Positions 1 to 64,000 of a stretch of DNA of 64,000 nucleotides are shown here, in pieces. Source of the DNA: an uncultured Flavobacteriaceae bacterium (GTDB taxonomy: Bacteria; Bacteroidota; Bacteroidia; Flavobacteriales; Flavobacteriaceae). The DNA is taken from NCBI GenBank assembly GCA_947503005.1, contig CANNCA010000002.1, positions 496,001 through 560,000 on the forward strand, in the 5' to 3' direction. A program made the translations under genes and the position numbers. Position 1 is the stretch's first letter. Every line of letters begins with the position of its first letter. The notes below the pieces were generated by a model. It saw only the letters and a program-made list of their open reading frames with translations, made no database searches and was not told the DNA's origin.

Positions 1-1
1 A

Positions 2-286
2 AATCGAGATGATGCCTTTGGTATTACTTTAAGAGCGCATAGAGGAGGCGGTTTTACCAAAGACCGCTTGTACCTTAGCGGATTACGTAAAATATACAAG
101 CGATACCGGAAAGAGGAATCCATGGAACCTTTACTTTCTGGTAAAGTGTCTTTGGATTCTGAAATGGCCATTAAACGCTTGTCCAAAATGGGCTTGGTTA
201 GTAAAAATACCCACACCAATCTCGCCTATAGACAAAATAGGAACACCAACAAGACTTTAGATTTTATATTGAATAATCTGAAGTAA
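2..286 (+). CDS. C-terminal fragment of a DUF1704/QEGLA-motif (tyrosine/MATCAP-like carboxypeptidase) protein, truncated at window start
   Basis: Frame 2 is open from base 2 (NRDDAFGITLRAHRGGGFTKDRLYLSGLRKIY...); RGGGFTKDxxYLxGL resembles the C-terminus of the DUF1704 family. ORF track start at 68 is internal. Confidence 0.6.
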   Translation, partial: NRDDAFGITLRAHRGGGFTKDRLYLSGLRKIYKRYRKEESMEPLLSGKVSLDSEMAIKRLSKMGLVSKNTHTNLAYRQNRNTNKTLDFILNNLK

Positions 287-295
287 AGCAAAAGA

Positions 296-1099
296 ATGAA
301 AAAGGCAAGGCGTTTTTTCAAGGTTTTGCTCGTATTAATGGCGATAACTTTAGGTATGCTATATCTTTTTCAGGAAAAGTTAATTTTCTACAGCAGTAAA
401 CTTCCAAAAGATTTTCAATATACGTTTGAAACGGAATTCGAAGAGTTGTTTCTGACCGCAAAAGACGGAGCTGTGCTTAACGGGCTTCACTTTAAAGCCA
501 AAAACCCAAAAGGTGTCATTCTTTATAACCATGGAAATGCAGGAGAACTCGATTCTTGGGGGAAATGGGGCGAACTATTGGTGAATCGATATTCGTACGA
601 TGTAGTTATTTGGGATTATCGCGGGTATGGAAAAAGTAAAGGAAAACGAAGACAGCAGCTCATGCTTGATGATGGATTACTCTTTTATAACTATTGCAAT
701 GAATTGTTTTCCGAAGACTTGATTACCATTTACGGTCGTTCATTGGGAGGTTTTTTTGCTACCCATATTACAAAGAAGCACCAACCAAGGCAATTGGTTC
801 TAGAATCTACCCCAACTAGCATTTTGAAAGTAGCAAACGAGTCATACCCATATTTACCTTCAAATTGGTTGTTGAAATTCAGATTCCAAAATGATGGCAA
901 TATTTCACAAATAGTTGAGCCGACCTTTTTTATTCATGGCACAGAAGATGATTTAATTCCATTTGAACATGGCCGGCGGTTGTACGAACTTTCCAAGGCT
1001 AAATCTAAACAATTCTACCCTGTGGAAGGAGGCAATCACAATGACCTTTCCAATTTTGAGGATAAGTACTTTAAAGCTTTGGATGAAATCTTTAATTAA
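296..1099 (+). CDS. alpha/beta hydrolase (serine aminopeptidase/S33-like), N-terminal membrane anchor
   Basis: YNHGNAGELDSW oxyanion region, IYGRSLGGFFA nucleophile elbow, HGTEDDLIPFEHG and GGNHNDL Asp/His motifs. Confidence 0.85.
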   Translation: MKKARRFFKVLLVLMAITLGMLYLFQEKLIFYSSKLPKDFQYTFETEFEELFLTAKDGAVLNGLHFKAKNPKGVILYNHGNAGELDSWGKWGELLVNRYSYDVVIWDYRGYGKSKGKRRQQLMLDDGLLFYNYCNELFSEDLITIYGRSLGGFFATHITKKHQPRQLVLESTPTSILKVANESYPYLPSNWLLKFRFQNDGNISQIVEPTFFIHGTEDDLIPFEHGRRLYELSKAKSKQFYPVEGGNHNDLSNFEDKYFKALDEIFN

Positions 1100-1104
1100 A
1101 TCGA

Positions 1105-1512
1105 TCAATCCAAAAACTTCGCTTGTAATTCGGGCGTAGGAATCATACAAGTTTCTTTTTGACCAAACCACTTATAACGGTTGCGCGCTATCAAATCGTA
1201 TACGATATCTCGTAAACCACTGGGAATCAAATTCAATAGCTTCGAAATAACACGATACCCTTTAAGATGCTGGCCAATCTTCAAAGCAGCTTCCGATTTG
1301 GTATAATATGCCACTCCCGGTTCAATAAAAATTACGGAATCCATCTTATCCGTATCAATGTTTCGCTCTGAGATGAGTTGCTGTCCGATTTCACTTTGCA
1401 GAGAAGCATAGCGGAAGATATCTTTTTTATCCCTCTTGATGACAAACTGAACAAAGCCATTGCAGAGATTGCAAACGCCATCGAAAAGGATTATTTTTTT
1501 TGTGTTAGCCAT
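1105..1512 (-). CDS. thiol-disulfide oxidoreductase DCC family protein (DUF393)
   Basis: FDGVCNLCNGFVQFVIKRD - typical DxxCxxC start of DUF393. Confidence 0.88.
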   Translation of the reverse strand: MANTKKIILFDGVCNLCNGFVQFVIKRDKKDIFRYASLQSEIGQQLISERNIDTDKMDSVIFIEPGVAYYTKSEAALKIGQHLKGYRVISKLLNLIPSGLRDIVYDLIARNRYKWFGQKETCMIPTPELQAKFLD

Positions 1513-1644
1513 TCCTTTGTCAATCAGAATAAAACATCAGAGTGTATCTTTAATTTGGTATCATGCAAAGGTACTAATTGCAACTGAACGGGAACTCAAA
1601 TCACAGGATATTCAATAACATAACATGCATTGATTCTTCATATA

Positions 1645-1656
1645 ATCGTATACGAT
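1645..1656. promoter_or_regulatory. 12-bp perfect palindrome ATCGTATACGAT upstream of the DUF393 gene (possible operator)
   Basis: Seen directly; same 12-mer also at 1195-1206 and 9271-9282. Confidence 0.3.
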
Positions 1657-1693
1657 AAATCGTAAGAACCTGATTATCAAATTAAGTACAATT

Positions 1694-3871
1694 CTATTTC
1701 TTCCGTTCCACTAATTCCAGTTGATCAACACTTACATTCGTAGTAAACATCCCATAATTAACAACTGCCTTGCCTTTTTCAAGGGAATGGATACTACCAA
1801 CGGCCTTTCCATCTATCATCCGAACACGGTCCCCGATCTTAAAAACCGGCCTCGGTATGTTCTTTTCTTTTAGAACAGCTTTTTTCTTTTCGACTTTCTT
1901 TTTCTGACGAATGACCTTAACTTCTTTTTGTACTTCTTGAGCAACTTGTGCTTTTTTGCTTCTTTCGGCTTTATCTTCTTTCGCTGATTTCTTTTTTCGT
2001 TTGCTGTTCTCGGTTTCTACAATGCGAATCAATTCCGATACCATGGCCCGTTTCTTCTTATCTTGAAAATACTTGTTGGCCACCTTGTCTACCTTATTGC
2101 CCAAATGCACCATACGCTGGTCATGGTCGTACAGCTCTTGGTAATTTTCGAGTTTTGATTTGATTTTGGCGTTCAGCTTTTCCAAGCGTGCGGCCTCTTC
2201 TCTTGCTTTGGACTCCTCTTCTTGCATTCTAGAGCCGGTTTTAGCCATTTTGCTGCGTTCTTTTTGCAATTTGGCTATCGTGGCATCAAAACGTACTTTG
2301 CCGCGCTCTATCTTCTTCTTTGCTTTGTTGACGAGGGAGTAGGGGATACCATTCTTCTGCGCTACCTCAAAGGTGAAGGAACTCCCTGCTTGTCCCAAAA
2401 CTAATTGAAAGGTCGGATCCAAGGTTTTACCGTCAAAAAGCATGTTTGCGTTGGATATATGAGGAAGTTCATTGGCCAATAACTTTAAATTTGAATAGTG
2501 AGTCGTAATCACGCCGTAGGCACCGCGTTCATAAAAGACCTCCAAAAAAGTTTCCGCGAGGGCACCACCAAGTTCAGGGTCACTCCCCGTTCCAAATTCG
2601 TCGATTAAGAACAACGTATTCTCATTGCACTTGCGTAGAAACGATTTCATGTTCTTCAGTCGGTAGCTGTAAGTACTTAGATGGTTTTCGATGGATTGAT
2701 TATCGCCGATATCCGTCAGGATAGTATCGAACAAGCAAACTTTACTCCGCTCATGAACGGGAACCAGCAAACCACTTTGCAGCATTACCTGCAACAATCC
2801 GATAGTTTTAAGGGTAATACTTTTCCCCCCGGCATTGGGTCCAGATATAACGATTATCCTATTCTCAGGATGTAGCTCGATAGTCTGCGGAAAGGTTTTT
2901 TCGTTTTTAAGAGTATTGTTCAAGTACAGTAGGGGATGGTAAGCATCACGCAAAAACATACTCCTATCCTCACTAAATCTCGGAAGCAATGCGTTCATCT
3001 CAGAGGCATATTTCGCTTTGGCCGCGGTTATATCAATATGTGCTAAAAATTCCTGATATTCGGTAAGTTCAGGCGTAAAGGGTTTAATAAGTGCAGTAAG
3101 CCTGTTCAGAATACGCTGTATTTCTTCACGTTCATCAAATTCGAGATTGTTCAATTCGCGACTGTGACGCAAAGTGGCCTCGGGTTCTATATATACGATG
3201 CTTCCTGTTTTCGAAGAACCCATGACCGAGCCTTTTATTTTCTTCCTGTACATCGCCTTTACCGCCAATACACGGCGGTTATCGAAAACGGATTCCCGAA
3301 TATCATCCAAATAATCAGAACCGTGATAGGTATTCAACGCCGCACTAAAACTCTGGCTTATTTTCCCCTTGACTCCGTTAATTTGTCTACGAATACTTTG
3401 CAAAGTGTCTGAGGCATTATCCTTGATTTCGCCAAATCGGTCGATAACATCATCGATATGTTTCGGAATTTCTTTGTTCTCTTCGACTCCCTCTGAAGTT
3501 TCGAACAATAGTGGGTAATACTCCTTAAACTTTTTGAAGAATTTTTTGTGCGTGGTTATCGTTTTACAAATGGTACCGATTTTGCTGAAACCACTGATTT
3601 CTAATGTGGTGTTCTCTATCCGCAAAAGCTGTAATTCTGCATGAATAGGTTCAAAACCGTGATTGGGTATTCGGTTTTCATTGATGAATGACGATAGATA
3701 CTCAGAAGTTTGTCCCAGAATGTTCCTAATCTCGGATTCTTCTTCAAACGGAACTATTGCCAACGCCTTTTCCTTACCTATCACGGTGTTGCAACGAGCA
3801 GAAAGCTGTTGCAGAACCGTATGGAATTCTAAATCTTCAAGTGCTTTTTTAAGGGTTTTATCCATCGTCAT
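1694..3871 (-). CDS. mutS2: MutS2-family DNA mismatch/recombination ATPase, apparently lacking a C-terminal Smr domain
   Basis: Walker A SGPNAGGKSITLKTIGL, Walker B TLFLIDEFGTGSDPELGGALAE, long coiled coil, KOW-like C-terminus FKIGDRVRMIDGKAVGSIHSLEKGKAVVNYG. Confidence 0.92.
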   Translation of the reverse strand: MTMDKTLKKALEDLEFHTVLQQLSARCNTVIGKEKALAIVPFEEESEIRNILGQTSEYLSSFINENRIPNHGFEPIHAELQLLRIENTTLEISGFSKIGTICKTITTHKKFFKKFKEYYPLLFETSEGVEENKEIPKHIDDVIDRFGEIKDNASDTLQSIRRQINGVKGKISQSFSAALNTYHGSDYLDDIRESVFDNRRVLAVKAMYRKKIKGSVMGSSKTGSIVYIEPEATLRHSRELNNLEFDEREEIQRILNRLTALIKPFTPELTEYQEFLAHIDITAAKAKYASEMNALLPRFSEDRSMFLRDAYHPLLYLNNTLKNEKTFPQTIELHPENRIIVISGPNAGGKSITLKTIGLLQVMLQSGLLVPVHERSKVCLFDTILTDIGDNQSIENHLSTYSYRLKNMKSFLRKCNENTLFLIDEFGTGSDPELGGALAETFLEVFYERGAYGVITTHYSNLKLLANELPHISNANMLFDGKTLDPTFQLVLGQAGSSFTFEVAQKNGIPYSLVNKAKKKIERGKVRFDATIAKLQKERSKMAKTGSRMQEEESKAREEAARLEKLNAKIKSKLENYQELYDHDQRMVHLGNKVDKVANKYFQDKKKRAMVSELIRIVETENSKRKKKSAKEDKAERSKKAQVAQEVQKEVKVIRQKKKVEKKKAVLKEKNIPRPVFKIGDRVRMIDGKAVGSIHSLEKGKAVVNYGMFTTNVSVDQLELVERKK

Positions 3872-3947
3872 CTAAAAACGATGGCAAAGGTAGGCAATAC
3901 GGTAATATATCGAAATCTGAAACCGGATTGTCTAAAACGTTAGTGTA

Positions 3948-4379
3948 TCAATGATCTCTCGGATTAATCACAATCAAGTCTTCATCGTTAGAAATCGGTT
4001 TCTCAATGGGTTGAATAGCGTTCTTGATCCGGATATATTCTTGCCAACGGTACGATTCTAGCACATCGGCCATTTCGGAAGTTTCTCTACTAGAAAGCTT
4101 TTTCAAGAGTTCGTATTTGGCTTTTACGGATAGTGTTTCGTCTTCTTCAACGGCTTTCTTTTTCACCAAGAAACGCGCTACCGTATTTTGAAATTGTAGT
4201 GCCTGTTCGCTACCCATCACCAATCGGGGTTGGTATCTTGCCGTGATATCAATTGCTTCTGCCCGAATTTTCCGATCAATCTTAAGGGCGTACAATGTTT
4301 GTGAAAAGCTTAAAAAATTGTTGAAAACGGCGAAAACAACCAGTAATACCGTTTTCATCATTAGAGGTTTAGTCTTCAT
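3948..4379 (-). CDS. small secreted hypothetical protein
   Basis: ORF with signal-peptide-like start at 4379 (MKTKPLMMKTVLLVVFAVFNNFLSFSQ); no family recognised. Confidence 0.6.
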   Translation of the reverse strand: MKTKPLMMKTVLLVVFAVFNNFLSFSQTLYALKIDRKIRAEAIDITARYQPRLVMGSEQALQFQNTVARFLVKKKAVEEDETLSVKAKYELLKKLSSRETSEMADVLESYRWQEYIRIKNAIQPIEKPISNDEDLIVINPRDH

Positions 4380-4659
4380 GATAAATAAGATATTAAGATG
4401 TATACCAAAAATAAATATATCCTTTTTTTCTGTCAAGTGACTGAATATTAATAAAAGTTAAAACTGCAAGCATGGAGGTCGTTTCAAAGCTAAAAGGGTC
4501 TTGTTGAACTAACCGAGCTAAGCTGTTGGATTTTTTTGAAATTCTTGTGCACAGCTGCTTTTTTCCTTTTTGTTGTACAATAAAAAGGTGTTATGGCAGT
4601 TATATCTTAACCTTAATTTTTGGGTATAACCTACTGAAAACCATAAAATTAATTGTCCA

Positions 4660-5709
4660 ATGAAAAACCAGATCAAAACCTTAGGCTTACTTGCACTTAC
4701 AATACTTCTTACCTCATGTGGCGCAACAAACAGATTGACCATGGGGGTGACGGAACCCGCCATCGTACATTTGCCCGCTGATGTTAAACGAGTCGGAATC
4801 ATAAACAGAAGCTTGCCTTCCAAAGGAAACAATGCGCTTGACAAGATTGATAAAATTCTATCTGCTGAAGGTTTAAATCTAGATAAAAAAGGGGCCGAAG
4901 CAGCTATTTCTTCGCTTTCCTCCGAACTTTCAGTAATAAAGAATTTTGAGGAAATCAAGATAATAGAAGATGTAGAAGAGGTCAAGAAAGGATTGGCGGT
5001 ATTGCCCGCGACCTTATCATGGGATGTGGTTGAACGTATATGTGAAGAAAATGATGTAGATGTGATCTTCTCCTTGGAGTTCTACGATACCGACACAAAG
5101 GCCAACTACAAAGTTACTACGATGAAGTTACCGAATAGCTTGGGTATCGATGTTGATGTACCAGCCCATGAGGTTACTTTGGCCACAAACATAGTTAACG
5201 GATGGCGTCTTTATGACCCACATATCAAAGAGGTCGTAGACGAGCGTCTTTTTAACAAAAACATGACATTCAGGGGCAGTGGTATTAACCCAATGAAGGC
5301 AGTTGAGGCAGTAGCCGGTCGTAACGAAACGGTTCAAGAATACAGTAGAAATGTTGGTATTGCTTATGCCAAGCGTTTAATACCCCGAACAAGGCGTATT
5401 GCTAGAGACTATTTCGTTCGTGGTACCGATAATTTTAAAATCGCCCAAAGAAGAGCTCAAGCAGGAGACTGGGACGGTGCGGCCGAGCTTTGGAAAAGAG
5501 AATTGAACAATCCTGATGAAAAAATTGCAGGTAGAGCCCATTACAATATGGCAATAAGCAACGAAATCAATGGTGATTTAGACAAGGCTATTCAATTTGC
5601 TTCAAAGTCTTATACCGATTATAGAACTAACATTGCCCTAGACTATGTAAATATTTTAAAGTATAGGGTACGGCAGAATCAAGTACTTGACCAGCAACTG
5701 GCTCGTTAA
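4660..5709 (+). CDS. DUF6340 family lipoprotein (paralog 1)
   Basis: Lipobox LLTSCGATN; extended similarity to the next gene (NGWRIYDPY.EEVVDE; REY/DYFVRGTD; GRAHYNMA). Confidence 0.75.
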   Translation: MKNQIKTLGLLALTILLTSCGATNRLTMGVTEPAIVHLPADVKRVGIINRSLPSKGNNALDKIDKILSAEGLNLDKKGAEAAISSLSSELSVIKNFEEIKIIEDVEEVKKGLAVLPATLSWDVVERICEENDVDVIFSLEFYDTDTKANYKVTTMKLPNSLGIDVDVPAHEVTLATNIVNGWRLYDPHIKEVVDERLFNKNMTFRGSGINPMKAVEAVAGRNETVQEYSRNVGIAYAKRLIPRTRRIARDYFVRGTDNFKIAQRRAQAGDWDGAAELWKRELNNPDEKIAGRAHYNMAISNEINGDLDKAIQFASKSYTDYRTNIALDYVNILKYRVRQNQVLDQQLAR

Positions 5710-5743
5710 TCCTACTGTCTTGCCCCACTAAGTGATTTTGCAA

Positions 5744-6802
5744 ATGAAGTATTTATCAAAGTTTACTGTCATAGGTCTTTTAGTACTACTAGTAAGTTGC
5801 GGTTCAACTCAACAAGTGGTAATTAAATCTATGGAACCTGCAAAGGTAGATTTATCCGATAAGGTTGTCAGGATAGGTATTCTCAATAGCGGAGTTAATA
5901 CCAAAGAGGCTAATAAAAGCCAAGGTATTGAACGCTTGGTAGCTATAGAAGATCAATGGCTCAGCAAGAAAGGACAAGATGAAGCTTTGAAAACTCTAGT
6001 TCTTGAATTGCAAAAAGATAATCGTTTTGAAGTGGAGGTGTTGGATTCTTCGGCCAATTATATTACGGGGCTTAGTGAAAATCTTGGTGTTGTCTCTTGG
6101 AATAAGGTAAAATCCATCTGCGAGGAAAACCGGATAGATGCTCTTTTCCATTTAACACATTTTGATGCGGAAACAGCGGTCTCACTTAAAAAGACCAAGA
6201 TGGAACAACTCGATATGATGCGGGAGAAAACAAGGATATCCGCTCAAGAAATCACACTAGAGACCCTCATTCAGAACGGATGGAGAATTTACGACCCTTA
6301 CCTTGAAGAAGTTGTAGATGAGTTCACCTATAGTCAGCAGCTAATTTCAAAGGCAAAAGGCATTAACCCGGTGGCCGCATTACGAGCAATAGGAAGTAGA
6401 AGAGACAGTATGCTATCTAAAGGTAGGCAAACGGGAAATTTATTCGGTGAACGATTCAAACCTTATGAGCGCGAAATACCAAGAGAGTATTATGTCAAAG
6501 GAACGGATAAGTTAGTTCAAGCTGGTAAAATCATGGATACAGGCGATTTATCAATGGCAATAAAATTATGGGAAGAAGAAGTGGATAATCCAAAGGAGAA
6601 AATTAAAGGTAGAGCATGCCACAACCTTGCAGTTGGAATGGAACTCAATGGTGACTTGGTACAAGCTATAGAATGGGCTATCAAGGCGAACCAAAACTTC
6701 AATGATAAAAGCTCTTTAGGTTATTTAAAGGATTTAGAAAAGCGTAGGAGTCAAGAAACAATTGTAAAAGAACAACTGGCTCACTTGAGTTTCGAAGATT
6801 AA
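5744..6802 (+). CDS. DUF6340 family lipoprotein (paralog 2, tandem)
   Basis: Lipobox LLVSCGSTQ; same domain layout as 4660..5709. Confidence 0.75.
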   Translation: MKYLSKFTVIGLLVLLVSCGSTQQVVIKSMEPAKVDLSDKVVRIGILNSGVNTKEANKSQGIERLVAIEDQWLSKKGQDEALKTLVLELQKDNRFEVEVLDSSANYITGLSENLGVVSWNKVKSICEENRIDALFHLTHFDAETAVSLKKTKMEQLDMMREKTRISAQEITLETLIQNGWRIYDPYLEEVVDEFTYSQQLISKAKGINPVAALRAIGSRRDSMLSKGRQTGNLFGERFKPYEREIPREYYVKGTDKLVQAGKIMDTGDLSMAIKLWEEEVDNPKEKIKGRACHNLAVGMELNGDLVQAIEWAIKANQNFNDKSSLGYLKDLEKRRSQETIVKEQLAHLSFED

Positions 6803-6881
6803 GAAAGTTAGAATTTTTTTTTAGTTCCTTCAATAACTCCTACAATTCCTGTATTTTTGGATTTAAAGCTTTATTAAGTCG

Positions 6882-7547
6882 ATGAATGTTGAAATTCATT
6901 CCAGTTGGAAGGAAATACTATCCGATGAATTTCAGAAGCCATATTTTGAATCACTAACGTCATTCGTTAAGGAAGAGTATTCAAAAAATACATGTTATCC
7001 AAGGGGTGGCGAGATTTTCGCGGCATTCGATCATTGCCCATACGACCAGACCAAAGTGGTTATTATCGGACAAGATCCCTACCATGGACCGGGTCAGGCC
7101 AACGGTCTCTGCTTTTCAGTTAGAGAGGGAATTTCACACCCACCTTCATTAATCAATATTTTTAGGGAAATTGAAACTGATTTAGGAATACCTTATCCAG
7201 AAAGTGGTAACCTCGAAAGATGGGCCACTCAAGGTGTTCTCCTCCTCAATGCGACATTAACCGTTCGTGCCCAACAAGCGGGTAGCCACCAAAATAAAGG
7301 ATGGGAACAGTTCACAGATGCTGTAATCCGAAAGTTGTCAGAGCAAAAAAATGATTTAGTGTTTTTACTTTGGGGCGGTTTTGCAAAAAAAAAAGTTGGT
7401 CTAATTGATCATTCAAAACATCACATTTTGACAAGTGGGCATCCTTCTCCTTTAAGTGCAAATCGTGGTTACTGGTTCGGGAACAAGCATTTTAGTAAAA
7501 CTAATACTATTCTTAAAAGTATAATGGGCACTTCTATAGGTTGGTAG
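6882..7547 (+). CDS. ung: uracil-DNA glycosylase family 1
   Basis: GQDPYHGPGQANGLCFSV, LLLNATLTVRAQQAGSHQNKGWEQFTD, HPSPLSANRGYWFGNKHFS. Confidence 0.97.
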   Translation: MNVEIHSSWKEILSDEFQKPYFESLTSFVKEEYSKNTCYPRGGEIFAAFDHCPYDQTKVVIIGQDPYHGPGQANGLCFSVREGISHPPSLINIFREIETDLGIPYPESGNLERWATQGVLLLNATLTVRAQQAGSHQNKGWEQFTDAVIRKLSEQKNDLVFLLWGGFAKKKVGLIDHSKHHILTSGHPSPLSANRGYWFGNKHFSKTNTILKSIMGTSIGW

Positions 7548-7689
7548 GCATCTTCCAAATTATTGCCGAGAATTCTTGTTTTATAATTACCATTCATGCA
7601 TTATTCGATACCATTCATACATTAAATAGCTATATTCTTATATTAAAGAAAGAAATTTACTACTTTTAGTTCGGCCAAACTATAATAGC

Positions 7690-8127
7690 ATGAGTTCTCC
7701 CACTTTGAAGTCTATTTTGTTGATAGATGATGATGAAATCAGCAACCTATTTAATAAAATATTCATAAGCAAACTCGATTTAGAGGTTGAGGTTGATGTT
7801 GTGTTTAATGGGGCAGAAGCAATAGAGTTTCTTAAAAGCATGGTTGCCGATGGTGAAAATTTGATTTTAAAACCCTGCCTTCTTTTGTTGGATATTCGAA
7901 TGCCCGTCATGGACGGATGGGAATTTTTGGAAGCGTATGACAATTTGTTGGATGAGGAAACCAAGAATCAAATTGTAATCGTTATGCTTACTACCAGTGA
8001 AGATGAAGGTGATACGATAAGGGCTATGAAAAATCCATACATTAAGGAAATTATTAAAAAGCCGCTATCGGAGAACAAATTCGACAAACTCATCAAAAAG
8101 TTTTTTATTCAGGAGAAAACCCATTAA
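7690..8127 (+). CDS. stand-alone response regulator (CheY-like receiver)
   Basis: LLIDDDEISN, LLLLDIRMPVMDGWEF, TTSEDEGD, IIKKPL. Confidence 0.92.
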   Translation: MSSPTLKSILLIDDDEISNLFNKIFISKLDLEVEVDVVFNGAEAIEFLKSMVADGENLILKPCLLLLDIRMPVMDGWEFLEAYDNLLDEETKNQIVIVMLTTSEDEGDTIRAMKNPYIKEIIKKPLSENKFDKLIKKFFIQEKTH

Positions 8128-8132
8128 TATTT

Positions 8133-8978
8133 TCACCACAATAGTTTATCGTTGGCTACCTCAAAGTCAATAAGCTTTAGTTCAAGTAAAGTGCCTTTTA
8201 CTTTTTTTAAGGTTTCAATTTCCAGCTGTTTTTGGCTCCAATGGGTTTTAGAAAGCCATTCTTTAATATCCTCTATTTTTTGACCATAGCGATTCGCAAG
8301 AGTCCGGTCTATACTAGGTATACTCTTGAATTCGATGGTATACCCATTAATTATTTCTAAAATGTGTTTGACCAAATTTTCGTTTTCATCAATGAAATCT
8401 GTTCTTGCGGCAATTACAAAACAGGGCCATGGGGTGGGACAATCTCCCAACCTCCTGAAAGTTTTTTTGTCTACTAGAGGTTTTGTTGTGAAGTGCTCCC
8501 ACATAAAATAATCGGCGGTACCAAGAGAAAGTGCTTCAACCGCACCTTCCAAATTATTGATGACTTCAAATTGAAGTATTCGGGTATCCCAATCCTGTTT
8601 TTCGGCATTCACATAGGCCATAAGATGACTTCCACTACCAAATCGACTAATGGCCGCCTTTGTGTTTTCAAGTTCGGAAATTTGATTAAACTTGCTGTTG
8701 TAGCCAACATGAATTCCCCAAAGAAGGGGAGTAGCGATATATTCCTGAACAATTTTTACAGGATTGCCCTCTGTAATACTTTTTACAATGCCTTCTGTTA
8801 AAATAATCGCCAAATCTGCCTGATTTTCTTTCAACATTTGGCTCATTCTACCGGTACCTTCGGAAACATCGGACCATGAAAGATTAATTCCACGTTCTTC
8901 AAATGCTCCTTCTTCAATAGCCATGTGCCAAGGAAGGTTAAAATGTTCGGGCACTCCAATAATTTTGACATTCTTCAT
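8133..8978 (-). CDS. periplasmic-binding-protein-fold (NMT1/THI5-like) protein without signal peptide
   Basis: IIGVPEHFNLPWHMAIEEGAFEERGINLSW...; no N-terminal hydrophobic stretch; 4-nt overlap with the upstream phosphorylase gene. Confidence 0.7.
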   Translation of the reverse strand: MKNVKIIGVPEHFNLPWHMAIEEGAFEERGINLSWSDVSEGTGRMSQMLKENQADLAIILTEGIVKSITEGNPVKIVQEYIATPLLWGIHVGYNSKFNQISELENTKAAISRFGSGSHLMAYVNAEKQDWDTRILQFEVINNLEGAVEALSLGTADYFMWEHFTTKPLVDKKTFRRLGDCPTPWPCFVIAARTDFIDENENLVKHILEIINGYTIEFKSIPSIDRTLANRYGQKIEDIKEWLSKTHWSQKQLEIETLKKVKGTLLELKLIDFEVANDKLLW

Positions 8979-9844
8979 GCAGTGAGTTTGGTCAAGGTGT
9001 ATTTTATTAGTTCATCAATAGATTTTTCTGGATTTTTAGAAAATTCTCCCGTGACTCTATTCGCCAGAATACAGTTCATTGAAATCGCTTGATGACCCAT
9101 TAATTTTGATAACCCATAAATACCGGAAGTTTCCATCTCGAGATTGGTTATTTTGAGTTTACCATAACGGAATGAGGCAATTTTGGAAATGAGGTTCTTT
9201 TCGTTGATTGCAGTTCTTAACTTTCTGCCTTGGGGCCCGTAAAAACCCGTATTTGTTGCCGTAAACCCAAATCGTATACGATTTGAAGTTAATTTTGAAG
9301 CTAGTGGCTCGTCACATTTTATAACGTAGGGAAATGATTTTAGGTCAGACCAATTGGAATGCGCAATAAACTTCTCGGCAATATCGTCATGCTGAATATG
9401 CTTATTCTCATAGAAGTGCAAAAGTGAATCAAAACCTATTGCATATTCACTCAACAAAAAAGAATCTACAGAAATTTCAGCTTGTATGGCTCCAGAAGTT
9501 CCGATTCGTATAAATTGAAGTTGTGTGATTTCTTTCTTTATCATTCTGGTTTCGAAGTCGATATTCACCAAAGCATCTAGTTCATTGAAGACGATATCTA
9601 TGTTATCGGTACCGATACCGGTCGAGATGACCGTAATGCGTTTACCGCTTAGAATTCCCGTATGCGTTAGAAATTCCCTTTTTCCTTTTTTTACTTCAAT
9701 GGAATCAAAGTATTGGGAGACATCTGTTACACGATCTGGGTCTCCAACTGTGATAATGGTAGTAGCAATGTCTTCTGGAAGTAAGTTTAAATGATAAATG
9801 CTGTTATCTGCATTTAAGATTAGCTCGGACGGCCCTAATTGCAT
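8975..9844 (-). CDS. nucleoside phosphorylase (uridine phosphorylase-like)
   Basis: TIITVGDPDRVTDVS, ISTGIGTDNIDIVFNEL, RIGTSGAIQ, TNLEMETSGIYGLSKLMGH. Confidence 0.88.
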   Translation of the reverse strand: MQLGPSELILNADNSIYHLNLLPEDIATTIITVGDPDRVTDVSQYFDSIEVKKGKREFLTHTGILSGKRITVISTGIGTDNIDIVFNELDALVNIDFETRMIKKEITQLQFIRIGTSGAIQAEISVDSFLLSEYAIGFDSLLHFYENKHIQHDDIAEKFIAHSNWSDLKSFPYVIKCDEPLASKLTSNRIRFGFTATNTGFYGPQGRKLRTAINEKNLISKIASFRYGKLKITNLEMETSGIYGLSKLMGHQAISMNCILANRVTGEFSKNPEKSIDELIKYTLTKLTA

Positions 9845-9845
9845 G

Positions 9846-10778
9846 TTATAACTTCAGTATTCTGTCCGTATCTGTGTTGTACAAGAAATTATATTTCAAC
9901 GCCCCACCTAAATAGACATCGTTGTCCTGAATACAAGAATAATAACTTGTTTGATTATCGAGAATTTCTTTCCCTGTTTTTGTGAGCCTTACGGGGTTAA
10001 AAGAAGAGAATAAAGGTTTTAAACGTGAAATTGCACGATCATACTGAGAATCCCCGAAGCCCAAACCTCCTTGATTCTTTAGAAGGGTGCTAATAAATGT
10101 TTTTTTAGAAGTAGGTTTGGTCTCAACGGCCAAGCTTAGAATTTTATTCTCCATTTCATTAAGACCATTCTTTATCGATGGAAATCGATGCAAATGTGAG
10201 GCTACGGCATCTGACAAATAATCAAACTGATAATCCTTAAAATCTCTCAGGTTTTCCAGACGAATTGGATTATCACTACAATACAATTGCCAAACATAAT
10301 CGGCATATTCGATATCGTCCTGCGTTAAAATGGTTCGATTCTCATAAAGGTCTAGTAATTTCTCGTCATCCAGTTCGTTCAAACCAAATAATCTATCCGA
10401 ATCATCTTCATTTCCACTGCAAACCAATGAAACTTCCGCGTACTTGCGATTAGCTTTCAACCAGCTCAATACGGCGAGCATATTGATTTGGCAAAACAAA
10501 TCGTACTCGAACCAGAGTACAATATGGTCTTGCTGCTTATGATTACATAGTGAACGGTACTCTTTTAAAGTCTTCTCGATAAACCATGATTTGGAAACCT
10601 TATAGTTTTTGTTGAGGAATTCAAAACGTGTTTTCCAAAAATTTTCGCTACCTACATTGGTGAGGGTCTTGCCCTCACAAAGCATCTCACGCCATGTGAT
10701 TACATCACCTTTTAGTTTGAGAGTGCTTAGTCTTTCTGTAAAAGCATCTCCGTTAGTAATATGCAATAGGGAACTCAT
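9846..10778 (-). CDS. DUF1835 domain-containing protein
   Basis: LHITNGDAFTERL... WREMLCEG, HIVLWFEYDLFCQINMLAVLSWL. Confidence 0.75.
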   Translation of the reverse strand: MSSLLHITNGDAFTERLSTLKLKGDVITWREMLCEGKTLTNVGSENFWKTRFEFLNKNYKVSKSWFIEKTLKEYRSLCNHKQQDHIVLWFEYDLFCQINMLAVLSWLKANRKYAEVSLVCSGNEDDSDRLFGLNELDDEKLLDLYENRTILTQDDIEYADYVWQLYCSDNPIRLENLRDFKDYQFDYLSDAVASHLHRFPSIKNGLNEMENKILSLAVETKPTSKKTFISTLLKNQGGLGFGDSQYDRAISRLKPLFSSFNPVRLTKTGKEILDNQTSYYSCIQDNDVYLGGALKYNFLYNTDTDRILKL

Positions 10779-10908
10779 ACAGGTCTGTTGTTTAGATTAC
10801 GTCGTCTAAAAATAACATTTAATCGAAAAGGACAAAAGTTTTTAACTAAAAAATCATTTTAATTGACAATAAAAAACAGGAAAGCCAAGTATTCCGGTAT
10901 TTACGAAA

Positions 10909-11232
10909 TCAACCTCCAACACGTTTGACGGTAAAACCTTTTTTCTTCAAAATTTCCATGATTTTATCACGGTAATCGCCTTGGATTATGATAGTCTCAT
11001 TTTTGATGGTACCGCCAACACTTAGTTTGGTCTTGAGTTCTTTTGCGAGTATTTTAAAGTCTTGGTCCGCACCGGTATAACCCTCTAATATTGTTATTGG
11101 CTTACCCTTTCTTTTCTCATATTTACATATTATTGGGGCATCTTGAAGCCATACATCACTTATGACAGGTTGATCTTCCTTTGTTGGAGTATGTTCAGGG
11201 AAAAGATTTTTTAGCTGGTCTTTGAGATCCAT
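10909..11232 (-). CDS. SUI1/eIF1-like translation initiation factor
   Basis: KGKPITILEGYTGADQDFKILAKELKTKLSVGGTIKNETIIIQGDYRDKIMEILKKKGF. Confidence 0.9.
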   Translation of the reverse strand: MDLKDQLKNLFPEHTPTKEDQPVISDVWLQDAPIICKYEKRKGKPITILEGYTGADQDFKILAKELKTKLSVGGTIKNETIIIQGDYRDKIMEILKKKGFTVKRVGG

Positions 11233-11235
11233 CGA

Positions 11236-12186
11236 TTACTTTTTAATTAGGCCCAATTCAATCAATCGCTCATTTAAAAATTCCCCAGCGGTAATATCCT
11301 CAAAACCTTTCGGATTTTCAGAGTCGATACAATTCTCCAAGCAGTTCAATGGCATTTCGCTTATGGGATGCATAAAGAAAGGTATGGAGTACCGCGAAGT
11401 ACCCCAGAGTTCCTTTGGTGGGTTTACAACTTGGTGGATGGTGGATTTTAATTTGTTGTTCGTCAATCGTGAAAGCATATCTCCCACATTTATCATCAGT
11501 TGATCAGGCATTGCAATGGCATCAATCCATTCCCCTTGATGGTTCATCACTTGCAACCCCTTACCGTGCGCGCCCATTAAAAGGGTGATCAGGTTGATAT
11601 CACCATGGGCGGCAGCCCGAACCGCGTTTTTAGGTTCTTCGGTAATAGGTGGATAATGGATCGGACGTAGAATCGAATTCCCGTTTTTGATAAATTCATC
11701 AAAATAGGTTTCCTCCAATTCTAAATGCAATGCTAAGGCTCGAAGTACGTACTTCGCCGTTTTTTCCAACATTTTATAGGCTTCTTTTCCAATCCTGTTG
11801 AAATCGGGAAGCTCTTTTACTATTACATTGGAAGGATATTGCGCTTCTAGTTTCGGATTATTTTCAACATACTGCCCAAAATGCCAGAACTCCTTTAAAT
11901 CGCCTTCTTTCCTTCCTTTTGCATGTTCTTTCCCGAAAGATGTATATCCACGTTGGCCTCCAATGCCAGGTATTTCATAGGAGTCTTTTACCTTTTGTTC
12001 CAGTTCAAAAAACTTCTTGATCTCACTATAAAGGTCATCGACCAATTCCTGCGAAAGAAAATGTCCGCTCAAGGCCACAAACCCGATTTCCTCAAAGGCT
12101 TTTCCGATTTCTGAGATAAACTTTTCTTTACGGATGGCATCACCTGATGTAAAATCCTGCAAATCGACACTAGGTACAAGGCTCAT
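11236..12186 (-). CDS. isopenicillin N synthase family 2-oxoglutarate/Fe(II) oxygenase
   Basis: IPSVDLxDF-type start, AHGDINLITLLMGAHGKGLQV (HxD), STIHQVVNP...SRYSIPFFMHP. Likely start at 12186 (MSLVPSVDL). Confidence 0.88.
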   Translation of the reverse strand: MSLVPSVDLQDFTSGDAIRKEKFISEIGKAFEEIGFVALSGHFLSQELVDDLYSEIKKFFELEQKVKDSYEIPGIGGQRGYTSFGKEHAKGRKEGDLKEFWHFGQYVENNPKLEAQYPSNVIVKELPDFNRIGKEAYKMLEKTAKYVLRALALHLELEETYFDEFIKNGNSILRPIHYPPITEEPKNAVRAAAHGDINLITLLMGAHGKGLQVMNHQGEWIDAIAMPDQLMINVGDMLSRLTNNKLKSTIHQVVNPPKELWGTSRYSIPFFMHPISEMPLNCLENCIDSENPKGFEDITAGEFLNERLIELGLIKK

Positions 12187-12209
12187 AAAGCTATTATTGA
12201 TAGTTTTTT

Positions 12210-12236
12210 CAAAGTTAATAAATATTGTATGGGCAA
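12210..12236 (-). promoter_or_regulatory. candidate Bacteroidota sigma-A promoter (-7 TAACTTTG, -33 TTG) for the IPNS-like gene
   Basis: Reverse strand TTG-N16-TAACTTTG ending 24 nt before the ATG at 12186; matches TAnnTTTG but the spacer is somewhat short. Confidence 0.35.
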
Positions 12237-12313
12237 ATAGTAAACGCCTCTTTTTTGTAGTCTTTTTTGTTACATTTATCCCGCATTTTGCCCTATGACC
12301 TTTAAAATATAAC

Positions 12314-14290
12314 ATGCAATATCAAAACAAAGAAATATCTCAGAAATTTCAGCTTGCGCTATATGAGAGAATGCTGAAACCCCGCATGATAGAAGAGAAG
12401 ATGTTGATTTTACTGAGACAAGGCAAGATATCAAAGTGGTTTAGCGGAATCGGTCAAGAGGCAATTTCGGTTGGTGTTGCGAGTGCGATGAACGAGGAGG
12501 AATACATTCTTCCCATGCACCGGAACCTTGGTATTTTTACAACAAGAAACATTCCCTTGCATCGTCTTTTCGCACAATGGCAAGGAAAAGCGTCGGGGTT
12601 CACCAAAGGTCGAGATCGAAGTTTTCATTTTGGGACTCAGGATTACAAGATTGTTGGTATGATATCGCATTTGGGACCACAATTGGGTGTAGCCGACGGT
12701 ATTGCCTTGGCTGATGTTCTCAAAAAGAGAAAGCAGGTAACCGCAGTTTTTACCGGAGAAGGGGCGACTAGCGAAGGTGATTTTCATGAAGCATTAAACG
12801 TTGCCGCCGTCTGGGACCTACCGGTTTTGTTCTGTATCGAAAATAATGGATACGGTCTTTCAACGCCAACCAATGAACAGTATCGCTGTGAACATTTGGC
12901 CGATAAAGGAAAAGGCTATGGTATTGAGTCACATATAATTGACGGGAATAATATTCTTGAAGTCTATACAATGGTCAATGCCATATGCAAAAGAATGCGA
13001 AAGAAACCAGCACCCGTTTTGTTGGAATTTAAAACCTTTCGAATGCGTGGTCATGAAGAAGCGAGTGGTACCAAATACGTACCACAGGATTTAATGGATC
13101 AATGGGCCGCAAGAGATCCTCTCGAGAATTATGTTGAATTTTTAAGGAATAACAACATCCTCACCGAAGAAGAAGAAGTTGTGATAAAGAAGAAAATCAT
13201 TCATGAAATCGATGCGCATTTAAAGATCGCCTTTGACGAAAGTAAAGTGCAATCTTCGGAAAGCATAGAATTAGGAGATGTTTACCGGAAATTTGACTTC
13301 CAATTAGTTGAACCAAAATCAGAGCAAAAAAATATTAGACTTGTAGATGCTATTTCAGAGGGGCTGAAACAGTCGATGAAACGGCACGAGAACCTTGTGG
13401 TCATGGGGCAAGATATTGCCGACTATGGCGGAGTTTTCAAAATTACCGATGGTTTTGTGGAAGCTTTCGGGAAAGAACGCGTAAGAAACACGCCCATTTG
13501 CGAGTCGGCCATCGTAGCCGCGGCAGCGGGACTTTCTATCAATGGAATGAAAGCGGTAATGGAAATGCAGTTTGCCGATTTTGCAAGTACGGGGTTCAAT
13601 CCTATTGTCAATTATTTGGCGAAAATGCATTATCGATGGAATGAAAATGCTGACGTGGTGATCCGCATGCCGTGTGGAGGTGGTGTAGGAGCCGGACCGT
13701 TCCATTCTCAGACCAATGAGGCTTGGTTTACAAAGACACCAGGGTTAAAAGTTGTTTATCCAGCATTTCCGTATGACGCAAAGGGGTTATTGGCAACTGC
13801 TATAAACGATCCAAATCCTGTAATGTTCTTCGAGCACAAAGGTTTATATAGAAGCATTTACCAAGATGTTCCTACAGATTACTATACTTTACCTTTCGGA
13901 AAGGCTAGTTTAATCAAAGAAGGTAACGATATCACCGTAATATCTTACGGAGCCGGGGTACATTGGGCACTTAGCACGCTGAGAAAACATCCGGATATTT
14001 CCGCAGATCTCATCGATTTAAGAACATTAACACCTTTGGATATGGATGCCATCTATAAATCCGTTGAAAAAACAGGAAAAATAATTATTCTTCAAGAAGA
14101 CAGTCTTTTCGGCGGAATCGCAAGTGATATTTCTGCTTTGGTCATGGAAAACAGATTTGAAAATCTAGATGGGCCTATTAAACGTATTGCTAGTATAGAA
14201 ACACCTATTCCCTTTGCTAAAAATCTTGAAGACATGTATTTGCCCAAATCACGATTTGAAGACGCTTTATTAGAATTGATAGCGTATTGA
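12314..14290 (+). CDS. fused alpha/beta E1 component of a 2-oxoacid dehydrogenase complex
   Basis: Alpha half: TGEGATSEGDFHEALNVAAVWDLPVLFCIENNGYGLSTP; beta half: VMGQDIADYGGVFKITDGF...ERVRNTPICESAIV...; single 658-aa ORF. Confidence 0.93.
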   Translation: MQYQNKEISQKFQLALYERMLKPRMIEEKMLILLRQGKISKWFSGIGQEAISVGVASAMNEEEYILPMHRNLGIFTTRNIPLHRLFAQWQGKASGFTKGRDRSFHFGTQDYKIVGMISHLGPQLGVADGIALADVLKKRKQVTAVFTGEGATSEGDFHEALNVAAVWDLPVLFCIENNGYGLSTPTNEQYRCEHLADKGKGYGIESHIIDGNNILEVYTMVNAICKRMRKKPAPVLLEFKTFRMRGHEEASGTKYVPQDLMDQWAARDPLENYVEFLRNNNILTEEEEVVIKKKIIHEIDAHLKIAFDESKVQSSESIELGDVYRKFDFQLVEPKSEQKNIRLVDAISEGLKQSMKRHENLVVMGQDIADYGGVFKITDGFVEAFGKERVRNTPICESAIVAAAAGLSINGMKAVMEMQFADFASTGFNPIVNYLAKMHYRWNENADVVIRMPCGGGVGAGPFHSQTNEAWFTKTPGLKVVYPAFPYDAKGLLATAINDPNPVMFFEHKGLYRSIYQDVPTDYYTLPFGKASLIKEGNDITVISYGAGVHWALSTLRKHPDISADLIDLRTLTPLDMDAIYKSVEKTGKIIILQEDSLFGGIASDISALVMENRFENLDGPIKRIASIETPIPFAKNLEDMYLPKSRFEDALLELIAY

Positions 14291-14422
14291 CAAAACTTTG
14301 AAGACTTAAGCGTATTTCATCGAATATTCAATTTTTGAACCATAAATTTCGATTATCAGCGTTTGGTAGAAAGACTTAAAACTAAATTCCTACGTATATA
14401 AAAAACCCTAAATCAATTTCAA

Positions 14423-14905
14423 ATGAAAAAATGCGCCGTGTTCGTAATGTTAATCACCGTTTTGATTTCTTCGTGTTCTATTTCAAAAGCGGCAAAAGAC
14501 AAACGGAACTTACTGAGTGGCACTTGGACACTTGAAGACGTTTCCTATGAAAATGGAATAGCAAATTATAAATCAGTAATTTTCAATGATGCCCAAGATA
14601 TTTGTTTTGAGGGTAGCGACTGGTTCTTTAGAGATAATAATAGTACTGGACGATATACCATCGCCGCATCATCACTATGTGCGGCAGGGGATAGATTTAT
14701 CCGCTGGTCGGTAGTGGAAAATCCTGAGAATTATTCTAGTCAATTACAATTCAAACGTATTGATGAAAAAAATAAGGACATAACAGGTTTAGGTTATAGG
14801 CTTAATATTACGACACTAACGGCTAACGAAATGGTATTAAAATCAAATGTGGCTGTTGATGGCGAGGTCATTAACATCGTTTATAAATTCACAAGAAAAT
14901 CGTAA
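14423..14905 (+). CDS. lipocalin-like lipoprotein
   Basis: Lipobox ISSCS, LLSGTWTLEDVSYENG, total ~160 aa. Confidence 0.7.
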   Translation: MKKCAVFVMLITVLISSCSISKAAKDKRNLLSGTWTLEDVSYENGIANYKSVIFNDAQDICFEGSDWFFRDNNSTGRYTIAASSLCAAGDRFIRWSVVENPENYSSQLQFKRIDEKNKDITGLGYRLNITTLTANEMVLKSNVAVDGEVINIVYKFTRKS

Positions 14906-14916
14906 ATAAAATCCCC

Positions 14917-15612
14917 ATGAAAAATCTTATCATTAAAAGTACATTTATATTTCTGTCATTTATTCTAATATTTAGTTGTAGCGCGGTTAAAAATGCAAAT
15001 CACAAACAAAAGGGAGCAGTTGTCGGAGCTACTAGCGGTGCCGTTATAGGCGGCGTACTTGGCAATAATGTTGGTAAAGGAGACAATACGGCTCTAGGTG
15101 CCATCATTGGTGCTGTTGTCGGTGGCGTTGCGGGAGGGTACATAGGTGATCGTATGGATAGACAAGCTGAACGAATCGAAGAAGAAATTCCGGGTGCGGA
15201 AGTAACAAGGGTTGGCGAAGGAATTAACGTTGTTTTCAATGAGGAGGCTGGAGTTTACTTTGACACAAGTAAATCAAATGTAAAAGGTACTTCAGCTACC
15301 ACTTTGAATAAATTAGCGGGTATCTTTAAAGAATACCCGAAGTCATATATTTTGGTTGAGGGCCATACTGATAGTGCTGGCCCTGAAGAATACAATATGA
15401 ATTTATCAAAACAACGTGCCGAATCGGTAACAAACTATTTGATAGCACAAGGAATCAACCAAGGTCGATTTACTACTAAATGGTATGGTGAACTGCAACC
15501 AAGAGCCGACAACTCGACTAGTGAAGGTAAAAGTAAGAACCGCCGAGTTGAACTGGCTATTGTAGCGAATCAGGAACTTAAGGATGAAGCAAAAAGTAAA
15601 ACTAGTAAATAA
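14917..15612 (+). CDS. OmpA family lipoprotein with glycine-zipper segment
   Basis: Gly-rich GAVVGATSGAVIGGVLGNNVGKG...GAIIGAVVGGVAGGYIGD followed by OmpA-C VEGHTDSAGPEEYNMNLSKQRAESV...SKNRRVELAI. Confidence 0.92.
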   Translation: MKNLIIKSTFIFLSFILIFSCSAVKNANHKQKGAVVGATSGAVIGGVLGNNVGKGDNTALGAIIGAVVGGVAGGYIGDRMDRQAERIEEEIPGAEVTRVGEGINVVFNEEAGVYFDTSKSNVKGTSATTLNKLAGIFKEYPKSYILVEGHTDSAGPEEYNMNLSKQRAESVTNYLIAQGINQGRFTTKWYGELQPRADNSTSEGKSKNRRVELAIVANQELKDEAKSKTSK

Positions 15613-15645
15613 CATAGTTAAAAGGATTAGCGCATAGCAGCTTTG

Positions 15646-15676
15646 AAATCCCGACCTTAGAGTCGGGATTTTTTAT
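15646..15676 (+). terminator. Rho-independent terminator after the OmpA-family gene
   Basis: AAATCCCGAC-CTTAGA-GTCGGGATTT followed by TTTT: 10-bp perfect stem and T-run. Confidence 0.9.
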
Positions 15677-15691
15677 TCTTATCTTTCTCAT

Positions 15692-16813
15692 GTGAATTGC
15701 TATGATATTATTATTGTTGGTGGGGGTTTGGCCGGACTAACGGCTGCACTGCACCTTTCCCAGAAAAACTATTCGATTTTAGTAATCGAAAAGAAGAAAT
15801 ATCCCTATCACAAGGTTTGTGGCGAGTATGTGTCCAAAGAAGTCATCCCTTATTTGGAGCAACTTGGTGTTTCGTTTGGGGAGATACAGGTAAAGAAAAT
15901 TGACACCTTACTTCTTAGTTCTAGTAGCGGAAAATCGGTTCAAACCAAACTTCCTTTGGGTGGCATTGGGATCAGTCGTTTTACCTTAGATCAGCTGCTT
16001 TATCAAAATGCGATTGAAAAGTGTGTTGATTTTCAAACAGATACCGTATTGAGTATCGATTACAGAGAAAATATTTTTTTTATCACAACGGAACACGGTC
16101 GGCAATTTAGTGCCACCCTTGTTATAGGTGCCTACGGAAAACGTGATGCGCTTGATAAGCGTTTAGATAGAACATTTATAAAAAAAAAATCAGCTTGGCT
16201 AGGAGTGAAAGCACACTATGAATTTGATGATTTTCCTGATAATCTAGTTGCGTTACACAATTTTAATGGAGGATACGGAGGATTGTCCAAAACGGAGACC
16301 GGCGCAGTGAATTTCTGTTATTTAACTGCCTATAAAAGCTTTCAAAAAGAAAAGAACATTGAGGAGTTTAACAATAATGTTGTTGCGCAAAATCCTTTTT
16401 TAAAGGAATTTCTTAAAAATGCCCAACCAATTTTTGATGAACCATTGACGATTGCTCAAATATCTTTCGATCAGAAAACGGCAATTAAAAACCACGTTCT
16501 GATGTGCGGAGATACCGCCGGATTGATACACCCGCTTTGTGGCAACGGAATGGCGATGGCAATTCATGCGGCAAAGATTGCTAGCGAACTAATTTTCGAC
16601 TATATGGAAAGCAACGACCGCAAGCGTGCGAAATTGGAACAAGAGTACCAACGACAATGGAGCCAAGCCTTTACAAAACGCCTATGGATGGGGAGAAAGT
16701 TACAGGCAATTTTGTTGAACAAAACTATGTCTAAGTTATCCATGAACCTTGCAATTCAAACACCGTCTTTGTTACAACAACTCATAAAGAATACTCACGG
16801 CAAAACCTTATGA
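15692..16813 (+). CDS. FAD-dependent oxidoreductase (geranylgeranyl reductase/UbiH-like), type III PKS cluster
   Basis: DIIIVGGGLAGLTAALHLSQKNYSILVIEKKKYPYHKVCGEYVS; GDTAGLIHPLCGNGMAMAIHAAKIAS. Start upstream of the ATG or non-ATG is possible. Confidence 0.9.
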   Translation: MNCYDIIIVGGGLAGLTAALHLSQKNYSILVIEKKKYPYHKVCGEYVSKEVIPYLEQLGVSFGEIQVKKIDTLLLSSSSGKSVQTKLPLGGIGISRFTLDQLLYQNAIEKCVDFQTDTVLSIDYRENIFFITTEHGRQFSATLVIGAYGKRDALDKRLDRTFIKKKSAWLGVKAHYEFDDFPDNLVALHNFNGGYGGLSKTETGAVNFCYLTAYKSFQKEKNIEEFNNNVVAQNPFLKEFLKNAQPIFDEPLTIAQISFDQKTAIKNHVLMCGDTAGLIHPLCGNGMAMAIHAAKIASELIFDYMESNDRKRAKLEQEYQRQWSQAFTKRLWMGRKLQAILLNKTMSKLSMNLAIQTPSLLQQLIKNTHGKTL

Positions 16814-17544
16814 TGTTCAAAGACCTGTCAAAAAGAAGCACTGAACCTGAACTAATGGATGATTTCCAGGGCAGTATAGATTTGCTAAAGGCAGTTTTCG
16901 AAGACATTAATAAAGTAAATCGAATTTTGGGAGGTAATCAAATTACCGTAAATGCCGTAGCGCGATTGATTCGAGAAAATCCAAAAGAAAAATATGTTAT
17001 TGTTGATATGGGTTGCGGCGATGGTAGTATGCTGCGTGAGGTAGCGCAATATTGCCGAAAAAAAGGCATTAAAACGGAACTTATCGGAATCGATTTGAAC
17101 CGTGAGGCCTTAAGTATTGCAATTGAGAATTCAACCGAATATTCAGAAATCAGTTTTCAATATGCTGACATTCTAACATTCAGTACTGAGACCCTGAATT
17201 GTGATATTGTGATAAATACGTTGACCATGCATCATTTTACCGACACGCAACTGGTAATTTTTTTAAACAAGTTCATTGAGCTGGGCAGAATAGGGGTTGT
17301 CATCAACGACCTGCAAAGAAGCCGTATAGCATATTATCTATTTAAACTCTTTAGTGTTATTTTTATAAAAACAAAAGTTGCTAAAATTGACGGTTTGATA
17401 TCTATAAATAAGGGATTTGTCAAATCTGATCTGTTGTCATACGCGAAAGGCCTCCCATCGGTGTCGCATCAAATTAAATGGAAATGGGCCTTCAGATATG
17501 TATGGGTTATGAAGCCGATTCGAAAAAGAAAAGTATATGAGTGA
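16810..17544 (+). CDS. SAM-dependent class I methyltransferase, type III PKS cluster
   Basis: YVIVDMGCGDGSMLREVAQYC motif I; NTLTMHHFTD. Confidence 0.9.
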   Translation: MMFKDLSKRSTEPELMDDFQGSIDLLKAVFEDINKVNRILGGNQITVNAVARLIRENPKEKYVIVDMGCGDGSMLREVAQYCRKKGIKTELIGIDLNREALSIAIENSTEYSEISFQYADILTFSTETLNCDIVINTLTMHHFTDTQLVIFLNKFIELGRIGVVINDLQRSRIAYYLFKLFSVIFIKTKVAKIDGLISINKGFVKSDLLSYAKGLPSVSHQIKWKWAFRYVWVMKPIRKRKVYE

Positions 17545-18592
17545 GACCCGAATTGTTACCGTTGCAAAAACGTTACCTGAATATTGTCGCAGTACAGAAG
17601 AAATTATTCCTTTTGTGAAAATATGGCTGGCGGATGAAGAAGAACGTTTCCAAAGAAAGGTCGTTAAGATTTTCGAAGGAGCTGCAGTAGAGAAGCGTTA
17701 CGGTATTATGAACATTGAAGAGGTGTTTAGCGCTACTTCTTTCGAGGATAAAAATGCTATTTATGTTCGAGAAGTAAAGAAACTTGGAAAGGCCGTTTTG
17801 CAAAAAGCACTTAATCAAAGCGCTTGGCAAGCAGATTCTTTGGACTATATTATAACGGTAAGCTGCACGGGTATCATGATTCCATCGTTAGATGCCTATT
17901 TGATTAACGATTTAGGGTTACGTGAAGATGTTGTGCGTCTTCCGGTAACAGAGATGGGTTGCGCGGCCGGTATTTCAGGACTCATTTATGCGCACAACTT
18001 TCTTAAATCAAACCCAGGAAAGCGCATTGCATTAGTTGCCGTGGAAAGTCCGACCGCCACTTTTCAATTGAATGACCATTCGATGGCGAATATGGTAAGC
18101 GCGGCTATCTTTGGTGATGGGGCGGCATGTGTATTACTGTCTTCCGAAGAAGATGCTATAGGACCTAAGATACTCGGTGAAGCCATGTACCACTTTAAAG
18201 ATGCAACCCACATGATGGGTTTTGATTTGACCAATCACGGATTGAAGATGATACTAGATCCATCGGTTCCGGAGACGATTGCGGAACATTTTCCAAAAAT
18301 CGTACATCCGTTTCTTGAAGTTTACGGAACATCCATCGATGGGGTCGATCATTTAATTTTTCATCCTGGAGGGCGAAAAATTGTTCAAACTGTTGAGGAG
18401 TTATTCGGTAAATTAGGAAAAAATATAGACGATACACGTGAGGTTCTACGAGCTTATGGTAATATGAGTAGTGCCACTGTATTGTACGTTTTAGAACGTT
18501 TTATGAACAAGGACATACCTAAAGGAGAGAAAGGATTACTTTTAAGTTTTGGCCCCGGATTTTCGGCACAGCGGGTGTTATTGGAGTGGTAG
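17537..18592 (+). CDS. type III polyketide synthase (chalcone/stilbene/alkylresorcinol synthase family)
   Basis: Catalytic Cys TEMGCAAGISGL, His FHPGGRKIVQ, Asn YGNMSSATVLYVLE, GPGFSAQRVLLEW terminus. Confidence 0.96.
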   Translation: MSETRIVTVAKTLPEYCRSTEEIIPFVKIWLADEEERFQRKVVKIFEGAAVEKRYGIMNIEEVFSATSFEDKNAIYVREVKKLGKAVLQKALNQSAWQADSLDYIITVSCTGIMIPSLDAYLINDLGLREDVVRLPVTEMGCAAGISGLIYAHNFLKSNPGKRIALVAVESPTATFQLNDHSMANMVSAAIFGDGAACVLLSSEEDAIGPKILGEAMYHFKDATHMMGFDLTNHGLKMILDPSVPETIAEHFPKIVHPFLEVYGTSIDGVDHLIFHPGGRKIVQTVEELFGKLGKNIDDTREVLRAYGNMSSATVLYVLERFMNKDIPKGEKGLLLSFGPGFSAQRVLLEW

Positions 18593-18610
18593 TATTACAT
18601 TGAAGAAGAT

Positions 18611-19402
18611 ATGAATGATATATCAAATACAATAAATTGGGCCTTGATTCTTGGAGGCAGTAGCGGTTTAGGTCTCGCAACCGCAAAAAAGTTAGCAAGA
18701 CATGGATTTCATATTATAATTGTTCATAGAGATGCACGGGTTGATTTACAGCGGATTGAAAGTGATTTTGAAGAAATTACTTCAAGTGGAGTTCAGTTAA
18801 AAAGTTTTAATATCGATGTAGCCAATCCCGAAAAACGGATTTCCGTTTTGGAAGAAATAGCAACCACTATCGCCTCTGACAAAATAAAAGTACTGGTACA
18901 CAGTATTGCCAAGGGAAGTCTTAAACCCATGCAGTCAGATTCAGGAAACACTTTGGAACACCAAGACTTTACAATTACCCTGAATGCAATGGCACTAAGC
19001 CTTTATGATTGGGTAAAAGCAATTCACAATGACGGCTTATTTGCAGATGATACAAGAATTATTTCTTTTACCAGCGAGGGCAATGCAAAAGCTTGGCCCG
19101 GTTATGCTGCGGTTTCAGCGGCCAAAGTCACTTTAGAGGCTTTAACACGGAACATTGCACTTGAATTTGCATCATCAGGAATCAAAGCGAACTGTATTCA
19201 GGCGGGAGCTACAGAAACACCTGCGTTTTCAATGATTCCAAATAGTAATAAATTAAAAGAAAGTGCATTAAAACGGAATCCCAATAGGCGCTTGACCACT
19301 CCCGAAGATGTCGCTAACGTAGTTTATCTGTTAACAACCAATGAAGCCAAATGGATAACTGGTACGGTAATTAAGGTTGATGGAGGAGAAAGTTTGATGT
19401 AG
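18611..19402 (+). CDS. SDR family oxidoreductase, FabI-like enoyl-ACP reductase type
   Basis: ILGGSSGLGLATAKKLARHGF; VHSIAKGSLKPM; Y-x6-K (YAAVSAAK); DGGESLM end. Confidence 0.88.
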   Translation: MNDISNTINWALILGGSSGLGLATAKKLARHGFHIIIVHRDARVDLQRIESDFEEITSSGVQLKSFNIDVANPEKRISVLEEIATTIASDKIKVLVHSIAKGSLKPMQSDSGNTLEHQDFTITLNAMALSLYDWVKAIHNDGLFADDTRIISFTSEGNAKAWPGYAAVSAAKVTLEALTRNIALEFASSGIKANCIQAGATETPAFSMIPNSNKLKESALKRNPNRRLTTPEDVANVVYLLTTNEAKWITGTVIKVDGGESLM

Positions 19403-19407
19403 AAACC

Positions 19408-19436
19408 CCTGTCAGTTCGAGCCGGTCTCGACCTAA
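19408..19436. repeat. imperfect inverted repeat in the PKS operon (degenerate intergenic hairpin, possibly REP-like)
   Basis: CCTGTCAGTTCGAGCCGGTCTCGACC: CGAG/CTCG core with flanking partial pairing. Confidence 0.3.
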
Positions 19437-19488
19437 GTATTTCTGAAGAAACTTCTTGGTTGCGATTGTAGTTACAAACGAAAAAAGA

Positions 19489-19932
19489 ATGAAATTCAAA
19501 AGTATCATACAAAAACTTCCCTTTAGAAAACCCTTCCTTTTTGTGGATGAGCTTTTGGAAATTGATGATAAAGGCGCAAAGGGGTGCTATATTTTCCCTA
19601 AAATTTCCGATTTCTATAAAGGTCATTTTAAGGATAACCCAGTTACTCCTGGGGTTATTTTGACAGAATGTTGCGCCCAAATCGGACTGGTTTGTTTAGG
19701 AATCCATTTGTTGGGCGGCGCAACCGATACAAATTTGAAAATAGGTCTGACCAGTTCTGAAATGGAGTTTTTACTTCCCGTATTTCCAGGAGAGAAAGTT
19801 ATAGTATCCTCGAAAAAAGTATATTTCAGATTCCAGAAACTAAAATGCGAGGTAAAAATGCATAATAGAGAAGGAAAATTGGTCTGTAAAGGTATCATTG
19901 CAGGAATGTTCAAATCTGATAAGAATGGGTAG
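19489..19932 (+). CDS. 3-hydroxyacyl-ACP dehydratase (FabZ/FabA hot-dog)
   Basis: LPFRKPFLFVDELLEID; GHFKDNPVTPGVILTECCAQIG. Start at 19489 preferred. Confidence 0.9.
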   Translation: MKFKSIIQKLPFRKPFLFVDELLEIDDKGAKGCYIFPKISDFYKGHFKDNPVTPGVILTECCAQIGLVCLGIHLLGGATDTNLKIGLTSSEMEFLLPVFPGEKVIVSSKKVYFRFQKLKCEVKMHNREGKLVCKGIIAGMFKSDKNG

Positions 19933-21199
19933 ACGCGTAGTTATTACAGGATTAGGCGTATGTGCCCCGAATGGAATTGGATTGACCGATTTCACAAGAG
20001 CTTTGCAAAAAGGAAAGAGTGGAGTCCGTTTTCAACCCCGATTGGCCGAGTTGAAATTCGGCTGTCAAATAGCCGCAGAACCTTTGGTCCCGGACAACCT
20101 TGTAGAAAAGTATTTTACCCCGCTTCAACTTCGGGGATTGAATGCAAGTGGCCTTGTTTATGGCGTAATTGCTGGCACGGACGCATGGAACGATGCTGGA
20201 TTGAAACCAAATACCGGAGAAAGCCCAGATTGGGATAGTGGCATCATTTTTGGCACGGGGATTCTAGGGGTGGATAAATTCCGTGAATCGATTCATTTGG
20301 TAGATGGTCAAAATGTGAGGCGTTTGGGAAGTACTACGGTTCTTCAAACCATGGCAAGTGGAATTAGTGCTTATTTAGGAGGGATTCTAGGTTGCGGCAA
20401 TCAGGTGACTACGAATTCTTCGGCTTGTACAACGGGGACAGAAGGTATTTTGATGGCCTTTGACCGAATAACAGCTGGTAAAGCGGAACGCATGCTTGCA
20501 GGAAGTTGTAGTGATAGTGGTCCTTACGTTTGGGGCGGTTTTGACGCGATGCGTATTCTTCCGAGACAATATAATGATAATCCGACAAAAGCAAGTAGGC
20601 CTATGAGCGCCTCTGCTGCCGGTTTCGTTCCCGGAAGCGGGGCAGGGGCTTTGGTTCTAGAGTCATTGGATAGTGCGTTGGCTCGTGGTGCCAAAATCTA
20701 TGCTGAAGTATTGGGCGGGGCGGTCAATAGTGGGGGACAAAGAGGAGATGGTACCATGACGGCACCAAATAGTGAAGCAGTGCAACATTGTATTACGGAG
20801 GCCATTCTTCATTCGGGAATCGAAAAAAGTGATATCGATGTCATCAACGGGCATTTGACCGCTACCTCCAAAGATGCTTTGGAAATCGAAAATTGGAGTG
20901 AAGCTTTGAATCGCTCAGGAACAGATTTTCCATTTATTAATTCTTTTAAAGGGCTTTTTGGTCATTGCTTGGCTGCAGCGGGAAGTATTGAATGTGTCGG
21001 AGCGTTACTACAATTTCAGGAAAAAGAAGTTTTTGGCAATGTGAATTGTGAAGATGTACATTCTGAAATCGAAAAACATATTTCTGCTTCAAGAATACCC
21101 CGTAAAACGGAGAAATTTATTCCTAAAATCATTGCCAAGGCAAGTTTCGGCTTTGGAGACGTGAACGCTTGTGTTATTTTTGCTGCTTTTAACGACTGA
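19925..21199 (+). CDS. beta-ketoacyl-ACP synthase (KAS II/FabF-like)
   Basis: RRVVITGLGVCAPNG; Cys NSSACTTGTEG; His NGHLTATSKDALE; FKGLFGHCLAAAGSIE. Confidence 0.95.
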   Translation: MGRRVVITGLGVCAPNGIGLTDFTRALQKGKSGVRFQPRLAELKFGCQIAAEPLVPDNLVEKYFTPLQLRGLNASGLVYGVIAGTDAWNDAGLKPNTGESPDWDSGIIFGTGILGVDKFRESIHLVDGQNVRRLGSTTVLQTMASGISAYLGGILGCGNQVTTNSSACTTGTEGILMAFDRITAGKAERMLAGSCSDSGPYVWGGFDAMRILPRQYNDNPTKASRPMSASAAGFVPGSGAGALVLESLDSALARGAKIYAEVLGGAVNSGGQRGDGTMTAPNSEAVQHCITEAILHSGIEKSDIDVINGHLTATSKDALEIENWSEALNRSGTDFPFINSFKGLFGHCLAAAGSIECVGALLQFQEKEVFGNVNCEDVHSEIEKHISASRIPRKTEKFIPKIIAKASFGFGDVNACVIFAAFND

Positions 21200-21271
21200 G
21201 AAGATTCATTACGCCAAATTCCAAGCCTAAACTCAAATATCAGTATTGAAATTTGATATTTAAACAAAATA

Positions 21272-21523
21272 ATGAACGAAGAACGATATCAAAAACTAAA
21301 GGAAATTGTTAAAATATACCTTCCAGAGGATGTTTCAGTAGAAGATATATCCATGGAAAGCCATTTTATTAATGAACTCAATATCAATTCGGCAAACTTG
21401 GTGGACATTGTTCTTGATGTCGAGGATGCATTTGATATTATGTTGGAAAATGAGGATATGGATCAAATGCAAACCGTTATGGACGCACTGCAAATCATTG
21501 AAAAGAAATTGACTGTTAAATGA
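21272..21523 (+). CDS. acyl carrier protein
   Basis: 83 aa; NELNINSANLVDIVLDVEDAFDIML - Ser of the phosphopantetheine site and helix II. Confidence 0.9.
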   Translation: MNEERYQKLKEIVKIYLPEDVSVEDISMESHFINELNINSANLVDIVLDVEDAFDIMLENEDMDQMQTVMDALQIIEKKLTVK

Positions 21524-21954
21524 TTGGCGAGTTCTTATTATGGGCGAAGTCGAAGTTGAGTGTTGATAAACGACTTATTGCACTTTACTGCATTGTTTAT
21601 GTTTTATGGGGTCTTTTGATGAATTGGTTCGGCACTGCGATTGAGATTGCCAAATTCACTTATTGGTGGCAAGTAATAACCTGTTACATTTTGTACATGG
21701 TACCTATATCCCTGCTTTTACGAAATTTACCATTTCACACCCAATATGCTTATGGACTTATAGCCATGGGGCTTTTGGAATTCGGGGGATACGCGCTGGA
21801 AACTTCATATGCGTATCCGAATAACCTATTGGACCAGTTTTTTGGAGAACGTAATTTTGCCTTGGGGATGGCATTGTTCTTTGCGCTTTATTTTCCTATT
21901 GGGAATTGGGGCGTTCAGAAAATTTATAACATAATGTTTTCGAAAAACAACTAA
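21520..21954 (+). CDS. small integral membrane protein of unknown function at the end of the PKS operon
   Basis: 144 aa, about four hydrophobic segments; ATGA overlap with the ACP stop. Confidence 0.75.
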   Translation: MIGEFLLWAKSKLSVDKRLIALYCIVYVLWGLLMNWFGTAIEIAKFTYWWQVITCYILYMVPISLLLRNLPFHTQYAYGLIAMGLLEFGGYALETSYAYPNNLLDQFFGERNFALGMALFFALYFPIGNWGVQKIYNIMFSKNN

Positions 21955-22025
21955 AGAGTCTTCGCGAACTTTGCATAAACCTTTGTACTCTTCGTGTTTA
22001 CGTTCAGTCGAAAAAGGTAATTAAA

Positions 22026-22973
22026 TCAAGCTCCTTCCACTTTCTCAGGAATTGTCAACGAAGCTACAATTCCACCAATTAATGAAACCGATATTACTGT
22101 TAACGAAACCCATTCGGGCAAATGTATGTAATGCGAAAAAAGCATCTTTAATCCGACAAAGGCTAAAATAACTACCAGGCTGTAATTGATAAAACGGAAT
22201 TTCTCCAGCATTCGAGAAATCAAGAAGTACATGGATCGGAGGCCAAGAATGGCCAATATGTTTGAACTAAACACCAGAAAAGGATCCGCGGTAATCGCTA
22301 AGATGGCGGGTATGCTATCTAAAGCAAAGAGAATATCAGTCAGTTCGATTACTATTAGGGCAACGAACAGGGGGGTGGCTGCTTTAATTCCCATACGCTT
22401 GACAAAAAACGAATCATCTTGAATGGTTCCTGTTATGGGATAGATTTTCTTTATTTGACGAAATACAAATGATTTTTTCGGGTCGAATTCCTCCTCTTCT
22501 CCCTTCAACATCTTAAAGGCAGTGTAGAGTAGAAAAACTCCAAATACATAAATAATCCATTCGAATCGTGTAATCAACGCTACACCGAACAAGATCATCA
22601 AAGCTCTAAAAAGAATCGCGCCCAAAATCCCCCAGAAAAGCACCCTGTGCTGGTAAATTGGAGGTATTTTAAACGATGCGAAAATAACCGCGATGACAAA
22701 GACATTGTCGACACTCAACGATAGTTCAATTAAATACCCTGTTACATATTTTAGAACTGCATTGCTTGGTGTCAGCCCAGTTGGATTTTCTACCAAACCT
22801 GTTGTAAACAGCCAATAGATGACCCCGCTAAAGCTTAAGGCAACGGTCACCCAAATGGCGGTCCAGATACTAGCTTCTTTGGTTTTAATTACATGGTTTT
22901 CCTTATTAAATACCCCTAGGTCTAAAGCTAAAAAAACAAGGATACAAGCAATGAAAACAATCCAAACCCACAT
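22026..22973 (-). CDS. TerC family integral membrane protein
   Basis: GYLIELSLSVDNVFVIAVIFASFKIP; VIELTDILFALDSIPAILAIT; SNILAILGLRSMYF. Confidence 0.95.
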   Translation of the reverse strand: MWVWIVFIACILVFLALDLGVFNKENHVIKTKEASIWTAIWVTVALSFSGVIYWLFTTGLVENPTGLTPSNAVLKYVTGYLIELSLSVDNVFVIAVIFASFKIPPIYQHRVLFWGILGAILFRALMILFGVALITRFEWIIYVFGVFLLYTAFKMLKGEEEEFDPKKSFVFRQIKKIYPITGTIQDDSFFVKRMGIKAATPLFVALIVIELTDILFALDSIPAILAITADPFLVFSSNILAILGLRSMYFLISRMLEKFRFINYSLVVILAFVGLKMLFSHYIHLPEWVSLTVISVSLIGGIVASLTIPEKVEGA

Positions 22974-23045
22974 ATCGCGAAAAATTTGGCGCGAAGTTAC
23001 GTATCATTTTGTTAAAGAAAAGTGTGACAGTGGCTTTTTTGAGGA

Positions 23046-23558
23046 CTAGTTGACTTTAAATGACATTTGCACTTCGACCTTGTTCGCCTCGCGACTTTTC
23101 TTCATCACTTCGATACCGTAGTCTGATGAAAACAAAGTCGTAGTACCCAATAAGCGACCATCGAGTTCTTTAAAAGCAATTGAGATGGGCTTAGTTATAC
23201 CTTTCATGGTCAGTTCACCTTCTACGGTAAACCCTTTTTCATTTTCGCTAATCGATTTACTTTCAAAACCGATTTGCGGAAACGCATCCACATCAAAATA
23301 CTTACCGCCCTTAAGCGACCAATTTCGAAGAAAATTACCAGAATCCAATGTTTTTGTTTCCACAGTCCCTTTGAATGTAGAATTGGAAATGTTGTTTCGG
23401 TCAATTTTTGAGGAAGAACTGAAACCTGAAATGGTTCCTTTTACTCTCTTAGAAATAAAGGTAAAAGTAACTTGTGCATCCGAAAGTGTGGCTTGATGCT
23501 GTCCGTACAACTGTCCTACGGAGTAGCTTAGAAATATTATTAGGATAATATGCTTCAT
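23046..23558 (-). CDS. YceI family periplasmic protein
   Basis: FTFISKRVKGTISGFS; F.VDAFPQIGFES; LTMKGITKPI. Confidence 0.9.
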   Translation of the reverse strand: MKHIILIIFLSYSVGQLYGQHQATLSDAQVTFTFISKRVKGTISGFSSSSKIDRNNISNSTFKGTVETKTLDSGNFLRNWSLKGGKYFDVDAFPQIGFESKSISENEKGFTVEGELTMKGITKPISIAFKELDGRLLGTTTLFSSDYGIEVMKKSREANKVEVQMSFKVN

Positions 23559-23703
23559 TATTAGGATATTGATTACCAAATCTCAATTTACAGAATTCAG
23601 GACAAACTGCGCATTAATATCGATATTGGTCATGTTAAATTGTCTTTAATTACAGTGTATTCAAAAAACTACTACATTGCGCTGAGAACACACCTATCTT
23701 GAA

Positions 23704-24045
23704 ATGAAAAGAATTGTAGTTATATTTAGTTACACAGTACTCTTTTTTATAGGAACCACCTCGGTATTTGCTCAAAATGACCATCAGTCAAACAGCAAAA
23801 TTGATACCGGAAATCTTGATGAAGAGGATGAAGGTCCGATTATGTATAAATTTGAACCTGACTACCTAAGTGCCATAGAAAAGCGTCGAGAGGAGATCGC
23901 GGAGACAAGAAAGGTTTTAGACACTCTTGATATTACCGAAAAGAAACGTAGAAAATTGATTCGGGATTTGTACAAAAATGGACTCACTAAAAGGCTTTCT
24001 AAAGTATTGCTTGTTGAAAACAAGTATGAAGAAAATGAGAATTAG
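23704..24045 (+). CDS. small secreted hypothetical protein (paralog of next gene)
   Basis: Signal peptide; YKFEPDYLSAIEKRREEIAETRKVLDTLDITEKKRRKLIRDLYKNGLTKRLSKVL aligns to 24183..24545. Confidence 0.7.
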   Translation: MKRIVVIFSYTVLFFIGTTSVFAQNDHQSNSKIDTGNLDEEDEGPIMYKFEPDYLSAIEKRREEIAETRKVLDTLDITEKKRRKLIRDLYKNGLTKRLSKVLLVENKYEENEN

Positions 24046-24182
24046 TTTTTCATAAGACTTTGACAATCAATTTACTCATCGTTAAAACGTCAATAAATTA
24101 TGGCGAATTGTCACCAAACCTTGAAAAGCGCTGGTGAATACTTATTTTTCATATCTTGTGAACAGAACATTATCCAAAAACT

Positions 24183-24545
24183 ATGAGAACAGTTCGAACA
24201 CTTTTGTTCGCATGGATCTTTTTATCGTTTACCCTTCAGGTCCTCGCTCAAGAGAAAACCGAGAGCGTACTATTAAGAAAGGACTTTGAAATTCAAAAGC
24301 ATACATTAATGGAGCGATTTGAACCAGAGTACGTTGTTTCTGCTCAAAACAGAGCCGAAATGAAAAGAAAGAGAATCGCTAATGCTGAATATACTTTGAA
24401 TATTCTTGATACCATTCAAATTTCGAATCGAAAACGAAAACAGCTACTCCGCGATTTGAAATATAATCCTTTTTCAGACCGGCTGAACAAGTTTATCGTA
24501 GATTCCAAATTTGAAGATGAAGCAGTATTACAGCAGCAAAATTAG
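24183..24545 (+). CDS. small secreted hypothetical protein (paralog of previous gene)
   Basis: MERFEPEYVVSAQNRAEMKRKRIANAEYTLNILDTIQISNRKRKQLLRDLKYNPFSDRLNKFI. Confidence 0.7.
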   Translation: MRTVRTLLFAWIFLSFTLQVLAQEKTESVLLRKDFEIQKHTLMERFEPEYVVSAQNRAEMKRKRIANAEYTLNILDTIQISNRKRKQLLRDLKYNPFSDRLNKFIVDSKFEDEAVLQQQN

Positions 24546-24550
24546 ATGCT

Positions 24551-24853
24551 TCAAAAGGTTCTCATTTTCGCTTTTCGCTTGACCAATTGACGTTCCAAAT
24601 CCGAAACGGCTTCAGCAATCGACACTTCAAAAGTTGCGTTACTAGCTTCTGCAAATAGTCTAGGCCCGGGAGTGCTAAGGCGCATATTGCAAATCATTCC
24701 TGTATCAGGTTCGCTGGTATTTTCGGTCTTAAAAAAGACATCCGCACGAATAACGAAATGATACTTGTTCAATAATTTTTCTAGTTTCTCGGCCGCTAAA
24801 ATTTCAAGCCGGTTACTGGCTTTCACACCGTGGTATTCAAAGTTGATGTTCAT
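24551..24853 (-). CDS. hpf: ribosome hibernation-promoting factor, short HPF/RaiA family
   Basis: INFEYHGVKASNRLEILAAEKLEKLLNKY...ADVFFKTE...EASNATFEVSIAEAVSDLERQLVKRKAK. Confidence 0.9.
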   Translation of the reverse strand: MNINFEYHGVKASNRLEILAAEKLEKLLNKYHFVIRADVFFKTENTSEPDTGMICNMRLSTPGPRLFAEASNATFEVSIAEAVSDLERQLVKRKAKMRTF

Positions 24854-25046
24854 ATAGGCATATTTGGTTTTTAAAGCTAAGTATGATATTGTATAAAAGC
24901 AAGCAGAAGTAACTAAATCATTGAATTAAAATTAATTAATTGTTAAAGTCTGATATTCTGATAATTAGAATAATCTCCGTGTCTCTTTTTTTCGTAAATT
25001 AAAGTGCCTATTTGTAGTAATGTGTTTAACTTAATATCCCACTTCC

Positions 25047-25367
25047 ATGAAATCTGATAATAAAAAGTTCGATCAAAGTACATTACTTGTACGATTGGAG
25101 CGCAATCAACACGACCTCTTAAAGATGAAATCGGCTTTGAGTTCTTATGTTTGCGAGCCACGCACACCAAGCCTTTTTGAGCGGTGTGAAACTTTAAAAC
25201 ATAAATTAGAAAATCTAAGTAATACCAATGTAGAGATTATACAATCGCTAAAGGGCCGTAAAAAAAGTGTAAGTAATTATGTAGAACGAGCGAAACAACA
25301 ATTTCAAGAGTTTTATCAGTTACAGCGTGGTATAGAAGACTATGTCGCCGGCGCTCGATATCATTAG
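25047..25367 (+). CDS. hypothetical cytoplasmic 106-aa protein
   Basis: Good ORF with helical/charged composition; no family recognised. Confidence 0.5.
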   Translation: MKSDNKKFDQSTLLVRLERNQHDLLKMKSALSSYVCEPRTPSLFERCETLKHKLENLSNTNVEIIQSLKGRKKSVSNYVERAKQQFQEFYQLQRGIEDYVAGARYH

Positions 25368-25438
25368 TATGTTTTTGACCATAGCAATAAAGGTCTTATG
25401 CTTCCGTATATTTGCCCATAGTTATTCGATTACGGTGC

Positions 25439-26284
25439 ATGAATTTAAAGAAGGCCATTATATTTATGGTGTTAAGTACTATAGCCTTTACCGGTATGAA
25501 CGGGCTATTAAAATACCTCACACATTATAATGGCTACCAGCTTGTTTTTTTCAGGTCTCTAGGGTCGTTATTTTTTACCTTCGGATTTTTGATAAGTCAA
25601 AGAATTCCCATTTTAGGAACGAACAGGAAATTACTTTTACTACGAGGGGTACTTGGATCGACTTCGATGCTCTTATTTTTTATCGCTGTGCATTACATGC
25701 CTATCGGTTCAGCAGTGGCATTGCGTTACATTGCTCCAATATTCGCTGCTATTTTTGCTATTATAATCCTAAAGGAAAATGTACGACCACTTCAATGGAT
25801 ATTTTTTGCCATCGCCTTTGCAGGGGTTTTGGTCTTAAAGGGTTTTGATGATTCCATAGCTCCAATCGGCCTGATATTAGTTTTGTTGGCCTCTGTTTTT
25901 AGTGGTTTAGTATATATCGTTATTCGAAAGATTGGGCTAAGGGAACATCCCGTAGTTATTGTCAACTATTTTATGTGTACCGCTACTATTGTTGGTGGAG
26001 TTGGGGCTATTTTTAATTGGATAACGCCTACCCGAACTGATTTGATGCTACTTCTCAGTCTCGGGGTATTCGGTTATTTTGGACAATTGTTCATGACAAA
26101 AGCCTTTCAAATGGGCGAAATTAATATCATAGCCCCCATTAAGTACGTTGAAGTAGTTTTTGCCATTATTGTAGGTGTCGGGTTCTTAGGCGAAACCTAC
26201 TCACTCTTTAGTTTTATGGGCATGGTGTTGATTATTGCAGGCATGCTTCTGAATATTTGGTATAAAAGCAAGAATCAAACCTAG
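25439..26284 (+). CDS. DMT superfamily transporter (EamA)
   Basis: Ten hydrophobic segments; RYIAPIFAAIFAIIILKENVRPLQWIFFAIAFAGVL. Confidence 0.93.
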   Translation: MNLKKAIIFMVLSTIAFTGMNGLLKYLTHYNGYQLVFFRSLGSLFFTFGFLISQRIPILGTNRKLLLLRGVLGSTSMLLFFIAVHYMPIGSAVALRYIAPIFAAIFAIIILKENVRPLQWIFFAIAFAGVLVLKGFDDSIAPIGLILVLLASVFSGLVYIVIRKIGLREHPVVIVNYFMCTATIVGGVGAIFNWITPTRTDLMLLLSLGVFGYFGQLFMTKAFQMGEINIIAPIKYVEVVFAIIVGVGFLGETYSLFSFMGMVLIIAGMLLNIWYKSKNQT

Positions 26285-26286
26285 AA

Positions 26287-27501
26287 CTATACGCTTTTCG
26301 CAAATTTTTCTTTTACACTCATTTTTAGATAGTAAAGAATGCCGATGGAAAGCATTGAGCATATTGAGAAACCAATGAATATGGGTAGGGCGGTATCATT
26401 TACATACCTGCCGATGAATGTACTTATTGGCACTGACATTAATGTGGAAATAAAACCAGTAATCGCTGCTCCTATACCGGCAATATGACCAATGGGTTCC
26501 ATAGCCAAGGCCCTAAGGTTTCCGAAAAGAAAACCAATCGCAAAAAATTGCAATCCGAAAAATAGTAGTAGAATCTCTACGGAAGGATTACCAGTATTCG
26601 CAAACAAAAAAACGTACAAAATTGAAATACAGAAATAGGTAATTAAAAAGGTAGTGACCATTTTTTCCATGCCGAATTTCAATACTAAGGTTCCATTTAA
26701 AAAAGTAGAAGTTCCGATAGTTATGGCCAATCCAGCAAAAATGAACGGAAATTCTTCCTTAAGCTCATATTGCTCCTGAAAAATTTGTTGTGCCGTACTG
26801 AGGTAGACCAAAAAAGAGCCTACTATGAAACCGGAGATAACCGTGAAACCGAGGGTACGTTTGTACTTTATCAACTCTTTCATTCCATCAACAAATATGG
26901 TTTTGGAAAAGGGTATACGGTTTGCCACGGACAACGTTTCGGGTTGACGACGCCAAAACCAGAGGGAAACTAGTAGCGCAAAAATTAGTTGCACGTAAAA
27001 AATGGCCTGCCAGTTATAAGTGTCAAGTATCCATTTCCCCATGGCAGGAGCAACCATTGGCACTAATAAAAACACCACGGTAATGAACGACATGATGCGC
27101 GCCATAAAATCACCCTGATATACATCTCGGACCATTGCTATACTTATGGTTCTCGGGGCGGATAAGGCTATGCCCTGTAAAATTCTTCCGGCAACCATCA
27201 TTTCAAGACTAGTGGCATAAATACAAATGAAACTGGCTAGAATGAAAAATGCGAATCCCAGGTATACAATCGGTTTTCTCCCTAAACTATCTGAAATGGG
27301 TCCAAAAATCAAAGGGCCGACACCTAAACCCAAAAAAATCATAATGATGAGCAATTGGTTATCGACCGGGTCGGTTACACCGATGGAAAATCCGATGACG
27401 TCCAATGCAGGTAAAAGGGCATCGATTGCCAAAGCAACTACAGACATCAACGATGCCATTAACAATACAAACTCAAGTTGTGGGAGCCTCTTTTTTAACA
27501 T
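26287..27501 (-). CDS. Bcr/CflA-type multidrug efflux MFS transporter
   Basis: GPISDSLGRKPIVYLGFAFF; RILQGIALSAPRTISIAMVRDVYQGDFMARIMS. Confidence 0.93.
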   Translation of the reverse strand: MLKKRLPQLEFVLLMASLMSVVALAIDALLPALDVIGFSIGVTDPVDNQLLIIMIFLGLGVGPLIFGPISDSLGRKPIVYLGFAFFILASFICIYATSLEMMVAGRILQGIALSAPRTISIAMVRDVYQGDFMARIMSFITVVFLLVPMVAPAMGKWILDTYNWQAIFYVQLIFALLVSLWFWRRQPETLSVANRIPFSKTIFVDGMKELIKYKRTLGFTVISGFIVGSFLVYLSTAQQIFQEQYELKEEFPFIFAGLAITIGTSTFLNGTLVLKFGMEKMVTTFLITYFCISILYVFLFANTGNPSVEILLLFFGLQFFAIGFLFGNLRALAMEPIGHIAGIGAAITGFISTLMSVPISTFIGRYVNDTALPIFIGFSICSMLSIGILYYLKMSVKEKFAKSV

Positions 27502-27638
27502 CCCGCAAAAATAGTGGTTTTGCTTGGTTAAAAGGATGGGTTAGGTTTATCATTTTGTAAAACGATTTTCTTTTGAAGCTTGGTCAATAAATAAGAAGAG
27601 TGTAATTTCATCGAGCTAATCTTAGAATGCAAATCCTT

Positions 27639-28154
27639 ATGGACATGATTAAAAATTATTTGCTTTTGACCATTCTTTTGACCGGTGTTTTAAGTTGCAA
27701 GAATATTTCAAAGCAAGAAGCCGATAGCGAAAATGGGGAATCGGTTGCGATATCCAAAAAGCAAATAAGTTCTTTTACTGATTTAGAAGGTAATCCCGTT
27801 GAGCTATCCGATTATAAAGGAAAGCGCGTATTATTAAATTATTGGGCCACTTGGTGTCGACCGTGTATAGAGGAAATGCCCTCTTTGCTGACCGCTCAGG
27901 AAGTTTTGACCAAGGAGAACTACGTATTCCTTTTGGCTTCCGACCAGTCTATGGAAAAAATAAAAGTGTTCAAGGACAAAAAGGGATTCGATTTCACCTT
28001 TTTAAAATTCAACGGTTCGTTAGCCGACATGCAAATCAATGCTTTGCCTGCGACCTTTATCTACAATGAATCTGGCAAATTCATGAATCGAATCGATGGT
28101 GCTACCGAATGGGATTCCCCAAGAATTATTGACAAATTAAAGGCCATAAAATAA
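27639..28154 (+). CDS. TlpA-like thioredoxin-fold lipoprotein
   Basis: GVLSCKN lipobox; LLNYWATWCRPCIEEMPSLL; NALPATFIYNESG. Confidence 0.93.
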   Translation: MDMIKNYLLLTILLTGVLSCKNISKQEADSENGESVAISKKQISSFTDLEGNPVELSDYKGKRVLLNYWATWCRPCIEEMPSLLTAQEVLTKENYVFLLASDQSMEKIKVFKDKKGFDFTFLKFNGSLADMQINALPATFIYNESGKFMNRIDGATEWDSPRIIDKLKAIK

Positions 28155-29368
28155 TGCGCTTACTATTTTATTTAGGGATTCTTTTCTTTTTCACGCCTGT
28201 ATCATGTGCCAAAAAGTCGAAGCAAAAGGTCGGTGAAGCACAATCAATAACTTCTCCTGCAGGCACTAATGCTTCATTACCTTATTTATTCACTAATACT
28301 GAAACCACACTACTATCATGGATAGAAGAAGTAAATGATAGTCTAGTCAGTTTACGGTATTCCGAATTGAAAGAAGGCGAGTGGCTGAATCCAACTACTA
28401 TTGTCAGCGGAAGCGATTGGTTCGTAAATTGGGCCGACTTTCCGTCCATAGTGGAAAATAACGGTCATCTCTTTTCCCATATACTCAAGAAGTCTTCTGA
28501 GGGCACTTATTCTTATGATGTGAAAATGAATCTTAAACGTGCAGGTACTTCAGCATGGTATACTGAAATGCCATTGCATTCAGATCAGACTCCCACCGAG
28601 CACGGTTTTGTAACTGCAATTCCTTATCAAGCTGACTCGTTCTTTGTTACTTGGTTGGATGGTAGAAATACGGAAGAAATAGACGGTCAAGAACGTGGTG
28701 CCATGACAATACGAGCGGCGGAAGTTTCGGTTAAAGGCGAAATTGTAAATGAGGTGCTACTAGATTCCCGTACTTGTGATTGTTGTCAAACAACAGCTGC
28801 AGTAACTGAAAACGGTCCGGTGGTAATTTACCGCGATAGGACTGAGAATGAAATCAGGGATATCAGTATTGTTCGCCTGGTCAATAGCAAATGGACCAAT
28901 CCGGTATCGATACATGAAGATAATTGGAAAATTAATGGATGTCCTGTGAACGGCCCTAAAGCAGCCGCGATCGAAAACGTGTTGGTAGTGGCATGGTTTA
29001 CCGGAGCCAATGAGCAATCAGCAGTAGAAATTGCATTCTCGAATGACAATGGGACGAATTTTAATGCACCGATAACCATTGGGTCAGACAATGTTATTGG
29101 CCGGGTAGATGTAGTTTTATTAGATAAAAATACCGCATTGGTAAGCTATGTTGAATCGAAGGATAAAAGTGCTCAATTAAAAGTAGCCAAAATCAATCAG
29201 TCAGGAGAAGTATCAAATGCAAAAGTTATAACGGAAATAAGTGCTTCACGCAAATCAGGTTTTCCGCAGATGGAATTGGTTGGTGATAAAATTCTTTTTG
29301 CTTGGACCGATGTCCTGAGTGGAAAGTCAAATGTGCGAACTTCCCTCATATCCATAAATGACCTATAA
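28154..29368 (+). CDS. sialidase-like (BNR propeller) lipoprotein with CDCC motif
   Basis: VSCAKK lipobox; FPSIVENNGHLFSHIL; DSRTCDCCQTTAAVTENGPVVIYRDR; INGCPVNGP; start codon overlaps the tlpA-like stop (TAATG). Confidence 0.75.
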   Translation: MRLLFYLGILFFFTPVSCAKKSKQKVGEAQSITSPAGTNASLPYLFTNTETTLLSWIEEVNDSLVSLRYSELKEGEWLNPTTIVSGSDWFVNWADFPSIVENNGHLFSHILKKSSEGTYSYDVKMNLKRAGTSAWYTEMPLHSDQTPTEHGFVTAIPYQADSFFVTWLDGRNTEEIDGQERGAMTIRAAEVSVKGEIVNEVLLDSRTCDCCQTTAAVTENGPVVIYRDRTENEIRDISIVRLVNSKWTNPVSIHEDNWKINGCPVNGPKAAAIENVLVVAWFTGANEQSAVEIAFSNDNGTNFNAPITIGSDNVIGRVDVVLLDKNTALVSYVESKDKSAQLKVAKINQSGEVSNAKVITEISASRKSGFPQMELVGDKILFAWTDVLSGKSNVRTSLISINDL

Positions 29369-29394
29369 AAAACCTCCGAAGAAATAAGGTTTTT
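29368..29394 (+). terminator. putative intrinsic terminator
   Basis: AAAAACCT-N11-AGGTTTTT just after the 29368 stop. Confidence 0.55.
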
Positions 29395-29542
29395 AAGTTA
29401 TATTTTTATTTTTCGCTTGCTATATTTATGAACTGAAAACAATTTCTCAGAAGAATCCCCCCCGTTTTACATTAAAACAAGTCAAATACCCATTAATAGT
29501 ACTTTCTGGGTTCTTGATATTTAAGTATTTAAAAAATAGATT

Positions 29543-31489
29543 ATGGCGATAGGTTGGGTTAGAGCGTATTCAGATGAATTTATCCATTTCAAAGATATCG
29601 TTGGAGAGAGTAAGAAAGATAAATCATTTTATCGACAGGGATTCCGCACTAAGATTCATGAACTTCAAGATGAGAATTCTCCCGTACTCCAAGAGTTGAA
29701 ATGGGAAGACGAAGTGGAACTACCAGATGGCATCGGTTCTGGGTCGTTTACAAAAGTTATTTTTCAAGGGAATGAAGGTTTTGTAAAAAGAAGCCATTTA
29801 GTGGAGGTTGGCTTTGTTCACAATTTGGAAGAAGGAGAAGACAATCGTTTCATAGCGCAGTTGGAAACCAATGTTCGTACCATCAAACTGTTATGGGGTG
29901 ATCTAGTCCAAATTCGTAAGCGAGAAGGAGATAAATGCAAGGTAAAGGCAAGAAACTGGTTTGGCACAATGGACACAAATCGAATTATTGACAAGGCACT
30001 GTTGGATATTTTTTTTATTGATGTTGGCCAGGGGGATGGTATCCTCGTTAGATTTCCGGAAGGAAAGCACTTGCTTATTGATGGAGGACTACAGCGTAAG
30101 AATCAAATGACGGGCAAGAATGCAGCTGATTTTCTAGACTGGAAGTTCCATGCAGACTATGGCCATTTCAAAATCACGCTTGACGGTATGATGGCTTCGC
30201 ACTGTGATTCCGATCATTATGGGGGACTGTGGGACTTGGTCAAAGAGCCAATTGCAGAGGATAAAGAATTGGATTGTGTTGAATTGAAAATAAAGGAGTT
30301 CTTTCACGCGGGATTGTCACGATGGAAAAAAAGAGAAAACCTTGCAAATCCTCACAAAGATGGTCTTGGACCAACATCAGATGGATGGTTTGTACGCTTA
30401 CTAGGGGATCGAACAGACGTAGAAGAATCTGTGGAGGAGAACAGTGAGAATACCCTTCAGGGAGATTGGGGCTCATTTATAAAAGCTGTTCTTGATCAAG
30501 ATGCGGATACCACGATTGAAAGAGTTGGTGTTAAAGAAGAAGAAATAAAAAACGGAACTGACTTTCCTCAAATATGGAAAAATGACTCCGAATGTGCGAT
30601 TAAAGTACTCGCCCCAATAACCAGACAAGTCAATGGTATAGATGCATTGAAAGACTTAGGTGTAAAATCTATAAATACAAACGGTCACAGTATCTGTTTA
30701 CGGTTAGATTATGGATCTGCACGTATTCTACTCACTGGGGATCTTAACAGCGCCAGTATGAATTGGATTTCAGAAGTCTTTGAAGATCGAATCAATGAAT
30801 TTTCTTGTGATGCCGCTAAAGCATGTCATCATGGAAGTCATGATATCTCATATAAATTCTTAAAGGAAATAAACGCTGCGGCTACTGTTATTTGTTCTGG
30901 TGATTCAGAAGGATATGCACATCCTCGTCCCGAAATTGTTGCAGCGAGTGCGGTTACCGGCTTTGTTGCGGTAGATGAAGTGAAAGACAAGCTGATTACC
31001 CCCTTGATATATATGACGGAGATTGAGCGCTCTGTTTCATTGGGCAGGCTCACCCATATACGACTAAAAAACTTTCCAGACATTGCTAATACGGTAAAAG
31101 AAGAGGTTGTTTTCGCTACAAGCCCTGATTTAATTAGCAATTCGGCTTTGTATTCCTATCGCGAAAGAAAAATTATGGATGACATGGATGACACGAATGA
31201 AAAAGAAGACTTTAAGGATGAAATTGAAGAGCGTGAAAAAGATTTATTGGAATCAAGTTTTGAGAAGCAGGTAAACGCTGAAACCGAAGCTGATTTTCAT
31301 TATCAAACGGTTCATAAGTTTACTACACCATATGGTAATCAAAGATTAAAAGGTACACGCATCATGACAAAGAATCACTACGGATTGGTAACCGTACGTA
31401 CGGATGGCGAAACGATGATGTGTGCAACCATGACAGAAACTGGTGATGGGTGGTCTACAAAAAGTTTTCCTGCACGATTCGTCAACTAA
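29543..31489 (+). CDS. ComEC/Rec2-type MBL-fold hydrolase, cytoplasmic, with N-terminal SH3-like region
   Basis: IFFIDVGQGDGILVRFPEGKHLLIDGG; MASHCDSDHYGGL; SARILLTGDLN; CHHGSHD; no transmembrane or signal segment. Confidence 0.85.
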   Translation: MAIGWVRAYSDEFIHFKDIVGESKKDKSFYRQGFRTKIHELQDENSPVLQELKWEDEVELPDGIGSGSFTKVIFQGNEGFVKRSHLVEVGFVHNLEEGEDNRFIAQLETNVRTIKLLWGDLVQIRKREGDKCKVKARNWFGTMDTNRIIDKALLDIFFIDVGQGDGILVRFPEGKHLLIDGGLQRKNQMTGKNAADFLDWKFHADYGHFKITLDGMMASHCDSDHYGGLWDLVKEPIAEDKELDCVELKIKEFFHAGLSRWKKRENLANPHKDGLGPTSDGWFVRLLGDRTDVEESVEENSENTLQGDWGSFIKAVLDQDADTTIERVGVKEEEIKNGTDFPQIWKNDSECAIKVLAPITRQVNGIDALKDLGVKSINTNGHSICLRLDYGSARILLTGDLNSASMNWISEVFEDRINEFSCDAAKACHHGSHDISYKFLKEINAAATVICSGDSEGYAHPRPEIVAASAVTGFVAVDEVKDKLITPLIYMTEIERSVSLGRLTHIRLKNFPDIANTVKEEVVFATSPDLISNSALYSYRERKIMDDMDDTNEKEDFKDEIEEREKDLLESSFEKQVNAETEADFHYQTVHKFTTPYGNQRLKGTRIMTKNHYGLVTVRTDGETMMCATMTETGDGWSTKSFPARFVN

Positions 31490-31630
31490 TCGAAATTTTC
31501 AAAATGAAGTGCCTGCTAAGTAATTTGAAGCGAATCAAGTATACCCGTTATTCGTTTTCAATAAAAATATCCATCTTAAGATTGATGAGAAGTTCGTATT
31601 TTTAGTTTCATTTAAAATTTTGCCGTTAAA

Positions 31631-32833
31631 ATGTGGACTCAATTAGAAAAGTATAGGTTGTTTATTGCCATTCTAGTACTTGTAACATCATGCAAACAAG
31701 AGAAGCAAGTCGAACAAATCAAGGAAAAACCTTTGGTTCAATATGATGAGCCAGCTTCAACCTTGCCAATTGATAGATTAAACCTCCCCGAAGGGTTTAA
31801 AATAGAAGTGTATGCCGATAGTATTGACGGTGCCAGATCAATGGCTATGGGTGACGATGGTACACTTTTCGTGGGCACGCGTAATGAAAACACCATTTAT
31901 GCGATTCAGGATCGTGATAAAGATTATCGAGCTGATAAAGTAACCGTATTGGATACATCCTTGAACGTTCCAAATGGAATTGCTTTCAGAAACGGGTCAC
32001 TTTATGTCGCAGAAGTAAATCGATTGTTGCGGTATGACAATATTGAATCCCAATTGGATAGTCTTCCAGAACCTAAAATAGTTTATGATGATTACCCAAC
32101 AGAATTTCATCACGGGTGGAAGTACATTGCCTTTGGTCCTGATGACAAATTGTATGTTCCTGTAGGGGCACCTTGTAATATTTGCGATTCTACGGTGAGT
32201 GACAAAAGATTTGCCACCATTACACGAATGGATGCCGATGGAAGCAATAGAGAAATTTATGCGCATGGCGTTCGGAATTCGGTAGGATTTACTTGGCATC
32301 CCGACACCAAAGAATTCTATTTTACTGACAATGGTCGTGACATGATGGGTGATGATATTCCTCCTTGTGAGTTAAATCGGGTGAGCGAAGCAGGTCAACA
32401 TTTTGGCTATCCCTTTTGTCATGGGGGTGTCGTTAAAGACCCTGAGTTCGGTGACAAAAGACCTTGTTCTGATTTTGTTTCGCCAATTCTTGCCTTAGGC
32501 GCCCATGTAGCACCCTTAGCCGTAAAATTTAATACTGGAAACATGTTCCCGGAGAAGTACAAGCACTATGCCTTTGTTGCGGAGCATGGTTCATGGAACC
32601 GTTCAAAAAAAGTAGGGTATAAAGTATCCATGGTAAAGTTGGAAAACAATGAAGCCGTTGCCTATGAAACCTTTCTTGATGGTTGGCTCGATGAAGCGGA
32701 ACAAGAACGTTTTGGTAGGCCAGTGGACCTTTTGTTTCTCAAAGATGGTTCTTTGCTAATTTCTGATGATTTCGGTGATGCTATTTACCGTGTTTCATAT
32801 GATTCGGCAAACGCCCAGGTCGCTTTGAATTAA
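31631..32833 (+). CDS. PQQ-dependent sugar (glucose/sorbosone) dehydrogenase-like lipoprotein
   Basis: LNLPEGFKIEVYADSIDGARSMAMGDDGTLFVGTR; ITRMDADGSNREIYAHGVRNSVGFTWHPDTKEFYFTDNGRDMMGDD. Confidence 0.9.
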   Translation: MWTQLEKYRLFIAILVLVTSCKQEKQVEQIKEKPLVQYDEPASTLPIDRLNLPEGFKIEVYADSIDGARSMAMGDDGTLFVGTRNENTIYAIQDRDKDYRADKVTVLDTSLNVPNGIAFRNGSLYVAEVNRLLRYDNIESQLDSLPEPKIVYDDYPTEFHHGWKYIAFGPDDKLYVPVGAPCNICDSTVSDKRFATITRMDADGSNREIYAHGVRNSVGFTWHPDTKEFYFTDNGRDMMGDDIPPCELNRVSEAGQHFGYPFCHGGVVKDPEFGDKRPCSDFVSPILALGAHVAPLAVKFNTGNMFPEKYKHYAFVAEHGSWNRSKKVGYKVSMVKLENNEAVAYETFLDGWLDEAEQERFGRPVDLLFLKDGSLLISDDFGDAIYRVSYDSANAQVALN

Positions 32834-32958
32834 TAATAACTCTGTTTATTAGATTCTAGTTTTTCTATGTCTTATTTAGGTTTTTAACGGAAGCCCCTGT
32901 TTTTTGCGGGACTAGCCCTCAAATAATCGAATAAAGCGTTATTTTAGAGGGTCTCGAT

Positions 32959-35900
32959 ATGAGCTATAAAAAACCGACCAGGATGAGAACCTATATTACT
33001 GCCTTTTTTTGCCTGTTTCTATTTCATTTGGAGGCACAAATTGATACCTCCCAATTCCAAAATTTAGAATACCGCATGATTGGTCCCTTTCGAGGTGGCC
33101 GTACAGTTGGTGCAGTAGGGATTCCTACCCAACCAAACGTTTTCTTTATCGGACACAATAATGGTGGCGTTTGGAAAACAGATGATTATGGTCGTACCTG
33201 GAACCCGATTTTCGATGATGCGCCCACAGGTTCGGTAGGGGATTTAGCGGTATCGCCTTCAAATCCCGATATTATATATGTAGGTACTGGCGAAGGATTA
33301 CACCGTCCTGATTTGGCCGTTGGCGATGGTATCTTTAAATCGGTTGATGGAGGGAAAACATGGAACCACATCGGTTTAGGTGACATTCAACAAGTCAGTC
33401 GTGTAATAGTACATCCGACAAATCCAGACATTGTTTTTGTGGCAGGATTGGGTCATCCCTACGGTGCCAATGAAATGAGGGGTGTTTTTCGTTCTTTGGA
33501 CGGAGGTGGTACCTGGGAGAAAACACTTTATATCAATCAGAATACCGGAGCGGTTCAGGTGGAATTCGATCCTAGTCATCCACAAGTGCTGTTTGCAGAT
33601 ATGTGGGAACATTTAGAAGGACCTTGGGAGAATGCAAAATTCACAGGACCTAATAGCGGTTTATACAAATCAATCGATGGTGGCACCACCTGGATTAAAA
33701 TCACCAAAGGCTTACCAACTACGGAGCAGGGATTGGGAAGAATAGGCGTTGCTATTGCTCCAAGTAATTCCAACCGCATGTACGCGACCGTAGACGCTAA
33801 AGAAAATGGAGGAATCTATATCAGTAATGATAATGGTGAAAATTGGTCATTGATCAATACGGACTATCGCTTATGGGGCAGGGGAAGTGATTTTGCGGAA
33901 ATTAAAGTGCATCCAAAAAATGAGGATATACTATTTGTGGGCAATATTGCTTCTTACAAATCAGAAGACGGAGGTAAAAGCTGGATGTCTCTAAAAGGCG
34001 CTCCAGGAGGTGACGACTACCATCGAATTTGGATAAATCCATTACACCCTGATATTATGCTCTTCGCTGCGGACCAAGGTGCGGTGGTTACGGTAAACGC
34101 AGGCAAAACATGGAGTTCTTGGTACAACCAACCTACATCGCAATTGTATCATGTGAGTACTGATAATCAATTTCCGTATTGGGTCTATGGCGGTCAACAG
34201 GAAAGTGGTGCGATTGCCGTTGCAAGTAGAAGTAACGGTGGGCAAATTTCCTTTCGGGAATTCATGGGGGTGGGAGCCGATGAGTATGCCTATGTTGCTC
34301 CAGACCCCAAAGACCCGAATATAGTTTATGGCGGTCGGGTAATCAAATTCAATAAGAGCACGGGGCAATCACAAGTGGTCGCTCCGGAAGTATTGCGCTC
34401 TGGAAAAGTACGGTTTCTAAGAACGATGCCCTTACTCTTTCATCCTGCAGATGACAACATGCTCCTCTTCGGAACTAACATTGTTTTTAAAACGATGGAT
34501 GGTGGCCAAACTTGGGAAGAAATTAGTCCTGATTTGACAAGAAAACAACCGGAAATTCCGGAAAGTGTCGGTGACTTTAAGACAGATGAAATGAAGTCCA
34601 TGGCGCAAAGGGCCATAGTCTATGCGCTAGGTCCTTCACCTTTGAATAAAGATATCATTTGGGCAGGTACCGATGACGGATTGGTACATGTCACCAAGGA
34701 TAGTGGAACAAACTGGGCAGATGTCACGCCCCCGGAAATAGAGTCTTGGGATAAGGTTTCCCAAATTGATGCAGGTCATTTCGATGAAGGCACCGCCTAC
34801 ATTGCTGTGAATGCCATTCGCAAGGACAATATGCTTCCTTTGATTTATAAAACTCATGATTTTGGACAATCGTGGGAGTTGATTTCCAACGGAATGAATC
34901 CCATGGGACCTGTAAATACGGTACGGGAAGACCATACTGCAAAAGGATTATTGTTCGCGGGAACAGAACGAGAGGTCTATTTTTCAGTGGATGATGGTGC
35001 CAACTGGCAGTCGTTACGGTTGAATATGCCGGCATCCTCAATTCGAGATTTGGTCATTCATGAAAATGATTTGGTCATTGGCACACATGGGCGGTCCATC
35101 TGGATTTTGGATGATTTCAGCCCGTTAAGAGAATTGGCAGAACTCCCGCAAGAAAGTCCATATTTATTTCAACCCAGTGTAGCGACAAGGGTTCGGTTCA
35201 ATATGTTTACTGATACACCTTTGCCGCCGGAAGAACCCACAGGCGAGAATCCACCTGATGGAGCGCTATTGGATTATTACCTTCCAACAGCCGCCAAAGA
35301 AGTTTCCATCGAGATTTTAGATGATCAAAAAGTGGTGAATTCGTTCAGTAGTAAAACTGTTTTACAATTGCCCGACAGCACGAAACTACCGCATCCTACT
35401 TATTGGATTCGTCCCTTAGAAAAACCATCCACTGAGAAAGGGCATCAACGTTTTGTCTGGAATTTACGCTATGCGGACCCTCCAGGCGCGGACCGAAGTT
35501 ATGCGATAGCTGCAGTTTTGGAAAACACACCGGACGGCCCCGTGGGCCCGTTCGTTGCACCAGGTAAATATACTGTGAAGCTAACCGTTGATGGCACAAT
35601 TTTTCAAAAGGAAATTGTTGTCCGTTTGGATCCACGTTCAAAACTTTCACCACAAGGTTTAGAATTACAAACTTCGCTTTCTATGATCGTGTATGAAGCC
35701 TATAAACAATTGCATTCCCTTCGCGAAGTTGCAAAAGTAACTTCAAATAACAGAAAACTCAGAGGCAAGAAGCTTTCGGCAATTAAAAATTTTATTGGAG
35801 TAGGAGAACCTGAAAATGGAGATCCCTTATACGGTAGCATAAGAGAAGTGCAAATCGAAAATGAAACCGTAGTCGGACTTCAAGGGAAATTACTCTATCT

Positions 35901-36018
35901 TTTGATAGTACTTCAAAATGCAGATGCCAAACCTACTTCTCCGACCGAAAAAGCGGTTCAAAAAATGATAAAAAGAACTGAAGAAATGAAAACCAAATGG
36001 CAGTCCATTTCAAAATAG
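32959..36018 (+). CDS. VPS10/sortilin-like BNR-repeat secreted protein, paralog A
   Basis: About 11 Asp-box-like motifs (KSVDGGKTWN, KSIDGGTTWI...), MIGPFRGGR start, WSSWYNQPTSQLYHV...VYGGQQESG. Confidence 0.92.
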   Translation: MSYKKPTRMRTYITAFFCLFLFHLEAQIDTSQFQNLEYRMIGPFRGGRTVGAVGIPTQPNVFFIGHNNGGVWKTDDYGRTWNPIFDDAPTGSVGDLAVSPSNPDIIYVGTGEGLHRPDLAVGDGIFKSVDGGKTWNHIGLGDIQQVSRVIVHPTNPDIVFVAGLGHPYGANEMRGVFRSLDGGGTWEKTLYINQNTGAVQVEFDPSHPQVLFADMWEHLEGPWENAKFTGPNSGLYKSIDGGTTWIKITKGLPTTEQGLGRIGVAIAPSNSNRMYATVDAKENGGIYISNDNGENWSLINTDYRLWGRGSDFAEIKVHPKNEDILFVGNIASYKSEDGGKSWMSLKGAPGGDDYHRIWINPLHPDIMLFAADQGAVVTVNAGKTWSSWYNQPTSQLYHVSTDNQFPYWVYGGQQESGAIAVASRSNGGQISFREFMGVGADEYAYVAPDPKDPNIVYGGRVIKFNKSTGQSQVVAPEVLRSGKVRFLRTMPLLFHPADDNMLLFGTNIVFKTMDGGQTWEEISPDLTRKQPEIPESVGDFKTDEMKSMAQRAIVYALGPSPLNKDIIWAGTDDGLVHVTKDSGTNWADVTPPEIESWDKVSQIDAGHFDEGTAYIAVNAIRKDNMLPLIYKTHDFGQSWELISNGMNPMGPVNTVREDHTAKGLLFAGTEREVYFSVDDGANWQSLRLNMPASSIRDLVIHENDLVIGTHGRSIWILDDFSPLRELAELPQESPYLFQPSVATRVRFNMFTDTPLPPEEPTGENPPDGALLDYYLPTAAKEVSIEILDDQKVVNSFSSKTVLQLPDSTKLPHPTYWIRPLEKPSTEKGHQRFVWNLRYADPPGADRSYAIAAVLENTPDGPVGPFVAPGKYTVKLTVDGTIFQKEIVVRLDPRSKLSPQGLELQTSLSMIVYEAYKQLHSLREVAKVTSNNRKLRGKKLSAIKNFIGVGEPENGDPLYGSIREVQIENETVVGLQGKLLYLLIVLQNADAKPTSPTEKAVQKMIKRTEEMKTKWQSISK

Positions 36019-36046
36019 AACAGAATAAATTAAAACTAAGACACCT

Positions 36047-39000
36047 ATGAAAATATTACGTTTTACCATGATAGTTCTGCTTTGTCTGAGCTCAGGACTT
36101 GTTGCACAACGAAAGAAAAAAAGCACGGCTCCCGTGATTTCCGAAAGACTTTACGAATCAATGAAATATCGAAATATCGGTCCTTTTCGTGGAGGTCGCT
36201 CCACAACGGTGACCGGTATCCCTAATGATATTTTCACCTATTATATGGGTGCTACGGGAGGTGGTGTATGGAAAACTGAGGATGGTGGAAATACTTGGAA
36301 TAATATTTCCGATGGCTATTTTAACACTACAGGAATTGGAGACATTACGCCTGCACCATCCAACCCCAATATCATTTATGTGGGTACCGGGGAATCTCCA
36401 GTACGTGGTGTAAAGACTTCCCATGGCGATGGACTTTACAAGTCAACCGATGCCGGTAAGACTTGGAAACACATGGGGCTTGAAAAAACGAGACATATTA
36501 GTGATGTCTACGTGCATCCGAAAAATCCTGATAAAGTATTTGTAGCTGCTCAAGGTAATCCCTGGGGACCGAACGAAGAACGTGGTGTGTATCTGTCTGA
36601 AGATGGGGGAGAAACCTTTGAGAAAATTCTATATGTAAACCAGAATTCAGGTATTGTCGATATGACAGTGGATCCCAATAACCCAGATTTTATGATGGTG
36701 GCTTCTTGGGAGTTTTGGCGCAAACCATGGGTCGTACATAATGGTGGGCCTGGCTGCCGTATTTATAAAACCACTGATGGTGGTAAAAATTGGAAGGAAA
36801 TCACCAAAGGATTGCCGGAACTGAAAGGAAAAATGGGAGTCGATATTTCGCCCGCAAATCCCAATATCGTGTATATCGCCATTGATGCTGTAGGTGACAA
36901 AGCAGGTGTCTACCGCTCCGAAGACGCCGGAGAAAGTTTCAAGCAAATGACAAATGACGCTACTACGTATGCACGTTCTTGGTACTATATGCACATCATT
37001 GCAGACCCCATTGATGAAGATGAAGTTTGGGTAATGAACAGTTTTGCCATGAAATCGATTGACGGCGGAAAAACCTTTAAAGGAATGAAAGGTAGCCATG
37101 TGGATCATCACGACCTATGGATTAATCCGAACAATAATGATATTATGGTCAATGCCAACGATGGTGGTGGTTCGGTCACCTTTAATGGTGGAAAAACCTG
37201 GTCAACTATGTACAATCAGCCTACAGGTCAGTTTTACCGGTTGATTACCGATAACGGTCATCCATATCGCATATATTCAGGACAACAGGACAATAGCACC
37301 ATAGCAATCGATAGCCGCGTAGTGGATAACGGTATCGGAGAAATGCATTGGGATGTTATGCGGGCCGGAGAATCGTCAACGGTTGCCGTAGACCCTGATA
37401 ATCCACGTTTTGTGTATTCGACCTACTTCGCAAGTAATTTTGTGGAATGGGACCGTGATATCGATAATACGCGAACGGTAATGCCTTATCCCACACGGGT
37501 AACAGGCGAACAACCAAAAAACCTAAAGTACCGCGCCAATTGGAACGGACCTGTAATTGTTTCTCCCCATAATCCAAACGTGATTTATTATGGTTCTCAG
37601 TACGTAATGAAATCCTCCGATAGGGGCGTCACTTGGGAAGTGTTGAGCGAAGATTTGACCCGTAATGATAAGGAACATCAAGGCAAAGGTGGAGAACCGA
37701 TTAGCAATGAGCAGATTACTGCGGAGAGCTACAACAATTTGTTCAATATCGAAGAATCATCCTTAAGAGAAGGAGTCATTTGGGTCGGCTCTGATGATGG
37801 ATTGGTGCACGTCACTCAAGATGGTGGGAAAACTTGGACCAACGTGACTCCCAACGGACTTAAAGAAAGCATCATCAACGTGGTAGAACCTTCCCCTCAT
37901 GATGCTGCTACTGCTTATATCGCGGTTGCAGGCTATAAAATGAATGATTTTACACCTTATATATTTAAGACAAATAACTATGGGGCCACCTGGACGAAAA
38001 TCGTTAACGGAATTCCTGGAAACACCTTTGCAAGAAGTGTCCGTGAAGACCCTGATAGAAAAGGATTGTTGTATGCTGGGACCGAAACCGGAGTTTTTGT
38101 TTCATTCGATGACGGTAACCAATGGTTGCCATTGCAAAATAATTTACCCGAAGTTCCGATAACTGATTTGAGAGTAAAACGAAAAGATTTGGTAGTTGCC
38201 ACTCAGGGAAGGGCTTTATGGATCTTAGATGATTTGACGCCATTGCATCAAATTTCCGATGAAATTGCCAATGCAGATTATTACCTTTTTAAACCTAATG
38301 ATACCAACGCAGAGCTTTCGGTGGCCTACAGTATTGACGGGGGATTTGGAGAAAACCCTCCGCAGGGCGCTCAAATTAATTATGTATTGAACAAAGAGAT
38401 TTCCGATGACATTCCGATGTCATTGGAAATTAGGAATGATAGCGGCGAGGTAGTTCATTCAGAGTTTTCTCATCTGACTAAAGTAGGATGCGATTCCTTG
38501 ATTAAGCCTCAATTAAGGCGTAAGAAGGGGTCACATCGCTATTCTTGGAACATGAAAATTGGTCGTTTTGATTGTCTTACCGAATTATATACTACCAATC
38601 GTGATTTAACCGCCTATAATGCAGCTCCCGGAAAGTATACGGTTCGTTTGAACATTGGAGATTTCACTCAAGATCAAGATTTTGAAATTACCATCGATCC
38701 ACGAATCGCTAATAGTATCGAAAATGTAACGGCCGCGTATCAAGAACGTGATAAAATTTCCAAATCCATTTATGAAGGTGCAACTCAGATGGCAAAGGGC
38801 GTACGCGACCTTCAAAAAATTAAGCAGCAATTAGATTTTGTGCTTTCGGCCACTGATGATGAAAATCTCAAAAAGCAGGGTATAAATCTAAATCAAACTT
38901 TGGACGATTGGATTTCCAAGATTCTCCAAAAGGAAATGCGAACGTTTCAAAGTAATTACATGTTCGAAGCGCGACTGCTCATCAAGTTCAAGGACTTCTT

Positions 39001-39178
39001 GAACCGCATCGGAAAAGGAAATTTGCCTGTTACACAAGGTACACGCGATGTAACAGAAGATTATTTACAACAGTGGCAAGCTCTGAAATCGAGTTTGAAT
39101 ACCATTAAGGGTAGTGAGGTTGCTAAATACAACAAGCTATTAGAAGCAGCCGGTTTACCAGAGCTGTACTGGCCATAA
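36047..39178 (+). CDS. VPS10/sortilin-like BNR-repeat secreted protein, paralog B
   Basis: [64 protein letters not shown]...YSGQQDNST. Confidence 0.93.
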   Translation: [1043 protein letters not shown]

Positions 39179-39217
39179 TACTTGAAAATCAGTTTTAAGA
39201 AATGCGAAATAAATTTT

Positions 39218-40498
39218 ATGAATAATCGAAGGAAATTTTTAAGAACAGGTGCTTTGGCTGCTTTAGCTGCTCCCTTGGCTTCTTTAGATACCCAAAAAAG
39301 TTGGTCGCTCGAAGCCCTTAAAATGTCTTATGCCGATACTGAGGCATATTGGCGAATGATCCGTAAACAATTTCCCCTAAAGGAAGGACAGACCTACTTC
39401 AATAATGGTACTATGGGCCCATCTCCGGGGTATGTTTTGGATACCATGATGAATCACATGTTGCATTTCAATAAAGAAGCAGCTACTATTGATTATAAAG
39501 ATGGCTCAGGGCCAGAATTATTGAGTGGTTATTTTCCATATGAAGAACTACGAACCAAATTGGCAAAAATCATCAATTGTGATTTCAAGGAGTTATCATT
39601 GGTACAAAATGCCACTTTTGGAATGAACTACGTTGGAATGGGCCTAGAATTGAAAAAAGGGGATGAACTCCTAAACACTGACCAGGAACATGGAGGCGGT
39701 TTTGGTGCGTGGCAAGTGCTAGCTAAACGAAAGGGGTGTGTTTACAAACAAGCTAAGATTCCAGTTCCCGTTAATGATCCTCAGGAAATATTTGATGCCA
39801 TCTTTAAGGAAGTGACCCGTAAAACCAAGGTGATTGCAATTCCGCATATTGTTTCAGTTTACGGTACCATAATGCCTGTAAAGGAAATTTGTTCAGAGGC
39901 AAGAAAACGAGGTATTTTCACGGTTTTAGACGGTGCCCAATGCGTCGGACAAATTAAGGTCGATGTAAAAGACATTGGCTGTGATGCCTATTATTCAAGC
40001 CTACATAAGTGGATGCTGGCTCCGGCCGGAAACGGAATTTTATACATCAATAGAAATGAGGCCCCAAAAATCTGGTCCACTATAGCGAGCTACAACTGGG
40101 ACAACCAAGAAGATCACGGCTTTCGTTTAATGCAAAACGGAACAGGGAATCCAGCACTTTTGGCCGGGTTTGATGCCGCAGTCGATTTTTTCAATACCGT
40201 CGGTGAAGACCGATGGATTAATAGAATCAAAGAGCTTGGGTCCCATCTACGAAATGGATTGAAAGAAATGCCACATGTGACCCTCCATTCCTCAACAAAT
40301 GAGGCCATGGCAGCCGGATTAACCACCTATTCCGTGAAAGGCTTAACGGGTCCCGAATTACAAAAAACTTTGTGGGAAAGAGAACGCCTACAACCACGTT
40401 CGGTTGGCGACGAACTGCTACGACACTCGGTACATATTTATAATTCCAAAGCGGAAATTGATAGCGCACTTCAAGTAATCCATTCCCTCGAGTCTTGA
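39218..40498 (+). CDS. class V aminotransferase-fold PLP enzyme (isopenicillin N epimerase-like), Tat-type leader
   Basis: NNRRKFLRTGALAALAAPLASL leader; FNNGTMGPSP; VLDGAQCVGQIKVDVKDIGCDAYYSSLHKWMLAPAGNGILYI (PLP Lys). Confidence 0.9.
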   Translation: MNNRRKFLRTGALAALAAPLASLDTQKSWSLEALKMSYADTEAYWRMIRKQFPLKEGQTYFNNGTMGPSPGYVLDTMMNHMLHFNKEAATIDYKDGSGPELLSGYFPYEELRTKLAKIINCDFKELSLVQNATFGMNYVGMGLELKKGDELLNTDQEHGGGFGAWQVLAKRKGCVYKQAKIPVPVNDPQEIFDAIFKEVTRKTKVIAIPHIVSVYGTIMPVKEICSEARKRGIFTVLDGAQCVGQIKVDVKDIGCDAYYSSLHKWMLAPAGNGILYINRNEAPKIWSTIASYNWDNQEDHGFRLMQNGTGNPALLAGFDAAVDFFNTVGEDRWINRIKELGSHLRNGLKEMPHVTLHSSTNEAMAAGLTTYSVKGLTGPELQKTLWERERLQPRSVGDELLRHSVHIYNSKAEIDSALQVIHSLES

Positions 40499-40540
40499 TG
40501 TTGCCTGTGCTTTTTTAATGAAAAATGATAATACCATTCC

Positions 40541-42244
40541 ATGAAATCTAATACTTATAAAATACTTTGTTTTTTAGTCGTTTTAAGTTTTAGCGGATAT
40601 GCTCAAGACCGCTTAACCGGAGAAAGCTTCACAACTCGTTCCGAAATACTAGCAAAAAACGGCATGGCCGCGACGAGTCAACCCTTAGCGACGCAAGTGG
40701 CCCTTGACATACTGAAGAAAGGGGGTAGTGCCATGGATGCTGCCATAGCCGCAAATGCAATGCTTGGTCTGGTAGAACCTGCAAGTTGCGGAATTGGGGG
40801 CGATATTTTTGCGATTGTTTGGAGCGCAAAAGACCAAAAACTCTTTGGCTTCAATGGAAGTGGAAGAGCTCCAAAATCGCTCACCATTGACTATTTCATG
40901 GAAAAGGACATGAAGTATGTACCCTTTTATGGACCATTACCAGTAACGGTTCCTGGTTGTGTGGATGGGTGGTTCGCCTTGCATGATAAATTCGGAAAAC
41001 TTCCTATGGAAGATTTACTAGCTCCTGCCATTCAATATGGTCGTGAAGGTTTTCCGGTTTCCGAGGTCATTGCCTATGAAATGGCCTCTAATTATGAAGT
41101 TTTGAAAGACCAACCCGGTTTTGCCAACACTTATATGCCAAAAGGAAGACCTCCAGTGAAAGGAGAAGTGTTTCAGAATACTGATTTGGCAAATACCTAT
41201 GAACAGATTTCAAAAAAAGGACGCGATGCCTTTTATAAAGGTGCTATTGCAAAAACTATCGCGGCATACATGAAAAAGCACGGTGGATTTATAACCTTGG
41301 ATGATTTGTCCGCCCACACTTCAAATTTCATAGAACCCGTATCCGTAAATTATCGTGGCTATGAAGTTTGGGAACTTCCACCAAACGGTCAAGGAACTGC
41401 AGCCCTGCAAATGTTGAATATTTTGGAAGGATTCGACATTGCCTCCATGGGATTTGGAAGTCCTGAATACCTTCATGTTCTGACTGAAGCCAAAAAACTT
41501 GCCTATGAAGACCGCGCCAAGTTCTATGCCGACCCCGAATTCAATAAGATTCCTTTAGATGCTTTGTTATCGGAAGCGTATACTGGAAAACGTAAGGGAC
41601 TTATTGATGTAAATAAAGCAGCTAATTCATATCCTGCAGGGGATTTGGAAATAGAAACGGGAAATACAACCTATTTGACCGTCGCCGATAAAGACGGCAA
41701 TATGGTGTCTTTGATTCAAAGTATTTATTCAGAATTCGCATCGGGAATGGTGCCCGATGGTTTGGGTTTCGTACTCCAAAATCGAGGACAAATGTTCAAT
41801 GTACAGGATAGGACACATGCGAACGCTCTAGAACCTGGCAAGAGACCGTTCCACACGATTATTCCTGCCTTTATCACCAAAGAAGGCAAACCTTGGGTGA
41901 GTTTTGGATTGATGGGAGGTGCTGTGCAACCTCAAGGCCATGCCCAAATCATAGTAAATGTGGTGGATTTCGGAATGAACCTGCAGGAAGCTGGAGATGC
42001 CCCTAGGATGAGACATCGCGGTAGTTCGCAACCCACAGGTTCTCAAATGACCAACGGCGGAACCTTGTATTTGGAAAGTGGATTTAATCCAGAAACCGTT
42101 AGGGAACTGCGAAAGAAAGGACATAAAATCGGTTTTGGTGTCGGGATGTTCGGCGGCTATCAAGCCATAGGTGTCGATTTGAAGAACGGAGTATACACTG
42201 GTGCCTCAGAATCCCGAAAAGATGGGCAGGCCGCGGGGTATTGA
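40541..42244 (+). CDS. ggt: gamma-glutamyltransferase, exported
   Basis: MAATSQPLATQVALDILKKGGSAMDAAIAANAMLGLVEPASCGIGGDIF; TGNTTYLTVADKDGNMVSLIQS; MGGAVQPQGHAQI. Confidence 0.95.
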   Translation: MKSNTYKILCFLVVLSFSGYAQDRLTGESFTTRSEILAKNGMAATSQPLATQVALDILKKGGSAMDAAIAANAMLGLVEPASCGIGGDIFAIVWSAKDQKLFGFNGSGRAPKSLTIDYFMEKDMKYVPFYGPLPVTVPGCVDGWFALHDKFGKLPMEDLLAPAIQYGREGFPVSEVIAYEMASNYEVLKDQPGFANTYMPKGRPPVKGEVFQNTDLANTYEQISKKGRDAFYKGAIAKTIAAYMKKHGGFITLDDLSAHTSNFIEPVSVNYRGYEVWELPPNGQGTAALQMLNILEGFDIASMGFGSPEYLHVLTEAKKLAYEDRAKFYADPEFNKIPLDALLSEAYTGKRKGLIDVNKAANSYPAGDLEIETGNTTYLTVADKDGNMVSLIQSIYSEFASGMVPDGLGFVLQNRGQMFNVQDRTHANALEPGKRPFHTIIPAFITKEGKPWVSFGLMGGAVQPQGHAQIIVNVVDFGMNLQEAGDAPRMRHRGSSQPTGSQMTNGGTLYLESGFNPETVRELRKKGHKIGFGVGMFGGYQAIGVDLKNGVYTGASESRKDGQAAGY

Positions 42245-42364
42245 TTGACGAAATAGTTAAATGTAAGCCTAACCGAATAGTGCATGGTGAAAAAGACGAA
42301 TACCAACTATATGTTTACTATTTGGACACAAACCTTTGAACTAATCAATTTGAGACTTTATAAT

Positions 42365-45300
42365 ATGAATTTTAAATTTTTACACAGCCTTTCCATCTTA
42401 CTCTCAATAATTGTCGTGACAATTTCAACCGCTCAAGATTTCGAAGCGTTGCAATATCGTACCGTTGGTCCTGAAAGAGGAGGAAGGGTGACCACCGTTA
42501 CGGGTACACCCCAATTACCGGGAACTTTTTATTTAGGTGCCTCGGGTGGCGGCGTATGGAAATCGGAAGATTACGGCACCAGTTGGAACAATGTTTCCGA
42601 TGGCTTTTTCGCTACTCCGTCTATCGGGGCTATCGAGGTAGCGACCAACGACCCGAATATAGTTTATGTAGGTACTGGTTCGGATGGGCTACGTAGCAAC
42701 GTAATCGCTGGCAAAGGAATTTACAAATCCATTGATGCGGGTGAAACTTGGGAACACATCGGTTTAAAAAATGTGGGGCAAATTGGAGCCGTTGAAATCG
42801 ACCCTACAAACCACAATGTGGTTTGGGTGGCTGCAATCGGCAATGCCTTCAGGCCTAATGAAGAGCGCGGAATATTCAAAACTACGGATGGGGGTAAAAA
42901 TTGGCAAAAAGTGCTGTTCATTTCCAATGAAGTCGGGTTTTCCGATTTGGAACTACTTCCGGGAAATCCGAATGTGATTTATGCCGCGGCGTGGAAAGCG
43001 CAACGAAAACCTTGGACGATTATCTCTGGGGGGAAGTCTGATGAAGGCGGCATCTACAAATCCATTAATGGTGGAAAAGATTGGGTAAAACTCCAAGACG
43101 GACTCCCGAAAAGCACTATCGGTAAAATAGATTTGGCGGTTTCTGCGAGTGATTCACGTATTTTATATGCCGTTATCGAAGCCCCAGAGAAGGAGGGGGG
43201 CTTGTATAAATCTGTTAACCAGGGCAAAACGTTTGAACAGGTTTCAGATAACAAAGGGTTGGTCAACCGACCCTTTTATTATACCAATGTGGAGGTAGAC
43301 CCAACAAATTCAGACATTGTGTATTCCAATGCGAATCCGATATTGAAATCCGTCGACGGCGGAAAAACTTGGAAACGCATGAGCGTTCCCCATGGCGACA
43401 ATCATGATATATGGCTGAATCCGAACAACCCGGAAATTTTGATACAAGCGAATGATGGTGGTGCCAATGTCAGTCTTAACGGTGGCAAAACATGGTCTAC
43501 TCAATTCAACCAACCTACCGCAGAACTTTATCAGGTGGAAGTTGACGATCAATATCCATATTGGCTATACGCTGGTCAGCAAGACAACTATTCTACCATT
43601 GCAGTTCCGAGTTTTCCGCCGTATGCCATTCAAAATACCGGTTCTGGCTGGATTATAAATACTGGTGGTTGTGAAACAGGGCCGGCAGTTCCCAAGCCTG
43701 GCGACCACAATACGGTGTATGCAAATTGCAAAGGTCGATTTGGGGTTTTCAATAAGTTGACAGGAGTGGAGAAAAGTTATTATGTGGGCGCCTCTAACAT
43801 CTACGGGCACGATCCGAAGGATTTAAAATATCGTTTTCAAAGGGTCGCACCGATTCATGTTTCGCCTCATAATCCTGATGTGGTCTATCACGGGTCACAA
43901 TATTTACATAAAACTAATAATGACGGACAATTATGGGAAACCATCTCACCTGACTTGACCGCTTTTGAGGCCGACAAACAAGTGATTTCAGGGAGTCCGA
44001 TTACCCGGGATATTACAGGGGAAGAATACTATAGCACCTTATATTCTATTCGAGAATCGAAACTCAAGGAAGGGCTGATTTGGACGGGATCAAACGACGG
44101 TGTTATTTACGTAACCCAGGATGGTGGAAAAACTTGGAACGATGTAACACCTAAAAAACTTCCCAAAGGGGGACGGGTAGAATCCGTAGAACCCTCACAG
44201 CATGATATCGGCACGGCATATATTGCCATAGATCGCCATTTACTGGGGGATGAAAAGCCGTATTTGTTGAAGACAAGCGATTATGGTAAAACCTGGGAGT
44301 TGTTGAGTTCCGAAACCAGGGGAATTCCCTCTGACCATAGCACGCGCGTACTTCGTGAAGATCCGGTTCGTAAAGGCTTGCTCTATTCAGGCACAGAATT
44401 CGGAATGTTCATTTCCTTCGATGATGGAAAAAATTGGGAACCTTTTCAACAGAATCTTCCGGTAACGCCGATAACCGATTTAAAAATTTTTCGTGGAGAT
44501 TTAATCCTTAGTACCATGGGAAGGGGATTTTGGATTTTAGACAATATCACATCACTCCGAGATACTGCCATGAAGACCGTAGAAAATAAACCCTATTTAT
44601 TCGCCCCGGATACAACCATTCGCTATCGGTATCCATTGGTAAGGGCAACCAATACATTTCCAGAATTTCCAAGAACGAGTGTTTATCTGGATTATTTTCT
44701 CCCAGAAAACTCCAAAAATGGATTGAAATTGGAAATTTTGAACGCTAAGAATGAATCTCTAGTAACCATTCTTAGTGACAGTACGCAACTGAAATCCACT
44801 GTTGAAGAAGTGGAGGATATGAACCTTAGTCAAACCTTTCGTTATGTCAATGAAAAATTGACAAATAATAAAGGTTTGAATCGTTTTGCCTGGGATTTAC
44901 GGCAAAAAGGCCCTTGGGACAAAGACACCAAAAAACGATTCAAAAACGGCACAATGGTGCCTCCAGGAAGGTACACCGCGAGATTAAGTGTGGGAGAGCA
45001 ACTAGTGGAACAATCCTTTGAAATAGTGATTGACCCAAGAGTGAAAAAAGAAGGAATCTCGGATAGCGATATTGAAAAACAACTAGCGATGCAATTAAAA
45101 GTCAGTGATTTGCTTTCTGAGGCACGAAAGTTACAGGCCGATTTGGAGAAAGAATCCAAATTATTGAAGCGAAAAGAAGATAAAAAGGAGCGTTTAGAAA
45201 AAGTGAACCGAATAATAGCACAATTAAAGAACGCTGAAGGCGCGTATCCGCAACAGATGCTCATAGCACAAATTGGCTACTTGTATTATATGATCAATGG

Positions 45301-45391
45301 GGCGGATCAGGTTTTGGGCCAAGATGCCGCGGAGCGTTACCAAGAATTAGTGGCAACTTTCGGCGCCTTGAAAAAAGAGGCTGCTATTTGA
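42365..45391 (+). CDS. VPS10/sortilin-like BNR-repeat secreted protein, paralog C
   Basis: [67 protein letters not shown]...YAGQQDN. Confidence 0.93.
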   Translation: [1008 protein letters not shown]

Positions 45392-45410
45392 TACTTTAAA
45401 TAGTAAACAA

Positions 45411-45498
45411 CCTCGGGGCAAGCCCGCGAGGCATTAGAAGGAAAATTAACATTGATTTCGACGCAAGCGTCGGAGCATTTTAAATCTCGATTATCGAG
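45411..45498. repeat. three consecutive hairpins in intergenic DNA (REP-like compound element)
   Basis: CCTCGGGGCAAGCCCGCGAGG (45411-45431), CGACGC-AA-GCGTCG (45459-45472), CTCGA-TTA-TCGAG (45486-45498). Confidence 0.6.
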
Positions 45499-45548
45499 TA
45501 AAAATATATATCGTTAACTTTCATCGTTACTAACAAAACCATAACAAA

Positions 45549-47432
45549 ATGAAAATACGGCTCTTCCTAATTGTAATGCTTTTTCTTTCTGCATTTCAAT
45601 ACGTACAAGCTCAAGAGGATAACGACATTCTTGAAAAAATCCAAGAAATCGCTATCATCGACCAAAAGGTGATGATGCCTATGCGAGACGGTATACGTTT
45701 GGCTACAGATATTTATCGGCCTAAAACGGAGGAGAAAGTCCCGATTATCTTTTCCCGTACACCTTATAACTTCAATTCTTGGGGTGACGGTGAACAGCGC
45801 ACACGAACTGCAGAAAGGGCCTACGAAGCAGTAAAAAGAGGATATGCCTATGTTGTTCAAAATGAACGTGGCCGGTATTTTTCCGAAGGCGAGTGGGATA
45901 TTCTGGGCGTGCCGCTAACCGATGGCTATGATGCCTTTTCATGGATGAAAGACCAGTCCTGGTCCAATGGTAAAATCGGGACTTATGGTTGTTCAAGTAC
46001 TGCAGAATGGCAAATGGCAGTCGCTGCTTTGGATCATCCTTCACATGCTGCGATGGTGCCACAGGGATTTGGAGCAGGTGTAGGAACGGTTGGAGATATT
46101 GTTGAACAGGGCAACTGGTACCGTGGGGGTGCGGAGCAGCTGTTGTTCTTTTCGTGGTTGTACGGTGTGGAACATGATAAGTTCAAACCACGGATTCCCG
46201 ATGGAGCGACCCAAGAAGACCTGATCCGTATTTCACGGTTCTATGATTTAGCACCTGAAAATCCTCCAGTAGATATGGCACAGGCTTTGAGTCACTTGCC
46301 GATTCAAGATATTTTGAAGAATATCAACGGTAAAAAAGAAATTTTTGATAAAATGGTCCGTCGTAAACCTAACGACCCGCAATGGTACGAAGGAGGATTG
46401 TATCACGATACGATGGAAATCGGGGTACCAAGTTTCTGGTTCGCCTCTTGGTACGATGTTTCCATTACCCCCAATTTGGCATTGTTCAATCATGTTCGGA
46501 ATAAATCCAAAGACCCTGCTATTCGAGAGAATCAATATTTAGTGATTGCTCCGACTTTACATTGCGCATACACACGAGCTACCGAAAATACTATAGTTGG
46601 CGAACGAAGTGTGGGCGATGCACGATTGAACTATGCCGAGCAAATATATAGCTGGTGGGATCTTTGGTTAAAAGGAGCAACTAATGACTTTAAAGCGAAA
46701 ACTCCACGTGTACAGTTCTACACCATGGGTAGCAACAAATGGCAGGCTTCGGAACAATGGCCTCCGGCAGACGCTAAAATGATCACCTATTATTTGAACA
46801 GTAACGGCGATGCCAATACGGTAAACGGTAGTGGGGTATTGACCAAGAAGAAAGTCTCAAAAGACAATCCAGATACTTTCACTTATGACCCTATGAACCC
46901 TGTTATCTCTTTGGGAGGCAATGTTTGTTGTACCGGTAACGCGGTTAAGGGCGGTGCTTACGACCAGCAACAACAAGAAAAGGAACGCGACGATATTTTG
47001 GTATACACTTCAGAGGAGCTAAAAAAAGGTACTGAAGTCAGTGGTTTTATCGAGTCAACGCTTTATGTTTCTTCGGATGCGAAGGACACGGATTTTACGA
47101 TAAAATTAATCGATGTATATCCCGATGGAACCGCCTATAATTTAGATGAAACCATACAACGAGTACGCTACCGCGAAGGATATGACAATGAAGTATTCAT
47201 GGAAGATGGTCAAGTGTACAAAGTTGATCTGACCCCAATGTCTACCAGCAACTACTTCGAAAAAGGCCACCGCATCCGGATCGAGGTTTCGAGCAGTAAT
47301 TTTCCACGTTTTGCCCGTAACTTGAATACTGGAGGTAACAATTATGATGAATCCGAAGGGGTGGTTGCAACGAATACGGTGCATCATTCCAGACAGTATC
47401 CCTCACAGATTCGTCTTCCTATCCGAAAATAA
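45549..47432 (+). CDS. CocE/NonD family (X-Pro dipeptidyl-peptidase-like) exported hydrolase
   Basis: [47 protein letters not shown]-terminal jelly-roll [31 protein letters not shown]. Confidence 0.92.
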
Positions 47433-47433
47433 T

Positions 47434-48162
47434 ATGAGGCGAAAGTTATTTCCTTTACTGGCAGTATACCTTTTTGTTTTACCTGTTCAACAATGTAAGG
47501 GTCAGGAAAAGGAGGCTGAAATTGTTTATTCCTATAAAAAGGGAGACCCAAACGGCATTGGAAAATGGTACATGGGTCGTGAAATTGCTCATGTGATGGG
47601 CTTTCAAGGAATGAGCTGGCTCGAGCGCCCTGAACGCGAGGAAGAAGAAAACACCTCCGTTCTGTTGAAAAATATGGAAATTGAACCGACCGATACCATT
47701 GCAGATATTGGTGCAGGTTCAGGCTTCCATGTATTTAAAATGGCGACCATGGCAACCGAAGGTGAGATTTATGCCGTTGATATACAAGATGAAATGTTGA
47801 AAGCCATACAACAGAAAAAAGAAGAAAACGATGTAAACAATATCACCACGATTAAAGGAAGTGCCAAAAGTGTCAACTTACCCGAGAATGCGATTGATAA
47901 GATACTACTGGTAGATGTATACCATGAATTCGATTATCCCTCAGAGATGCTCGCTACTATTAAAAAAGCACTGCGGCCTGAAGGAAAGGTTTTTCTTATT
48001 GAATATCGGGGTGAAGATGCTGACGTACCTATCAAGCGACTGCATAAAATGACTGAGGCCCAAGCCGTTAAAGAGTTTAAAGCTGCTGGTTTTTTGTTGA
48101 AAGAGAACATCAGTAACCTGCCTTGGCAGCATTGTATGGTTTTTGTAGTAGGAAAAGAGTAG
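47434..48162 (+). CDS. class I SAM-dependent methyltransferase with signal peptide
   Basis: MRRKLFPLLAVYLFVLPVQQCKGQ leader; IADIGAGSGFHVFKMATMATEGEIYAVDIQDEML; ILLVDVYHEF. Start 1 nt after the upstream stop. Confidence 0.88.
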   Translation: MRRKLFPLLAVYLFVLPVQQCKGQEKEAEIVYSYKKGDPNGIGKWYMGREIAHVMGFQGMSWLERPEREEEENTSVLLKNMEIEPTDTIADIGAGSGFHVFKMATMATEGEIYAVDIQDEMLKAIQQKKEENDVNNITTIKGSAKSVNLPENAIDKILLVDVYHEFDYPSEMLATIKKALRPEGKVFLIEYRGEDADVPIKRLHKMTEAQAVKEFKAAGFLLKENISNLPWQHCMVFVVGKE

Positions 48163-48388
48163 CATTTTGAAAGTGTTTTGGAAACATTACTGGGGAGAAA
48201 ATGACGGAAAAAATCAATGAACGATAGTATTATAAGTCCCAGATATCTACAAAATCGAGTCTAATTGAAACCTAACAAAATGTCGAAAAAGTAAAGTCTT
48301 GAGAACAGTTCTAAGGCAATACCTAATACGGATTCCGATACTTAATGCTTAACTTTAATCCGAACGGTATTTGGAAAGGGTATACGAT

Positions 48389-49300
48389 ATGAAAAACAAT
48401 ACGGAAATCAACAGAAGGAATTTTATGAAAAAAGCAGGAATGTTGACCGCTGCTAGCGTCTTGCCGCTGCCAAGTTTCGCAACTACTTCAAAACCCAAAT
48501 TTAAAATGGGTTTGCAGCTCTTTACCGTTCGGGACACCATGGCGGAAAATCCTGTAGCAACTCTTAAAACTGTAGCTGCCTTGGGGTATCAAGATTTGGA
48601 AACCTACGGTTATGATGGTGAAAAGGACATGTATTACGGATTTAAAGCCTCCGAATTCAAGGAAATATTGGATGATTTACAACTTACTGCCACCAGTGGT
48701 CACTACGGTTTTTCAGATTATTTTAAAAGTTCAGATAATGATATGAAACGCTTTGTAGACCAATGTATTACGGGTGCAAAAGCATTGAATAAAAGATATA
48801 TTACTTGGCCATGGTTGGCACCAGAATACCGAACTATTGAAAATTTCAAAATACTAGCTGAGAAATTAAATAGCATAGGGGAGCAGGTCGCAAAAGCTGG
48901 GCTGGGTTTTGCCTATCACAATCACGATTTTGAGTTTACCGACCATCATGGCGAACACGGATATAGTAGTATTCTGTATGATACCGACCCTGAGCTGGTG
49001 AAACTTCAAATGGATATGTATTGGGTAGAACATTCCTCAAAATTAAGTCCTAAGCAACTCATAGAGAACCACCCTGGCCGCTTTGTGATGTGGCATATTA
49101 AAGATATGGATAAGTTGACGCGTGATTATACCGAATTAGGTAATGGATCTATCGATTACATTACCATGTTGTCCGATATCGATACCGACGCCTTAGAATA
49201 TTATTATTTGGAACAAGGTGGGAATTTTGCCCAAAATTCAATGCAGAGTATCACCGATAGCGCCGACTATTTTAAAAAACACCTACAACGCTTCCTTTAA
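48389..49300 (+). CDS. sugar phosphate isomerase/epimerase (xylose isomerase-like TIM barrel), Tat-type leader
   Basis: EINRRNFMKKAGMLTAASVLPLPSFA; MGLQLFTVRDTMAENPVATLKTVAALGYQDLETYGYDG; YHNHDFEF; MDMYWVEHS; GNGSIDY. Confidence 0.9.
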   Translation: MKNNTEINRRNFMKKAGMLTAASVLPLPSFATTSKPKFKMGLQLFTVRDTMAENPVATLKTVAALGYQDLETYGYDGEKDMYYGFKASEFKEILDDLQLTATSGHYGFSDYFKSSDNDMKRFVDQCITGAKALNKRYITWPWLAPEYRTIENFKILAEKLNSIGEQVAKAGLGFAYHNHDFEFTDHHGEHGYSSILYDTDPELVKLQMDMYWVEHSSKLSPKQLIENHPGRFVMWHIKDMDKLTRDYTELGNGSIDYITMLSDIDTDALEYYYLEQGGNFAQNSMQSITDSADYFKKHLQRFL

Positions 49301-49387
49301 AAAGCCAGTGAACGGTAACCTATTTCAACACATCACCAAACACTAAGCGGCTGATTTTTTCGTTCTAGTAGCTCGCACCTTCGACTT

Positions 49388-50161
49388 GTGCTGCTAAAAC
49401 CCAAAACTATGAAAACCAAACTACGCGTAATTTTCGGACTTTTTATTTTCATGTTTCTTTTTTCGTTCCAAGCCCAATCGCAAGAGAATAATTTTAAAAA
49501 AGGGACCATAATCTTAAACAATAAGAAGAATATTGAAGCCTATATCAGTATCGATTTTAGGTTTCCCCAACGTTTTCAATCTTCGATTACCTATGTCAGT
49601 CCACAGGAATACGAAAAATTTCAACAGACCGGAAAGTTAAAAGGCAAGAGCAAGAAAAGTCTAAAACCCAAAGAAATTGAAGGATTTGATTTGGAAAATG
49701 GAAAATCCTTTCGAACAGTTAAATATACGGACCTTAGCAGTTCGAGCACTATGGGAATGATCCCTAAAAAATTATGTCTTGAACAGATGGTTGATGGAAA
49801 AATCGACGTTTACAAATTGTACAGTCACACCACTGGGAAAATTTCATATGAGGTAATCGGTGCTATCAATGCGAGTAAAGATGAGAATGATGACAGTATA
49901 TTAATCGACTATCTACAAGATAATTTTCAACTTTTGGTACAAAAAGACACCGACAACCCCAGAAATTTGATGGCGGTCAATTTATTGAATTATATTGGTG
50001 ATAATGAACGGGTAAAAGAAAATTATACCAAAAACCACTACGGATTCCGTGATGAATTTACCGATGACGGCTCCGCTATTGTCAGCAAAAAATTAGAAGC
50101 TAGCTTTTTAAGGCTCTTAGAAGATTATGACCCAGCTGTGAACGCTCAGTTAAGTAAATAA
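49388..50161 (+). CDS. secreted hypothetical protein
   Basis: Signal-peptide-like start (MKTKLRVIFGLFIFMFLFSFQAQSQ at about 49409); no family recognised. Confidence 0.65.
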   Translation: MLLKPKTMKTKLRVIFGLFIFMFLFSFQAQSQENNFKKGTIILNNKKNIEAYISIDFRFPQRFQSSITYVSPQEYEKFQQTGKLKGKSKKSLKPKEIEGFDLENGKSFRTVKYTDLSSSSTMGMIPKKLCLEQMVDGKIDVYKLYSHTTGKISYEVIGAINASKDENDDSILIDYLQDNFQLLVQKDTDNPRNLMAVNLLNYIGDNERVKENYTKNHYGFRDEFTDDGSAIVSKKLEASFLRLLEDYDPAVNAQLSK

Positions 50162-50183
50162 AATTGCTTCGTTATATAGAATC

Positions 50184-50216
50184 AAAAAAACACCCCGTTA
50201 TGAGGTGTTTTTTTTT
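50184..50216. terminator. intrinsic terminator
   Basis: AAAAAAACACC-CCGTTATGA-GGTGTTTTTTTTT immediately downstream of the 50161 stop. Confidence 0.85.
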
Positions 50217-50311
50217 GTCTTACCTATTTCGTTTTATGAGTGTCCACTATGAATGTCGGATAACTGCCGAAAAAATCATACCTTTTTCGAATATACCTAA
50301 CATTTCGAAAA

Positions 50312-51196
50312 ATGATGCACTCCCTACTCAAAAGACGAAAATGGTTCCCGATTACTTTGTTCTTACTAATGATTATTTGCTTCACTGCTTGTAAACAGCA
50401 GGTTGAACACAACCACGACGAAGAATGGATTTCGCTATTCGATGGAACCAATTACGACGATTGGACCCCAAAATTCAAAGGTGCTGAATTGGGAGTGAAT
50501 TATAAAGACCGCTTTGTGTACAAAGATAGTATGCTAAGTGTACGCTACGTAGAAAACGATACCTTTAAGGGTAATTTTGGCCACCTGTATTACAAGAATA
50601 AATTCTCTCATTACAAATTAAAGGCTACCTACCGGTTTGTGGGAGAACAGATGACCAAAGGTCCCGGATGGGCAGTTCGAAATAATGGATTGATGTTGCA
50701 TTGCCAAGAGCCTTCGACAATTGGCCTTGAACAAGATTTCCCAATATCCTTAGAATTACAACTGTTGGGCGGTAACGGTACCGATGACCGAACTACCGCC
50801 AACTTATGTACGCCGGGCACCAATGTAGTGATGGGCGACACCTTGTTTCGACCTCATTGTATTAGTTCTTCCTCCAAAACCTACCATGGTGACCAATGGG
50901 TCGAAGTAGAGGCGCTGGTTCTCGGTGATTCTTTAGTGCAACATCTGATGGAAGGCCAAGTAGTCATGGAGTTTAATAAACCGACCATTGGAGGAGGGGC
51001 AATCAGTGGTTATACAGAAAGCGCGTACGTAGAGGGAAAACCCTTAACGGAAGGACACATTTCGATTCAGGCGGAAACGGCTCCCATTGACTTTAAATCC
51101 ATTGAACTGCTGAACCTTTGTGGCTGTATGGACGAGAAAGCAAAAAACTACAAGTCGTATTATGTAAAAGCGGATAATTCGACCTGTGAATATTAA
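50312..51196 (+). CDS. DUF1080 (3-keto-disaccharide hydrolase-like) lipoprotein with C-terminal MDxxAxNY...C motif
   Basis: WISLFDGTNYDDWTPKFKGAELG; GNFGHLYYKNKFSHYKLKATYRF; C-terminus GCMDEKAKNYKSYYVKADNSTCEY. Confidence 0.88.
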   Translation: MMHSLLKRRKWFPITLFLLMIICFTACKQQVEHNHDEEWISLFDGTNYDDWTPKFKGAELGVNYKDRFVYKDSMLSVRYVENDTFKGNFGHLYYKNKFSHYKLKATYRFVGEQMTKGPGWAVRNNGLMLHCQEPSTIGLEQDFPISLELQLLGGNGTDDRTTANLCTPGTNVVMGDTLFRPHCISSSSKTYHGDQWVEVEALVLGDSLVQHLMEGQVVMEFNKPTIGGGAISGYTESAYVEGKPLTEGHISIQAETAPIDFKSIELLNLCGCMDEKAKNYKSYYVKADNSTCEY

Positions 51197-51208
51197 AACA
51201 AATCTAGT

Positions 51209-51580
51209 GTGGTAAACAAAATTCATTGGGATGACGTGCCAACAGAACAGGTAACCCCAAAAATGCAACGGAAATTGGTATACGGTGAGAAAGTTATGAT
51301 TGCAAGAATGCAGTTCAAAGATGGATTTCTAGTCCCACTACACCATCATGAAAACGAACAGATTACCCAAGTACTATCGGGAACAATTCGTTTTTGGTTC
51401 GGTGCGAACAAAGAACAACAGTTGGATCTCAATGCCGGAGAATCGGTTGTCATACCTGCTCACGTACCTCATGAAGCCTTAATGGTCGGCGATGTTGAAG
51501 AAATCGATACCTGGGCTCCGATTCGGGAAGATTGGCTTGACGGCTCTGATGAGTATCTTAGAAGTAAAAAAGACTCGTAG
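51209..51580 (+). CDS. cupin domain protein (GTG start)
   Basis: VPLHHHENEQITQVLSGTIRFWFG...LNAGESVVIPAHVPHEALM; start codon GTG at 51209. Confidence 0.9.
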   Translation: MVNKIHWDDVPTEQVTPKMQRKLVYGEKVMIARMQFKDGFLVPLHHHENEQITQVLSGTIRFWFGANKEQQLDLNAGESVVIPAHVPHEALMVGDVEEIDTWAPIREDWLDGSDEYLRSKKDS

Positions 51581-51631
51581 TTTCAAGTTGAACACAGTCG
51601 AAACCAGGTAGAGGAACCTTATCTAAATTAA

Positions 51632-52393
51632 ATGACTAAAATCGACCTAACCAACAAAACAATTTTATTGACAGGCGCTTCCGACGGTATAGGAAGGGGA
51701 GTGGCCGACTATCTCATGCAAATGGGAGCGAAGGTGGCCGTGCACTACAATAGCAATAAGGCTGCAGCGGAAGCTTTGGTGGACAAACACCAAAATGGGT
51801 CCCAAAGTTTTCAGGCCGATTTAGCTGTAGAAGCGGAAGTTTTTTCACTTTTTGAAAGAGTAGTGGCTCATTTCGGAAAAATAGATGTCATTATATTGAA
51901 TGCAGGGGTATTCCTGCCACATTCCACCACATCGGATACGAAAGAGTGGCTCACGGTTTGGAAAAAAACAATGTCGATTAATTTAGATGCAGTGGGATTG
52001 TTGACCAAACTTTGCCTTGACCATTTTCTAGAGCAAGGAGAAGGTCGTTTCGTGTATATGGGAAGTAGGGCCGTGTTTCGCGGTGAAACGGAGGAATATT
52101 TGGCCTATGCCGCTTCCAAAGGAGGACTGACTTCTTTGGCGCGAAGTGTCGCCCGTTCTTTTGGAAAACAGAATATCAAGTCCTTTATAGTATCTCCAGG
52201 CTTTACCCGTACCCAAATGGCGGAGCAGTTTATAGCGACCCATGGCGAAGAACGGATACTGAACGAAATCGCATTAAATGAGCTTACCAAACCGGCGGAT
52301 TTGGCGCCGCTGATCGCTTTAATGTGTAGCGATCAAATGGACCATGCTACCGGAGCGACCATTGACGTAAATGCAGGAAGTCATATTCGATAA
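51632..52393 (+). CDS. SDR family oxidoreductase
   Basis: ILLTGASDGIGRGVADYLMQMGAKVAVHYNSNK; NAGVF; YAASKGGL; SPGFTRTQM. Confidence 0.94.
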   Translation: MTKIDLTNKTILLTGASDGIGRGVADYLMQMGAKVAVHYNSNKAAAEALVDKHQNGSQSFQADLAVEAEVFSLFERVVAHFGKIDVIILNAGVFLPHSTTSDTKEWLTVWKKTMSINLDAVGLLTKLCLDHFLEQGEGRFVYMGSRAVFRGETEEYLAYAASKGGLTSLARSVARSFGKQNIKSFIVSPGFTRTQMAEQFIATHGEERILNEIALNELTKPADLAPLIALMCSDQMDHATGATIDVNAGSHIR

Positions 52394-52478
52394 GATGTAG
52401 TTGCTATTTAGATACAGACAACCTATCATTTGGAACGATTATTGGTGCATTTGAAGTGGGAATTTTAAAGAACATGAT

Positions 52479-53021
52479 ATGAAAATCAAGAAATTCGCAT
52501 TGCCAATATTAGTAGGACTATTTTTCATTGCCTGTGGTTCTACAAACCAAGTGGTAGAGGCTAATACCGAGTTGGATAGCATGATGCAACGGGAATCGTT
52601 CCAAATTGATGTAAAGGCCGCGGAACCACAAGTAACAACAGCCATAGCGCAAATCGGGAGTAGTGGAATGATGCGACCGGGCAATACCATAAGTCGTATC
52701 GATGTGACGGGCGAAGGCTATTTTGTAAAGCTTGATGGAGAAAACGTGTCTGCTAATTTACCATATTACGGGGAGCGACAAATGGGAGGAGGCTACGGAA
52801 GTGACACAGGAATCACATTCGATACTACGGTCAAAGACCTACAACTAACGAAGAACGAGGAAACGCACAGCTATGTGGTGACGTTCAGCGTGGACAATAC
52901 TTCAGAATCCTATTTTTTTACGATTGATGTTGGCGCAAGTCTTAATAGTACCACGAGAGTCCGCAGCTCGCATAGAAACCGTATTCGATACACCGGAGTG
53001 GTAAAGGAATTGGAGGACTAG
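52479..53021 (+). CDS. DUF4251 domain lipoprotein
   Basis: FFIACGSTNQVV lipobox; FQIDVKAAEPQ...GEGYFVKLDGENVSANLPYYGERQMGGGYGSDTGITFD. Confidence 0.85.
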   Translation: MKIKKFALPILVGLFFIACGSTNQVVEANTELDSMMQRESFQIDVKAAEPQVTTAIAQIGSSGMMRPGNTISRIDVTGEGYFVKLDGENVSANLPYYGERQMGGGYGSDTGITFDTTVKDLQLTKNEETHSYVVTFSVDNTSESYFFTIDVGASLNSTTRVRSSHRNRIRYTGVVKELED

Positions 53022-53062
53022 TGCGTTAGCGGCTTGCCATTTTATTTGAATCCGTAAGAACC

Positions 53063-54490
53063 CTATTTACTGGCTTTCCATTTTGACCAACTTTTCCCGA
53101 GGTCCCTGCTTTCGAACCAGTTATCCTTTGAACATTCGGCGTAAATTACGGAACCATCTTCCGAGGGTGAGAATCTGTTGCAATCGCCTCTTGGTAGATT
53201 TCTAACCGCCCAACCTGGTGCCGTGTGCTCTTTGACATAAAGATAAGCTGGCCTTTTAGCGGTAGCACTTTGCTTCAAAATAGGGCCAACGAAAATATGA
53301 CTAGACGTTTCGGAAACCAGCGGAACCTTTTTGACATCTTCAGACAGGGCAACTGGTTGAAAATCGATATTGTCATAACCCGATTGTAATAGTATAAGGT
53401 CCTTTTCTTCCTTTGGGGAATATATATATACATGGTCTTTCCCCTTATATATTTTGGGGTAGGTAACTGTAGGGAATATGGTAAATATGCCCGGACTTTT
53501 TTGCTCCCTTCTATAGGTGAGTTGCTCATTCCAGTTAAAGGAAGTATCCGCTGAAAATATATTAAAATGGGCATCGACCAATAAAAACCGGCCTTCTTTA
53601 ATTAGCGTTAATTCAGGCGCCTTTTCCAATCCCTTGGGTAAAGGCATAAAGTCCAATCCAGTGTCATCTCCATATAAAAAGCTACCATTCTCCAAGGTGC
53701 AAAGTAGCTTTCCTTCAGGCAGTATTTTCATGGCCTTGATTTCTTGGTAGGTCGGGGTAGGAATAAGTTCATAGGAAGTAATCTTACCATCCGCGTTTTG
53801 TGTCAATTTGAATACCATACCCAACGTGGTGCGTAGGTACTTCATGTTCTTACGAGGATTTCGATTCTCATTCTTCACGATGGCATCGGCAAAGGAGGTG
53901 ATCAAGTTGTCTACGGTTTTATTTTCCAAAAATTTCCAGGCGGGCTGAAGGCTGTTAAGGTTGGCCTCGTAGGCGGGCATATAAATGTTGACATACTGTT
54001 TTACATCCGCCGTATTATCTAGTTTCAATAGCATCACCGACTTGGCTTCCTTGTTTTCACGAATCAGGAAAATCATTCCTCCATTGGTGACCTGACCGGC
54101 CTTGACTACAAATGTCTCATCAATCGAAACTCTTTGGTATTCCCCATACCCAATTACACCAATTCCGATTTTTATTGCGGTCATTTCATACTCCCCCTCA
54201 CGGAGTTCCAGGTTAATAAATTCGTTCTTCTTGGCATACAATGCGGTCTTGCCACTGGCTTTCTTTCTATTCAACAAGCCCTTGCGTTTGTATTCGATTT
54301 CGATCCGGGTAACATCATTGAACGATTCCTTGTTCCATGAGAACTGGATGGAGAATAGGCCTTTGGTATCTTCGGGTTGTGCGACCCTTGGGGTGGTAGT
54401 AGCATAAGATGGGATGCTTGTAACCATGAACAAAAGAGTGGATAAAACTAAAAGGAAATTGCGGTTTTGAAGGAGGTTGAAAGCTTTCAT
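53063..54490 (-). CDS. secreted hypothetical protein with C-terminal BNR/Asp-box-like propeller
   Basis: Signal peptide; C-terminal NWFESRDLGKSWSKWKASK; pairs with 54496..55101 (5-nt gap). Confidence 0.65.
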   Translation of the reverse strand: MKAFNLLQNRNFLLVLSTLLFMVTSIPSYATTTPRVAQPEDTKGLFSIQFSWNKESFNDVTRIEIEYKRKGLLNRKKASGKTALYAKKNEFINLELREGEYEMTAIKIGIGVIGYGEYQRVSIDETFVVKAGQVTNGGMIFLIRENKEAKSVMLLKLDNTADVKQYVNIYMPAYEANLNSLQPAWKFLENKTVDNLITSFADAIVKNENRNPRKNMKYLRTTLGMVFKLTQNADGKITSYELIPTPTYQEIKAMKILPEGKLLCTLENGSFLYGDDTGLDFMPLPKGLEKAPELTLIKEGRFLLVDAHFNIFSADTSFNWNEQLTYRREQKSPGIFTIFPTVTYPKIYKGKDHVYIYSPKEEKDLILLQSGYDNIDFQPVALSEDVKKVPLVSETSSHIFVGPILKQSATAKRPAYLYVKEHTAPGWAVRNLPRGDCNRFSPSEDGSVIYAECSKDNWFESRDLGKSWSKWKASK

Positions 54491-54495
54491 AGGAG

Positions 54496-55101
54496 TTATT
54501 TTCTAAAAATAAAGTTTAAGGATAGGCCCAGATACCGGTTTTTCCAAGTATCTGAGGTAGTTGTATTGATCATGTTGGTCAAGCCTTGGTAATAATTGAC
54601 TCGTAGCTTTATGAGCCGGGCAAACTGAAGGCCGGTACCAAAACTTATTCCAGAGGATAGAGACTTGATATCACCCTCTTCCTTTCCGATAATCAATTCT
54701 ACCGGTTCGTCATCGATTCGGGTAATCGCCCTGGTATTGTATTCCAAACTGGCACCCCCATCGATGAACCATTGCAGCTTATCGCCATTCAAATCAAAAG
54801 CATAGCCTATGCTGACGGGAAGGTCGAAACTGTTGACGGCCCAGGTTTCCTCGGCAAATTTGAACCCCTTTTGCATGTAGAGTAGGGCCCCTCGAAGAAA
54901 TAGGGCATCGGTTATATGGTACTCACCCACATAACCTGCACGTGGTCCGACAGCATTCTTGGCATCGACTTCCACATTTTCAATATTAAAATCGGCGTTC
55001 ATCAGATTGGCGCCTAATTCAAAGCCATGGCTCATTTGGCCTCTGACCATAGCGCATAGTAAAAACATATAAATGAGTAGATGTGGTCTCATAGGTTTCA
55101 A
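54496..55101 (-). CDS. PorT-like outer-membrane beta-barrel protein
   Basis: GFELGANLMNAD...; RAGYVGEYHITDALFLRGALLYMQKGFK; C-terminal LGLSLNFIFRK. Confidence 0.8.
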   Translation of the reverse strand: MKPMRPHLLIYMFLLCAMVRGQMSHGFELGANLMNADFNIENVEVDAKNAVGPRAGYVGEYHITDALFLRGALLYMQKGFKFAEETWAVNSFDLPVSIGYAFDLNGDKLQWFIDGGASLEYNTRAITRIDDEPVELIIGKEEGDIKSLSSGISFGTGLQFARLIKLRVNYYQGLTNMINTTTSDTWKNRYLGLSLNFIFRK

Positions 55102-55369
55102 GATTTGGGTTATTATGAGTCCATTTATAACGAATTTAATTTTGATTTAGTACTAGATTAAGGCATTGATCTGTTTAGCAATTAAGCTTAATCGTTAGTG
55201 GAAAAGAGATGCAATGAATCTTGAAGTAGCGCACTGTTCGTACAGGGGGCGGGCAATGGTAAACTGAAACCACTTGAAAAAATGGTTTTTTCATATCATT
55301 GGGGAAAAATGTTCCTGTTTTTTAATACCTTATTTGAAAAACAAACCGATTGTCTTAGAATTTGATATA

Positions 55370-56059
55370 ATGAAAACCTTAACCATCATCTTATGTGTTC
55401 TTTTTAGCATTCATGCTACATCACAAGAAGATTATGCCATCCTCAGAAAGAATATGGTAGAAAAGCAAATTCAAGCCCGTGGCGTTACCCATCTTCCCAC
55501 CTTGACCGCCATGCTAAATGTACCACGCCATGAATTCGTACCTGAAGCCGTAAAGCCCTACGCGTATTTTGACCAACCTTTACCGATCGGCGACGGACAG
55601 ACCATTTCACAGCCCTATATCGTAGCCTTTATGACAGAAGCCTTACGGCTAAAAAAGACTGACCGAGTGTTGGAAATCGGCACGGGATCTGGGTATCAGG
55701 CAGCGGTACTGGCAACAATCGTGGATTCGGTTTACACCATTGAAATTGTGGAGAAGCTGGCCCTCGAAGCCAAGCAGCGGTTAAAAACAATGAAGTACAA
55801 CAATATATTGGTTAGGTCAGGCGACGGTTACCATGGTTGGCCCGAAAAAGCTCCTTTTGATGCCATCATGGTGACGGCCGGAGCGGAAACCATACCGCAA
55901 GCTTTGATAGATCAGCTTAAAATTGGGGGCCGACTCATCATTCCCGTGGGGCCGCATAACGGAGTACGTCAATTGGTACTCGCCACGAAAAAGAAGAATA
56001 AGATTACGAAAAAGAATTTGATGTCCGTTCGGTTTGTGCCGTTTACGCGTGATGAATAA
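55370..56059 (+). CDS. pcm: protein-L-isoaspartate O-methyltransferase with signal peptide
   Basis: MKTLTIILCVLFSIHATSQ leader; RHEFVPEAVKPYAYFDQPLPIGDGQTISQPYIVAFMTEAL; VLEIGTGSGYQAAVLA; VTAGAETIPQALIDQLKIGGRLIIPVG. Confidence 0.95.
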   Translation: MKTLTIILCVLFSIHATSQEDYAILRKNMVEKQIQARGVTHLPTLTAMLNVPRHEFVPEAVKPYAYFDQPLPIGDGQTISQPYIVAFMTEALRLKKTDRVLEIGTGSGYQAAVLATIVDSVYTIEIVEKLALEAKQRLKTMKYNNILVRSGDGYHGWPEKAPFDAIMVTAGAETIPQALIDQLKIGGRLIIPVGPHNGVRQLVLATKKKNKITKKNLMSVRFVPFTRDE

Positions 56060-56387
56060 ACTTTTAAATTATTCAGAAAGGCGACAAGATGAGGCGTTGG
56101 ACTTTGAAAGGTAAGGGGTTTAAAAAATCCTATTTAACCAGTATCCAATGTTAGTTGTTCATTGTCTCTTGGACGCATTTGTTTTATTGATTCTTTAAAG
56201 ATATTTTAAAAAAAGTGTTCATTTCAAATGTACATATTGCTACAGCCTATCAATCATTTGTATACAATGAGAGCTTACTTGAATAGTATTATCTTATTGA
56301 AATCAATTTTCAAAAAAACATAAATGACGAGTTTGAACAAGTTTAAAATAGCATGGAATAATTCAATATAAACAATTATTAAAGTTT

Positions 56388-59300
56388 TTACAGTCTAAAA
56401 TGGAATCCTACACCCGCCGTCAGCCACTTATAGTTAAGGGGGTGGCCTGATAATCCAATATAATTGACGCCTAGGGAAAGTCGGTGCGCGGCATTGAGCT
56501 CAAAATCCAACCCAACGCCAAGATCTAATCCCAGATATGCTTTGTCCTTTGGGATAAAGTGCACACCCGGCCCTAACTCGCCATAAGCGTTTAGGTTTGC
56601 GGATAGTGGCAGATACCCCTTGAGTTGGAGTGCTCCGAAGGCCACATTCAAATTGGGATTAAAATGATCCAGACCGGCCAATAGTTGAACACTGAGGGAC
56701 TTCTTAAATCGCCATTCCAAATCCAATTTTCCATAAAGACCTGTATTGAAGTTATTCCCTAAATTTCCTTGTGGCAATGTCGCTCCGGCATGGATGCTGG
56801 CAAACCAATTTCCGGCACTAGAAGGGTCAGGGAAAATCCCATCATACCAAACCTCATCGTATAATTCTATGGAAATATCGGGTTTGCTATCCGTTACGGT
56901 CGTAATGTCAATTTCATAAGTTCCGTCTCCGAGATCTCTGATATCGGTCGTCGTACCCGTCGTACTGTTAATATCTAAATAGGTGCCGTAATCTGGTCCT
57001 AGGTAGTTGCCATATTCGTCTTTGGGTTCAAACGTCCAAGTCCAGGTATAGTTACCGCTAGAATCTGGACCTTGCTTATTGGTCCTTACATCAGAATCGT
57101 CAAAATCAAAATTTGAAAAGCGGACAACGATTGAGCGTTGTTCTTCCCTAACGAACTCACCTAGATAGGGATGGGTTCCTGCAATCTTATAAATTACGGT
57201 ATATGTCCCCGGCACATTGGTATTTGTGATATTTGCGCGAAACACCTTGTCCGAACTTGGAGTCAAAGTTATTGTATTCTGTACAGGCTTCATTTGATTT
57301 ACGAAACTAGGTTTTTGGCTCAAAAGGGTCAACTTTTGAGCTCCTAAGGGAAGATTAGGTTCAAAGGCCGTAATCCCCGTTGCGGGTCTTGGTGTTGTGC
57401 TCAACAAGGTGCCCAGACCCTTGCCCGATCTGAGAACAGTAGCCGTTACACTAATATCTTCAGTTACCAAATCTCCGTTTACAAGCACCTCCGTACCTAT
57501 TTCTATGGGCTTGCCCACTGTCTGTGGATAGACTCCTGTTGAGAAATTATATTTCAATGAAGATTCGTCGGTAATGGCGGCCACTTCATAGGATGCGGGA
57601 CTTGCCCCATTCCGAAGAGCAATAGCCCATTCTCCTTCATATTTAGGTCCTTTCATAATATTGAGGCGTTCGTAGGGAAATGTAAAGATTTGATAAAACT
57701 GGCCGCTGATTCTATCAGCCAACTGTGTTACATCGGTAGAACCCTTTCGTATGGAAACCCCCACCTCATCACCACGTTCATAGCTAACTTTGAATACAAT
57801 TTTCCTGGTGGTATTATTAATGGTAAAGTTTTCCTGTTTGGTGGTAACCAATGTTCCTTTTCTATAAGCTACTAACTGGGGACTAAAGCTTCGCAAAACG
57901 TCTACCAATTCTTCAACATAGAACTGCCTTAAGTCCTCATCAGGTGCCGTTGTCAGTTTTGTGATTCCATCGGTGGCACTCGAAATATCGGCGAGTTGTG
58001 TTTCAAAAGATGAAGTAGCCCCAATACCGATAGTATTTACCTTTATGCCAAGAGCATTATCCAAGGTTGTAGCCGGACTCGTAGGGCTGATATTTGAATT
58101 TGGGCCATATTCGCCATTCACAATATCGAGAGATGGAAATGCCACACCCGGATCTACATTTTGTACGCCATCGGTCAATAAAATAATATTTCTTGGCCTA
58201 GTGTCATCCGTTAATTCGTTAATTGCATTCTGCAGACCTCCGCCCATAGCGGTCAATTCCGAAGCCGTGGTGTTTTGTGCTCTTACATCATCGATCATCG
58301 TATCCGTATTTGGAATTACCGGTACCATTACATCGCCTCCCACAGTAAACTCATCTACATTTGTTCTAAAATAGACAGCACCTATTCGATCATCATCGAC
58401 GGCCAGTCCTTTCCACAATTGTGCAAAAATTTCCACGGCATCCTTTAGTACGTCCAGTTTAGTATCGCAGCCGGAACAGGCGTCGTTCAGCATACTTCCG
58501 GATATATCCATAACCAGGGCCACGTCTACAGGATCCCTTTCTGAAAAATTAAAGGTCCAAGCACCCCTTCCCATTAATCCTACAAGTAAAATTTCATCTT
58601 CAGTATCGTACTCCATGTCGAATACGGGAGCTTGAGGAAGATTCGTTCCCAAAGGCGCCCAGATGTTAAAAGCAGGTCCAGAGGCGATGTAGACTCCCAA
58701 ATCCGTTCCAACAGCCAGAATATCCTCTCCGCTGTTCGGAATATAGGCTACGGAACGGAAGGTACCTGGATTAAGACCTCCCAGATTCCCTGTAATATCC
58801 GTATAGCTTCCCCCGGTATCATCGGTCTCAAAAACACTGTTGTTATCTATGATGTAGGCGGACTGTGAATCGTCTGGATCCAAGGATATCCCAATTACAA
58901 ATCCCCCCGAATACGCCGTGGAATTGTTAAAATTTCCTGCACCGGCTGCGGTTCGTATCTGTACATTGAACCCAGAACCAGCATAAATGATGTTAGCATT
59001 ATCATTGGCCCCATAAGCCAAAACATCCGAGCCTCCACTGTTTATAGTAAAATTGCCAATACTGGTTAAGGTATTGCCCTGATCCAGAGACTCAAAAAGA
59101 CCTCCATTTGTGGCAATCAATATATTATTCCCGTTTTGTGAATTAATTTTTATTGGGTTAACAAAAGCGAACCCGCCAATGGGCAGGCCAGTGGCCAAGT
59201 CGGTAAGGGAGGGAAAAAATTGACTCTGAAAGACATTACCCGAAGAATACACCCTTCTACGAAAATTCCCAAGTACTTGCGAACTTGAAAAGCGCGTGGA

Positions 59301-60827
59301 GCTAGAAGTGCTGCTGATATCATCAACTGCAATATCACCGCCATCGCCCTGGGTTATCGAATTCCACGTACTGTTTGTAGGAAATTCTTGTTGCGGCACC
59401 CCATTATCTTGTAATCCAGCAATAACGATATTGGCATTGGCATCCCAGTCCATACTGTGAATCTCTGCAATATTGATATTTCCGTTAAGGGAAAACCAAT
59501 CGCCGGTCGCGTCTTCCGGGGAAGTTTGTTTATAGACCCCGCCGTCATCGCCTTCTATCAAATCACCATTGGCATCCCAATCCATATCTCGGGAATCGGC
59601 GTGAGGTGCACTATTTCCCGCTGTTCCCACGTGGGTAATACTGGTAAATTGGCTTCCGCTAGGTAGGGAGGCATCAATTCTAAAAAGTCGACCCGTAAAA
59701 TTATTTGCATTGAGGGAGTTAGGCCAAATAAAAGGGACAGTCGTAGGTTCATTTCCCCAGGGCTGTCGATCACCGCCTACATAGACTACATTGTCATCTG
59801 AGGGATCAGCCGTTATGGAAAGATGCCTGCCACCCTGACCTCCAACATGAATGCCATAGGAAATACCGGTCTCAATCGTGGTGGGTATGTCCAATGCGGT
59901 CCAAGTAGAACCGCCGTTTCCAGAACGAAATACTGCCGAAAGGTTACTAGCGGCGACAACGGCCACGAAGACATTATCATTATTACCGACGGCCAATTCA
60001 AGATTGCCAAAGCCCAGGCTAGCATCTACCGTAGCATCACTCACCTTTGTCCAGTTGGCACCGGTATCGGTGCTTTTATAAATTCCATTCGTGCCTGAGT
60101 TCGTATAAAAAATCGTGTTGTCATTAGGATCACCCACCAAGTCGAACGAGCCTCCAGCTGGCAGTCCTGTCCCCACGTCACCGGAAATTTGGTTCCAGGT
60201 AACTCCTGTGTCCGTAGTCTGCCAAATACCGCTACTGATCGTGGCTGCAATGATGGTTGATCCTCTTGCAGCAATCCCCGTTATATTCTGAGTAGCAAAG
60301 TTTCCGCCTGTATCAATGTTTGTCCATGGTCCTGACCCTGTAGTAGTACGAAAGACTCCTGGGGTTCCTCCGGAGGTAGTTCCGAAAGAGCTTATATTCC
60401 GATTATTACCTAAGACCAATGTATTTCCGGTAGCATCGGTCGGGTCAAACTCCAGCGCACCAATGGCCTGACTGGACAAATCGCTCGTGATCATCGTCCA
60501 GGTGGGAGTAGTATCCTGAGCGTTCAAGGTACGCCAAACACCCCCGCCAACACTGCCTATGTATAGAATATCGGCATTCGTCAAATGAGGCGTAACGCAA
60601 TTTACCGCACCCGCAATATGTCCGTCCGTGATTCCTTCAACCTGGCCATTTTCGCTAGGGCCTGGACCCTGTTGAATCCATTGTGCGGTAGCGAACAGGG
60701 GCAAGAGGCAAAATATGAGCACCCTAATAATTCCATCCCTACGATAGCGTATCCCGTTTGGACTATGAATTTGGGTTTTCCTTTTAATTTCCGATGCTGG
60801 TAATCGATATGAGGTCATATGTTTCAT
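56388..60827 (-). CDS. 1479-aa multidomain surface protein: BNR/sortilin-like propeller - VWA - Ig-like/CARDB-like - C-terminal outer-membrane-like beta-barrel
   Basis: Repeated KSTDTGANWTKV/RTGNGGSTWTAL/QTTDTGVTWNQI; VWA MIDAS VALVMDISGSM; C-terminal WFASIHAGATLPQGNLGNNFNTGLYGKLDLEWRFKKSLSVQLLAGLDHFNPNL...LTAGVGFHFRL. Confidence 0.85.
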   Translation of the reverse strand: MKHMTSYRLPASEIKRKTQIHSPNGIRYRRDGIIRVLIFCLLPLFATAQWIQQGPGPSENGQVEGITDGHIAGAVNCVTPHLTNADILYIGSVGGGVWRTLNAQDTTPTWTMITSDLSSQAIGALEFDPTDATGNTLVLGNNRNISSFGTTSGGTPGVFRTTTGSGPWTNIDTGGNFATQNITGIAARGSTIIAATISSGIWQTTDTGVTWNQISGDVGTGLPAGGSFDLVGDPNDNTIFYTNSGTNGIYKSTDTGANWTKVSDATVDASLGFGNLELAVGNNDNVFVAVVAASNLSAVFRSGNGGSTWTALDIPTTIETGISYGIHVGGQGGRHLSITADPSDDNVVYVGGDRQPWGNEPTTVPFIWPNSLNANNFTGRLFRIDASLPSGSQFTSITHVGTAGNSAPHADSRDMDWDANGDLIEGDDGGVYKQTSPEDATGDWFSLNGNINIAEIHSMDWDANANIVIAGLQDNGVPQQEFPTNSTWNSITQGDGGDIAVDDISSTSSSTRFSSSQVLGNFRRRVYSSGNVFQSQFFPSLTDLATGLPIGGFAFVNPIKINSQNGNNILIATNGGLFESLDQGNTLTSIGNFTINSGGSDVLAYGANDNANIIYAGSGFNVQIRTAAGAGNFNNSTAYSGGFVIGISLDPDDSQSAYIIDNNSVFETDDTGGSYTDITGNLGGLNPGTFRSVAYIPNSGEDILAVGTDLGVYIASGPAFNIWAPLGTNLPQAPVFDMEYDTEDEILLVGLMGRGAWTFNFSERDPVDVALVMDISGSMLNDACSGCDTKLDVLKDAVEIFAQLWKGLAVDDDRIGAVYFRTNVDEFTVGGDVMVPVIPNTDTMIDDVRAQNTTASELTAMGGGLQNAINELTDDTRPRNIILLTDGVQNVDPGVAFPSLDIVNGEYGPNSNISPTSPATTLDNALGIKVNTIGIGATSSFETQLADISSATDGITKLTTAPDEDLRQFYVEELVDVLRSFSPQLVAYRKGTLVTTKQENFTINNTTRKIVFKVSYERGDEVGVSIRKGSTDVTQLADRISGQFYQIFTFPYERLNIMKGPKYEGEWAIALRNGASPASYEVAAITDESSLKYNFSTGVYPQTVGKPIEIGTEVLVNGDLVTEDISVTATVLRSGKGLGTLLSTTPRPATGITAFEPNLPLGAQKLTLLSQKPSFVNQMKPVQNTITLTPSSDKVFRANITNTNVPGTYTVIYKIAGTHPYLGEFVREEQRSIVVRFSNFDFDDSDVRTNKQGPDSSGNYTWTWTFEPKDEYGNYLGPDYGTYLDINSTTGTTTDIRDLGDGTYEIDITTVTDSKPDISIELYDEVWYDGIFPDPSSAGNWFASIHAGATLPQGNLGNNFNTGLYGKLDLEWRFKKSLSVQLLAGLDHFNPNLNVAFGALQLKGYLPLSANLNAYGELGPGVHFIPKDKAYLGLDLGVGLDFELNAAHRLSLGVNYIGLSGHPLNYKWLTAGVGFHFRL

Positions 60828-60977
60828 TGTGTAAAAATTTATATCAGTATTCCGTAAACTTTTAGCTAAAGGGTGACTGGTCGTCGTAAGACGAATACAT
60901 TGTTATGGTATTAAACAAGTTTTAAAGAAGGGCGTAATGCCCCCAAAGGACAAACAATAGTGTGTCCATAGGACGAA

Positions 60978-61943
60978 TTAGGGGGGAGTGGGTCCTCGAT
61001 ATACAGAATCCAAAACCTCGTTCTTCCAAAGTATGGCACCGGTCTGTAGGTTCACTGCCACCAATTGTCGTGGCACTTCGTTCATTTTACCGCCAGTTCT
61101 ATTGGAGTAGGGGCCTTCCTCATAGATCAGCGTGCTGCCCATGACAAAGAAAGGGGCATATGATCTGTAGGTGCTTATTTCACCTATTTTTTGTTTGGAG
61201 CTGGAGTTGTAAATTTCCCAGACATAGTTATTTAGCGTATCGTCGGTAGTAGTTTTTCGACTAATGAGGACGTGTTGTTTGTCGCTGGACAAGAATTGTT
61301 GGCTGCCATCCTCTTTATTCTGGATCTTTTTATCGGATATCGGTACTATGGTTTCCGAAAAACTAACAGGTAGGTTTTGCTGTGCTATGGGATTTAACTG
61401 TCTGGAATTTACATTGTATTGGAAAGCGCCCGAGTTTTGGAGTAAACTATCCATCTCGCGTATCCCTTTCAACATTTTTTGCTGGTAGCTCCATCCGAAA
61501 TAGGTAAGGTTGCCGACGACTTTTGTTTTTAACCGGAACTGATCCGTTGCGGTTTGGCCCAAATTTGCTCTTATCCCTGTAGGTAATGTTATAGAATCCG
61601 TGGCCATGAGTGATCCGTTGCCGCTTATATTAAATCGGCCCAATATCACATTTTGGGGCGATGCAGTAGATTCCATTTGGCAAACCAATCGATTACCCGC
61701 AATGGCCATAGGTTTGGCATTTCTAACACTGGTCCAAAGTGTCGCCCCAGTTGCTATGGCTACGGCACTTACCTTACGAACTGGGGTCATAATAAATAAC
61801 TGTCCACTCCCAGGATCCACTACAATACCTTCGCCCATGGAAAAGGGTTCATTGTTACCGGTCTGGGCTATTAATTGTGATTTACATCCTAGGTTACTTA
61901 GGAGTACTAATAGAAGAAGAACTCTTAACATTTGATTTTCCAT
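60978..61943 (-). CDS. PQQ-like beta-propeller lipoprotein, upstream partner of 56388..60827
   Basis: LLSNLGCKSQ lipobox; repeated AVAIATGATLWTS / LVAVNLQTGAILWKNEV blades. Confidence 0.7.
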   Translation of the reverse strand: MENQMLRVLLLLVLLSNLGCKSQLIAQTGNNEPFSMGEGIVVDPGSGQLFIMTPVRKVSAVAIATGATLWTSVRNAKPMAIAGNRLVCQMESTASPQNVILGRFNISGNGSLMATDSITLPTGIRANLGQTATDQFRLKTKVVGNLTYFGWSYQQKMLKGIREMDSLLQNSGAFQYNVNSRQLNPIAQQNLPVSFSETIVPISDKKIQNKEDGSQQFLSSDKQHVLISRKTTTDDTLNNYVWEIYNSSSKQKIGEISTYRSYAPFFVMGSTLIYEEGPYSNRTGGKMNEVPRQLVAVNLQTGAILWKNEVLDSVYRGPTPP

Positions 61944-62165
61944 AATAATTATTTTATCAAAAAATTTTAGAATTATGGGGGGCAGGCATCTCGGGAGTAT
62001 TTCTGGTATTATGTACTTTCAATTTATATGCCAGAGCAAATGTACGAATAGCTTTACATCTAAAAACCAAAATTTCATAATTGGGGGCTATAGATGTATC
62101 GATAACCACTTTTTCTGTATTGTATGTTTTTATTCGGAACTCTGAAAACCGAAGGCTATAAAAGG

Positions 62166-62386
62166 GAGAAAAAGCGCCTTTTGATACGATAATGGTCACC
62201 GCAGGCGCCGAAACTATTCCACAACCTTTGGTCGATCAATTAAAAGTAGGAGGACGAATGATTATTCCCATCGGGCCGCATAACGGAGTACGTCAATTGG
62301 TACTCGCCACGAAAAAGAAGAATAAGAATAGCAAAAAGAATTTGATGTCCGTTCGGTTTGTGCCGTTTACAAGGAATAAAGAGTAG
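62166..62386 (+). pseudogene. 5'-truncated second copy of pcm
   Basis: EKAPFDTIMVTAGAETIPQPLVDQLKVGGRMIIPIGPHNGVRQLVLATKKKNKNSKKNLMSVRFVPFTRNKE matches the C-terminus of 55370..56059; the N-terminal two-thirds including the SAM-binding motif is absent. Confidence 0.88.
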
Positions 62387-62537
62387 TGGAAGCTAGCGTA
62401 AATTGAACAAGACATACCGACGAAACCACGAAAGGAACAATCTGACCTTCAATCTTGACAGTTCGGTCAATTTTGCAAGGGTTTATGTTACATAATTATG
62501 CTTCTTTGTATTCAAGTTGAACTAATCAATCAAAATT

Positions 62538-64000
62538 ATGAAGGCACTTACCATCAAACACATCGTTTTAGTTATTGCGCTGCAAGTTTATTCAGGTATT
62601 GCAAACGGTCAAGAATCCTTATCGACGGCACAATGGCAGGAAGATCTACGTTTTTTACAAAAAACGGTACATTCAGATTTTCCTTTCCTATTTAAAAAAG
62701 TGAAAAAAGAAGCTTGGGATGCCGAGGTCGAAAAGCTATCTGCACAAATTCCGGATTTAGAAGAGCATGAAATCAAAATAGGTCTGACCCGTATGGTTTC
62801 GCTTTTCGAATATGGTCATACGCAAATTCCATTTAGTACGGTTTCCGAAAAGGGTGTACTACCGATAAATCTTTATCATTTTAAGGATGGTATTTATGTG
62901 GAGGGTACTTTAAAGGAACATAACGCGATTTTAGGCGCTAAACTGCTTAAAGTGGGGGAGTTTGATGTAGCCAAAGCCTTGGAAATGGTCCGACCGGTCG
63001 TTCCGGTGGAAAACGAGTCTTATTTTAAGGCATACGGATTGCGGTTTCTGACCGTACCAACGGTATTGCACGCCCAAGGAGTGATTCCAGATTATTCCCA
63101 AAAGATAACCCTAACGTTCGAAAAAGAAGGCAAGCCGATGGAATATACCCTAGCTGCCATACCGGTAGATGATTTGTCGAAAGGCTACGGATTTACAATA
63201 CCGAATTCAGATTGGGCAAGTGTCCGTGAAGCGGGGAGTACCCCATTGTATTTAAAACAGTTGAATGAGACTTATTTTTATTTTGAGTATTTACCGGAAT
63301 CCAAAACATTATATGCCAGGCAAAGCTCTGTTTTCGACCATGAAAAAGAAAAGATAAAGGATTTTTACAAGCGGCTCTTTGAATTTATCGACAACAACGA
63401 AATTGACAGGTTGATTTATGATGTTCGGCTGAACGGAGGCGGTAACAATTACAATAACAAGCAATTTATACAAGGGATAATGGCCCGCCCAGAAATCAAT
63501 GCCCAGGGTAAGTTCATTTACATAATAGGGCGCAGAACATTTTCGGCATGTCAGAATTTGACCAATGAAATAGAGAATTATACGAATGCCGTAATGATTG
63601 GGGAACCAACCGCCGAGAATAAGAATTTCTATGGCGATAACAAAAAGGTAACCTTGCCCAATTCAAAAATCGATGCGTATTTGTCGTTCGCTTGGTGGCA
63701 AGACAAACCCCAATGGGAAAATGCGGACGCAACAGTGCCACATTTTCCGAAGGAATTGACTTTCGAGGAGTACCGTACCAACCAAGATCCCGTAGTTGAC
63801 TTTGCAATGAGCAATGATTTTGAGGGCTACCTTGTCAATCCGATGGATCATTTTAGACAACTATTTATGGCAGGGAAGATGGAACAATTGAAAACCGATG
63901 CCACGCGTATTCTTAAAGATCCCCTATATGCACATATACCTTTTAAACGGGAATTTAAACAAACAGGCGAGAATCTACTCTCACAGGGCGTATATGATGG
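62538..64000 (+). CDS. S41-like (C-terminal processing peptidase-type) secreted protein, truncated by window end
   Basis: Open from ATG 62538 to window end (absent from ORF track as no stop): MKALTIKHIVLVIALQVYSGIANGQ leader; DRLIYDVRLNGGGNNYNNKQFIQGI; YIIGRRTFSACQNLTNEIENYTNAVMIGEPTAEN. Confidence 0.8.
   Translation, partial: MKALTIKHIVLVIALQVYSGIANGQESLSTAQWQEDLRFLQKTVHSDFPFLFKKVKKEAWDAEVEKLSAQIPDLEEHEIKIGLTRMVSLFEYGHTQIPFSTVSEKGVLPINLYHFKDGIYVEGTLKEHNAILGAKLLKVGEFDVAKALEMVRPVVPVENESYFKAYGLRFLTVPTVLHAQGVIPDYSQKITLTFEKEGKPMEYTLAAIPVDDLSKGYGFTIPNSDWASVREAGSTPLYLKQLNETYFYFEYLPESKTLYARQSSVFDHEKEKIKDFYKRLFEFIDNNEIDRLIYDVRLNGGGNNYNNKQFIQGIMARPEINAQGKFIYIIGRRTFSACQNLTNEIENYTNAVMIGEPTAENKNFYGDNKKVTLPNSKIDAYLSFAWWQDKPQWENADATVPHFPKELTFEEYRTNQDPVVDFAMSNDFEGYLVNPMDHFRQLFMAGKMEQLKTDATRILKDPLYAHIPFKREFKQTGENLLSQGVYD

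Follow-up and report, generated by a model that had tools for sequence, protein, structure and literature searches.

A conserved Bacteroidota operon couples a type III polyketide synthase to a partial type II fatty-acid module, probably for phenolic lipid synthesis

Trios of a type III polyketide synthase (PKS), a methyltransferase (MT) and a FAD-dependent oxidoreductase make alkylresorcinols, methylated ones arising with the methyltransferase and the oxidoreductase (PMC10896814). These three genes share one operon in hidABC (hierridin) of picocyanobacteria and in the MT–FAD oxidoreductase–type III PKS operons of Planctomycetota, for which a long alkyl starter is expected and the product type is a methylated alkylresorcinol. 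A type III PKS and a methyltransferase are likewise combined in srsABC/bpsAB and pkqABC, which lead to alkylquinone-type products and, in srs and pkq, include a hydroxylase or oxidoreductase. SrsB/BpsB-type methyltransferases are isoprenylcysteine-carboxylmethyltransferase (ICMT)-like. Dedicated fatty-acid machinery stands beside the type III PKSs of arsABCD from Azotobacter vinelandii, where acyl-ACP is passed directly from the multidomain type I synthases ArsA/ArsD to ArsB/ArsC (review PMC6274091); germicidin synthase enters as an acyl-ACP user through a paper cited in that review. In the cyl cluster (cylindrocyclophane), the type III PKS CylI is also fed by ACP-based enzymes and yields an alkylresorcinol, although there type I PKSs build the chain, and a halogenase and a paracyclophane dimer product set the pathway apart. 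The flexirubin/dialkylresorcinol (DarA/DarB) clusters of Bacteroidota also produce resorcinol lipids, but their ring is made by DarB and not by a type III PKS.

The window, meaning the whole 64,000-nucleotide stretch analysed, comes from a marine flavobacterium. Between positions 15692 and 21954 it carries the genes OX-MT-PKS-SDR-DH-KS-ACP-MEM (Table 1), and the eight co-directional genes with overlapping or close ends described in the sequence-only reading were all recovered as open reading frames on the + strand. Overlaps join OX/MT and ACP/MEM (4 bp each) as well as MT/PKS and DH/KS (8 bp each), and gaps of 18, 86 and 72 bp separate PKS-SDR, SDR-DH and KS-ACP, respectively. The starts of DH and KS are likely the ATG codons at 19489 and 19925, the longer mechanical reading frames opening at TTG codons (19456 and 19898). 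A terminator-like hairpin ends 19 bp upstream of OX, the first gene of the operon.

Table 1. Features of the locus, in window coordinates
Feature	Coordinates	Strand	Basis
Terminator-like hairpin, end of upstream gene	15645..15672	+	11-pair stem, then T-rich tail
OX: FAD-dependent oxidoreductase, geranylgeranyl-reductase/UbiH-like superfamily	15692..16813	+	Pfam/NCBIfam, conserved FAD motifs, 88/88 loci
MT: class I SAM-dependent methyltransferase (Methyltransf_31/25)	16810..17544	+	Pfam/NCBIfam, 88/88 loci
PKS: type III polyketide synthase, CHS/STS fold	17537..18592	+	Pfam/NCBIfam, Cys142-His276-Asn309, fold neighbours
SDR: FabL-like enoyl reductase, Y165-X6-K172	18611..19402	+	NCBIfam, motif, 79/88 loci
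DH: FabZ-like 3-hydroxyacyl-ACP dehydratase, His46/Glu60	19489..19932	+	Pfam/NCBIfam, 88/88 loci
KS: FabF/FabB-like beta-ketoacyl-ACP synthase, Cys168-His310-Lys342-His347	19925..21199	+	Pfam/NCBIfam, 88/88 loci
ACP: acyl carrier protein, Ser40	21272..21523	+	Pfam/NCBIfam, 88/88 loci
MEM: small membrane protein, accessory	21520..21954	+	31/88 loci

The gene set is found widely across Bacteroidota. All 88 complete orthologous loci, from several families, keep OX-MT-PKS-DH-KS-ACP in fixed order, and the PKS and KS clades, delimited at ≥521 and ≥566 bits, respectively, coincide exactly: of 396 Bacteroidota genomes, the 34 that have one also have the other. Chance adjacency was rejected on these grounds. 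SDR and MEM are non-obligatory members, present in 79/88 and 31/88 complete loci; MEM matches no Pfam or NCBIfam family, and its predicted structure (AF2; mean pLDDT 83.5, mostly helical) found no PDB relative. A phosphopantetheinyl transferase (PPTase; PF01648) directly follows ACP in 29/88 complete loci. Other Bacteroidota type III PKSs are only about 28–37% identical to the cassette PKS, and at 20 of 20 such loci examined the adjacent SDR/DH/KS/ACP set was absent, with homologous MT and OX kept at seven of the 20.

Among the described systems, the parallel with srsABC that had been drawn from the sequence proved loose. In Pfam, the only models that MT matches are Methyltransf_31/25/11 and related ones of class I; the protein is also PRK06202-like below that model's cut-off, and it is not ICMT-like; ICMT-annotated partners do occur beside other type III PKSs. 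The hierridin and planctomycete operons are a better fit for the PKS-MT-FAD trio (PMC10896814, PMC8086630), as a type III PKS, a class I methyltransferase and a FAD oxidoreductase are co-operonic here too, the likeness to HidA/HidB/HidC being one of gene content and not of sequence alignment. Homologues of OX and MT were found in Bacteroidota trios, with weaker ones in a Methylobacterium trio, and OX is a probable ring hydroxylase. The cassette PKSs nevertheless stand apart from the trio PKSs: all 19 sampled fall in one clade, separated with support 100/100 in a tree computed without HidC. The gene order also differs, OX-MT-PKS being followed here by a KS/DH/ER/ACP module, while the hierridin, planctomycete, srsABC/bpsAB and pkqABC operons have no fatty-acid synthase genes. 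Compared with arsABCD, type I synthases are replaced by discrete enzymes forming an incomplete set, with MT and OX in the same operon. Membership in a flexirubin/dialkylresorcinol pathway was rejected, since Pfam and NCBIfam searches detected no DarB in the operon and a DarB/DarH cluster lies elsewhere in the genome (L163).

The catalytic residues named in the sequence-only reading for PKS, KS, DH and ACP turned out to be invariant. The Cys-His-Asn triad on the CHS/STS fold of PKS (C142/H276/N309) is 100% conserved in 97 sequences, as are DH H46/E60, KS C168/H310/K342/H347 (the Cys-His-His set plus Lys) and ACP S40, the phosphopantetheine-accepting serine, in about 90 orthologues. With 249 bits, KS falls short of the FabF equivalog cut-off (494 bits), and it forms a separate clade. 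ACP barely exceeds the PF00550 cut-off, and its Ser40 lies within an NS(A) motif where housekeeping AcpP has DSL. Of the earlier FabI-like label for SDR, the enoyl reductase part holds: Y165 and K172 are 100% conserved in 90 SDRs, giving the YX6K motif of FabI/FabL enoyl reductases. The protein is, however, FabL-like and not FabI proper, its best PDB and NCBIfam relative being FabL, albeit below the FabL cut-off (156 vs 328 bits). As all orthologues carry YX6K, SDR was rejected as the missing ketoreductase. The operon lacks genes for a ketoreductase, a malonyl transferase and a KAS III, which makes the module a partial one that has to rely on borrowed enzymes for these steps.

What is new here is that the KS/DH/ER/ACP module also occurs without a type III PKS, beside other candidate acyl-ACP consumers. 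Sister SDR-DH-KS-ACP-PPTase modules are divergent to DarB/DarG/DarH at two loci (L173, L174); others stand beside GNAT and GT2 glycosyltransferase genes (L175–L177) or a hexapeptide acyltransferase (L198). DarB/DarH, the GNAT and glycosyltransferase pair and the hexapeptide acyltransferase are candidate acyl-ACP consumers, and no obvious acyl acceptor adjoined the module at three further loci (L187, L188, L199).

With moderate confidence, we propose that the operon encodes a phenolic-lipid pathway served by a partial type II fatty-acid module of its own, in which PKS takes its starter from acyl-ACP and most likely forms an alkylresorcinol. Primary metabolism would lend the ketoreductase, malonyl transferase and KAS III. 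With these, KS, DH and the FabL-like SDR would assemble an acyl chain on the operon's own ACP, of a length presumably set by the module; the chain would be saturated, but loci that lack SDR might make an unsaturated one. PKS would receive this chain straight from acyl-ACP, a transfer suggested by gene association, and would extend it with some three malonyl-CoA units and then most probably form an alkylresorcinol ring. Subsequently, OX may hydroxylate the ring and MT may methylate it. The most likely product is a methylated, ring-hydroxylated alkylresorcinol; the outcome would be an alkyl-hydroquinone/quinone lipid with methoxylation, as in the hierridins, and it would stay in or go out to the membrane. 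In line with the earlier statement that the gene set has no established product, no described product was found in open-licence papers.

A bespoke acyl-ACP starter is a well-supported, if predicted, part of this pathway and the best reading of the gene context, because the module travels with the PKS clade, adjoins other acyl acceptors, is accompanied by a PPTase in about one third of loci and comes with neither an acyl-CoA ligase nor a thioesterase in the conserved gene set. The claim stands less firmly as regards a private carrier, which is not universal: one genus has no local ACP, as seen at the f94 loci L191, L193 and L196, all three with full context, where the operon lies about 1.6 kb from a housekeeping-like acpP-fabF pair; at L190, no ACP is visible either. 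This absence also speaks for an improbable alternative in which PKS uses ordinary acyl-CoA and KS/DH/SDR/ACP serves a separate product or does no more than adjust the fatty-acid pool, as does the activity of planctomycete trio-type type III PKSs in a heterologous host, Corynebacterium, without a partner ACP (PMC10896814). Strict PKS–KS co-occurrence (34/34 genomes), the fixed order in every complete locus, the cognate PPTase and the lack of an acyl-CoA ligase all argue against it. The reverse order, in which PKS acts first and supplies a small starter, aromatic or derived from malonyl units, for elongation on ACP by the KS/DH/ER module, is very improbable. It draws on the best NCBIfam model for PKS, that of the malonyl-only synthase DpgA (NF042429), which is far below cut-off (174 of 425 bits); DpgA-type chemistry was rejected on this score and on the fold neighbours, PKS11 and CylI. 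Moreover, no gene was seen for loading a PKS product onto ACP, and the sister modules beside acyl-accepting enzymes have no type III PKS and so need no PKS-derived starter, which favours acyl-ACP supply.

The ring type is less readily assigned. Structure comparison placed PKS11, which uses long acyl starters, nearest to PKS and CylI, which takes its chain from ACP-based enzymes and makes a resorcinol, second (PMC8086630). The cassette clade has the signature E-S-P and F/Y229; at site 229, in the cyclisation region, other Bacteroidota type III PKSs have Trp, and at site 172 they have Cys instead of Pro, so the ring type is not readable from these relatives. In ArsB/ArsC, exchanging Trp and Gly at a single site (ArsB W281/ArsC G284) shifts the product between resorcinol and pyrone (PMC6274091, PMC9927152), and F229 corresponds to ArsB W281 in a mapping made by eye through CHS rather than from an alignment with ArsB/ArsC. 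Phe/Tyr in place of the Trp of other Bacteroidota type III PKSs, together with PKS11, an alkylpyrone synthase, as the best structural and sequence relative, would suit an unlikely but plausible variant in which module and hand-off are the same, the ring closed by PKS is an alpha-pyrone or acylphloroglucinol, and OX/MT decorate an alkylpyrone. Yet PKS11 is a pyrone producer with Trp at the aligned position, which means that this site does not decide the matter; OX/MT homologues pair with Trp-type type III PKSs in hierridin-like trios, a phenol is the more expected substrate for a flavin hydroxylase, and CylI makes a resorcinol, all of which favour the alkylresorcinol.

A broader and improbable extension would regard KS/DH/ER/ACP as a portable acyl-ACP supply module of Bacteroidota, with a PKS that depends on its own carrier and a methylated alkylhydroquinone serving as an alternative redox lipid. 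The unrelated acceptors paired with the module would then be the type III PKS, DarB/DarH, GNAT and the hexapeptide acyltransferase, and the role of the redox lipid would match that of the polyketide quinones of actinobacteria.

Type III PKS clusters are the second commonest antiSMASH class in Flavobacteriaceae, with 9% of clusters in a comparison of 66 bacteria (PMC7440613). In the flavobacterial form described here, a single conserved operon combines the PKS with a matching, partial type II fatty-acid synthase, a module that recurs next to other acyl-accepting enzymes. The operon therefore offers a concrete, testable case of private acyl-ACP supply for a type III PKS and indicates where, within a large group of bacteria from the environment, a so far overlooked phenolic lipid might be sought.

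All eight genes of the proposed operon were present in the window as read from the sequence alone, with four of the junctions overlapping by 4–8 bp each. Comparison with Pfam and NCBIfam upheld the earlier gene names in general and refined those of SDR, KS and MEM as tabulated, KS scoring 249 bits against the NCBIfam FabF model (cut-off 494). MEM had no relative in Pfam, NCBIfam or the PDB; its predicted model was mostly helical (mean pLDDT 83.5), and its mean column identity was 77% over 20 orthologues. The hairpin upstream leaves almost no space for an ordinary promoter and leader, so that a promoter overlapping it, or read-through transcription, would be needed. The downstream neighbour is a TerC-family gene on the opposite strand.

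Features of the type III PKS (T3PKS) operon in the window
Feature	Coordinates	Strand	Remarks
Terminator-like hairpin	15645-15672		ends 19 bp 5' of the OX start
OX	15692-16813	+	FAD oxidoreductase; start codon GTG
MT	16810-17544	+	class I methyltransferase
PKS	17537-18592	+	type III PKS
SDR	18611-19402	+	nearest to FabL (Pfam, NCBIfam)
DH	19489-19932	+	ATG start; alternative TTG at 19456
KS	19925-21199	+	ATG start; alternative TTG at 19898; divergent FabF/FabB-like
ACP	21272-21523	+	acyl carrier protein
MEM	21520-21954	+	membrane protein; no family match (Pfam, NCBIfam)

The window's genome (4.58 Mb, flavobacterial) also holds a separate flexirubin-like cluster (locus L163, G000:C1:603000-622900; DarB 650 bits, DarH 509 bits). 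Its contigs C8, C10, C12 and C17 carry very long open frames (1364–3981 aa) with KS domains; these are large PKS/hybrid clusters of the modular kind, located on short contigs or where a contig ends.

The closest named relatives of the PKS came from Maribacter, Zobellia and Ulvibacterium (82–88% identity). Orthologous loci were recovered from Flavobacteriaceae, Spirosoma, Pedobacter, Chitinophagaceae and Saprospiraceae when 248 genomes within the order were searched and 85,462 species genomes scanned. Gene order was counted in the 88 loci with enough flanking DNA, and synteny supported the operon, OX-MT-PKS-DH-KS-ACP being kept in this order in all 88. SDR was present in 79, MEM in 31 (about one third), and a 4'-phosphopantetheinyl transferase (PPTase) gene lay 3' of ACP in 29. 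Because three loci (L038, L112 and L125) hold every member, the ancestral order was probably OX-MT-PKS-SDR-DH-KS-ACP-PPTase-MEM. In the nine loci lacking SDR (L040–L043, L053, L068, L090, L122 and L168), enoyl reduction can apparently be left to a housekeeping enzyme or skipped. At L112, L120, L125, L183 and L186 the operon contains or adjoins a second methyltransferase from the family of MT, which suggests a doubly methylated product in these lineages. The MMPL family includes lipid exporters, and the insertion at L186 of one of its genes between PPTase and MEM may hint at product export. A single in-frame TAA was reported in the KS match of one T3PKS locus (G863:C8:84142-85422); it may be no more than the natural end of the gene.

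Matches to the PKS formed two sharp groups, a clade with at least 59% identity and a remote set at ~28–37%. The close clade occurred in 40 genomes of the order-level sample and in 34 of 396 Bacteroidota genomes; when the PKS and KS genome lists for the latter were matched up by eye, KS matches of at least 566 bits were found in the identical 34 and in none besides, with a remoter KS in five further genomes. No DH, KS or ACP was found near any of 20 fetched remote T3PKS loci, one of which had an SDR 5 kb off on the opposite strand, while seven had MT and OX homologues. When 44 T3PKSs were placed in a tree, the 19 cassette-associated enzymes formed one clade (support 100/100). Given MT and OX at remote loci devoid of the module, together with this single clade, the T3PKS-MT-OX trio is the more general arrangement and the fatty-acid module (SDR-DH-KS-ACP, with or without PPTase) the mark of one PKS lineage.

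The catalytic residues that had appeared intact in the PKS, KS, DH and ACP were confirmed as invariant across about 90 orthologues per protein (PKS C142, H276 and N309; KS C168, H310, K342 and H347; DH H46 and E60; ACP S40). SDR Y165 and K172 were likewise invariant, with the YX6K spacing of FabI/FabL-type enoyl reductases, FabG-type ketoreductases having YX3K. The module comprises KS, DH, ER and ACP and lacks KR, malonyl transferase and KAS III, which must therefore come from primary metabolism. The ACP modification site reads NSA, and that of the genome's own AcpP DSL. The KS tree united all module KSs in one clade (100/99) but did not resolve the branching order within it; FabF and the flexirubin KSs of the genome fell outside.

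Examination of the five remoter KS genes and others from a class-wide search placed many of them in further T3PKS operons (KS identity 52–64%). At L173 and L174, SDR-DH-KS-ACP-PPTase is divergent to a cluster with the dialkylresorcinol genes DarB, DarG and DarH (DarB 635 and 615 bits, respectively, cut-off 550; DarH 454 bits in L173, cut-off 300), an arrangement that suggests a dedicated acyl-ACP supply in some flexirubin/dialkylresorcinol clusters. At L175–L177, DH-KS-ACP (with SDR in L176) lies beside a GNAT-type protein of ~380–416 aa and a GT2 glycosyltransferase, an arrangement resembling a lipid or glycolipid pathway that has so far gone unrecognised. The module lies 3' of a PglD-like hexapeptide acyltransferase at L198, and no clear acyl-accepting partner was seen near it at L187, L188 and L199. 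We take DarB, BtrH-type DarH, GNAT and hexapeptide acyltransferases to be families of candidate acyl-ACP or acyl-thioester users, and infer that role for their members at these loci. The occurrence of the module without any T3PKS argues that it serves to make acyl-ACP and that, in the window, the T3PKS would be the enzyme removing the chain. Against a private ACP, the T3PKS operon of one genus of family f94 (L191, L193 and L196) has no local ACP, so a private one is dispensable in places; nor was an ACP detected at the L190 locus. In the three f94 loci, the KS end lies ~1.6 kb from an ACP-KS pair scoring like housekeeping acpP-fabF. Reversion to the primary ACP is possible there, and the placement still fits ACP dependence.

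By sequence and predicted fold, the solved structures nearest to the PKS are M. tuberculosis PKS11 and CylI. The cassette clade has an E-S-P motif and Phe or Tyr at position 229, which is Trp in 20 of 21 other Bacteroidota T3PKSs. Mapped by eye via chalcone synthase, this position is believed to be the ArsB W281/ArsC G284 site; residue 229 does not decide between resorcinol and pyrone as ring type. The Ars site switches resorcinol to pyrone (PMC6274091, PMC9927152). PKS11 makes alkylpyrones and uses long acyl starters; CylI receives a chain assembled by ACP-based enzymes and gives a resorcinol (PMC8086630).

In the proposed pathway, an acyl chain would be assembled on the local ACP and passed directly to the PKS for about three malonyl-CoA condensations. 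The ring would then close, with a 5-alkylresorcinol as the likeliest outcome, and OX would hydroxylate and MT methylate it. The nearest chemistry with evidence is that of planctomycete trio operons and hierridin-producing cyanobacteria. In Corynebacterium, T3PKSs from Planctomycetota trio operons yielded pentadecyl- and heptadecylresorcinols, with one methylation added when the methyltransferase and oxidoreductase were co-expressed (PMC10896814). Hierridin-type operons share the trio, but the window's PKS belongs to a separate clade. The parallel with srsABC drawn by the sequence-only reading was not borne out: the window's MT is a class I enzyme and not an ICMT-like one, so the operon is not srsABC-type. 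The likeness to Azotobacter Ars holds as a concept, acyl-ACP being fed to a T3PKS, as proposed here from gene association; membership does not, because Ars has a type I FAS and the window's operon has none. In agreement with that reading, a search of open-licence papers found no product described for this gene set; one (PMC7440613) only counted T3PKS clusters in Flavobacteriaceae. Similar three-gene actinobacterial operons make polyketide quinones that serve as electron carriers (PMC9927152), and such a role is no more than a possibility for the product of the window's operon.
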